Positions 1-36,148 of a stretch of 36,148 bases of DNA are shown here, piece by piece. A program made the translations under genes and the position numbers. Within the stretch, counting starts at the first letter, position 1; every line of letters begins with the position of its first letter. The notes under the pieces are model-generated. The model worked only from the letters and a program-made list of their open reading frames with translations. It did not search any database and was not told where the DNA came from. The stretch spans positions 1-36,148 of IMG/VR virus record IMGVR_UViG_3300030099_001903. One strand, 5' to 3'. The stretch is from a virus.

Positions 1-1560
1 AACAAGCCTTACAAGCTCTTGTCCTTGATTTTTATCAAAATAATAATCAGGAATATCTTCATAACCACCCATACCTAAAAGACCACCGTCTTTTTTGTAC
101 ATTTTTAATCCATCGGCAGATAATATCTTTGTTGGATCATAACCCTCAGATATTAATTTTTCATTAATTTTTTTAAGATACTCTTCGTCAGGCTCTCCTT
201 CATTTTCAGTTAGTCCAGACAACCACTTGTTAAATACTTTGTCATCTTCAATATTTTCAGGTAAAACAAGCCCTAAGTCTTTAGCTACTTCAATATATTT
301 TTCTTTCTTCTCTTGCTCGTCCATTCCGTAGTCAGGATTAAACGCTTGCCTAAGACCATAATAAACATCATAACCTCCCCCAACTAAACTGGAAATAGGC
401 CTTGTAAGCCCCGCTCCAACAAACATATTGTACACACCTTTAATTGTAGCACTAAACTTATTACCCATACTTTCTTTCATAGAAACATAGTTTCCTACTG
501 CTATTTCTAATTGGGAGTTATAAGCTTTAAACTGTTCAAAATCTGCTTGAAGTTTTTGTTTATCTACATTAAGACTTTTTTTACGAGCTAATAGATTATT
601 ATATTGAGTTACTTCTTCAGGAGTAAGCTCAGGCTTCTCCATTAACATATCAATGTTAGCTTGTGTTTCACTGACATCTTTTAAATAATCCTCATACCTT
701 TTTGATAAAGCCGCAGCATCAGCCTGAATACCTTGAATGTCAGCTTCTACAGCTTTTTTACTAAAGTATTTTTTCTTACTGGCATCATACTCGTCTGTCA
801 GCACATCCATCTCTGGAGTATCAGCTTTGTTTGTAATTAAAAACTCTTGTAATTCTTTTGCAATCTTTTCCGAACCTATACCGAAATTAGGATCTAAATT
901 TACATCTAAAGTTTCCCCTGTACTTAAGGATGTTACTTTCATACTATCACCCATACCTTGCTCCTCAAACTCAAAACCGTAGTCACCAAACAAATAATTC
1001 ATTCGAGCAACAACCTCTTCCTCTTCTCTTTCAATAAGGTCTCCTGTTATATAAGCTATAGACCTTTCAAAAGGACTGGCATCCTTTGCATAAGATATAG
1101 TTGCGTCAGGTTTGACTTCTCTGGCATCATAAACCACCTCTTCAACCACAGGGGCTTCTGGAGGTTCGGGAGGTTCAAAACTAAATTCTTGATCAGTATT
1201 AGGGAAAACAGTTCCTAATTGAGGTTGCCCCTCAGTTTCTGTTGCTTGCTGTGTTTCGGTTGTAGTTTCAGTTATTTGATTTGGAGCCAAAGATTCCGAT
1301 GATCCAGGTTCTTCCGCTTGAACTTCTGTATCTGAAACCATAACTTCCTCTGGAGAAGTGTCCAGAGAAATGTCTTTTTTTTTTAAGATGAAATCATCAA
1401 TCTTTCCTAAATCGTAACCCTCTTGTTCTGTAAAAAAATCATACAACTCTTTGCGTTTAAAGTCATCCTCTAACGCTTTGAGAAAATCTACCTCACCACC
1501 AACATCGTAACCTTCTTCTTGAAAAAATTTGTATAGCTCTAATGCTTTAGCTTCATCCAT
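1..1560 (-). CDS. Large internal virion protein candidate, partial (3' end outside window)
   Basis: An uninterrupted reading frame of 520 codons starts at ATG 1560 and is still open at base 1, so the C-terminus is missing. I checked every codon and found no stop. Residues 7-30 and 37-60 form a tandem repeat with the shared core LYxFFxExEGYDlG...DFL. Then comes a Glu/Thr/Pro-rich low-complexity linker (about residues 63-140). After that a helical, coiled-coil-prone part (about 250-350) leads to a short Gly/hydrophobic stretch near residue 365-385 (VYNMFVGAGLTRPISSLVGG). It lies 2 bp downstream of the 669-aa gene and ends the GNAT-led operon. Position beyond the tail genes and long helical content suggest an internal or ejected virion protein, as in other podovirus-like phages. 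That role is inference; no enzymatic motif was seen. Confidence 0.8.
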   Translation of the reverse strand, partial: MDEAKALELYKFFQEEGYDVGGEVDFLKALEDDFKRKELYDFFTEQEGYDLGKIDDFILKKKDISLDTSPEEVMVSDTEVQAEEPGSSESLAPNQITETTTETQQATETEGQPQLGTVFPNTDQEFSFEPPEPPEAPVVEEVVYDAREVKPDATISYAKDASPFERSIAYITGDLIEREEEEVVARMNYLFGDYGFEFEEQGMGDSMKVTSLSTGETLDVNLDPNFGIGSEKIAKELQEFLITNKADTPEMDVLTDEYDASKKKYFSKKAVEADIQGIQADAAALSKRYEDYLKDVSETQANIDMLMEKPELTPEEVTQYNNLLARKKSLNVDKQKLQADFEQFKAYNSQLEIAVGNYVSMKESMGNKFSATIKGVYNMFVGAGLTRPISSLVGGGYDVYYGLRQAFNPDYGMDEQEKKEKYIEVAKDLGLVLPENIEDDKVFNKWLSGLTENEGEPDEEYLKKINEKLISEGYDPTKILSADGLKMYKKDGGLLGMGGYEDIPDYYFDKNQGQELVRLV

Positions 1561-1562
1561 AA

Positions 1563-3572
1563 TTATTTTTTACTTAATGGTGTTTTCTTCTTAGTATTCT
1601 TATCTTTATTCTTATCTTTATTACCACCACCCTTTTGATCTTTGTTATACTTCTCTCTTCGTGCAGTTAGTATCTCATCCAGCTTTCCAGTAAGCTTAGC
1701 TACACCTTCGGCCGTGCTGGTATTAAATTCAATCTCTGTCTCTTTGCCATCTATTGTTACTATCATATAGTTAACATCAGTCCATTGGAATGGATTACCT
1801 GCCCCTTTATCTTTAAATTTAATATCATAACTATCAGTAATTCCTGATAGATTTTTTTGTAAAGTTTTTCTTAGCTCGGACTCCATAGCAGCCCCCTTAT
1901 CTTCATCATCACCGCCCCCATCTGATATACCTATTAATTTATCACTAAGCGTAGTTCCCTCAATATCTATAGGTGTTCCTCCGATGTTTGTTTTAGCAAC
2001 TACAGTTTGAATTGGAGATGTGTAAGAAACTGTTTGATCTGCAAATCCTAAGTCCTCAAAACCACCCTCGCTATCTACAAACTCATTATATATCTGACTA
2101 TAAGACGATCCTGTAATAGGGGTAATATAAGAAGTTAAAGCTTCAGCTTGTGTCTTTTTATCAATTGGTATTTTCTGACCTTTGTCATTTAATACAAATT
2201 GTCCATTTGCGTCTAATTGGAACTTAGGAATCTTTTGTGTTGTTCCGTTTTGGTAATTAACTAAAATATATTTGTCATCTGAACTACGATCTACTGGATT
2301 TTTAACAACCAGCTTGTTGTCTGGATTAGCCTTATTCCATTGAGCTGTAAGATCTCTTACTGCTGCATCAAACATCCCTTGATCTCCATCAATAACTTTA
2401 TTGATAGACTGCAGGTATCCAAAGTTTGTTTGCTGCTCCTTCTTTATTCCTGAAGTTGTAGCAGTGTCTTGTTGCTTTTGAGTTAAGCCTTTTACCTGTT
2501 TAGTTTTCTTATAGTCTAATGCTCCTGTAATTTGAGACTTAGCATAATCCATAGCCTTTTCATTTTGAAACTCATTAAACCTTGGTTTATATTGATTGTC
2601 TTTATCAAACTCCATAACCAAGAATGGATTATTTTTTTCATCGTTATCATTCTCAGCCATCCATTTATCATAATCTTCTTGACTACCCACTTGGTATTGA
2701 GTCCCGTCTTCAGTAGTTAAATTAGCGTTTATCATTAAAGATTGCTTATCAAAAGGGCTTGCGATTAAAGATTGTGCTTTTTCCTCTAAAAACTTTTTAC
2801 CTTTTTCAGTGTTAAAAAATTCTCCCTCCGCCCTACTTCTTTCCTCTTGGGTTATAATAGCGTTAGGGCCGTACTTGCTCTCAATAAAACTGGTTGTAAT
2901 AGTTCCTACCTGACCTTTAATAACCTCAACCTGTTTACCTAAATCTTCTGGAGAAAAATTATCAATCTTTTGCTTCATTAAAAGAGTTAATCTTTGTAAC
3001 GACATACTTTCGCCATCTATTGGTTTTCCGTTTTCATCTAAACTTAACATGCTTACTTTACCCGTCAAAGGATCTGTTTGAACAGACTTTCCATTTAAAG
3101 AAGCAAACCCTTCTAATTGTTTAGCTAACCACTCTTCTCCTGGTGCACCTGTCCCATCTTGAAGTCTTTTAGTATACTCTTGAAAAGTTTTATCAAAGTT
3201 ACTCATGTTTTGCTTAAGGAGATTGAATCCATTTAATTGGTTTTGCTGAAACATAGTAGCTTCAGAGGGTTTTATTATACCTCTTTTTACTAAATTTTTT
3301 ATGTCCATTAATTTTTGAGCACCATCTTGCCCTGCATTCATTACGATTTCTTGAGCAGTAGGATTGTCATACTCTCCTAATTTGTTTAACTCAGCTTGCT
3401 GATCGTTAAAGGATTTTTCTATAGCAGCCTTTTTCTCAGCACGCTCATCAGCTACATTTTGAAAAGCATCAGAAATAGTTTTAGCTTGCTTACCCCAATC
3501 AATTGCTGCTGCAGGATCAGCTCTTTCGTAAACATCAAAATCTATACTTTTCTTAGTAAAAGGGTTTGCCAT
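1563..3572 (-). CDS. Probable internal virion protein, 669 aa
   Basis: A long, mostly helical, charged protein starting MANPFTKKSIDFDVYERADP. Residues 25-170 are rich in Ala, Glu, Lys and Gln and look coiled-coil. The middle is acidic and polar. The extreme C-terminus (about 640-669) is a Lys/Asn/Gly/Asp tail ending KKKTPLSKK, which could bind DNA. No signal peptide, membrane span or catalytic motif is visible. It sits between a short Ala-rich core-like protein and the open-ended large gene. In podovirus-like phages this place after the tail genes usually holds internal core or ejection proteins. I infer that role from context and composition only; a minor structural protein is the alternative. 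Confidence 0.8.
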   Translation of the reverse strand: MANPFTKKSIDFDVYERADPAAAIDWGKQAKTISDAFQNVADERAEKKAAIEKSFNDQQAELNKLGEYDNPTAQEIVMNAGQDGAQKLMDIKNLVKRGIIKPSEATMFQQNQLNGFNLLKQNMSNFDKTFQEYTKRLQDGTGAPGEEWLAKQLEGFASLNGKSVQTDPLTGKVSMLSLDENGKPIDGESMSLQRLTLLMKQKIDNFSPEDLGKQVEVIKGQVGTITTSFIESKYGPNAIITQEERSRAEGEFFNTEKGKKFLEEKAQSLIASPFDKQSLMINANLTTEDGTQYQVGSQEDYDKWMAENDNDEKNNPFLVMEFDKDNQYKPRFNEFQNEKAMDYAKSQITGALDYKKTKQVKGLTQKQQDTATTSGIKKEQQTNFGYLQSINKVIDGDQGMFDAAVRDLTAQWNKANPDNKLVVKNPVDRSSDDKYILVNYQNGTTQKIPKFQLDANGQFVLNDKGQKIPIDKKTQAEALTSYITPITGSSYSQIYNEFVDSEGGFEDLGFADQTVSYTSPIQTVVAKTNIGGTPIDIEGTTLSDKLIGISDGGGDDEDKGAAMESELRKTLQKNLSGITDSYDIKFKDKGAGNPFQWTDVNYMIVTIDGKETEIEFNTSTAEGVAKLTGKLDEILTARREKYNKDQKGGGNKDKNKDKNTKKKTPLSKK

Positions 3573-3582
3573 AATTTAATAT

Positions 3583-4335
3583 TTATTCGCTAAATTGATA
3601 GTCTGCTATACCAAATCTATATGCTTGATCAGGAGTTAATTCATCCCAAAAACTATCAGGATTCTTCTTAAATTGCTTCATTTGTTTTCTGGTTAAATCC
3701 ATCTCTCCAAGTTCTGCTATTTGTTTTGGATCGTCAATACCATATTGCTCTGCTACTTTTGCAGCTCTTCTATCCGCTCTACTTTGACTATATAAAGGAG
3801 CAAGACTACCAATGGATGTAACTAAATTACCAACCCCTTGCACGCCTTGTTGAATGTATTGAGACCTTAACATTTCAGCATCTCTTTTTCTTTGATTTTG
3901 TTCTCTTGCTGCGGCTACATCCATCTCTATAAGCTGTTGGTTTATAGCATCTTTAGATTGAGCTTTCTGCATATTAAGATCAGATATTTCTTCCCCCATT
4001 GCAATACGAGTTTGCTCTGCTTGTTGAGCGGATTGAGCTCCTATTCTTCCTACACCTGCAGCTAAATTACGAGCGTCACCTTCTTGTAAGGCTTCTACAT
4101 TTTGTTGAGATACTGCTAATTGATTTTCAAATTCAGCTTCATAAGCGTCTAAAGGGACACTTAATCCCGCAAAATAATCTACTTCTGCTCTGGCTTTTGC
4201 TTCAGACATTGCTTTGGCTGCGGCCGCATCTGCTTCTTTTGCCGCCTTTTTTTGTGCCGCTGCATTTCTAAAACCTGATACCGCACTATAACCTGCTGAA
4301 GCTATACCTACTACTGCTGATGTAACTGCTGCCAT
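3583..4335 (-). CDS. Internal core/ejection-type virion protein, 250 aa
   Basis: The N-terminus (MAAVTSAVVGIASAGYSAVS) is small-residue-rich and moderately hydrophobic, with an Ala/Lys helix at about 25-45. Residues 60-160 are Gln/Ala/Glu-rich helix. A second weakly hydrophobic Gly/Val stretch (about 164-182) comes before a charged C-terminal tail. This layout resembles T7 gp14-type internal virion proteins, which are small, Ala-rich, membrane-active and ejected with the DNA. The similarity is one of architecture and gene position, not recognised sequence identity. It is the second gene after the promoter at 4753-4760, directly after the GNAT gene (gap 1 bp) and before the 669-aa candidate internal protein. 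Confidence 0.8.
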   Translation of the reverse strand: MAAVTSAVVGIASAGYSAVSGFRNAAAQKKAAKEADAAAAKAMSEAKARAEVDYFAGLSVPLDAYEAEFENQLAVSQQNVEALQEGDARNLAAGVGRIGAQSAQQAEQTRIAMGEEISDLNMQKAQSKDAINQQLIEMDVAAAREQNQRKRDAEMLRSQYIQQGVQGVGNLVTSIGSLAPLYSQSRADRRAAKVAEQYGIDDPKQIAELGEMDLTRKQMKQFKKNPDSFWDELTPDQAYRFGIADYQFSE

Positions 4336-4336
4336 A

Positions 4337-4747
4337 TTATATTGTTTTTATCATTTCATGCGTGTAGGTACTTCCTTCCACGAACCCTATTTTTTTATAC
4401 ACATTAACCAGGGGTTTGTTTTTGATTAAAGCATATATATATTTTTTACCCAAACTTTCTGCTTTATCGCTAATAGTTTTTATTAACAACTCTAAAGCTT
4501 CTTTTCTTTTTTGCCTGTCTTTATATTTTAAATTAGATATAATCCAATCACACCATGTTGCTTTTGAATTAGTTATATACATAAAACCTGCACAAATTGG
4601 TATTTCTCCATCATAAACAATAAAACCACCCATTCCGTTTTCTGGTAAAAACTCTCGAGAAGGAGGTGTCCATCTCCAGTCTTTCCACCACTGACAAAGT
4701 ATTTCGTCATAATCTTCTTCTTTAAGTGGTAATATATTTAATTTCAT
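4337..4747 (-). CDS. GNAT-like acetyltransferase, 136 aa
   Basis: The order of elements fits a small GNAT (acetyl-CoA-dependent N-acetyltransferase) fold. The beta strands GGFIVYDGEIPICAGFMYIT and ATWCDWIISNLKYK are followed by a helix (KEALELLIKTISDKAESLG), the strand KKYIYALIKN, and the closing helix-strand VNVYKKIGFVEGS, a classic GNAT C-terminal signature. The usual Q/RxxGxG/A acetyl-CoA loop is replaced by YKDRQKRKEA, lacking the glycines, so activity is not certain. The substrate is unknown; similar genes recur among virion genes of marine phages. The ATG lies only 5 nt after a TATCTTTG -7 box, so the transcript may be leaderless. It heads the leftmost operon with three internal-virion-protein candidates. 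Confidence 0.85.
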   Translation of the reverse strand: MKLNILPLKEEDYDEILCQWWKDWRWTPPSREFLPENGMGGFIVYDGEIPICAGFMYITNSKATWCDWIISNLKYKDRQKRKEALELLIKTISDKAESLGKKYIYALIKNKPLVNVYKKIGFVEGSTYTHEMIKTI

Positions 4748-4752
4748 TTATG

Positions 4753-4760
4753 CAAAGATA
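4753..4760 (-). promoter_or_regulatory. Bacteroidetes-type promoter -7 box for the GNAT operon
   Basis: TATCTTTG read on the minus strand matches TAnnTTTG. It ends 5 nt before the GNAT ATG and lies in the 20-bp gap after the 288-aa gene. No convincing -33 TTG is visible. Transcription would begin at or next to the start codon. Confidence 0.6.
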
Positions 4761-4767
4761 ATAAAAT

Positions 4768-5634
4768 CTATGGATTACTTTTCATGACACTACTACCGAC
4801 AGAAAATAACTCAACAGCATCTACATTGTCATTTTGTAGTGTAAAATTCATAAAGTAACCACGAGCCCCTGTTGAAGCAGAAACAGCGTCTTTTATAAAT
4901 AGAATAAAATCTGTTGCCGCAGGTACTACACCAGGGAAAGGAAGTGGTAGCGGGTTGATTGCGTTAGGGTATGGACCGACTGTATCGACTGTAATAGAAG
5001 GTGGGGTTACAACACCTGTAGTTACATTTGTAGTAGACTGTCTTACAATAGCGGTAGCAGCCCCTATAAAAATAGGAGCGTTTGGTGCGTTATCTAAATA
5101 AACCCCATCACCTACGCTTAATAAACTACCTAAACTATCTTGGTTAGCAAACTCTATAACGACCGCTGCAACAGGCCCAGATACATTAGTACATACACCT
5201 ACACCATTAGCTGACCTATCTCTAAAGTTAGTAGCACCCGAAGCATCCCTTAAATAAGTAAACCACTCTCCTTCTTTTTGCACAAACCATGTCTGAAGAG
5301 GAGGAATATTAGTTCCAGGCATTGCCCCTGTATTTAAGTCTGTAAATAAAGAAGTACAATTCCAAGCGTCATTACTTTCGTATGACATCGTTTTAAATAA
5401 CTTAATAGTTTGAGGCTCAAAGTTAAATACAGACTGAATAGTCGAACTATACTGAACTCCATAATAATTATTTCTTAACGGATTAGTATTGTGTCGGTAT
5501 AAGTTTCCTCCATTCCAACTATAAAAAAATCCATTCATTCCACACATATAGTCTGGAAGAAAAGAATAAAAGGATGGCCATCCTTTTACATCTTCGCTGT
5601 ATGATAAAGTATTTGGTTCAAATGGTGATGACAT
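4768..5634 (-). CDS. Virion protein, probably tail-associated, 288 aa
   Basis: An aromatic- and Asn-rich N-terminus (about 1-60, e.g. GFFYSWNGGNLYRHN) is followed by a beta-rich body with Trp/Phe/Tyr-flanked strands. Residues about 155-195 (VIEFAN...LLSVGDGVYLDN) loosely resemble the recurring beta module described under findings. The last ~60 residues are Pro/Val-rich strands. There is no membrane span or enzyme motif. It is the last gene of the tail operon that starts at 13793, 17 bp after the 330-aa protein, and its end is followed by a new promoter. I take it as a tail or muzzle-associated structural protein by position; its precise role is unknown. Confidence 0.8.
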   Translation of the reverse strand: MSSPFEPNTLSYSEDVKGWPSFYSFLPDYMCGMNGFFYSWNGGNLYRHNTNPLRNNYYGVQYSSTIQSVFNFEPQTIKLFKTMSYESNDAWNCTSLFTDLNTGAMPGTNIPPLQTWFVQKEGEWFTYLRDASGATNFRDRSANGVGVCTNVSGPVAAVVIEFANQDSLGSLLSVGDGVYLDNAPNAPIFIGAATAIVRQSTTNVTTGVVTPPSITVDTVGPYPNAINPLPLPFPGVVPAATDFILFIKDAVSASTGARGYFMNFTLQNDNVDAVELFSVGSSVMKSNP

Positions 5635-5651
5635 AATTTTATATTTTTAAA

Positions 5652-6644
5652 TTAACAAGATCCTGCACATGGAGTAACATTTGTAACAACGCCATTTGCA
5701 CTTACAGTAACACATTGTAATACTCCTGCACTATTTACCAAATAAGTTCCAGCAGGCTTTAGGTTTACACCTATACTATCTGCAAACGCCCAATCATTTA
5801 CAAAAACCCCTCCTGCAGTTACTCCAGTAGGAGAAGCGGGATGAACAGTAAACATAGATTCAGTAAGAGGATCTCCACATGCTACAGGTGTTGGTTCACA
5901 TTGATAAGCAGGTAGTTCTTGCGGGCATAAAACTGTTATGTTCCATACTGTATTATTGCAAGGACCTTGAATTATAAAGTCTATATTAGTAGGTGTAATG
6001 TTGGGTTTTGGAACAACCATAGCGGCTGGGCCTGGCATAAAGTTAGTAAAACTAACATCTCCAGTAGCCGCATTTCCATAAGGCCCTAAAACAGTTGGTA
6101 TGCCTACATCTACAAAACCCCCTAACCCTGGCAGAGAAGTATCCCAAACATATAATGTTCCAGAAAAAGTAGCTCCCGCACTACCTGTCGCATTAGTCAT
6201 TGGGGGATTACAAGGAAACGGAGGAAAAGGAGGTGTTACTGGATTTGCTGCGCTTATAGTTCCGATTAAACCTTGCAAATAACCTTGAGAAGCTGAAGAG
6301 TATTCTGAAGCTGACACACCGTCATAAGTCCAAGTCACTCCATCTGGATAAGAATATGGTTCAAATAAAACGATAACCGCACCTTGAGAGTTTCCCGCAT
6401 CAAAACTTACTGTATAATAACCCTGACTACCATCACCAGTAATTGAGTTTCCGCAAGGAACTAAACAAGTAGGGCATGATCCAGGAGCTCCTAAAACCCC
6501 TCCTGACATTTCTCTATAAATACCACCTACCTGATAATAACCATCAGGGGCAACGGTTGTTAGGTTACTATCACTAAAAAGCTGAGTAGCAGAAGCAAAA
6601 GAAGTTCCTAACCAATATACTGTTACATTACTTGTACAAGCCAT
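5652..6644 (-). CDS. Tail/muzzle-associated beta protein sharing domains with the 1749-aa protein, 330 aa
   Basis: A Cys-containing, Gly/Pro/Val-rich all-beta protein. Residues 3-48 (VTVYWLGTSFASATQLFSDS... GYYQVGG) and 255-330 (ending GVVTNVTPCAGSC) look like two copies of one small C-terminal domain. A third copy ends the 1749-aa protein upstream (ending NGVVINSGTC). Residues about 63-110, starting VPCGNSITGDGSQGYYTVSF, match in layout a segment of the 1749-aa protein starting VPCGTTISQLNTTQSITYDV. The gene therefore appears to be a detached duplicate of its neighbour's C-terminal region. A role at the distal tail or as an accessory adhesin is inferred. It starts 18 bp after the 1749-aa gene. 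Confidence 0.85.
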   Translation of the reverse strand: MACTSNVTVYWLGTSFASATQLFSDSNLTTVAPDGYYQVGGIYREMSGGVLGAPGSCPTCLVPCGNSITGDGSQGYYTVSFDAGNSQGAVIVLFEPYSYPDGVTWTYDGVSASEYSSASQGYLQGLIGTISAANPVTPPFPPFPCNPPMTNATGSAGATFSGTLYVWDTSLPGLGGFVDVGIPTVLGPYGNAATGDVSFTNFMPGPAAMVVPKPNITPTNIDFIIQGPCNNTVWNITVLCPQELPAYQCEPTPVACGDPLTESMFTVHPASPTGVTAGGVFVNDWAFADSIGVNLKPAGTYLVNSAGVLQCVTVSANGVVTNVTPCAGSC

Positions 6645-6662
6645 TTTTATTTGATTTTAAAT

Positions 6663-9600
6663 TTAACATGTTCCACTATTTATTACTACTCCATTGTTAT
6701 TTACCTGAATCCATAATTTAGGAATACTTCCTGTTGGAGATCCAGATTGTATATAGAATCCTGGTAGAATTACTCCAGCTCCACTTAAATTACAAGCAAG
6801 ATCTTGGAATATAACATTACCTATTGTAGATAACCCACCGTTACCATTAAATGATACCTCCCCTAAAGCTCCAGGATCAGTAACATCAGTTGTACAAACT
6901 TGAGATACACTATCGGTTTTAGGGCCTAAATATAAAGTATCACAATCAACTTGACATTCACAACAAACCTCTTCAGCACTTGAAGGAAGAGTACAGTAAC
7001 AAACCGCTGCATTACTAATAAGTCTTAAATCCCAAATTAAATACAAAAATTCGTTTCCAAGAGGCATGTTAAAGTTGGTTTCTATTGCTTGATAAACATC
7101 TGAGGACGGAGAAGTTATAGGTCCACTCACTACAGGAGCTGCTAATAATAAATTAGCAATATCTGTTGGATTGTTTTGATAATCAGTATTTGATGATAGT
7201 ATTCTAAACTTGTGTACGGTTGGAATAAAATCAAAAGTATCAATACCAAATTTTTCTGTTCTAAGTTTTATATCGGCCCCTGAGTATGGGAATACTCCTA
7301 CAGATCGAATACCTGAATTAGAAACATATTCTGATGCCGCTGGAGTGGTAATTAGTTCGGCTGAAGATAAACCAGCAAACGGACTTATTGTTACACCGTC
7401 AGTCCAGTTGTAGTTAGTGTGAATAAATTCACCAGCATAATTATTAGAGTTTACAACAACTTGTCTTACTGTCAAAGGAATTTCAGGAGGACACTCTACC
7501 GTAATATCATAAGTAGTAGAACCTTGAGGTGTTAATGTTATTGTTGCTGTTTCAGGGAAATTAGCTGTTTTATTAAAACTTAAAGTTCCAGAACCTGTTA
7601 CTGTAGAATTAATTACAGTAGCTCCATTCCACTCTACCTGAATCAATACACTACCCCCTAATTGTATATTGTAATTTACATCTACAGCCCCAACCACTAA
7701 ACCTAATTCTACATCGTAAGTAATAGACTGAGTAGTGTTAAGCTGACTAATAGTTGTTCCGCAAGGAACTATATCGAGTGGTGTAGGAACTTGTATTAGG
7801 TTAGTACCTAACACATATTCTTTCATGTAAGGATCGTATCCTCCTAATTTTTGTGTAGTTAATTGAGCGTTAAAAGCATCTCTAAACCAACTATTCATAC
7901 CATAAGAAGAAACTACTTGAAGCTGATCACTTCCTTTAGAAGCTCCTCGTAAATTTAAAACAGCACCACGCTTAGTGTCTGTAAAAAACATATCATAACC
8001 ATAAGACGCAAAACTTTCTGGATTAAAACTTATACCATATTCTTCTATTCTCGCCACTTGAGTTCCTAAAACTTCAGGAACAGAAGTAATCGCCCCTCCC
8101 CCTGTAGAGTCGGTTACCACATTTTTACTCGCCAACACATACGATATTCTATCTTCTTGTAGTATTAAAATATCTGTTTCACGAGAATGCATTTTCATTA
8201 TCGGACCAAAAGAAGTTTCTAAATCCTTAAAGTTAACTAAACCTAAATTAAACTCATTAAGATTATTACTATTAGCCGAACTACTAAACACCCCGCTATA
8301 TGTCATTCCTGCAAATCTATCCGCTTCTTGAAAGTCTTGATTAGAAACAGCTAATGTTCGTTCTCCAAGATTAAAACCTTTGCCAGCAGGGCTGTCGTGT
8401 ATCTGATAGCTTTCCACTCCGTTACCAAATGTGTAACAATTCATAGCGTCTAACTCGGTAACTAAAGGAGCTCCTGCCGCTGTTTGATCTGAGCTTCCTG
8501 CGGCTAATGCATAAGGCGTAGAGTTTGAAGTAAATATTCTTTTTGCCATATGATATTTTTGACCTAAAGGATCAGCTGGATCAGCTTCTAAATCCAATAA
8601 ATCTGAAGCGTCATAAAATAAATTAGGATCAGCATCCTGTGGTATAGTTTCAAAAACAAAAACACCTCCTGTTCGAGTTACTTCAATTCTTAAATTACTT
8701 CTACCAGGGAAATATCCAGTGTCATTATAGTTTGCTTCAAAACATTCAGTAAGAGCCCCGTTGTTCACAAAAAACATCTGCCCTGAAGGAGTTACTCTTA
8801 CAGAACACTTTACAGCATATTCACTACCAGCACAAGCTGCGCCTGAACTGGTATATAAAGTGGGATCAAAAGATAAAGTCATATTGTCTACATTAGAAGT
8901 GCCCGCACTTCCAGTTGTCATTTGACTTTGTAAATCATCTCCTACAGCCCAAGCGTGAAAGTTAGGGTAAGAGGCGGAAGCAACAAATGATCTATCATAG
9001 TTTATATTACGAGAGCAGTTAGTCCCTCCTCTCCAATTATGTAGTTGAATCCTTATTGTTGAACCCACTGGAATGTCGTAAGGCTGTCCAGTAGAAGGAT
9101 CTTGTAAAGGATAATTATCAATACATGATGGTCCAATGTTTCCGTTACTGGTATTTGCTCTTGATCTGTTTCCATAAAATATAGTAGCGTTCTCAATTTG
9201 CTCTATACTCCATCCAGATGGTTTTAATAACATATATAATCCTGGCAAAGAAGTGGCACTACCACCCCCAGCTTGAGATATTATACCGCCTCCTGAATAA
9301 GCTTGAATCGCTAAAACCACTGATTTAGCACCAGTTAATACTGGCCCTTGAGTATCTTGTTTTACTAATAACTCATCTCCAACTTTTAGAATGTTTTGAT
9401 TTTGACCGTCCAGCTTAAACCATACTTGACTTGGATCATTAGCTGTCGCAACAGGAAGCCCTGTAGCCCCTGTCGCTGTTCCATCTTGCACATAAAATAA
9501 GTTTGAATAAACAGTGTTATAAGTACCTTGACTTGGTTTTACCACAAATTTATACTTATGAGCCCACACTGGAGGTAAGCTTGATAATGTTACTTTTATT

Positions 9601-11912
9601 TTATTTTTATTTACGGAGGTATATGGCTCAAAATATACTGTATTATTTTGACTGGTTAAAACCGTTGAGGCTCTTCCGTACTCATCCATATAAACTATTC
9701 CAACTTCGTAATCTCTATTTGAATGTAAACTTCCACTTTTTGGACTAAGTGCAAATTGAGCTGTAGAACTAAAAGCAATAAAATTATAATATCTAAATGC
9801 GTTTGAAAATACTCCAGGAGTAGCAGGATCTCCACTCGCTTGAAAATACTGAGTAGCAGGTACTTGAAGCGAAAAAGTATTTCCAGCTACAGTATATTCA
9901 AAACCATCAGGATTACAAGGTGCAGGACTACCTCCTTGAGGAATTATTTGAAAAGCCACACCTGCTGTTTCTAATGTTGCTAAACCTCCATTTATGTCCG
10001 CTATCTCAAGTGTATTATTTGTTCCTGTAGTTAAACCTGGTATATTAGTTATTGATGCTGTTAATCCTGTGCCTACATCTATTACAATATCTCCTACCGT
10101 AATAGCAGGCACAATTGTTGTAAAATCAACAGCAGGATCTGCGGTAAGCTCGTTAGCAGTTGCAGTTGCAGAATCCGTTACCCCTGCAAATAAAACACTT
10201 GTAGCACAAATTGCAGGAAAAGGAACGCTGTCTAATGAAGCAGAATTACATACAGGCCCTGTAATACCAGCGTCTACCAACCTTAAGTCAGAAGTTGTAA
10301 TAGGATTCATTAAGTAGTTAAAAAACTTATCACTTAATGTTCCTCCTGATCCCGAGTTGTAGCAAGGATATAATTCTTGAATAATTCCTGTTCCAGTATA
10401 TCCTTGAGCGGCACTACCTCCAATTCTGTTTTTAAACTCTTGTGAGTTTAACATGTCGTTAACAGTATTATAGTCTATAGGACAAACAAAGTTAAAAGTT
10501 AATACAAAAGGAGAAGCCTCTAAATTAGTTGGAATGTTTAAGCAAAAATTAGCACCACCACTATTAGTACAAAATGTATTGGTGGTTTGCTGAAGAGCAA
10601 CAGAAAAATTAAAAATTGTTCCAGCTGCAACGGGTGCATTATTAGCAGGCTGAGCATCAGTTAAATCAAAAGTAATGATAGAGTTAGGCTCATTAGCGTT
10701 AGGGCCAAAAGTGTAAGAGCCATTAGAAGCAACCCCGTCAGGCAAAATGGTTCCTGCTATCTCTCCGCTTATAGGATCGGCATGATAAACAATAGGAAGT
10801 TTTTGACCATTTTTATCCTCAATATTATAACCATCTACATAATTACCATACATTAATCTATTACCTTGTATGGTTTGAGCCTTCGCTGTTCGAGGTACAT
10901 TATCATAAAGACGCAGTAATTCATCCGAACCTAATGTTGTATATATTTCACTATTCGTAAATTGAATAGTCATGAAATCGTTATCAGATATACCCAGGTC
11001 TGATTTATTATATCTTTTAATTACATAAATAACATTAGAAGTAGTTTGCTTGTAAAGTATTTGTACTTCTTTTACTCTTCTTGTTCCTGTTGAAACGGTA
11101 ACATTAACTCCATTAAACCGATTTTCCATACCATCATTCCAGAAATTTTGAATACTCAAAGCAAAAGGAAGTGGTTGAAAAGCAGGAGTTGTAAATAAAG
11201 ATGTAGCACTATATTCACCATCTTCATATCTATACCTATAAGCAAAAGATAAGAATCTGGTTTCCATATAATTTTCTTCTCCAGGAACTTTTACCAACTC
11301 TATAAAAGGAGATCCTAAAGGTGCTATTTGTCCTGCAGTTGGATCAAAATCTTCAAAGCCAGGTGGCTTTACAATTACACTAACATCTTCTTCTTCAAAC
11401 ACATCATCAATAGCACCAGGACCTGGATAATCATAATCAGACTTAACATTTATACAGCGAGGAGGGTTAAGGTCGTCCGTAAAAAATAATAAATTTTCTA
11501 TCTTATCAACCCCTGTAATCAAGTAGTTAAAATCAAAGTTTAAAACTGAAGTGCTTATTACATGATAAGTTAAAGCTCCTAAATTAGTGTTGTAGGAAAC
11601 AATCATATCTACAACTCCTGTTGTTACTGAGTTGGGATTGTTTTCATTATGAACAAACCAATAAAGAGTCTCATTTATTCCATCTTCATAAACCCCAATA
11701 CATCTTACCTCTCCTTGCAAAGGAACTCCGTTAAACTCTAATTGAGTTAAAAGAGTATTGCCTCGTGAGTTTTCTACAGCTCCTATTTCTGTGTTTTCAG
11801 TAGATCCCAGCCTTACATTTAATGCATCAATATATTCTCCAGGAGGAACAAGTCTTTCGTCTACAGACTTATTCATTCTACCCGCTATAAAATTTGTTGA
11901 GGTTAAAGCCAT
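6663..11912 (-). CDS. P22 gp10-like tail stabilisation / crAss muzzle-like protein, 1749 aa
   Basis: The largest gene here. Its N-terminus (GRMNKSVDERLVPPGEYIDA, then LNVRLGSTENTEIGAVENS) is the signature I know from phage stabilisation proteins related to P22 gp10 and the crAss-like muzzle protein, which plug and stabilise the distal tail. Repeated Gly/Asn/aromatic strands over residues 1-1350 fit a propeller-like body. Residues about 590-660 carry the recurring small beta module. From about residue 1380 come beta-sandwich segments (VPCGTTISQLN...) and, at the end, a Cys-containing C-terminal domain shared with the next gene. Cysteines cluster at about 1645-1660 (CYCTLPSSAEEVCCECQVDC). P22 gp10 itself is far shorter; long versions occur in crAss-like phages. 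It lies directly after the ring-protein genes. Confidence 0.88.
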   Translation of the reverse strand: MALTSTNFIAGRMNKSVDERLVPPGEYIDALNVRLGSTENTEIGAVENSRGNTLLTQLEFNGVPLQGEVRCIGVYEDGINETLYWFVHNENNPNSVTTGVVDMIVSYNTNLGALTYHVISTSVLNFDFNYLITGVDKIENLLFFTDDLNPPRCINVKSDYDYPGPGAIDDVFEEEDVSVIVKPPGFEDFDPTAGQIAPLGSPFIELVKVPGEENYMETRFLSFAYRYRYEDGEYSATSLFTTPAFQPLPFALSIQNFWNDGMENRFNGVNVTVSTGTRRVKEVQILYKQTTSNVIYVIKRYNKSDLGISDNDFMTIQFTNSEIYTTLGSDELLRLYDNVPRTAKAQTIQGNRLMYGNYVDGYNIEDKNGQKLPIVYHADPISGEIAGTILPDGVASNGSYTFGPNANEPNSIITFDLTDAQPANNAPVAAGTIFNFSVALQQTTNTFCTNSGGANFCLNIPTNLEASPFVLTFNFVCPIDYNTVNDMLNSQEFKNRIGGSAAQGYTGTGIIQELYPCYNSGSGGTLSDKFFNYLMNPITTSDLRLVDAGITGPVCNSASLDSVPFPAICATSVLFAGVTDSATATANELTADPAVDFTTIVPAITVGDIVIDVGTGLTASITNIPGLTTGTNNTLEIADINGGLATLETAGVAFQIIPQGGSPAPCNPDGFEYTVAGNTFSLQVPATQYFQASGDPATPGVFSNAFRYYNFIAFSSTAQFALSPKSGSLHSNRDYEVGIVYMDEYGRASTVLTSQNNTVYFEPYTSVNKNKIKVTLSSLPPVWAHKYKFVVKPSQGTYNTVYSNLFYVQDGTATGATGLPVATANDPSQVWFKLDGQNQNILKVGDELLVKQDTQGPVLTGAKSVVLAIQAYSGGGIISQAGGGSATSLPGLYMLLKPSGWSIEQIENATIFYGNRSRANTSNGNIGPSCIDNYPLQDPSTGQPYDIPVGSTIRIQLHNWRGGTNCSRNINYDRSFVASASYPNFHAWAVGDDLQSQMTTGSAGTSNVDNMTLSFDPTLYTSSGAACAGSEYAVKCSVRVTPSGQMFFVNNGALTECFEANYNDTGYFPGRSNLRIEVTRTGGVFVFETIPQDADPNLFYDASDLLDLEADPADPLGQKYHMAKRIFTSNSTPYALAAGSSDQTAAGAPLVTELDAMNCYTFGNGVESYQIHDSPAGKGFNLGERTLAVSNQDFQEADRFAGMTYSGVFSSSANSNNLNEFNLGLVNFKDLETSFGPIMKMHSRETDILILQEDRISYVLASKNVVTDSTGGGAITSVPEVLGTQVARIEEYGISFNPESFASYGYDMFFTDTKRGAVLNLRGASKGSDQLQVVSSYGMNSWFRDAFNAQLTTQKLGGYDPYMKEYVLGTNLIQVPTPLDIVPCGTTISQLNTTQSITYDVELGLVVGAVDVNYNIQLGGSVLIQVEWNGATVINSTVTGSGTLSFNKTANFPETATITLTPQGSTTYDITVECPPEIPLTVRQVVVNSNNYAGEFIHTNYNWTDGVTISPFAGLSSAELITTPAASEYVSNSGIRSVGVFPYSGADIKLRTEKFGIDTFDFIPTVHKFRILSSNTDYQNNPTDIANLLLAAPVVSGPITSPSSDVYQAIETNFNMPLGNEFLYLIWDLRLISNAAVCYCTLPSSAEEVCCECQVDCDTLYLGPKTDSVSQVCTTDVTDPGALGEVSFNGNGGLSTIGNVIFQDLACNLSGAGVILPGFYIQSGSPTGSIPKLWIQVNNNGVVINSGTC

Positions 11913-11913
11913 A

Positions 11914-12834
11914 TTATTTAATCAATTTATCCTGACCTCTTAAGTTCATTAATAGTCTACCAGGATGCATATTACTTAATCTTAGTTTAGCATTACGAAG
12001 TAAAGATGATTTATCTTTTCTCGCTCTATTAACTATATATTCCTGTACTCCGAACTTGCCATTCAAAATTGCAAACTTTATGTATGCATAAATATAATCT
12101 TCAAATAATTTATTTACGCTAACGCTGGAGTCATCTCCCTTTTCCATTCCATCAGAAACATATTCTAATACAACCATTTTTCCAGCCATAACTGAATTAA
12201 AGTTAATAACGCCTCCCTTTTTGTTAATGCTAAAAGTAGGGTTTACATTTGCGGTTTCAGTATTTAAACCAAACCTACTGCCGACTTGATAATCAAAATA
12301 CCAACAACCATCTATACAATATCCTTCTTGTCCATGAAACTTACCATCACCTAAGTATAGTGTTTTTTGTGTTCCATCTAATCTTTGTTTATCCCAAAAA
12401 GAGTTATGAGGTTTTAAAACATTTCCGTCAATATCAAATAATATTTTACAATCATGATCTTGCAGGTAAGCACCACTCCAATTGGTCTGAATGTTTTCTG
12501 TTAAAGGATAAAGCATTCCGTCTTTTTCCCAAGATATTCTTACCCAATTTACATAATCAGGAGGTAGTACAAATCTTAACTGATCACATATAGTAAGTTC
12601 TAATATTTTTATTTCTTTCATCGCATCATAGTTCAATTCTTGAATACCTCTTTTTGCGTGAAATAAAATTTTATATCTGTTAGCATTATTTACCAGCTCA
12701 CTGTTTCCTTGAAACATAAGCATAAAATTATTTACTATTTCTTCTAAAGACACATATTGATATGATCCCCAATTTTTATCTTCAGGAACTATACCTCCGT
12801 TTTCGTAATATTGATAGTCTGTTATATATGTCAT
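11914..12834 (-). CDS. Head-tail/tail ring protein (crAss-like ring protein, P22 gp4-like), 306 aa
   Basis: The N-terminal part (VSLEEIVNNFMLMF, then NRYKILFHAKRGIQELNYDA) is a helical signature I associate with crAss-like ring proteins and related P22 gp4-type tail accessory proteins. A strand with LPPDYVNWVRISW follows, as is common in such connectors. The middle has beta strands with several aromatic residues and Cys (GYCIDGCWYFDY), and the C-terminus returns to helix (LFEDYIYAYIKFAILNG). It is expected to form a dodecameric ring under the portal, bridging the head and the muzzle-like protein. It overlaps neither neighbour (1-2 bp gaps) and is the second gene of the operon from the promoter at 13813-13820. 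Confidence 0.8.
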   Translation of the reverse strand: MTYITDYQYYENGGIVPEDKNWGSYQYVSLEEIVNNFMLMFQGNSELVNNANRYKILFHAKRGIQELNYDAMKEIKILELTICDQLRFVLPPDYVNWVRISWEKDGMLYPLTENIQTNWSGAYLQDHDCKILFDIDGNVLKPHNSFWDKQRLDGTQKTLYLGDGKFHGQEGYCIDGCWYFDYQVGSRFGLNTETANVNPTFSINKKGGVINFNSVMAGKMVVLEYVSDGMEKGDDSSVSVNKLFEDYIYAYIKFAILNGKFGVQEYIVNRARKDKSSLLRNAKLRLSNMHPGRLLMNLRGQDKLIK

Positions 12835-12836
12835 AA

Positions 12837-13793
12837 TTAGCTGGTTTCTCTGGTTTCGTTATCTTCTTCTGTTTTTCCAAAATTATACACCTCTGGCTCT
12901 CTTATTTCTATTCCTACATATTGACATATTTTTGCAATCAATGTAGGTTCGTCTGAATCTGGTAATTCAAAATCTTGAAAGTCAGGTTGTGATGGATCGT
13001 AAATTGGCTCACCCAATTGTACTTCTCTAAAAGTCCATCTCGGTGGTCTTGGATATCTAATATATTGAGTTCTAATTCCTGCTCTCGCTGTTAGGTTAGA
13101 AGGGTAAACAGTTATAGTATTGCCTTCCATAACATAGGCAGGAAATATATTAGTGGGTGCGGTTAGTTTAGAATTTGTTAAATAAAATATTTTTTTCTGA
13201 CTAACTCTTTCAACCTCTCTTATTTTAGTGTTATCAAAAATTCTATAATTTTCTCCTATTGCAGTAAATATGTTTTGACTTAAATTAACAGTAGTTGAAT
13301 TTACAACTCCAGTAACATAAGCCTCTGCAAAAGTATCTGTATTAACCACTAAACTTCCAATAGGTGGCGTAGGAGCAGATGCTGGTATAGTTGTCCAGCC
13401 TATCACATTCGCATCTATTAATTGAAGGTTGTTTGTCGCAGTTGTTGTTCCTTCAAACAAAAGATTACTGTAATGAAAAACTTTATTTATAAAATAATAA
13501 TCTCTTGGTAAAGTGTAAACATTAGCGGTAGCTATAGGTTGGCCTAAAGTTTGATGAACTGAAAAAAAATCCATTACCTCTAATAAATTTTTATTAATAT
13601 CAGCGTATCCTGATCCAGAAGCTCGAGCGTTTTGTCTTTGAATCCAACTATTATACATATAAAAATAATCCTCAAACATATCCATCTGAGCTTGTTGAGC
13701 ATACAGATTAAAATCTTGAGGCGTTATGTATCCGTAATTATTTTTATTAGCTATTGCTAAAACCGTATTTCTGACTTCATTTATGTTCGCCAT
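12837..13793 (-). CDS. Tail ring/connector-type structural protein, 318 aa
   Basis: The N-terminal helix pair (NEVRNTVLAIANKNNYGYIT, then FNLYAQQAQMDMFEDYFYMY) and the strand YTLPRDYYFINKVFHY are typical of phage tail tubular/ring proteins in Bacteroidetes phages. Residues 117-187 hold one copy of the small beta module found in several other virion proteins (IGSLVVNTDTFAEAYVTGVV, then VNLSQNIFTAIGENYRIF). The remainder resumes with strands (KIFYLTNS, NTITVYPSNL) and a C-terminal acidic helix. By adjacency to the gp4-like ring protein and the muzzle-like protein it is likely another ring of the tail. The ATG at 13793 lies 19 nt after a TATCTTTG box. This gene opens the tail operon. Confidence 0.8.
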   Translation of the reverse strand: MANINEVRNTVLAIANKNNYGYITPQDFNLYAQQAQMDMFEDYFYMYNSWIQRQNARASGSGYADINKNLLEVMDFFSVHQTLGQPIATANVYTLPRDYYFINKVFHYSNLLFEGTTTATNNLQLIDANVIGWTTIPASAPTPPIGSLVVNTDTFAEAYVTGVVNSTTVNLSQNIFTAIGENYRIFDNTKIREVERVSQKKIFYLTNSKLTAPTNIFPAYVMEGNTITVYPSNLTARAGIRTQYIRYPRPPRWTFREVQLGEPIYDPSQPDFQDFELPDSDEPTLIAKICQYVGIEIREPEVYNFGKTEEDNETRETS

Positions 13794-13812
13794 ACCTATC
13801 TATATATTTCTA

Positions 13813-13820
13813 CAAAGATA
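13813..13820 (-). promoter_or_regulatory. Bacteroidetes-type promoter -7 box for the tail operon
   Basis: TATCTTTG on the minus strand, 19 nt before the ATG at 13793. It begins right after the T-tract of the terminator at 13823-13857, so one transcription unit ends and the next begins within about 45 bp. Confidence 0.7.
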
Positions 13821-13822
13821 AC

Positions 13823-13857
13823 AAAAAAAAAGAGGTCTACTTTTTTTGTAGACCTCT
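13823..13857 (-). terminator. Strong intrinsic terminator after the 264-aa gene
   Basis: Minus-strand stem AGAGGTCTAC / GTAGACCTCT (arms 13857-13848 and 13840-13831), a perfect 10-bp stem with a 7-A loop. A run of T follows (plus-strand A-run 13823-13831). It sits 22 bp after the stop codon of the 264-aa gene. Confidence 0.9.
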
Positions 13858-13878
13858 CCTTCTAACATAAAACAAGTA

Positions 13879-14673
13879 TTATGAGAAAACGACTGAACCC
13901 GCCCATTGAATACCTTGACTACCACTGGATGGTGTTAAAGGCATAGTTCCTGAATTAACAGTCCATCGAGACTTCATAATGTCTAAAGCTACTTCTCTAA
14001 ATTTTAAGTAATAAGCGTCATCAGTTACAGGATCTCCCATGGAGATAGCACACTTTTGACTTGTAGCTCCTCTTTTATAATGAACAGTTACCTGTCCATC
14101 AGCAGCGTTACCTCTAATTTCTGTAGCGTTATCTAAACGAATTTTAGTTGCACCTACTGATCCTCTATCGCTTAATACGAAGAAATCATCCCCAGCAAGT
14201 ATACCGAAAGAAGTTCCTGATAAAAGAATAGTAGTATCATCAATTACTTTAGATACCGCATAATTAATGCCTAAAGTTACATTACAAACCATGTCTCCAG
14301 CCGCTACATTTTCAGTAAACTTAGCTCCTGACAATACACATTTAGAAACATCTGCTGCTGCTATAATTACATAAGCACTACCACTCGCAGATAATCCTCC
14401 TGTGCCTGTAGCAGGAAGTCCTGGTCCCTCAATACTTAAAACTGTATCACTATCTACTGCGGTTACTATACCGTAACTTCGTGCTACAAAGGTTCCTACA
14501 GTGAATGTAAGTACAGCGTAGTCTCCTACATTAACTGTAGTTAAAAAGTTTTGACCTGACTGAGTAAGTTTTCCTTCGGTAGCCGCATCAGTTGTACCAG
14601 AGTTTAAAGCAGCTGCATTCGTGGCTGTAGAACCTGGGTACATTTGTACGGGTAAATTAATATATCTATTCAT
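13879..14673 (-). CDS. Virion structural protein with two tandem beta modules, 264 aa
   Basis: Two copies of a small beta domain are visible. Residues 36-104 contain LTQSGQNFLTTVNVGDYAVL and YGIVTAVDSDTVLSIEG; residues 112-167 contain CVLSGAKFTENVAAGDMVCN and VSKVIDDTTILLSGTSF. The shared pattern is a GD turn, an exchange strand, V-D-D/S-D-T-x-L and a final hydrophobic strand. The C-terminal part (about 195-264) has strands and a helix YYLKFREVALDIMKSRW. No enzyme motif is present. It follows the small 97-aa protein (6-bp gap), lies two genes after the 255-aa protein and is closed by a strong terminator. A head decoration or head-completion protein is plausible from position; this is not certain. 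Confidence 0.8.
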   Translation of the reverse strand: MNRYINLPVQMYPGSTATNAAALNSGTTDAATEGKLTQSGQNFLTTVNVGDYAVLTFTVGTFVARSYGIVTAVDSDTVLSIEGPGLPATGTGGLSASGSAYVIIAAADVSKCVLSGAKFTENVAAGDMVCNVTLGINYAVSKVIDDTTILLSGTSFGILAGDDFFVLSDRGSVGATKIRLDNATEIRGNAADGQVTVHYKRGATSQKCAISMGDPVTDDAYYLKFREVALDIMKSRWTVNSGTMPLTPSSGSQGIQWAGSVVFS

Positions 14674-14678
14674 CTTAC

Positions 14679-14972
14679 TTAGGCTACTGCTACTGCGGAT
14701 ACTGCTTTAGCTGGTACATAGGCGAATGCAACCTCTGTCCAAGAAGTCTTTAAAGCTTCTTCCATAGCGTTTTGTAATGAGTCTCTCATTTCTAAAGTAG
14801 TAGATACTGATCCATGAGTTAATGTTACTGTGTTTCCACTATTGTAGAAAATAGTAGTTTTTGTTGCATCATCAGCACCTGAAGCATCGCCTGTTTGTAT
14901 AGCGATTACATCAGAACAACTGATTAGCATGTTTGATTCACTCGTTACTGGAGTGTCTAAAAATTTGTCCAT
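14679..14972 (-). CDS. Small structural-type protein, 97 aa
   Basis: I place the start at ATG 14972 (MDKFLDTPVTSESNMLISCS) rather than at an upstream in-frame GTG. The promoter box at 15003-15010 makes the longer form unlikely, and the A/T-rich leader fits other genes here. The sequence alternates strands and short helices (VIAIQTGDASGADD, TTIFYNSGNTVTLTHGS, LQNAMEEALKTSW) and ends AKAVSAVAVA. Two proteins of this size and flavour near a capsid gene often decorate or complete the head, but I do not recognise the family. It is followed after 5 bp by the 264-aa virion protein, with which it forms a two-gene unit bounded by a promoter and a terminator. Confidence 0.75.
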   Translation of the reverse strand: MDKFLDTPVTSESNMLISCSDVIAIQTGDASGADDATKTTIFYNSGNTVTLTHGSVSTTLEMRDSLQNAMEEALKTSWTEVAFAYVPAKAVSAVAVA

Positions 14973-15002
14973 AATTAATAATTTTAATAAGTTAATAAAG
15001 TG

Positions 15003-15010
15003 CAAAGATA
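15003..15010 (-). promoter_or_regulatory. Bacteroidetes-type promoter -7 box for the 97-aa/264-aa pair
   Basis: TATCTTTG on the minus strand, 30 nt before ATG 14972. It lies immediately after the T-tract of the terminator at 15014-15040. Confidence 0.7.
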
Positions 15011-15013
15011 TAT

Positions 15014-15040
15014 AAAAAAAAAGCACCTATTTGAGGTGCT
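15014..15040 (-). terminator. Intrinsic terminator after the 255-aa gene
   Basis: Minus-strand stem AGCACCT / AGGTGCT (arms 15040-15034 and 15028-15022) with a 5-nt loop. A 9-T tract follows (plus-strand A-run 15014-15022). It starts 12 bp after the stop codon at 15053. Confidence 0.9.
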
Positions 15041-15052
15041 CTTTCTTAAGAT

Positions 15053-15820
15053 TTAATCTGTAGATTTTAATTTAGATTTCAGCATTTTAGTAAGAAGCTT
15101 GTATGTTTCTAAACCTTCGTCAGTTTGAACATAAGAAGCTACAATGTCGTAATAATCTTCTCCGTAAGGAACGGTTAAAAGTTTCTTTTTATTTTTAGTT
15201 AAGTTAAAATAAACATCTCTGTTTTTATTTTTAAGAGTAAGTAAATTTTCTCTAAAAAACTTTACAACATTGTCTTGTATTTCTAAAGCAGGATCGTTTA
15301 AAGCATCAATAAATTCAGCTGGATAGTTTCTGGAATAAACCAACATATCTCTTTTTAATTCAGCAGTGCTTAATTTATCTGTATCTCCAGCAAGAAGAAC
15401 TCTACCTAAAGTTGAAAGCATTTTAATATCCAGCTCTCTTGCTAAAATTTGAGCGTCAAGAACTAATTCTTCTATCTCTAATTCTTCAGCAGCATCTTTA
15501 GCTTCATTTATCTCTTCAAATATCATTCCGTTGCCAGGATGAATATCTAAAAATTTTTGTAACACCTGATTACTTCTTTCTACATTTAAAAAGCCATCTT
15601 CAAAAATAACAGGCTCCATAATAGCATTACCATCTTGCTCATCCTCAAATGGGCTTTTTTGATTTCTTGCATAACGAAGAGCTCTGTTTTCTCCAGTTTC
15701 TTCATCAAAATAAAGTAAAGGTGATCTTTTGTTGTGGTGAGAGTTTAACATAAAACACAAAGGTGCTACCTCTCTTTTTAGTTTATACTGTTTTGCAACA
15801 GGTTTTTTGGATTTTTTCAT
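15053..15820 (-). CDS. Conserved-looking head-region protein of unknown function, 255 aa
   Basis: A charged, soluble protein with a basic N-terminus (MKKSKKPVAKQYKLKREVAP), a conserved-looking core (CFMLNSHHNKRSPLLYFDEE, RALRYARNQKSPFEDEQDGN), an acidic helical middle (about 100-150) and a Lys-rich C-terminal third. The core resembles proteins I associate with the gene next to the capsid gene in marine Bacteroidetes phages, but I know no assigned function. No catalytic or membrane motif is seen. It is separated from the capsid gene by a strong terminator and followed by another, and I saw no TAnnTTTG box in its own 67-bp leader. It may be expressed by readthrough of the capsid terminator. Confidence 0.8.
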   Translation of the reverse strand: MKKSKKPVAKQYKLKREVAPLCFMLNSHHNKRSPLLYFDEETGENRALRYARNQKSPFEDEQDGNAIMEPVIFEDGFLNVERSNQVLQKFLDIHPGNGMIFEEINEAKDAAEELEIEELVLDAQILARELDIKMLSTLGRVLLAGDTDKLSTAELKRDMLVYSRNYPAEFIDALNDPALEIQDNVVKFFRENLLTLKNKNRDVYFNLTKNKKKLLTVPYGEDYYDIVASYVQTDEGLETYKLLTKMLKSKLKSTD

Positions 15821-15843
15821 TTTATTATAATTTAATTAAAGTT

Positions 15844-15873
15844 AAAAAAAAGGGGAGGAATTTAATCCTCCCC
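15844..15873 (-). terminator. Strong intrinsic terminator after the major capsid gene
   Basis: Minus-strand stem GGGGAGGA / TCCTCCCC (arms 15873-15866 and 15859-15852) with a 6-nt loop. An 8-T tract follows (plus-strand A-run 15844-15851). It starts 14 bp after the capsid stop codon. Confidence 0.92.
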
Positions 15874-15887
15874 CTAATTATCAGTTA

Positions 15888-17333
15888 TTAGTCTCTAAAT
15901 AAGAAGAAGTTGTTTGCACCTAAAGTACATACAGCTCTTTCTGATAAGAAGTTAACTGTCATTGCATCTAAAGAAGATGTTCTTGCTCCACCAGCAGAAC
16001 CAGTGATCCAAGTTTTATATCTTCTATCTTCAGTTTCAGAAGCTCTATATCTAACATGTAAGAATGGACGCTTAGCGTTCTTACCTAAGATTTGGTCGTA
16101 TACTGTAGTAGAACCAGCTGGAACCATAAGTCCATTGATTGCACCACCTGTTAAACCACCTCTCATAGTAGGATCGTTTAAGTATTTCCAGTCAGACTTG
16201 TAGAAATCATAACCTCTACGGAATCCTGTGAAACCTAAGTTTAGAGCCATTTCTTCATCATTATCAAATAGACCATATGAAGTACCACCCGCTCCATAAG
16301 AGTTTTGAGCAGCTAACATATCATCAATATCAAATGAGAATTGACGGTTAACAAAGATTACATTTTCCTCGATAGCACCTTGCTTATCAAGTCTTTGGAT
16401 AACTGAGTCGAAACCTGCAAGAGCAACTGGGTTACCACCGCTCCATACATTTCCTCGCGTATTTACTACATAGAAAACTCCTTCAGATCCTTTATTACCT
16501 ACGGGAGCTGCTGCTGCTGCCGCACCAGAACCCGCTACTGCAGGAACTGCTTCAACCATTGCAGTTTCTAAGTAATCTTCAAAACGAAGTCTTGTTTCGT
16601 GCTCAGACTTTAGGTACCATAAATAACCGCTCGCACCGTTCTCAGTAGTTACCTCTACCCATCCAATTTGTGCCATGTCAGAACCGTTTACTTCGTAAGT
16701 GTCCTTAATGATAATTGGAGAATTTTCAAAGATAAAGTCTTGAGCTTCAATAGAGCCAGCCATACCTAATTGTCCTTTTGCAAACTCAGATCCATAAATA
16801 AATATACTCACTGTTGAAGCTGCTGCAAAACCTGCTTGAGTTGCTTCATAGTAAGCTACAGTTACTGTAAATGGAGCTGCGTTTGAAACAGCTGTAACAA
16901 TCGCTTTATTGCTTAAAGTTGATCCAGGAGTCTCATCAGAAATCATAATAGTTTGACCTACTCTGATTGCAGAAAAGCCATTAGCTGGAGCTGATGACGC
17001 TGGAGGAGACGCAGGATTAACCTGAGCTGTAGGGATTGTTATTACCTGTGTAGTTTCAGCACCCGTATAAGATGCTAAAGTACAAGCTGTATATTTAGTG
17101 TGTAACCTTCCTTGCTCAGCCCACTTAATAAGGTCAGAGTTAGAAGGCATTTCAGCACCAACCATTCTTAAGAATGATGCTACTGTTCTATTACCATATC
17201 TTTCAAATTCTTTTTCATATGTATCTGGAAGATACTGATTAAGAAAATCAAAGTTAGTAATGTAGTTTGTTGCCAAGGCTACTTGTTGTCCACTTGGTTG
17301 CAAGTCAAACCCTGGAGGTGAAATTACTGCCAT
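15888..17333 (-). CDS. Major capsid protein, 481 aa
   Basis: The order terminase, portal, scaffold-like, this gene, plus its own strong terminator, marks it as the major capsid protein. The N-terminal region (FDFLNQYLPDTYEKEFERYG, then NRTVASFLRMVGAEMPSNSD) matches what I remember of crAss-like/marine Bacteroidetes capsid proteins, which adopt the HK97 fold. Residues about 95-185 are a Ser/Ala/Thr-rich beta insertion (IRVGQTIMISD...). This is likely an inserted surface domain and is faintly like the recurring beta module. After it the helix-rich body resumes (ENGASGYLWYLKSEHETRLRF cut in two by an E-rich helix). The C-terminal beta strands end ERAVCTLGANNFFLFRD. No protease motif is visible. 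It follows the scaffold-like gene by 21 bp. Confidence 0.88.
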   Translation of the reverse strand: MAVISPPGFDLQPSGQQVALATNYITNFDFLNQYLPDTYEKEFERYGNRTVASFLRMVGAEMPSNSDLIKWAEQGRLHTKYTACTLASYTGAETTQVITIPTAQVNPASPPASSAPANGFSAIRVGQTIMISDETPGSTLSNKAIVTAVSNAAPFTVTVAYYEATQAGFAAASTVSIFIYGSEFAKGQLGMAGSIEAQDFIFENSPIIIKDTYEVNGSDMAQIGWVEVTTENGASGYLWYLKSEHETRLRFEDYLETAMVEAVPAVAGSGAAAAAAPVGNKGSEGVFYVVNTRGNVWSGGNPVALAGFDSVIQRLDKQGAIEENVIFVNRQFSFDIDDMLAAQNSYGAGGTSYGLFDNDEEMALNLGFTGFRRGYDFYKSDWKYLNDPTMRGGLTGGAINGLMVPAGSTTVYDQILGKNAKRPFLHVRYRASETEDRRYKTWITGSAGGARTSSLDAMTVNFLSERAVCTLGANNFFLFRD

Positions 17334-17354
17334 TGTTTTAAATTTTTTTAATTA

Positions 17355-18485
17355 CTATTTTGTTTTAATACTTCTAATTTTAAGTCCTCTACCGCTGCTA
17401 TTATCGCCTATCGGTCTAATCTTTAATCCATCTTTGCTGAATGTCTGAGGGGTTTTTCTGATATCCATGTTAATGTTTTTTGATTTTTTAGTAACATTAT
17501 CCACAGCTTCAGTCATCCCTTGATTATAAAAGAACTCAGCAAACTTGTCTAAATTCATAGCAACCGCTATAGCCTTATGATATCCATGAGCGTCTTTCAT
17601 TAATCCAGTTTCTTTATCCATGTATTTTTCAATAAATGTATTAACGCTGGATTGTTTGCTTTTCAACTCCTTGCTATCTCCAGGCTTAAAAGTAAAACTC
17701 TTTTCTCCGATATTAAACTCAAAACCTTTGAACTCATCGTTAAAAACCTCATTGGTTTTTTCTAAAAAGTAGTCATACCTTTTCTTTTGGGCCTCTTTAG
17801 CATTATTAGATTCCTCTATATAACTTTTATAGCTATTAAATTTTTCAGTGTCCTCGGCAGATAACCCACTCCCACTTGACTCAAGAGGAGCTTTATATTT
17901 ATCTCTTTGTTCATTTAAAAACTTTTTAGCTTTTACAAGTTCTCTTTTTTTAGCTAATTGCTTTTTCTTAATATCTTTTGGATCATCTAATTCTTCATCA
18001 AAAGAAAATTTATCATCCATGATATCTTGAATATCACTCATATCTAAACCTTCTTCGGTTTTAGAGTAATAAGCTTTTAGCACTTGGTCACCATCCATGT
18101 CATCATAATTTTTTTGTAATTCTACAAAATCATTAAGTCCACGGCCAGTTTCCTTTTTATATTTAAAATACGCTGCAACATCTTCAGGCAAATCTTCGTT
18201 TGACTCTTTAGTGTCAAATAATTGATCTACCGACTCGATATCTTTATCGTATCTGTTTTTAATATATGAAAGAACATCTGCATCATTTAACTCTGATGCG
18301 GGAGTTTCTATCTCTTCCTTTTGTTCAATTGGTTTTTCTGTAGTAGTCTCTACTGCTTCAACCGTTGGTTCTGGTGTTTCTGTTTGAGTTTTTTCCTCGT
18401 GTTCTTTTAGAAGTTGCTCTTCTATTTCTACCTTAGATTTTTCTACTGCAGAAACATCTTTTACTGTAAATTTGTTTTCGTCCAT
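17355..18485 (-). CDS. Scaffolding-like protein, 376 aa
   Basis: A hydrophilic, helical protein. Residues 1-75 are Glu/Thr-rich and acidic. Residues 75-250 are Asp/Glu/Lys-rich with coiled-coil character (DPKDIKKKQLAKKRELVKAK). The C-terminus is basic with two similar short motifs, DGLKIRPIGD and RGLKIRSIKT, likely the capsid-binding end as in known scaffolds. It lies directly before the major capsid gene and after the portal gene, the usual scaffold position. The start at ATG 18485 is 21 nt after a TAACTTTG promoter box. No protease signature is visible, so a scaffold fused to a prohead protease is not supported. Confidence 0.8.
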   Translation of the reverse strand: MDENKFTVKDVSAVEKSKVEIEEQLLKEHEEKTQTETPEPTVEAVETTTEKPIEQKEEIETPASELNDADVLSYIKNRYDKDIESVDQLFDTKESNEDLPEDVAAYFKYKKETGRGLNDFVELQKNYDDMDGDQVLKAYYSKTEEGLDMSDIQDIMDDKFSFDEELDDPKDIKKKQLAKKRELVKAKKFLNEQRDKYKAPLESSGSGLSAEDTEKFNSYKSYIEESNNAKEAQKKRYDYFLEKTNEVFNDEFKGFEFNIGEKSFTFKPGDSKELKSKQSSVNTFIEKYMDKETGLMKDAHGYHKAIAVAMNLDKFAEFFYNQGMTEAVDNVTKKSKNINMDIRKTPQTFSKDGLKIRPIGDNSSGRGLKIRSIKTK

Positions 18486-18503
18486 TTTATTTGATTTAAT
18501 TTA

Positions 18504-18525
18504 TTGCAAAGTTAATACTTATTTT
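18504..18525. repeat. 22-bp exact repeat, copy 1 (promoter of scaffold-like gene)
   Basis: A 22-bp stretch beginning TTGCAAAGTTAATACTTATT on the plus strand occurs exactly again at 21018-21039. Both copies contain a minus-strand TAACTTTG box and stand upstream of neighbouring head genes. Confidence 0.9.
18507..18514 (-). promoter_or_regulatory. Bacteroidetes-type promoter -7 box for scaffold and capsid genes
   Basis: TAACTTTG on the minus strand, 21 nt before ATG 18485, in the 59-bp gap after the portal gene. It would drive the scaffold-like and capsid genes up to the terminator at 15844-15873. Confidence 0.65.
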
Positions 18526-18544
18526 ATTATATTTTTTAGCCCTA

Positions 18545-20980
18545 TTAACGAGGGTTAAATTCAGCTAAATCAAAACCATCTAAACTATCTTCGTTAGATT
18601 CAAAGTTTTGAGCAGGTAAATTTCTTTTACGCTGTTCAATCATTTTTGATTGCTGAGTATTTCCCATACTTATTCTGTCTGCTTTAGCTTTTTCTTTTTT
18701 ATCTTCTCTCATATCTATTTGAGCCTGTTCCATTCCTCGTAGCTGCATATTGTAATTAAACTCAGCATCCATTAATCTACGCTTTAGGTTAGCCTCTTCT
18801 TTTTGTTTTTCTATTTCAAAAGCTATTTCAGCTTGTTTAAGTTGGATTTTAGCTTGAAGCTCTGCTTGAGTTTTTTGCATTTCAGCTTGAGATTTTTGTT
18901 GCTGTAAAGCTTGAGCTTGCTGTGCCTGCATAGCTTGCATTTGCTGTTCTTTCTGTTGTTTTTCTGCCGCAGTTTGTTTACGCTTTACTTTTAATAATTG
19001 ATTAGCCATTTTTAAATTATTGATGGTTCTAATATCAATAGCATCCTCTAAATCAATTCCTCCGTTTTGAAGAGACATTTGAATATTCTGCTCTAACTGT
19101 TGTTTTTCTTCTTCATCAGGAGTCATCTCTATAAATATCCCAAAGTCATATAAATATAAATTTTTAATCTCTTCTAATATTCCTAAATTATATTTTCCTA
19201 TCTGCATAGCAAACTCATCTTTAAAATCCGCATACTCTAATACATCTGCAGTTCTAATAGATAAGCATTCCGCTAATCTTTGTGTAATAAATAAACTGGC
19301 ATTTAAAATATGTCTTGTTGCTACATTTGAATTTAAAGCTGCAAGTTTTTGTACCCCAACTAAAGAGTACGGATCTGGAGTAGAACCATCTCTCGCTTCA
19401 TTTAAGCCTGTTACTTGTCTTAACATATTTAAGTAATGATTATAATTTCCTATAAGCATTTGCATTTTACTTTGCCCACTACTTGATGTTAACTGACTGA
19501 TAGGCTGACGAGCATTATTAAACTCACCATCTTGAGTATAACTTCTACCAACAACACTACCTGTTTGAAAATATAATCTTAATGCATCTTCAGGATTATA
19601 AGCAGCACCAGTTCCTAAGTCTACTTCATTTAATCCATCGGCATCTATAAACACACCATCAGGAACTACTTTAGATACAACTTGTTGAATTTTTAAATGA
19701 GTAATCTGAATTAAATCAGCAAAAGGAATCATTCGTCTTACTAAAGATTCTAAAACTCCTTTATACATTCGTGGAGCACAAGCTACATAGTTAGGGTAGG
19801 CATATTGATTAGCAGAATTAGGCCTTACCATATTCTCCATCATATTCCATTTTAAAATAATATTAGTACCCATTACCATTATACCTTCATACCACACATC
19901 TATTTTTTTCTCTACTTTTTCAAACTCCCCTTCATCCATCATTTCTTGAGGGGGATTGAACTCATCTGTTTTTTCTACAGTTTTAAAACTACCCTCAGCC
20001 ATTTTTTTCTTTTTATACACAAAGCTGTTGGTTGTTTTGTAATTAAAATATAACAGTGTACAAGTGTCTCGAGAAAACATACTGTTCTCATACATAGCTG
20101 CTACATTATAGTAATCATACCACGACTGACTATATTTAGATATCTCTTCCATATCTTCATTAGTTATGTCTGGATCTATTTTAACTAACTCCGCAATAGG
20201 TAGGGTTTTAATTTCTCCCCAATAAAAACAATCTTTAAAGTAAGGATCTTCTGTATAACTGTAAACAACATTTGCTGGATCTACATATTCTACTCGTATA
20301 CCGTCACCCTGCTGAAAACTATGTTTACACATTCCTATTCCTAAAGTTGCAATATCATAGTCAACTCTTTTTCTAATATCAGCATAATGATTTTCCTCCA
20401 ACATTGTATTGATAGCAATCTCATTAGCAATCTCAATAGCAGGTTTGTAATTTAACTGCATATACAATTCCATTTCTGTGTCGCTTTGAGGAAGTGTTTT
20501 AGGATCTACTTGAAACATTTGAACTTGAAAGTCATCTTCTATTTGTTTAAATAAATCCTGTGCAACCACATTGGTTTCTACCATCTCTTGAAACTGATTT
20601 CTTTTTTCAGCAGACAGTGCGTCCATAGCTATACAGTTTACCTTAAACAATCTGTCAGACATTCCGTTTACTACTATGTCTACAAATTTTGGTATTATTG
20701 GAACTGGTGTCCAATCTAAATTTAGATAAGATAAGTCTCCATCTACGGCTAATTCGTTTTTATATTTTCCTATTGATTGTTCTCCTCGAGCGTAAAGTCT
20801 TAATCTATGAAATTCATTCCATTGATTATAAAACCTACAACGCATTCCATCTTTTCTGAACCACTCATATTGTATCGCCTGACCAACTTGTAATCCAAAC
20901 TCATCTGTAGCTTTTTGTTTATCGGTAGCAAACTGATCGGGAAACGCAGCAGAGTTTATATCTATCTTGACATCTTTCAT
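18545..20980 (-). CDS. Portal protein, 811 aa
   Basis: It overlaps the large terminase gene by 4 bp (ATGA) and has the size and segment order of the long crAss-like portals. There is a helical N-terminal wing with many aromatic residues (YEWFRKDGMRCRFYNQWNEF) and a central stem/clip region with PFADLIQITHLKIQQVVSKV. A conserved-looking helix (NHYLNMLRQVTGLNEARDGS) follows, as found in crown/wing portions of related portals. From residue 664 the C-terminus is a Gln/Ala/Lys-rich coiled coil of about 105 residues, followed by a tail ending DGFDLAEFNPR. Such an extension could reach into the capsid as a barrel. The portal forms the dodecameric DNA channel at the capsid vertex and docks the terminase. 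A TAACTTTG box lies 40 nt before the start, within the terminase gene. Confidence 0.87.
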   Translation of the reverse strand: MKDVKIDINSAAFPDQFATDKQKATDEFGLQVGQAIQYEWFRKDGMRCRFYNQWNEFHRLRLYARGEQSIGKYKNELAVDGDLSYLNLDWTPVPIIPKFVDIVVNGMSDRLFKVNCIAMDALSAEKRNQFQEMVETNVVAQDLFKQIEDDFQVQMFQVDPKTLPQSDTEMELYMQLNYKPAIEIANEIAINTMLEENHYADIRKRVDYDIATLGIGMCKHSFQQGDGIRVEYVDPANVVYSYTEDPYFKDCFYWGEIKTLPIAELVKIDPDITNEDMEEISKYSQSWYDYYNVAAMYENSMFSRDTCTLLYFNYKTTNSFVYKKKKMAEGSFKTVEKTDEFNPPQEMMDEGEFEKVEKKIDVWYEGIMVMGTNIILKWNMMENMVRPNSANQYAYPNYVACAPRMYKGVLESLVRRMIPFADLIQITHLKIQQVVSKVVPDGVFIDADGLNEVDLGTGAAYNPEDALRLYFQTGSVVGRSYTQDGEFNNARQPISQLTSSSGQSKMQMLIGNYNHYLNMLRQVTGLNEARDGSTPDPYSLVGVQKLAALNSNVATRHILNASLFITQRLAECLSIRTADVLEYADFKDEFAMQIGKYNLGILEEIKNLYLYDFGIFIEMTPDEEEKQQLEQNIQMSLQNGGIDLEDAIDIRTINNLKMANQLLKVKRKQTAAEKQQKEQQMQAMQAQQAQALQQQKSQAEMQKTQAELQAKIQLKQAEIAFEIEKQKEEANLKRRLMDAEFNYNMQLRGMEQAQIDMREDKKEKAKADRISMGNTQQSKMIEQRKRNLPAQNFESNEDSLDGFDLAEFNPR

Positions 20981-23223
20981 GTAATTATTTGACTTTTATT
21001 GCTGGTGTTATTATATCTTGCAAAGTTAATACTTATTTTTGATTTTTGTTTAGATGGTGTGTATAAGTGTTTTTGGTTAGCCATAATAGCTAAACCAGAA
21101 CTTATAGCAGCATCAAACTTAGTTCTATTGGTTATATCAAACTTAGCCCAATCCTCTAAAGTTTTTCCGAAATACATTGTTCCCATATCCCCCGCATCCC
21201 TATATGTTCCTTCAAAATCTATTCCTACATATTTCTCAATATAAGACTCTATCGCTGAAGCATGAGATTGCTTTACATCTTCCGAAGTATTAGGTATGCC
21301 TCCAAGTTCTCGTTCTGTTTTAGATAATTTATTGTAGGTTTTGTCGGGCCTATTCATACTAAACCCTCTATAACCTCTGTTTTTAAAATGATACAAAAGA
21401 CGAGGTTTATTGTTTTCACATAAAATAGGCATACCATAAAATATGCAGGCCATCAAAACCTCTTCAAAAAATATTTCTGCAGTTTGAGGTCTGGCTATAT
21501 ATTCTAAAAAAAACTCATTACTCGGAGCTTCTTCCATATTAAACTTAGTCAAGCCATGTAAAGCGCCATTAGATCCTTTACCTACAACCACTCCTGAAAT
21601 ATCATAAGAGTCACAACCAAAAGAACCAATATGCTCGTTACCTGGTTTCTTTAATCCTCTTTCTATTATTATATTGTTTTGTAAATGAGGAGGTGGTGTC
21701 CAACTTACTAAAAATCTACCTCTATTATGAGGGTTCCATATAACCTTAGAATCTTTGACTCCATTCTCCCATGAGAAAGATCCTCGTGTTAAATGATGTG
21801 TCAGAATTAGAGAATCATTATAATCTATTTGCTGATAAATTTTAGTTAAGTTAAATATTGACTGTTTACTTTCATCTCTAAAAGCATGTGACTCTGTTCT
21901 TGGAAACTGTCTGTAAAACTCATTTAAAGCATCAGGATCATGAGATAAAGAGTCTACCTCATTTTCCCAGTAGTCAATTGCACCCACTGTAATATCCTCT
22001 CCATCTATTCCTATTATTGGTTTTTCTGGAGATCTAAAAACTGGCATACCATATATATCTATATATCCTTCAAAATTCCACTCCATAGGAACAAACAAGC
22101 AATATAATCCTGATTTTGTTTGACCGTTAGCGTTTCTTTTTTCAGGCATAGAATCTTCATATAAAGATTTAAAATTATTACCACCTTTATCTAAAGCATT
22201 TGATGTGCTTCCCATCATACATTTTCCAATAATTTTACTACCTAACCTTAAGCAAGTTTTAGTTACTCGCCAGTTATTTAATATATTATCTGGCTTTTCC
22301 CATTTACCACTTTCGTCATGTAAAAGCAGTTGCAACTTCTCACCATCATAACTATTATCTCCTGTGTTTTTCCAATCAATAGTAGTGTCTAACCCTTCCA
22401 GCTCTTCATCTGCTAAGGTGTGCATGTTTTTTTTAGTAATCTTAGAGGCAGGAACTCTGTAAGCCAATTCTGTTTTAGGCTTATCCATACCATCTTGAAT
22501 CGGTTTAAAGAAAAAAGGATAATTGTTAGATATAGGAACAACCTTATCTGTAAACATTTTTTTTGCATCCGATCCTGTTTTAGAAAGTATTCCAACTCGA
22601 GCATCCTTAGTTATGGTTGCCTGATTAACCCCTTCACAAGAACTCATAAAAGAAAAACCTGAACGCCTAATTTTTAAATAGCACATTCCAAAGCTTCGTT
22701 TATCAGCCTTACACGCTTCCCAAAAAATATAAAATATTCTGTTGGCTTCTCGGTAATCTGGATTGCCTACATCTATCTTAGTCCACTGTAAGTACATATA
22801 ATGTGTGCCAGTAATATATGTAGGGCTTCCGTTATTCATAAACCAATAACCTTGCTCTCTTCTATCAAACTCCTCTTCTATATAATCAACCCATTTAGAC
22901 TTAAAGGTATCGGGCGTTTCGTGCCATTGAAATATAGATTTAATTTTGTTAAGCTCTTTTGATATAGGTATCGCTTCCCAATATTGATCTTCTTTTTTCA
23001 AAGATCGTGAATAAACTTTTTTAGGCTGAGCTGGTAATCCTATTCTTAATTTGTTTATTTCTATTACCTTACCCAGAGTTCCGTTACGAGATATAACAAC
23101 TATATCGTATTTTTCATTATAACCATAGAGCCAAGTCCTTGCCCTGTTCTTATTAGACAATACATTTTTGGGTATTAAATTATTTACAACCCTATATAAG
23201 CTATTTTGATCTTGACTCTGCAA
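20977..23223 (-). CDS. terL: Terminase large subunit, 748 aa
   Basis: The motor ATPase-nuclease that packages DNA into the prohead. A deviant Walker A region is seen at residues 183-195 (LKIRRSGFSFMSS) and a Walker B with catalytic Glu at 299-304 (LLLHDE, D303/E304). The sensor-like KCMMGSTSN follows at 334-342. The C-terminal RNase H-like nuclease shows candidate metal ligands D538 (FGCDSYD), E603 (LCENN) and D704 (TKFDAAISSG). The overall layout matches crAss-like/marine Bacteroidetes terminases. The only usable start in the open frame is TTG 23223: the frame closes at 23256 upstream and no in-frame ATG occurs before about residue 129. It overlaps the preceding 95-aa gene by 23 nt and the portal start by 4 nt. 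Confidence 0.92.
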   Translation of the reverse strand: MQSQDQNSLYRVVNNLIPKNVLSNKNRARTWLYGYNEKYDIVVISRNGTLGKVIEINKLRIGLPAQPKKVYSRSLKKEDQYWEAIPISKELNKIKSIFQWHETPDTFKSKWVDYIEEEFDRREQGYWFMNNGSPTYITGTHYMYLQWTKIDVGNPDYREANRIFYIFWEACKADKRSFGMCYLKIRRSGFSFMSSCEGVNQATITKDARVGILSKTGSDAKKMFTDKVVPISNNYPFFFKPIQDGMDKPKTELAYRVPASKITKKNMHTLADEELEGLDTTIDWKNTGDNSYDGEKLQLLLHDESGKWEKPDNILNNWRVTKTCLRLGSKIIGKCMMGSTSNALDKGGNNFKSLYEDSMPEKRNANGQTKSGLYCLFVPMEWNFEGYIDIYGMPVFRSPEKPIIGIDGEDITVGAIDYWENEVDSLSHDPDALNEFYRQFPRTESHAFRDESKQSIFNLTKIYQQIDYNDSLILTHHLTRGSFSWENGVKDSKVIWNPHNRGRFLVSWTPPPHLQNNIIIERGLKKPGNEHIGSFGCDSYDISGVVVGKGSNGALHGLTKFNMEEAPSNEFFLEYIARPQTAEIFFEEVLMACIFYGMPILCENNKPRLLYHFKNRGYRGFSMNRPDKTYNKLSKTERELGGIPNTSEDVKQSHASAIESYIEKYVGIDFEGTYRDAGDMGTMYFGKTLEDWAKFDITNRTKFDAAISSGLAIMANQKHLYTPSKQKSKISINFARYNNTSNKSQIIT
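21018..21039. repeat. 22-bp exact repeat, copy 2 (promoter of portal gene, inside terL)
   Basis: The same 22 bases as at 18504-18525, here within the last codons of the terminase gene. Its placement inside coding sequence makes an exact match notable. Confidence 0.9.
21021..21028 (-). promoter_or_regulatory. Bacteroidetes-type promoter -7 box for portal gene
   Basis: TAACTTTG on the minus strand, 40 nt before the portal ATG, embedded in the terminase C-terminal codons and part of the 22-bp exact repeat. Confidence 0.6.
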
Positions 23224-23488
23224 ATCCTTTAGGTGTGTTATTTTTCTTCTCTGTTACATTACCGTCCAGTAAAGCTCTTTCTTCTTCTATGCGTTTTAAT
23301 ATTTCAAAAGCATCCATAATACAAAGCTTTTTAGTAGCGGCTGCGTTTTTCAATCTATCGGCAGCCAACTCATCATCCTTATCGTATTTAATAATATCTT
23401 CTTTTGCAACTTTAATAAGTTGCTTTACTGCTTTTTCTCCAGCCTCTATAATACTTAATTTAATCTCCTTTGTCTTGTTTTCTTTCAT
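23201..23488 (-). CDS. Small helical protein, candidate terminase small subunit, 95 aa
   Basis: An all-helical, charged protein with an Ala-rich middle (DDELAADRLKNAAATKKLCI) and a helix DAFEILKRIEEERALLDG, ending in a flexible polar tail (TPKGFAESRSK). It lies immediately before the large terminase gene and overlaps it by 23 nt, the position typical of a small terminase, which recognises phage DNA and regulates packaging. I see no clear helix-turn-helix, so the small-terminase call rests on position and helical size. The ATG at 23488 overlaps the 67-aa gene by 29 nt, implying translational coupling along 23663-20977. Confidence 0.75.
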   Translation of the reverse strand: MKENKTKEIKLSIIEAGEKAVKQLIKVAKEDIIKYDKDDELAADRLKNAAATKKLCIMDAFEILKRIEEERALLDGNVTEKKNNTPKGFAESRSK

Positions 23489-23663
23489 GTTCTTCTTTTA
23501 TTTTACTTAACGCTTCTTCATACCCTGGCATGTGTTTTAAAATCTGCAAAGCTCCCAAAACTAAGTCCCGAGTTCGTTTTTCTTCCAAAATTAATTTTTG
23601 TAAATTTTCTGTTAAAGACTCTGTTTTAGCTTTTAATCTTCCAATGTTTTTTTGTACTCCCAT
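23460..23663 (-). CDS. Small coiled-coil protein, 67 aa
   Basis: The sequence (GVQKNIGRLKAKTESLTENL, then QKLILEEKRTRDLVLGALQI) is a continuous amphipathic helix with heptad-like Leu/Ile spacing over residues 5-45 and a charged C-terminus ending ERKQDKGD. No known family is recognised. It precedes the 95-aa gene, overlapping it by 29 nt, and follows the oxygenase gene by 3 bp. Co-transcription with the terminase genes suggests a packaging or head-related role, which is inference. Confidence 0.65.
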   Translation of the reverse strand: MGVQKNIGRLKAKTESLTENLQKLILEEKRTRDLVLGALQILKHMPGYEEALSKIKEEHERKQDKGD

Positions 23664-23666
23664 GAT

Positions 23667-24242
23667 TTAATTTTTAAATTTATAAAATATTACATACACC
23701 TGCCTTCCTTCCTTCCAAGACTGATTAGGATATTTACTATGAAAGTAATTAGCAGGGTAAGACACCAATCTGTTCTGCTCATAACCCGAAACAGAAACTA
23801 ATCTCCACATGTCCAAGTTTTCTGAATCTACTCGTATAAGTCTATCATACTCTTCGTCATCAATATGTTGAGGAAGATACGATCCGTAAATTTCATGCTC
23901 CCAGAAAGCGGTTCCGTGTAAAGATTCCAGCTCTCTGGGTGACATATATAAAACTGCCGCCCTATCTGGCTGTTGTCCTTTTATTTTTAAATCAGAATGT
24001 ATACGCCAATTATTATCTAAAACATCAGTTGATACTCTAAAAAAACTTAATATGTTTTCTACTGGACGAGCTTCAAGTATAGCTAATTTTCTCAATACAT
24101 ATTGATCAAAAATATCAGGAGACTCTTGTATATAAAAATTTTTTTCACCTACAGTGTGTTTAATAAACTCTCCTTTTTCTAAATAGTTGCAGGCAATTTT
24201 AAATAAATCATCGCTAATAAAATTATCTTGAGTATAAATCAT
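23667..24242 (-). CDS. 2-oxoglutarate/Fe(II)-dependent oxygenase-like protein, 191 aa
   Basis: The double-stranded beta-helix signature of 2OG/Fe(II) oxygenases is visible. HxD iron ligands H82-S-D84 lie in NNWRIHSDLKIKG. The strand AAVLYMSP and a Gly-Thr-Ala-Phe-Trp segment (HGTAFWEHEIYG) follow. The distal His is H168 in SYPANYFHSKYP, and a 2OG-binding Arg candidate is R180 in EGRQVYVIFYK. The layout resembles the prolyl-hydroxylase-like group common in marine phages (DUF6445-like is my best recollection). The substrate is not known; protein or nucleobase hydroxylation are both possible. It overlaps the tandem GroES-like gene by 4 bp (ATGA) and sits in the block leading into the terminase genes. 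Confidence 0.85.
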   Translation of the reverse strand: MIYTQDNFISDDLFKIACNYLEKGEFIKHTVGEKNFYIQESPDIFDQYVLRKLAILEARPVENILSFFRVSTDVLDNNWRIHSDLKIKGQQPDRAAVLYMSPRELESLHGTAFWEHEIYGSYLPQHIDDEEYDRLIRVDSENLDMWRLVSVSGYEQNRLVSYPANYFHSKYPNQSWKEGRQVYVIFYKFKN

Positions 24243-24802
24243 ACAATCATCGTTATATTGTTAGTAAACATTCTGTATAATTTTTCTTCATCCACTATAA
24301 ACGGATATTCGCTTTCAGGTTGAAAAGATATTTTATCACCTTCTTTTACGCCTAAATCTAAAAGCTCTTGATTGATATATTTAATAGTGCCATATAAAGG
24401 TTCCTCGTTCCCTCCTTTAAATATATAAGAGTCCTCTAAACCTATAGGTTTTATAAAACAATACTTACCATAAGCTTTCCACTTGTTGTTTTGTTTGTAA
24501 AGAAAAAACTGTTCGTGATCTACTAAAAACAAATCGTCTTTTAGAAAACTTCTTCCGCTTTTTTCTCTCCCATACATGTCGTAATAAAACTTAAAAACAT
24601 TATGATGAACCAACAAGGTGTCGCCTTCTTTTACTGGGCCCTTGTAGTTTATAGGTAAAGCTATTACTTTTGCAAGTCTATTAGAAGCAATATGATCTTC
24701 TTTGGAGACGCTGGTAATTAATTCTGTATTTCCTATTTTTTTTATATTATCGTACCTTCTTTTGTATAAGGGTTCAACGATAAAGTTATACGGAGACCGC
24801 AT
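24239..24802 (-). CDS. Tandem GroES-fold protein, candidate second co-chaperonin, 187 aa
   Basis: Both halves read like a GroES beta barrel. In the first (about 5-102), YNFIVEPL begins as GroES does. A Ser/Lys-rich loop at 22-40 (KKIGNTELITSVSKEDHIAS) sits where the GroES mobile loop binds GroEL, with ELIT in place of the IVL tripeptide. RLAKVIALP, VKEGDTLLVHH and FLVDHEQFFLYK then match GroES strands. The second half (113-187) repeats the pattern: YCFIKPI, YGTIKYIN, LGVKEGDKISFQPES, then DEEKLYRMFTNNITMIV. It has only a short loop. T4 uses a diverged co-chaperonin (gp31) for its capsid; this fused form could act likewise. Function is inference; the fold call is fairly firm. It overlaps its two neighbours by 1 and 4 bp. 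Confidence 0.72.
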   Translation of the reverse strand: MRSPYNFIVEPLYKRRYDNIKKIGNTELITSVSKEDHIASNRLAKVIALPINYKGPVKEGDTLLVHHNVFKFYYDMYGREKSGRSFLKDDLFLVDHEQFFLYKQNNKWKAYGKYCFIKPIGLEDSYIFKGGNEEPLYGTIKYINQELLDLGVKEGDKISFQPESEYPFIVDEEKLYRMFTNNITMIV

Positions 24803-25020
24803 TAAAAATTAATGTTAAATTCTAAAGATACAGGAAGAGTATTTAAAAATTCCTTCCATAAATATATCTCGTCTGATCTTTGTATCCAAATTCTGTAAGA
24901 AGATTCCGTGGCTTGAATTAAGTGAATAACATGTGATCCGCCTAATACTTCTTGCCCCACGATGTAGTGCATGGCACCAGACTTGTAGTCCGCACCAATT
25001 GATATTTTTCTAATGTCCAT
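24802..25020 (-). CDS. Conserved-looking small protein, 72 aa
   Basis: It starts MDIRKISIGADYKSGAMHYI and continues with alternating strands (VGQEVLGGSHVIHLI, YRIWIQRSDEIYLWKEF) to end PVSLEFNINF. I recall closely similar short proteins in other marine phages, without an assigned function. No catalytic residues or membrane span are visible. Its last base overlaps the start of the tandem GroES-like gene, and it follows the tail-fibre gene by 16 bp, so it is probably translated from the same message as both. Confidence 0.75.
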   Translation of the reverse strand: MDIRKISIGADYKSGAMHYIVGQEVLGGSHVIHLIQATESSYRIWIQRSDEIYLWKEFLNTLPVSLEFNINF

Positions 25021-25036
25021 TTCATTTTAATTTAAT

Positions 25037-27142
25037 TTAAGATATATATTCAAACCTTATATTCATTCTCCAAAATATATAAGCAGGAGATGCGGTTTGA
25101 CTTGACTGACACCTCCAGGTAAACATCATAGAGTGTCCTGGCTCCCATGTTCTATCAGCCGCACTTCCTAAAACTCCACCCGAACAACAATTAAGTGAGG
25201 CGGTTCCGTCTCCCGAGTCTGTTACTGTTATTCTACAGGTTGCAGCTAAAAATATATCTGTAGAGGTGCAAGGATCTCCCGCCATTCTCCAACATTCAAG
25301 AGTAAAGACGGATCCTGGAGCAAAAGCATCAGTAGTTAAGCCACTATCAGTTTCTACAATTAAGTTTGAGGTTATGTCACATAATTGTAACTTACTCTTT
25401 CCTGTTGAACAACTGTCAGCTGGCAATTGAAATACCGCTGAACTAAACCTTTGTATAGGGCTTAATGCGGCTGAGGGAGCAGAAGTTCCAATAGAAGTAT
25501 TGTAATTAGTTAACCCTACTCCTATTCCTCCTGAATTTCTAAAAGGCTCTAAAGCCATATATTCATTAGCAACATATCCACTAAATTTAGCCAGAATAGC
25601 AGTTTCTGTCCAATTAAAAGAATTAGTGTCGCTTGCTGCTCCACCTGGAACCTGCCAAGTTCCATCTCCTCTTAAAAATGTTGTAGCACTACCTCCTGCT
25701 GGAACATGTCCCACATTGGTTGTTCCTGCGTAGGCATTAGAAGTAGCAACCACCGCTCCTGTTGTAGGAGTTATTGTTAAAGGTGTTCCTCCAGAAGTAC
25801 CTGGTGCTCCCGCTGTAACTGAGGTTACAGCCCCACCACCTGTAGCTGTAGCCCATGTGCCATCTGCTCTCAAGAAGTTTGTTGTAGGAGATCCTCCTGT
25901 ATATTCGGGAACAAAACCTATGTTTGTAGTTCCACCAAAAACAAAAGGCTGAACAAGAACAGCCCCAGTAGTTGGAGAAATACTTAAAGCATTACCTGTA
26001 GATGTTTGTATTGCACTAAGACTAACAGATGTTACGGTACCTGCTGCAGGTGTAATCCAACTTAATCCTGAGCCGCTTACACTTAATACCTGTCCTATAG
26101 CCCCTGTTCCACCTGATGAATCAGTAATTGTTCCAGGATTAATAGTACCTGTAATTGTAATGTCTGCATTTGCTCCCGTAGCTGTGTTTCCTGTATCTAA
26201 TACTGATTGTAGATCTTGATTACCTACAACGGTACCTGCGTTTACCCATTGAACACCTGTACCAGTAGAACTTAAAATTTGACCTGGTGTACCTACACTT
26301 GTTCCTGCCCAAACCGTTCCGCTTAAAACTACACCAGCAGTTGAAAGGGTTGTCCCACTTCCAGAAAAAGTATTGTTTCCGCTAAATACATTTCCTCCTG
26401 CAGAACTTATACTTACATTAGTGTCAAATATGACGCTACTTGTTCCTGTAAAGGAAATACCTTGATTATTAGCTACAGAACCAACGCCTAATGTAGATTG
26501 TATATCGCAACAAGAAGCTGGAGGTATCGCACTGCTCCAAGCTAAACCTGTACCTGTAGAGGTTAACCATTGACCTGGTGTACCTGTATTTCCTGCTCCA
26601 TCATTAATTTGTCCCGTTGCATTAAAGTTTAAAAGTGTGCTGTTTATATTTACTTGTCCTGTAAAAGTAGAAGTCCCTGAATTAGCTAATGTTGCTGGAG
26701 ACGATATAGAAATACCCCCACCCGCATTAACCACATTAAAAGGAACCCCATCAACTGTAGCTGCTGTAGTAGCTGTAGCTCCTGAAATAAGAGAATCATT
26801 CCAACTGCAACAAGAAGTAGAAGGACTATTAACCCATTGCAATCCCGCTCCTGTAGAACTTAATAACTGACCAGCTAAACCTGTAGATCCTAAAGCGGTA
26901 ATAGTTAGAGGAGCAACTGTTCCGTTTACAATAATATCTCCTGTTAAGTTAATAGACTGAACTGCAGTATTACCTGTGTCCAATACTGATTGTAGTCCTT
27001 GAAGAACACCTGTACCTCCTATTAAATCGCTTACTAAAAATGTAACTGTTTCATTATCGTTACTAACATCAGTAGCGATTAGTAGGTCATCCATTGCTGG
27101 AGTTACTGTAGGATAAGCGGTGGTGTTTTCAATTTTAGCCAT
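25037..27142 (-). CDS. Tail fibre / receptor-binding protein, 701 aa
   Basis: The N-terminus (MAKIENTTAYPTVTPAMDDL) is shared with the preceding 174-aa protein and is likely a virion-attachment module. Residues about 45-500 are a Gly/Ser/Thr-rich shaft of repeats. One kind reads QLLSSTGxGLQWVN; two copies are followed by Cys-Cys (STSCCSWNDSL, PASCCDIQSTL). Another reads TTFLRGDGTWQVPG / TNFLRADGTWATAT. These are typical of trimeric phage fibres. The last ~200 residues lack repeats and contain several Cys and aromatic residues (FTLECWRMAGDPCTSTDIFL), fitting a globular receptor-binding tip. The gene has the Ala/Gly/Thr-rich composition expected of fibres, and its tip is the likely host-range determinant. 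Confidence 0.85.
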   Translation of the reverse strand: MAKIENTTAYPTVTPAMDDLLIATDVSNDNETVTFLVSDLIGGTGVLQGLQSVLDTGNTAVQSINLTGDIIVNGTVAPLTITALGSTGLAGQLLSSTGAGLQWVNSPSTSCCSWNDSLISGATATTAATVDGVPFNVVNAGGGISISSPATLANSGTSTFTGQVNINSTLLNFNATGQINDGAGNTGTPGQWLTSTGTGLAWSSAIPPASCCDIQSTLGVGSVANNQGISFTGTSSVIFDTNVSISSAGGNVFSGNNTFSGSGTTLSTAGVVLSGTVWAGTSVGTPGQILSSTGTGVQWVNAGTVVGNQDLQSVLDTGNTATGANADITITGTINPGTITDSSGGTGAIGQVLSVSGSGLSWITPAAGTVTSVSLSAIQTSTGNALSISPTTGAVLVQPFVFGGTTNIGFVPEYTGGSPTTNFLRADGTWATATGGGAVTSVTAGAPGTSGGTPLTITPTTGAVVATSNAYAGTTNVGHVPAGGSATTFLRGDGTWQVPGGAASDTNSFNWTETAILAKFSGYVANEYMALEPFRNSGGIGVGLTNYNTSIGTSAPSAALSPIQRFSSAVFQLPADSCSTGKSKLQLCDITSNLIVETDSGLTTDAFAPGSVFTLECWRMAGDPCTSTDIFLAATCRITVTDSGDGTASLNCCSGGVLGSAADRTWEPGHSMMFTWRCQSSQTASPAYIFWRMNIRFEYIS

Positions 27143-27145
27143 TTT

Positions 27146-27670
27146 CTAAAAATCTATTACTCTATATTTTAAACTTAACTTTATATTACCTGTTGGTGTT
27201 CCTGGAGAGGTGGGATTTCCAGCCTGAGCCCCAAAGTATATCTTTGCTCCTAAAGCTGGCCATCTTGCACCATTAATATATCTGGGTTGATGTATAACGC
27301 TTGTAGCTCCAACAGCACCAGTATCTATAGTCCATTGATAAGTAAAAGCAGTATTAATCCCCGCATATATACCTGCGTCTGAAGGCCAAACAAAAGCCGC
27401 ATCTCCGTATGTATAATTAACAACAACAGAAGTAACCTGAATTATTTGATTTCCTAAAGGTTCTAATAATAAGACGGGGAATGTAAAAGAATTAAGAATT
27501 TGATTAGCGTTTAACTCAACTTCTTTTGTAGAGCATTTGTAATACGCACCCAACGCACCAATACTAACTGTTTTAGTCTCGTCTAAATCACTCTTATCTG
27601 TAATAATAAGCAGGTCATCATCTTTTGGTGATACTTGTGGGTAAGCTGTAGTATTACTTATTTTCGCCAT
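27146..27670 (-). CDS. Short fibre-related virion protein, 174 aa
   Basis: Residues 1-35 (MAKISNTTAYPQVSPKDDDL, then LIITDKSDLDETKTVSI) match the N-terminus of the 701-aa fibre next to it, so both probably attach to the same place on the virion. The rest is a compact beta domain with aromatic strands (VVNYTYGDAAFVWP, TAFTYQWTID, PRYINGARWPALGAKIYFGA) ending LKYRVIDF. It has no shaft repeats. It may be a short fibre, a fibre-tip partner or a decoration protein. Its stop lies 3 bp before the fibre start and its own ATG overlaps the 84-aa gene by 17 nt. Confidence 0.8.
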   Translation of the reverse strand: MAKISNTTAYPQVSPKDDDLLIITDKSDLDETKTVSIGALGAYYKCSTKEVELNANQILNSFTFPVLLLEPLGNQIIQVTSVVVNYTYGDAAFVWPSDAGIYAGINTAFTYQWTIDTGAVGATSVIHQPRYINGARWPALGAKIYFGAQAGNPTSPGTPTGNIKLSLKYRVIDF

Positions 27671-27908
27671 TTTCTACTTTTTCTTCTTTTTCTTTTACTT
27701 CTCCTGTTTCTAAATTAATAACAGAATTTGCTCCGTATTTATCTATTAGGGCTTTTTCGGCAGTTTGAAAGCTTGCTTTCAATTCTTCTACTCTTAAGCA
27801 TAACCCGTGCTTTTGCAAAGTAAGGTCTCCTAATTGTACTTTTAATTTATTGAACTCATTGTTTAAAGTTTGTAAATTCAATAATTCTTTTTCTTCAATT
27901 TTTTTCAT
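27654..27908 (-). CDS. Coiled-coil protein, 84 aa
   Basis: A Leu/Lys/Glu-rich helix (LLNLQTLNNEFNKLKVQLGD, then QKHGLCLRVEELKASFQTAE) spans residues 8-55. It is followed by a short KYGANSVINLETG strand and an acidic Lys/Glu tail. I recall similar small coiled-coil proteins next to fibre genes in marine phages, of unknown function. A trimerisation, assembly or chaperone role for the fibre is possible. It opens the fibre operon: ATG 27908 follows the TATCTTTG box at 27940-27947 by 31 nt, and its 3' end overlaps the 174-aa fibre protein by 17 nt. Confidence 0.7.
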   Translation of the reverse strand: MKKIEEKELLNLQTLNNEFNKLKVQLGDLTLQKHGLCLRVEELKASFQTAEKALIDKYGANSVINLETGEVKEKEEKVENGENK

Positions 27909-27939
27909 TTTAGTAAATTTAGATTGTAATTAATTTTTA

Positions 27940-27947
27940 CAAAGATA
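27940..27947 (-). promoter_or_regulatory. Bacteroidetes-type promoter -7 box for the fibre-to-terminase operon
   Basis: TATCTTTG on the minus strand, 31 nt before ATG 27908, in the 60-bp gap after the 44-aa gene. No other promoter box was seen between here and the portal promoter, so this one may serve genes 27908 down to the terminase. Confidence 0.7.
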
Positions 27948-27968
27948 AGAAAAGTTATGGAATGTATT

Positions 27969-28103
27969 TTACTTGCCTTGACCTCTATATTTCTTAGAGT
28001 AGTTCTTGCTTGACTTCAAAGAACTTGTTTTGGATTTTGCATGAACTCCAGGTCTTTTTTTCTGTGTGTTTCCACGAAATGTGAATGAGGGTGCTTTAGC
28101 CAT
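27969..28103 (-). CDS. Small basic protein, 44 aa
   Basis: ATG 28103 overlaps the stop codon of the 130-aa holin-like gene (TAATG). The translation begins MAKAPSFTFRGNTQKKRPGV and ends SKKYRGQGK. It is strongly basic (Lys/Arg/Ser-rich) with no acidic residues apart from the terminus. I recall near-identical small proteins in Bacteroidetes phages, with no assigned function. DNA binding or a minor virion component is plausible from charge. It is the last gene of the small-protein array; a new promoter follows. Confidence 0.7.
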   Translation of the reverse strand: MAKAPSFTFRGNTQKKRPGVHAKSKTSSLKSSKNYSKKYRGQGK

Positions 28104-28495
28104 TATTTTTTTATTTTTTCAAACGATCTTCCCCCGAAGTAGGCTCCAATTACGGTAATTAAAACTAATTGTAAAAGATCCGTCCATTTTTCTTCTACTT
28201 GAAATTTAATAGATCCCGCATCTATAAATATCATTAAGACAGTGCATACAACTAAAAATATTAAAACCATAGGCCTAACATTTTTACTTAACCAGGAATC
28301 GCTGGTCATATCACTACGCCATCTTTCTGTTACATTTTTTTGTATTTCAGCCTCTGCTTCTATAAAGATTTTTTCCATCTCCATTTCAAAAGCCGCCTTC
28401 TCTTCTTTTGTTTGAATAAACCTGTCAGCAATTCCTGCAACTTTACCAGCTACATCTAACGCTCCCTTTCCAAATATCTTAGTCCAAATACTCAT
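28103..28495 (-). CDS. Holin-like membrane protein, 130 aa
   Basis: An amphipathic N-terminal third is followed by a helix rich in Glu/Ala (KEEKAAFEMEMEKIFIEAEA) and then two hydrophobic spans at about 75-91 (PMVLIFLVVCTVLMIFI) and 106-121 (LLQLVLITVIGAYFGG). The run ERWRSDMTSDSWLSKNVRP before the first span and GGRSFEK at the end match the GTA-type 3TM holin family (PF11351) as I know it. Holins permeabilise the inner membrane to time lysis. It is flanked by a second small membrane protein (4-bp ATGA overlap) and lies in the same array as the M15 peptidase. Confidence 0.85.
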   Translation of the reverse strand: MSIWTKIFGKGALDVAGKVAGIADRFIQTKEEKAAFEMEMEKIFIEAEAEIQKNVTERWRSDMTSDSWLSKNVRPMVLIFLVVCTVLMIFIDAGSIKFQVEEKWTDLLQLVLITVIGAYFGGRSFEKIKK

Positions 28496-28701
28496 GATTG
28501 TTTTCTTATGTATTCTAATATAATATCTATTTTCTTTTTTATCTCTTCCATGTTATCCGCATTTTTTTCATGAAATTTTGAAAATGTATTTTTGACCTCT
28601 CTAATGCTAAAAAAAAAGAAATTATATAAAGCGTATAAAGCCCCCAACAATAACACTAATGGCAATCCGTACCCTTCTATTAATTTAAAAATATCCTCCA
28701 T
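28492..28701 (-). CDS. Small single-span membrane protein, holin-like, 69 aa
   Basis: One hydrophobic segment, residues 10-31 (YGLPLVLLLGALYALYNFFF), is followed by a charged coiled-coil tail (KFHEKNADNMEEIKKKIDII). The layout matches the BhlA/UviB-type putative holins, which have a single N-terminal span and a polar helix. It overlaps the 97-aa basic gene by 1 bp and the next holin-like gene by 4 bp, so the membrane proteins are translationally coupled. Together they may form a two-component holin system; that is inference. Confidence 0.8.
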   Translation of the reverse strand: MEDIFKLIEGYGLPLVLLLGALYALYNFFFFSIREVKNTFSKFHEKNADNMEEIKKKIDIILEYIRKQS

Positions 28702-28994
28702 TAGTATTTACCTTTTCTATTTTTAGGGCTTGATTTTGTTGAGCCTCCTTTTCCAGCCCATAAATTTTTACAGGCCCAATATCTTGCAGTTAATTTTGAT
28801 TTAGCAGTTCCGCACTTGTGTCTGGCTCTAAAAGATTTTCTTGCTGCTGCTGAATAGTTATGACCATAACCCTTAGCACCAAAGTGAATAATCTTTTCCT
28901 TGCCGCCCTCACACGCTTTTACCATTCGTTTTTTACCAGGCCTGGTGCTGGAACGAACAACATTGCATTTCATATTTTGTTTGCTAACCGCCAT
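28701..28994 (-). CDS. Cys-containing basic protein, 97 aa
   Basis: Its central segment HFGAKGYGHNYSAAARKSFR followed by ARHKCGTAKSKLTARYWACK matches a motif I recall in uncharacterised proteins of phages and also of large algal viruses. It has Cys at about 10, 28, 61 and 74 and a Lys/Ser-rich C-terminus ending PKNRKGKY. Rich positive charge suggests nucleic-acid or capsid-interior binding. No enzymatic motif is seen. Its stop overlaps the start of the 69-aa membrane protein by 1 bp. Confidence 0.75.
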   Translation of the reverse strand: MAVSKQNMKCNVVRSSTRPGKKRMVKACEGGKEKIIHFGAKGYGHNYSAAARKSFRARHKCGTAKSKLTARYWACKNLWAGKGGSTKSSPKNRKGKY

Positions 28995-29002
28995 TATTTA
29001 TT

Positions 29003-29143
29003 TTAAGCGTTTTTATTTTTTTTAAGAGTAATAAAGTCCGCTTTTGTTATAGCATCATAAGGAGGTGCAGCTTTTGCAATCTTTTTCTGATTTTTACTTA
29101 ACTGTTTCTTTTTGTATTTTTTACGCATTGCTGATGTTTTCAT
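29003..29143 (-). CDS. Small basic protein, 46 aa
   Basis: ATG 29143 overlaps the TGA of the 79-aa gene (ATGA). The translation is MKTSAMRKKYKKKQLSKNQK followed by KIAKAAPPYDAITKADFITL and a Lys/Asn tail. The AAPPYDxIxxADF core recurs in small phage proteins as I recall them; its function is unknown. It ends 8 bp before the 97-aa gene. Confidence 0.7.
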   Translation of the reverse strand: MKTSAMRKKYKKKQLSKNQKKIAKAAPPYDAITKADFITLKKNKNA

Positions 29144-29379
29144 GATCTTACTTTTGCTTTTTTAGTGTTCATTACAAATTGTTTTTTCCCTCCTGATCTT
29201 TTTTTCTTTTTAGCTGTTGCCGCTCTTTCTGCTTTACTTAATGATTTAGCTTTAGATAATGGTAAGCATCTTGCTGGATTCTTTTTAGCTTTACTTGTTC
29301 CACAAGCACCTAATATAGATCCATCAGTTCCTATACGAACCCACTTTTCGTCTCTCCACTTTTTTAAAGCTCCAGCCAT
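29140..29379 (-). CDS. Small basic protein with KKWxxEKWVxIG motif, 79 aa
   Basis: The segment ALKKWRDEKWVRIGTDGSIL, then GACGTSKAKKNPARCLPLSK, resembles DUF6321-type proteins of phages and giant viruses: a KW..KWV..G strand, CG and a RCLP motif. Cys residues at 26 and 39 could bind metal as a pair. The C-terminus is an Ala/Lys-rich helix (SLSKAERAATAKKKKRSGGK). No function is known; nucleic-acid binding is possible given the charge. Both ends overlap neighbouring genes by 1-4 bp. Confidence 0.75.
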   Translation of the reverse strand: MAGALKKWRDEKWVRIGTDGSILGACGTSKAKKNPARCLPLSKAKSLSKAERAATAKKKKRSGGKKQFVMNTKKAKVRS

Positions 29380-29510
29380 TACTTTTTCTTTTTAGGTTTT
29401 GGCTTCATAGATTTTAACATCTTGTCTATTTTTGCCGCTTGACCTTTATGCATAGCAGAGGCCTTCTTTAATTCAGAAGCTATTGTTTTAAGTTTCTTTT
29501 TATCTATCAT
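29379..29510 (-). CDS. Small basic helical protein, 43 aa
   Basis: ATG 29510. The translation MIDKKKLKTIASELKKASAM, then HKGQAAKIDKMLKSMKPKPK, forms one Lys-rich amphipathic helix with a polylysine end. Its TAA overlaps the ATG of the 79-aa gene (TAATG). The HxGQAxKIxKML pattern is familiar from small phage proteins with no known role. Confidence 0.7.
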   Translation of the reverse strand: MIDKKKLKTIASELKKASAMHKGQAAKIDKMLKSMKPKPKKKK

Positions 29511-29521
29511 TTCTTTTTAAT

Positions 29522-29851
29522 TTAGTAGGTTAAAAGTTTTTTTATTTTTCTTGCCGCTTTATATCCTTTATACAATCCTTTAGCAATTTTAGTTTTAGTC
29601 TTATCTTTCTTGCCTGTTTTTCTATTTACAATTCTTAAAGACTTACCATATCCTTTTATATTACTATCTTTAGTGTAATCGTCTACAATCTTAATTCCCG
29701 TTTTAGGAACTGGCGTTCCTTTTTTGAGGTGAGTTTTAATCGTCTTTACTGCTGGTTTAATATTTTTTTTAATTTTTTTCTTAATACTGTCAAATTTAGA
29801 TTCAGCTAAAGGTTTTGATAAATTTCTATTTTTTTTTATATCCCCACTCAT
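29522..29851 (-). CDS. Lys-rich basic protein, 109 aa
   Basis: Lysine makes up roughly a third of the protein. It is a mixture of helix (KFDSIKKKIKKNIKPAVKTI) and a short central patch with Gly/Pro/Val (KKGTPVPKTGIKIVDDYTKD), ending AARKIKKLLTY. Charge suggests DNA binding, possibly as a packaged or condensing protein. No family is recognised. The start overlaps the end of the 52-aa gene by 4 bp (ATGA). Confidence 0.75.
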   Translation of the reverse strand: MSGDIKKNRNLSKPLAESKFDSIKKKIKKNIKPAVKTIKTHLKKGTPVPKTGIKIVDDYTKDSNIKGYGKSLRIVNRKTGKKDKTKTKIAKGLYKGYKAARKIKKLLTY

Positions 29852-30006
29852 TTCTTTTTATTTTTAGCGTAGTTAGGATCTTTACAATATTTAGAAGCAC
29901 CCATAGCAGCATAAGCTGACCATTTACCATAAGTTCTCATAGCCCAGTCTTTACCTGCTTTACAGATTTTGTTTCCTTTATCTTTAGTTCTTCCTTTCTT
30001 TGCCAT
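29848..30006 (-). CDS. Small Cys-containing basic protein, 52 aa
   Basis: ATG 30006 overlaps the TAA of the peptidase gene (TAATG). The translation MAKKGRTKDKGNKICKAGKD, then WAMRTYGKWSAYAAMGASKY, then CKDPNYAKNKKK, carries the KWSAYAxxxxxKYCKDPNY motif. I recall this in small phage proteins and giant-virus proteins of unknown function. Cys at 15 and 41 might pair or bind metal. Confidence 0.75.
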   Translation of the reverse strand: MAKKGRTKDKGNKICKAGKDWAMRTYGKWSAYAAMGASKYCKDPNYAKNKKK

Positions 30007-30374
30007 TATGAATACAACCAGATTGCGTCAGGCTTAGAAGGATCGTTGTCCACATGTATGAATGTCTTTGAAATACCCAAACGAGTGAAACCGACATTGA
30101 TTAAAGCCTTAACCATTATAGATCTTTTTTGTGAATTACCGCAAGCGATATCTGCCGCACAGCCTTTTAGATGTGAACTGTTAGGGCTTGCTTGATATCC
30201 TCTATCTTGCAGGTCTTTGTTATATGCTTGAGTTCTAAAGCCAGATGTTATTTTAAAAGGAATGCCCGCTTCTTCACGAGCAAAGTCTAACATTTCCAAA
30301 AAATCATGCCTCATATTTTTCCCTGAACCAGTTTCATCAGGAGAATCAAACTCGCTGTGGGTAAAATATTTCAT
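30006..30374 (-). CDS. Peptidase M15-type endolysin, 122 aa
   Basis: A compact zinc peptidase of the Peptidase_M15_3 type (PF08291), which cleaves peptidoglycan stem peptides. Motifs are in order: SGFRT (44-48); zinc-site SSHLKGCAADI with H68 and D75; and FIHVD with H107 and D109. Length is normal for a single-domain phage endolysin. There is no signal peptide, so access to the wall needs holins. The upstream gene is a single-span membrane protein, and further holin-like genes lie about 1.3 kb downstream. It overlaps the 52-aa gene by 1 bp. Alternatively it could be a virion-associated lysin used during entry. Confidence 0.92.
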   Translation of the reverse strand: MKYFTHSEFDSPDETGSGKNMRHDFLEMLDFAREEAGIPFKITSGFRTQAYNKDLQDRGYQASPNSSHLKGCAADIACGNSQKRSIMVKALINVGFTRLGISKTFIHVDNDPSKPDAIWLYS

Positions 30375-30376
30375 AA

Positions 30377-30538
30377 TTATTTTTTATCTGTTACTTTTAT
30401 AAATTTATAAATTGTGAAGGCTATAGCAAGTGCTAAGGAAATAAATTGAAGCATTTCGTTTACTTGCGTTAATGTTAAACCTAAAGCACCGCCATTAGCG
30501 GCTACTACTTCAATTGTATCTTTCACTTCTTGTTTCAT
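30377..30538 (-). CDS. Small membrane protein, holin-like, 53 aa
   Basis: ATG 30538 to TAA 30377. The translation MKQEVKDTIEVVAANGGALG, then LTLTQVNEMLQFISLALAIA, then FTIYKFIKVTDKK, has one clear hydrophobic helix at about 31-49. It is preceded by a Gly/Ala segment and followed by a positively charged tail, giving an N-out or N-in single-span protein of holin or pinholin size. The M15 peptidase starts 2 bp downstream, so this pair looks like a lysis cassette. Its ATGA overlaps the end of the 24-codon leader ORF. Confidence 0.75.
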   Translation of the reverse strand: MKQEVKDTIEVVAANGGALGLTLTQVNEMLQFISLALAIAFTIYKFIKVTDKK

Positions 30539-30609
30539 TTTACTGGATAGGTGTATGTTTTATAATAAACTAACTTCCCCTGCCAAGTTGATGTTTGTAC
30601 CCAATTCAT
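30535..30609 (-). CDS. Possible 24-aa leader peptide
   Basis: ATG 30609 to TGA 30535: MNWVQTSTWQGKLVYYKTYT then YPVK. It overlaps the 53-aa membrane-protein start by ATGA. Its ATG stands exactly 5 nt after a TATCTTTG box, the same spacing as in the GNAT gene, so it would be translated from a leaderless transcript. It could be a real tiny gene coupling translation of the lysis gene, or just leader sequence. Confidence 0.4.
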   Translation of the reverse strand: MNWVQTSTWQGKLVYYKTYTYPVK

Positions 30610-30614
30610 GATTA

Positions 30615-30622
30615 CAAAGATA
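30615..30622 (-). promoter_or_regulatory. Bacteroidetes-type promoter -7 box for the lysis/small-protein operon
   Basis: TATCTTTG on the minus strand, 5 nt before ATG 30609 and 76 nt before ATG 30538. It lies in the 32-bp gap after the 191-aa gene and would drive genes from the membrane protein down to 27969. Confidence 0.65.
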
Positions 30623-30641
30623 ATAAAATTTTTATTTTTTT

Positions 30642-31217
30642 TTATAAAGGAATAGTTCTGAACTTTAGCCTTAAAACTAATGATTCGAATCGAGGAGGAA
30701 AGACTAAATTAGGGCTTACCTTAAGACGAGTAGGCTTGTTTAAAGAATAAACTCTATTTCCAGAAACGGGAACATCTCTAAAATAAGTAGCCTGATCTGT
30801 TTCGGCATTAAGGATTTGATTTATTCGTTCATGAGGAAATGTAGATACATTAAGATTTCCTGTAGTTGCTGTAGCTTGAATTACATTTATATCGCCTGGG
30901 GTTAAAGGAGTATAAGATCCTGGATTGTTAATATTTACAGTCCAATAAGTTTCTTCAATAATAAGAGATTTAGAAGGCACTCCTGCTATTATCTGTGTTA
31001 CGCCTCCACCAGGTATTGCTGCTAAAGCGTTTAAATCAGCTCTTGTAAAAGTTCCCACATACTCTTGATAAAGAAATGGAGCTGTAGAGTAAGTATCTAT
31101 AATGTCTTGCATAGTATAGATATCTCTATTGTTGTTAGCTGTTGCTGATCCTTGATTGTCGGTTTCTACGAATCCTGGTACTGTATGAAATTTTTGATCG
31201 CTTGGTACGGTTGCCAT
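30642..31217 (-). CDS. Virion-like beta protein, 191 aa
   Basis: The N-terminus (KFHTVPGFVETDNQGSATAN, then YTMQDIIDTYS) resembles short proteins I associate with phage structural loci, where a T-x-Q-D-I-I-D-T motif follows a Asn/Ala-rich stretch. The rest is beta-rich (SLIIEETYWTVNINNPGSYT, ESLVLRLKFRTIPL). No catalytic motif is visible. It follows the 138-aa CBM-like protein by 4 bp and ends just before a promoter. Probably a minor virion component or part of a fibre complex. Confidence 0.75.
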   Translation of the reverse strand: MATVPSDQKFHTVPGFVETDNQGSATANNNRDIYTMQDIIDTYSTAPFLYQEYVGTFTRADLNALAAIPGGGVTQIIAGVPSKSLIIEETYWTVNINNPGSYTPLTPGDINVIQATATTGNLNVSTFPHERINQILNAETDQATYFRDVPVSGNRVYSLNKPTRLKVSPNLVFPPRFESLVLRLKFRTIPL

Positions 31218-31221
31218 AATA

Positions 31222-31638
31222 TTATTGTTTTTTTACTGATACATTTGAAATCACCAATCTTGATGATGTAATACTAAAAATTAATCCTCTACTATTTGTA
31301 AAACTAAAAGACTGTTGTCCTGTGGATGTAATAGAATAAACACTGGTATTACTTCCATCTCTAACATCAGCCGTTTGTTCAGGAAATACATTTACAACAT
31401 CTATAATAACATCGTAAGACGCTCCATCCTCTAAAATAGATTGAGAAATAGCTGCAAAAGGCGGTCTGTCTGCAGGCCCTATTGTAGCTTGACCTTCTCT
31501 AATCGTTACTGTTGGTTTAACCGTCCATCCTGTATCACCATCTTGAAAATCTCCATTAGTAATAAGCTCTGACCTTGACCTTCCGCTACTTGGCTTTTCT
31601 TTCGAACCATTTGAGTTAGAGTTAGAGTTGCTTATCAT
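31222..31638 (-). CDS. Carbohydrate-binding-module-like protein, 138 aa
   Basis: A Ser/Asn-rich N-terminal stretch (about 1-24, poly Ser-Asn) is followed by ELITNGDFQDGDTGWTVKPT, the hallmark opening of CBM4/9- or galactose-binding-like jelly rolls (NGDF..G..GW). Strands follow with SYDVIIDVVN, SVYSITSTGQQSFSF and LIFSITSSRLVISNVSVKK, consistent with a small beta sandwich. It likely binds glycan on the host surface or decorates the capsid, though binding residues cannot be judged by eye. It sits between two other virion-like beta proteins, with gaps of 1 and 4 bp. Confidence 0.78.
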   Translation of the reverse strand: MISNSNSNSNGSKEKPSSGRSRSELITNGDFQDGDTGWTVKPTVTIREGQATIGPADRPPFAAISQSILEDGASYDVIIDVVNVFPEQTADVRDGSNTSVYSITSTGQQSFSFTNSRGLIFSITSSRLVISNVSVKKQ

Positions 31639-31639
31639 T

Positions 31640-32167
31640 TTACCACATTGCTACAATATTATCTGCAGTAGTGTTTGTTTTATCCACTCTTACTACTTGA
31701 ATGGGTAAAAAAGAACCGTCAGCAATATTTTTATATAACACCTCAGAATTGGCTGGTGCAGAAATGTTATTAGTATTTCCATTATTTTCTGCCATTTGAA
31801 CTGTTAAATCTCCAGCGGTACCTACAAACAAAGTGCACCCTATAGTTGGTTTTGCATATATAGCAAAGATAGAAGATCCTCCCCCAGCACTTCCACTCGA
31901 AAGCGTAATCTCAGTGTCACTATCTACAGAAAGAACATGATACGCTATATTATCTGTAAAATTATAAACAATCATACCCTTCTCGATTCCTTTATCTAAA
32001 AAATTAGTAAGGTTACCCACTAAAGTTGTTCCTCCTGTAAAATCTCCCGTTGCTTGTATAGATCCTCTGTCGTTAAGTGTCATCACTGTAGAAGGATCAG
32101 GTATACGAACTCGATCACTTGTTATAACTGGTAACGCCTCTCTGCTTTGTAGTTTTTGATATGCCAT
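31640..32167 (-). CDS. Virion-like protein with one copy of the recurring beta module, 175 aa
   Basis: Residues 49-104 (LVGNLTNFLDKGIEKGMIVY, then DNIAYHVLSVDSDTEITLSS, then SIFAIY) match the module seen in the 264-aa and 318-aa virion proteins. There is a G-M-I-V strand, an exchange strand with V-D-S-D-T-x-h-x-L-S and a final hydrophobic strand. The flanks are also beta (TSDRVRIPDPSTVMTLNDRG and IQVVRVDKTNTTADNIVAMW). Its role is unknown, but the shared module makes a virion protein likely. It lies far from the head/tail block, beside small basic genes. Confidence 0.75.
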   Translation of the reverse strand: MAYQKLQSREALPVITSDRVRIPDPSTVMTLNDRGSIQATGDFTGGTTLVGNLTNFLDKGIEKGMIVYNFTDNIAYHVLSVDSDTEITLSSGSAGGGSSIFAIYAKPTIGCTLFVGTAGDLTVQMAENNGNTNNISAPANSEVLYKNIADGSFLPIQVVRVDKTNTTADNIVAMW

Positions 32168-32172
32168 TTTTT

Positions 32173-32352
32173 TTATTTATTATAAGGAAAGACTCTATTT
32201 AATGTATCTCTTCGCTTACCACATCCACAATCAGAATTGGTTGCTTTCGCTACCGTATCAACTACTTTCTTAATTCCTGTAGCTCTTGTAAACTTTTCAA
32301 TAGTATCTCCAAGTCCCCTTGATTTTAATTCGCTTACTTTAGTTCTTTTCAT
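32173..32352 (-). CDS. Small basic Cys protein, 59 aa
   Basis: I choose ATG 32352 (MKRTKVSELKSRGLGDTIEK) over an upstream in-frame TTG, which would overlap the 46-aa gene. The sequence continues FTRATGIKKVVDTVAKATNS, then DCGCGKRRDTLNRVFPYNK. The GLGDTIEKhTxATGIKKhV...DCGCxxRxxxLNxhFPY pattern is one I have seen repeatedly in Bacteroidetes phage proteins with no known function. A CGC pair may bind metal. It follows the 46-aa gene by 2 bp. Confidence 0.8.
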   Translation of the reverse strand: MKRTKVSELKSRGLGDTIEKFTRATGIKKVVDTVAKATNSDCGCGKRRDTLNRVFPYNK

Positions 32353-32354
32353 AA

Positions 32355-32495
32355 TTATTTTTTGCAAGTACAAAGTTTATTAGGGCACGAAGCAACGCTA
32401 AACATTACTTTTGAAATCAATAAGTTCCATTTACATTGAAACTTACACCATACATCAGAAATAGACTCCCCTAACCATATTAATAATTTACCCAT
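32355..32495 (-). CDS. Small Cys-rich protein, 46 aa
   Basis: ATG 32495. The translation MGKLLIWLGESISDVWCKFQ, then CKWNLLISKVMFSVASCPNK, then LCTCKK, has five Cys, arranged as CxxxC and CxxxxCxC, in an amphipathic, Trp/Phe-containing chain. It could be a small metal-binding or membrane-associated protein; the hydrophobic helix is too short and interrupted for a confident span. The family is familiar from marine phages but unnamed to me. It lies 1 bp after the 69-aa gene. Confidence 0.72.
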   Translation of the reverse strand: MGKLLIWLGESISDVWCKFQCKWNLLISKVMFSVASCPNKLCTCKK

Positions 32496-32496
32496 C

Positions 32497-32706
32497 TTAT
32501 TTTTTAGTTTTACATCCAAAGTTATTAGCGTAATTAGCCATTGCTACTACCTTTTTAGAATACTTTTTTGTATTCTTCATAACAGCAGCAGCTCCACTAC
32601 ACGCATCTTTGAATCCGTTATTTTTAGCCCACTTAGTAAAAGCCCCTTGACGAGATTCTTTTATTTCTGGAAAAGCTCCTTTCTTAGTTCTTCCTTTCAT
32701 CGCCAT
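32497..32706 (-). CDS. Small basic protein, 69 aa
   Basis: The sequence MAMKGRTKKGAFPEIKESRQ is followed by GAFTKWAKNNGFKDACSGAA and a Lys/Tyr-rich helix KKYSKKVVAMANYANNFGCK. It is strongly basic with two Cys. An internal ATG two codons later is also possible. No function is recognised. It follows the other 69-aa gene by 2 bp in a run of co-directional small genes. Confidence 0.72.
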   Translation of the reverse strand: MAMKGRTKKGAFPEIKESRQGAFTKWAKNNGFKDACSGAAAVMKNTKKYSKKVVAMANYANNFGCKTKK

Positions 32707-32708
32707 AA

Positions 32709-32918
32709 TTACTTTCTTATAGCGTTGCCAATGTGTTTTTTAACATTGTTAATTTTTTCGTAAGACATATTGTGATCACCGCCATAAGCGTGTCCATACA
32801 TCTTTTTTGACATAGCCTTTGATTCGTCTCTACGATCTTTCATAGATTGTGAATGCTTACCTTTATGCTTGTTTCCTAAAGACTCGTCAAGTCTGTCATT
32901 GTAACCTTGCTTTTTCAT
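32709..32918 (-). CDS. Small basic His/Lys-rich protein, 69 aa
   Basis: The translation MKKQGYNDRLDESLGNKHKG, then KHSQSMKDRRDESKAMSKKM, then YGHAYGGDHNMSYEKINNVK, is hydrophilic with little predicted structure at the N-terminus and a helix at the end. The MKKQGYNDRLDESLG opening is familiar from Bacteroidetes phage genomes, with no known function. ATG 32918 follows the TATCTTTG box at 32942-32949 by 23 nt, so this gene opens the next transcription unit. Confidence 0.75.
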   Translation of the reverse strand: MKKQGYNDRLDESLGNKHKGKHSQSMKDRRDESKAMSKKMYGHAYGGDHNMSYEKINNVKKHIGNAIRK

Positions 32919-32941
32919 AATTTTTATTTTTTAATATTTTA

Positions 32942-32949
32942 CAAAGATA
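32942..32949 (-). promoter_or_regulatory. Bacteroidetes-type promoter -7 box for genes 32918 to 30642
   Basis: TATCTTTG on the minus strand, 23 nt before ATG 32918, in the 43-bp gap after the 241-aa basic gene. Confidence 0.7.
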
Positions 32950-32961
32950 ATAATATTTTAA

Positions 32962-33687
32962 TTAAGTAGTGTAAGTCTTGTCCGCACGAGGATCCCATCT
33001 CTTTATACCCGTAACCGCCATTGATCTTTTTTTACGAGCAGCTCTTTTAGTCGCTCTACGCTTTTGACGAGACATTTTAGTATTAGATCTTTTCTCTCTC
33101 GCCTCTCTTCTTTCCGCTGATGTTTGAAGTTTTCTTTTAGTAGTTGCTTTTCTTTTAGACTCTTTAGTAACTTCAGAACCTGTTTTTCTAATAGATCTCT
33201 TGTCCGCCTTAATATCTTTCTTTAAAGATTTTTTAAAAATTTTGTCTTTCTTATCTTTTAAAGATTTTATTTTCTTATCCCTTTGTTCTTTAGTAAGCTT
33301 TTTGTTTTTTCTTAATGCTTCTATTTTAGCATTAGCCTTGTCAAGTTTTGCTTTCTTATCGCTTTTTCTTTTAGCCTCTTTTTCTTTTTCTTTTTGTTTT
33401 CTTGCCTTGCTTTTGTTTTCTAAGTCATATTTTTTCATGAGACTTTTCTTCTCAATCTTATCTTTTTTCTCCTTAGATTTTTTAGCAATCTTAGCTAACC
33501 TTTCTTTATTTTTCTTTTCAGCTTTTGCTTTACGAGCTTTTTCTTTTTCTTCAATCTCTTTTCTTTTATTTGCTTTTTTTATAGCTGCTATTTCCGCAAC
33601 AGACTTTACTTTAGGCTGTGGCGATTTCATTTTGGCTCTTTTAGATTGAGGGCCAGCAAAAGGTTTGCGATAAGTTTTCTTTGCCAT
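32962..33687 (-). CDS. Highly Lys/Arg-rich coiled-coil protein, 241 aa
   Basis: Lys and Arg together make up about 45 percent of the chain. The N-terminus (MAKKTYRKPFAGPQSKRAKM) and C-terminus (SMAVTGIKRWDPRADKTYTT) are unlike the rest. Between them lies a long uninterrupted charged helix (KKANKRKEIEEKEKARKAKA and so on) and an RR/RK-rich stretch at about 185-220. It is likely a nucleic-acid-binding or condensing protein, possibly packaged with the DNA. Ribosomal-protein-like charge makes eye identification unreliable. It is transcribed from the leftward -7 box at 33718-33725, back to back with the winged-helix gene. Confidence 0.82.
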   Translation of the reverse strand: MAKKTYRKPFAGPQSKRAKMKSPQPKVKSVAEIAAIKKANKRKEIEEKEKARKAKAEKKNKERLAKIAKKSKEKKDKIEKKSLMKKYDLENKSKARKQKEKEKEAKRKSDKKAKLDKANAKIEALRKNKKLTKEQRDKKIKSLKDKKDKIFKKSLKKDIKADKRSIRKTGSEVTKESKRKATTKRKLQTSAERREAREKRSNTKMSRQKRRATKRAARKKRSMAVTGIKRWDPRADKTYTT

Positions 33688-33711
33688 TAATTTTTTAATT
33701 TATTACTTTTG
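33681..33711 (+). promoter_or_regulatory. Rightward Bacteroidetes-type promoter for the winged-helix gene
   Basis: On the plus strand, TTG (33681-33683) and TACTTTTG (33704-33711) stand 20 bp apart, matching the TTG-N17-23-TAnnTTTG arrangement. The ATG at 33739 is 27 nt further on. It is one of only two promoters here with both elements. Confidence 0.65.
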
Positions 33712-33717
33712 TTCTTG

Positions 33718-33725
33718 CAAAGATA
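33718..33725 (-). promoter_or_regulatory. Leftward Bacteroidetes-type -7 box, face to face with the rightward promoter
   Basis: TATCTTTG on the minus strand, 30 nt before ATG 33687. It lies 6 bp from the rightward -7 box at 33704-33711, so the two promoters face and overlap each other. Confidence 0.65.
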
Positions 33726-33728
33726 CAA

Positions 33729-33740
33729 ATTAAATTTAAT
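33729..33740. promoter_or_regulatory. 12-bp palindrome at the start of the winged-helix gene
   Basis: ATTAAATTTAAT is a perfect palindrome that touches the ATG of the only rightward gene and lies just inside both divergent promoters. It could be an operator for that gene's product. In DNA this AT-rich a palindrome of this length may be chance. Confidence 0.3.
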
Positions 33741-34212
33741 GCCTAATAAAATCAGAAAGAACTACGATAGAGTTCAACCTTCGCATGACTACATGAAGTA
33801 TTGGCGGGTGATAAAGTATTGGGCTAAAGCCAAATACAAAGTCGGAACTCCCGATATAGAAATGATGTTTTTCTTATATAGCGAACATATATTTAACAAA
33901 ACAAAGTTTAAAGAGTTTGAAGAGTGCATGTCTTGGGATGAACCCAGATTTCATAGGCTCTTAAAAGAAGGTTGGATTAGAGTATGGAGGAAAAGACAAG
34001 GAAATGAAACTACTCTTTACGAACTCTCGTACAAAGGCAAACGCATGATCAATACTCTGTATAAAAAATTAAACGGAGAAGAGATTTCTGAAAGCCCTCA
34101 ATACAATCCTTTATTTAGACACGACTCATCTTATACAGATAAGATATATAGAAATATGATTATAGAGTTAAATAAGTTTATAAAACAACAACGACATCCC
34201 TCTCCAGAATAA
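33739..34212 (+). CDS. Winged-helix (MarR-like) DNA-binding protein, 157 aa
   Basis: The only plus-strand gene. A winged-helix layout is visible. A helix at 38-51 (PDIEMMFFLYSEHIF) is followed by a recognition-helix candidate at 66-78 (SWDEPRFHRLLKEGW) and a wing hairpin at 80-98 (VWRKRQGNETTLYELS). Helix YKGKRMINTLYKKLNGE then ends the domain, as in MarR-family proteins. The remaining ~40 residues are polar and helical (NMIIELNKFIKQQ). It is likely a transcription regulator of the phage, possibly of its own divergent promoter region. I chose ATG 33739 over an upstream in-frame TTG because it fits the promoter. Its last 35 bp overlap the convergent groES gene. Confidence 0.82.
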   Translation: MPNKIRKNYDRVQPSHDYMKYWRVIKYWAKAKYKVGTPDIEMMFFLYSEHIFNKTKFKEFEECMSWDEPRFHRLLKEGWIRVWRKRQGNETTLYELSYKGKRMINTLYKKLNGEEISESPQYNPLFRHDSSYTDKIYRNMIIELNKFIKQQRHPSPE

Positions 34213-34435
34213 CCGTATAAGGATTGTCATTGATTAACATTTCATGTCCTGAAGCTTTATCGTAATAAATAATATCTCCTTCTTTTATTACAGACACATC
34301 TGTTCCTTGCTTAACAACCTCAGCCTTTTTGTATCGGAATCCTGAAGCGTCTTGAGCAGAAAGCAGTAAACCTGATTTAGTTTTTAACTCTTCGTCTATT
34401 TTTTTTATTACTATGTATTTCCCTATTGGTTTCAT
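34178..34435 (-). CDS. groES: GroES co-chaperonin, 85 aa
   Basis: A full but short GroES (bacterial forms are about 95-97 aa). It opens MKPIGKYIVIKKIDEELKTK, followed by the mobile loop with SGLLLSAQDASG, where GLLL stands for the GroEL-binding GIVL motif. RYKKAEVVKQG, VIKEGDIIYYDK and the closing strand YTVILERDVVVVL follow. It would cap the phage GroEL, or the host's, during folding of phage proteins. It lies 65 bp downstream of groEL in a groEL-groES order, reverse of most bacteria. The end overlaps the convergent winged-helix gene by 35 bp. Confidence 0.9.
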   Translation of the reverse strand: MKPIGKYIVIKKIDEELKTKSGLLLSAQDASGFRYKKAEVVKQGTDVSVIKEGDIIYYDKASGHEMLINDNPYTVILERDVVVVL

Positions 34436-34508
34436 ATTGTTTTATATTTTTCTTTAACTCTGCATTAGGATCTATAAGTCCAAGCATGGATAATAAAAAA
34501 TTAATCAT
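34377..34508 (-). CDS. Possible 43-aa ORF overlapping groEL and groES
   Basis: ATG 34508 lies inside the last codons of groEL (8-bp overlap), and the frame runs through the 65-bp gap and 59 bp into groES in another frame. The translation MINFLLSMLGLIDPNAELKK, then NIKQYETNREIHSNKKNRRV, then KN, has a hydrophobic start and a basic tail. It is the only long frame filling this gap. The preceding GGATGATTAA gives a coupled stop-start. The overlap with groES argues against it, and no family is known to me, so confidence is low. Confidence 0.35.
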   Translation of the reverse strand: MINFLLSMLGLIDPNAELKKNIKQYETNREIHSNKKNRRRVKN

Positions 34509-36081
34509 CCTTGCCAGCCCTTGCATGAGTGATAATAGCATTAGTTGTTAAAATAGTAGTTGCTACACTAATAGCATTGGATAGTGCTTGTGTGGTTACT
34601 TTGGCTGGATCTACAACTCCCATCTTAAACATATCTCCATACTTACCACTAACAACATTATATCCTTCATTCTTTTTTAACTTCTTATTATAAACTTTAT
34701 CTTTTTCCAATCCTGCATTTTCTAATATCTGAATGATAGGTGCTTGAAGAGTTTCTTTTAAAATCTTCTCGGCAGTTGTTTTTCCTTTTAATTCTTTAGA
34801 TAAATTGCTTAATAATAATCCTCCACCTGGAACAATTCCTTCCTGCAGGGCGGAACGCACTGCACAGACAGAGTCATCGACTCTGTCGAATTTTTCTTTT
34901 TGCTCTATATCAGATGTTGCTCCTACCTGTATACAACCTATTCCTCCAACCAAAGAAGCTATTCTTTCATTGATAAAGTCTTTCTCGTGTTTAGCTGTTA
35001 ATCTTTCCTGTTGTTCTTTTAATTCAAGAACTCTATCCAGAGTCTCCTTAGTAATCTCGCCATTATTAATAATGATAGTAGAATCTTTTCCTACTATAAT
35101 TTTATCAGCATGACCTAAGTCCTCCATTCTAATTAAAGATAAATCGTCTCCTGTTTTTTCTGAAAAGTATTTAGCTCCTATAGAGAAAGCTATATCTTGC
35201 ATTAACTCGTGAGTCTTATATCCAAACGAAGGTGGTTTAATATTACAGAACTTTAAACCATTACGCTGAACATTAGCGGCCATAGTGTTAATTACATTCT
35301 GAGAACAATCTCCAATTATTAAAAGCTTTTCACCTGCATTGATAATTGGCTTTAAGATGTTTTCAATTTGTAATATATTATTTATCTCGGTATCACAAAC
35401 CAATACTTTAACATCCTCATGAATGCATTCGTCTTTACGCTGATCGTTTATAAACATTGGAGATGTCCAACCTCTATCCACTTTTATACCATTAGTAACC
35501 TCAGCGAAAGTCTCGTCTGTTTGAGATCGCTCAACTGTTACTATACCATCTCTACCTACTTCTTTATAAGCCGCAGCTATAATATCACCAATCTCCTCAT
35601 CATTGTTTGCAGAGATTGTTGCAATATCTTTTAGCATATCATCAGTAACTTCAATTGACTCTTGCTTGATTTTTTTAAGAACCTTCTCACCGAGCTCTCT
35701 AACTTGACGAATAACTTGTATAGGGTTCTCTCCATCCTTAATATACTTTTGTCCTGCTTTTACTAAAGCCTCTGTCAAGACAATAGCTGTAGTTGTACCA
35801 TCTCCAGCAGTGTTTGCTGTTTTCTCAGATGCTTGTTTCATCATACGAACCGCAAGGTTCTCAACTGGATCTAATAGAAAAATTGATTTAGCTACAGTAA
35901 CCCCATCTTTAGTAACCGTTAATCCTTGTGTATGTTGAGTTGACTCAATCAAAACAGTTTGGCCCTGTGGGCCCAGAGTTGATTTAACTGCGTTAGATAT
36001 TTTGGAGATTCCCGATATTAGTTTTGTTCTTGCCTCGTCATCAAAAGAGAGGTCTTTTGGAATGTATCCTTGCTCTTGCAT
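34501..36081 (-). CDS. groEL: GroEL chaperonin, 526 aa
   Basis: A complete 60-kDa chaperonin. ATP-site motifs are present: STLGPQGQTV (35-43), KDG (58-60) with D59, AGDGTTTA (92-99) with D94, and VDDSVCAVRSALQEG (401-415) where D403 matches the catalytic Asp398 of E. coli, followed by PGGG (418-421). ATISANNDEEIGD (154-166) and the apical IKPPSFGYKT (281-290, PSFG for the usual PGFG) are also recognisable. The C-terminus ends ITHARAGKDD and lacks the Gly-Gly-Met tail, as seen in some phage and other short forms. It likely folds capsid or tail proteins. ATG 36081 is 33 nt after a TATCTTTG box. Phage-encoded GroEL is uncommon but known. Confidence 0.95.
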   Translation of the reverse strand: MQEQGYIPKDLSFDDEARTKLISGISKISNAVKSTLGPQGQTVLIESTQHTQGLTVTKDGVTVAKSIFLLDPVENLAVRMMKQASEKTANTAGDGTTTAIVLTEALVKAGQKYIKDGENPIQVIRQVRELGEKVLKKIKQESIEVTDDMLKDIATISANNDEEIGDIIAAAYKEVGRDGIVTVERSQTDETFAEVTNGIKVDRGWTSPMFINDQRKDECIHEDVKVLVCDTEINNILQIENILKPIINAGEKLLIIGDCSQNVINTMAANVQRNGLKFCNIKPPSFGYKTHELMQDIAFSIGAKYFSEKTGDDLSLIRMEDLGHADKIIVGKDSTIIINNGEITKETLDRVLELKEQQERLTAKHEKDFINERIASLVGGIGCIQVGATSDIEQKEKFDRVDDSVCAVRSALQEGIVPGGGLLLSNLSKELKGKTTAEKILKETLQAPIIQILENAGLEKDKVYNKKLKKNEGYNVVSGKYGDMFKMGVVDPAKVTTQALSNAISVATTILTTNAIITHARAGKDD

Positions 36082-36114
36082 TTTGTTGTGTATTTAATTA
36101 AAATTAATTTGAGG

Positions 36115-36142
36115 CAAAGATAATAAAAATAATTTATATCAA
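36115..36142 (-). promoter_or_regulatory. Bacteroidetes-type promoter for groEL-groES
   Basis: Minus-strand TTG (36142-36140), 17 nt, then TATCTTTG (36122-36115), 33 nt before the groEL ATG. Both elements match the TTG / TAnnTTTG arrangement. It stands at the right edge of the window. Confidence 0.7.
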
Positions 36143-36148
36143 AGTGGC

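Follow-up and report, generated by a model that had tools for sequence, protein, structure and literature searches.

A 187-residue tandem GroES-like protein, here called DBL, is encoded in the window, i.e., the whole 36-kb virus record that was analyzed. It is predicted, with strong support, to comprise two GroES barrels in one chain, and it is probably a single-chain double co-chaperonin of the Cpn20 type that caps GroEL and helps to fold virion proteins. It would fill two adjacent positions in the cap closing the GroEL ring, with the phage's own GroEL as partner where one is encoded and that of the host where the phage has none. As a putative late co-chaperonin encoded among morphogenesis genes, it may assist virion proteins in the way T4 gp31 assists the T4 capsid protein, and it is this position, by analogy with gp31, that suggests virion proteins as its substrates. 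A fold match alone does not show function; binding to GroEL, late expression, oligomeric state and substrate are what we infer.

The DBL gene and its two predicted barrels

DBL is conserved at full length, with 67-95% identity in the best 80 of 345 related viral stretches, and has coupling overlaps with both neighbors, TAATG at its start with the upstream 72-aa gene and ATGA at its end with the downstream gene, and it is thus a real gene (Table 1). A chance overlap or a wrong strand assignment was ruled out by the intact reading frame on the minus strand, the many stops on the plus strand across the same interval and the conservation of the homologues.

Table 1. Position of DBL, its parts and the associated genes in the window.
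Feature	Coordinates	Strand	Evidence
DBL, tandem GroES-like co-chaperonin, 187 aa	24239..24802	-	ORF; PHROG 13932; AlphaFold2 model and fold matches
N-terminal GroES-like barrel (predicted), residues 1-106	24485..24802	-	Separate model; structural matches; hhalign shuffles
Mobile-loop-like segment of the N-half, residues 12-41	24680..24769	-	Low pLDDT; loop length in all lineages
C-terminal GroES-like barrel (predicted), residues 107-187	24242..24484	-	GroES Z; hhalign; weak Pfam Cpn10
Shortened loop of the C-half, residues 119-137	24392..24448	-	Length between anchors; variability
Conserved partner gene, 72 aa, no family match	24802..25020	-	TAATG overlap with DBL
Gene downstream of DBL, 191 aa	23667..24242	-	PHROG 1644 'minor coat protein'; weak DUF6445; ATGA overlap
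Terminase large subunit (TerL)	20977..23223	-	PHROG 6681, E 2.1e-176
Single-domain phage GroES, 85 aa, loop KTKSGLLLSAQ	34178..34435	-	Pfam Cpn10, E 3.4e-11 (over cut-off); PHROG 3188
Phage GroEL, 526 aa	34501..36081	-	Pfam Cpn60, E 5.6e-60; PHROG 5725

Residues 1-184 match PHROG 13932, 'co-chaperonin GroES' (E 1.9e-22). The AlphaFold2 model, built with 37 family members (pLDDT 87.2, pTM 0.80), found its best solved match in 7ekq chain R (Foldseek E 3.8e-5), named 'Cpn20 co-chaperonin subunit' in the PDB sequence search; the alignment covers both halves (1..187 vs. 11..193; VIA Z 10.4, rmsd 4.3, 157 residues), so that DBL is predicted to carry the two head-to-tail GroES domains typical of a Cpn20-type tandem. 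In 7ekq the matched Cpn20 sits on Chlamydomonas ClpP, where a CPN11/20/23 heterotetramer has been seen (PMC8889267), and this would favor a role of DBL in capping another ring machine, e.g., host ClpP, and modulating proteolysis. We regard such a role as highly improbable, since the match reflects the common tandem architecture, a search of DBL for features specific to ClpP had no result, and most of these phages encode GroEL.

The C-half of the model aligns with GroES chains at Z 8.5-9.4 over 74-79 residues, as expected of a GroES barrel. Because the C-half could have filled the match list of the full model, the N-half was also predicted alone (pLDDT 83.6). All of its top 16 structural matches are co-chaperonins (GroES, Cpn10, T4 gp31 and Cpn20; Z 5.9-7.4), the best being of GroES type at Z 7.0-7.4, modest values that are nevertheless clear of the GroES-like domains of alcohol dehydrogenases, which rank below (Z 5.0 or less). 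Foldseek alone gave no match below E 0.001 for the N-half model. By our reading of the alignment, neither half has a roof-hairpin insert. A viral protein outside the window, the unnamed 304-aa BFVD entry A0A516L046, likewise matches DBL in fold (TM 0.75 by query length) and has space for a further domain.

At the sequence level, the C-half aligned with the phage short GroES family by hhalign at E 1.6e-9, and its profile-profile score was 50.7 as compared to 20.5 for the best of 200 column shuffles; the N-half scored 26.9 against a best shuffle of 23.7, with an hhalign probability of 45%. Pfam Cpn10 (PF00166) recognized the C-half only and missed the cut-off (E 0.018; 15.5 vs. 21.1 bits), which the homologues in Pervagoviridae and Pachyviridae exceed. 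No Pfam match was obtained for the N-half and no NCBIfam match for DBL, while a PDB search with the single sequence of DBL returned nothing, GroES being reached only by profile. An internal duplication, sought by comparing the N-half with the C-half, left no detectable similarity (3/200 shuffles reached the score).

The faint signals of the N-half, namely the missing Pfam match, the hhalign probability and the Foldseek result, could indicate that the C-half alone is a genuine Cpn10 domain and the N-half an unrelated beta barrel. This is very unlikely: the profile score of the N-half beats 200/200 shuffles, its separate model places co-chaperonins above dehydrogenase domains throughout the top 16 matches, and the whole chain matches Cpn20. 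The GroES-like nature of both halves, claimed earlier in a sequence-only reading of this DNA, is thus borne out by the full-chain Cpn20 match, by the GroES matches of each half and by the profile-profile comparison. Two of the checks which that reading had proposed were run: monomer prediction with a fold search of each half yielded a predicted GroES barrel in both, and in the profile search both halves matched the phage GroES family, but Pfam Cpn10 reached only the C-half, below its cut-off. Neither half can be said to lack the GroES barrel, because structural matches and shuffle-tested profiles back both.

Mobile loops and the accompanying chaperonin genes

The N-half loop includes the least confident part of the model (pLDDT 58 at residues 31-40) and measures about 34 residues (range 31-35) between matched anchors in all lineages. 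In window-, elemo- and Panino-like proteins the C-half loop is mostly 19-21 residues long (range 10-23), and in the window clade no other region varies as much (2.12 bits vs. 1.63 for the N-loop). The Pervagoviridae and Pachyviridae members of PHROG 13932 differ from DBL in having a GroES-like loop also in the C-half, 28-30 residues long and with the motifs GSIIVPNSGE and SLIYIPEDNKEK. Where the N-loop of elemo phages has its hydrophobic tripeptide (GLILN), the window sequence reads NTELITS. GroES-like mobile loops in both domains, a trait of Cpn20, are not found in the window lineage, whose C loop is degenerate; probably only the N-terminal domain retains a loop of the GroEL-binding type, which would contact GroEL. 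The contrast noticed previously, a first half with a loop and a second half with almost none, is real as judged by loop lengths and pLDDT, but the asymmetry is lineage-specific, because Pervagoviridae and Pachyviridae have GroES-like loops in both halves.

A groEL gene and a normal groES had also been reported about 10 kb from DBL, and both are present (Table 1). The phage GroEL retains D52, D87 and D398 with respect to E. coli, and on its GroES-contact face L234 is replaced by E and V263/V264 by A; since the contact face diverged while the three aspartates were kept, the protein is consistent with dedicated phage co-chaperonins. It lacks the GGM tail that E. coli GroEL has at its C terminus. 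Tail-to-tail with the 3' end of groES overlaps a plus-strand ORF of 167 aa (33709-34212) with no clear family match; in the relative MW202828 the ORF at the matching position is annotated 'repressor protein'.

Among the DBL-bearing records of a first set, single-domain GroES was found in 30/30 and GroEL in 25/30; the five with no detectable GroEL (four Pachyviridae and one Pervagoviridae-like) all have GroES. A second set of 18 records had GroEL in 15, each accompanied by GroES (12 by Pfam, 3 by the family HMM), and the remaining three records, of 30-38 kb, had neither; as the completeness of DBL-bearing records is mostly uncertified, such absences are weak evidence. GroES first seemed to be missing in three Pervagoviridae-like records, a result rejected as a matter of Pfam sensitivity, since a GroES-sized ORF near each GroEL matched the phage GroES HMM, which is family-specific and includes the GroES of phi38:1. 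Every sufficiently complete DBL-bearing record that was checked has single-domain GroES, and most have GroEL. Three chaperonin parts in one phage, previously taken to be unusual, are therefore the norm in this lineage. GroEL homologues have been described in 36 genomes of group 2 marine Bacteroidetes phages, the group of phi38:1 (Nishimura et al., PMC5332604). The Pachyviridae record NC_021789.1 and its kin combine a single-domain with a double GroES and show no detectable GroEL; in Pachyviridae of this kind both co-chaperonins presumably use the GroEL of the host.

Comparison with known co-chaperonins and possible assembly of a cap

Tandem co-chaperonins have been described in plastids and apicoplasts. 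Like DBL, Cpn20 (Cpn21, CrCpn20/23) of chloroplasts and apicoplasts has two head-to-tail GroES-like domains within about 190 residues and is accompanied by single-domain Cpn10 and a GroEL-type chaperonin. DBL differs in being a Bacteroidetes-phage gene that lies in a morphogenesis cluster and, in the window lineage, has a shortened C-half loop. The two share 16% identity over the structural alignment, a value compatible with convergence as well as with very ancient descent. Bacterial GroES (Cpn10, PF00166) resembles DBL in the barrel of each half and in the mobile-loop-like segment of the N-half, while DBL has two domains per chain, a Pfam score below the cut-off and no roof-hairpin insert. 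T4 gp31 is a phage co-chaperonin of GroES fold as well (N-half Z 6.8, C-half Z 7.2), with a virion-folding role like that proposed for DBL; unlike DBL, it is a single-domain heptamer, which replaces host GroES. T4 is not known to encode a GroEL.

A chain with an even number of domains mismatches a seven-fold ring, and this counts against the proposed co-chaperonin. The strict alternation of loop-bearing and loopless subunits suggested by the sequence-only reading fails for the same reason, as two-domain chains alone cannot close a seven-membered ring; closure requires either an added single-domain GroES (3 x 2 + 1 = 7) or an even-numbered cap, and even-numbered co-chaperonin caps can function (PMC5780408). 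Since two-domain chains cannot fill seven places and GroES is always present, a 3 x 2 + 1 cap is suggested, though not shown. Three DBL chains and one phage GroES would then form a seven-domain lid like that of chloroplast Cpn10/Cpn20, a special case of the double co-chaperonin that we put forward only tentatively. The single GroES would solve the symmetry mismatch, it accompanies DBL in all 30 records of the first set (including the five lacking detectable GroEL) and in each of the 15 second-set records that carry GroEL, and in chloroplasts the hetero-oligomers of Cpn20 and Cpn10 are functional, those of Chlamydomonas being obligatory (PMC4242682, PMC5780408). However, the same co-occurrence is also expected if DBL and GroES serve GroEL separately, their genes are about 10 kb apart, and some Cpn20 homo-oligomers as well as six- and eight-domain concatamers work alone (PMC5780408).

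A further step, doubtful and somewhat less probable than the mixed ring as such, is that phages evolved the mixed cap separately from plastids, with DBL and one GroES arranged so that, along most of the ring, each domain with a loop is followed by one without. If true, this would represent an asymmetric, phage-specific lid of the folding chamber for virion proteins, usable with host GroEL where the phage lost its own. A widespread phage tandem co-chaperonin, always found with a single-domain GroES, would offer a second setting for the plastid/apicoplast architecture, and a small system for studying the number of mobile loops required in a GroEL cap and the way in which two-domain chains are accommodated in a seven-fold ring.

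Distribution and genomic setting

Pattern scans of IMG/VR, confirmed by tblastn, gave the 345 stretches close to DBL, and a broader profile retrieved at least 592 related ones. Relatives in isolated phages occur in Flavobacterium elemo phages, Maribacter phage Panino and Cellulophaga phages of the Pervagoviridae and Pachyviridae, where they are annotated 'co-chaperonin GroES' or 'chaperonin cpn10' (phi38:1 and phi19:3 included); 'chaperonin cpn10' has been listed among the core proteins of Pervagoviridae (Bartlau et al., PMC8776804). The members of PHROG 13932 (Cellulophaga phi38:1 and phi19:3, elemo phages, Panino) belong to the same family as DBL, are full-length and lie upstream of TerL, and their records bear a plain GroES label, with the tandem architecture and the loop asymmetry unmentioned in the annotations. 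The family is thus already filed as GroES, while the tandem form, the lineage-dependent loops and the constant pairing with GroES appear undescribed; our literature search on tandem phage GroES, itself incomplete, found only plastid and apicoplast cases, and an earlier description is possible. The present findings would improve the annotation of PHROG 13932.

In divergent phage groups DBL lies a short way upstream of TerL and portal, mostly preceded by the same 72-aa gene; of the 113 DBL loci in a second batch, 106 contained TerL and 90 the 72-aa gene. Marine Bacteroidetes phages of this family routinely carry DBL next to their DNA-packaging genes. The location next to fibre and terminase genes rather than groEL, already pointed out for the window, was confirmed, a large fibre-like gene preceding DBL.

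The place of DBL beside TerL and portal is fixed, whereas the GroEL/GroES genes move or disappear, Pachyviridae retain DBL without GroEL and the C-half loop has been lost, all of which would suit a protein outside the chaperonin cycle, i.e., a packaging or head/tail assembly factor or a virion part, such as a ring adaptor near TerL. We consider this unlikely, since the N-half loop is kept in all lineages and Pervagoviridae and Pachyviridae retain GroES-like loops, the single GroES is always retained as well, and in phi38:1 and phi19:3 the neighbors are often labelled structural (by similarity to phi18:1/phi8:3 proteins) and the GroES genes are not. The double co-chaperonin, if correct, would mean that an abundant group of marine Bacteroidetes phages has a dedicated pathway for folding its virion proteins.

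A search of bacterial genomes with the DBL sequence alone returned no relative. A closer alignment search of them returned 17, all in metagenome-assembled genomes, and phage packaging genes adjoin DBL in the 7/7 that were examined, so that nothing points to a cellular form of DBL. A DBL-TerL-portal phage stretch also occurs inside a metagenome 'chromosome' labelled Candidatus Aenigmatarchaeota (CP070801.1 863639-884193), and runs of N in its flanks suggest a chimeric scaffold.

As for the immediate neighbors, the 72-aa protein is the steadiest companion of DBL across divergent phages, while in some relatives no homologue of the 191-aa protein adjoins DBL. The latter carries an HxD...H...R pattern (HSD, FHS, GRQVYVIFY) and an LHGTAFWEH motif; the pattern, together with the weak DUF6445 match, resembles a 2-oxoglutarate/Fe(II) dioxygenase.
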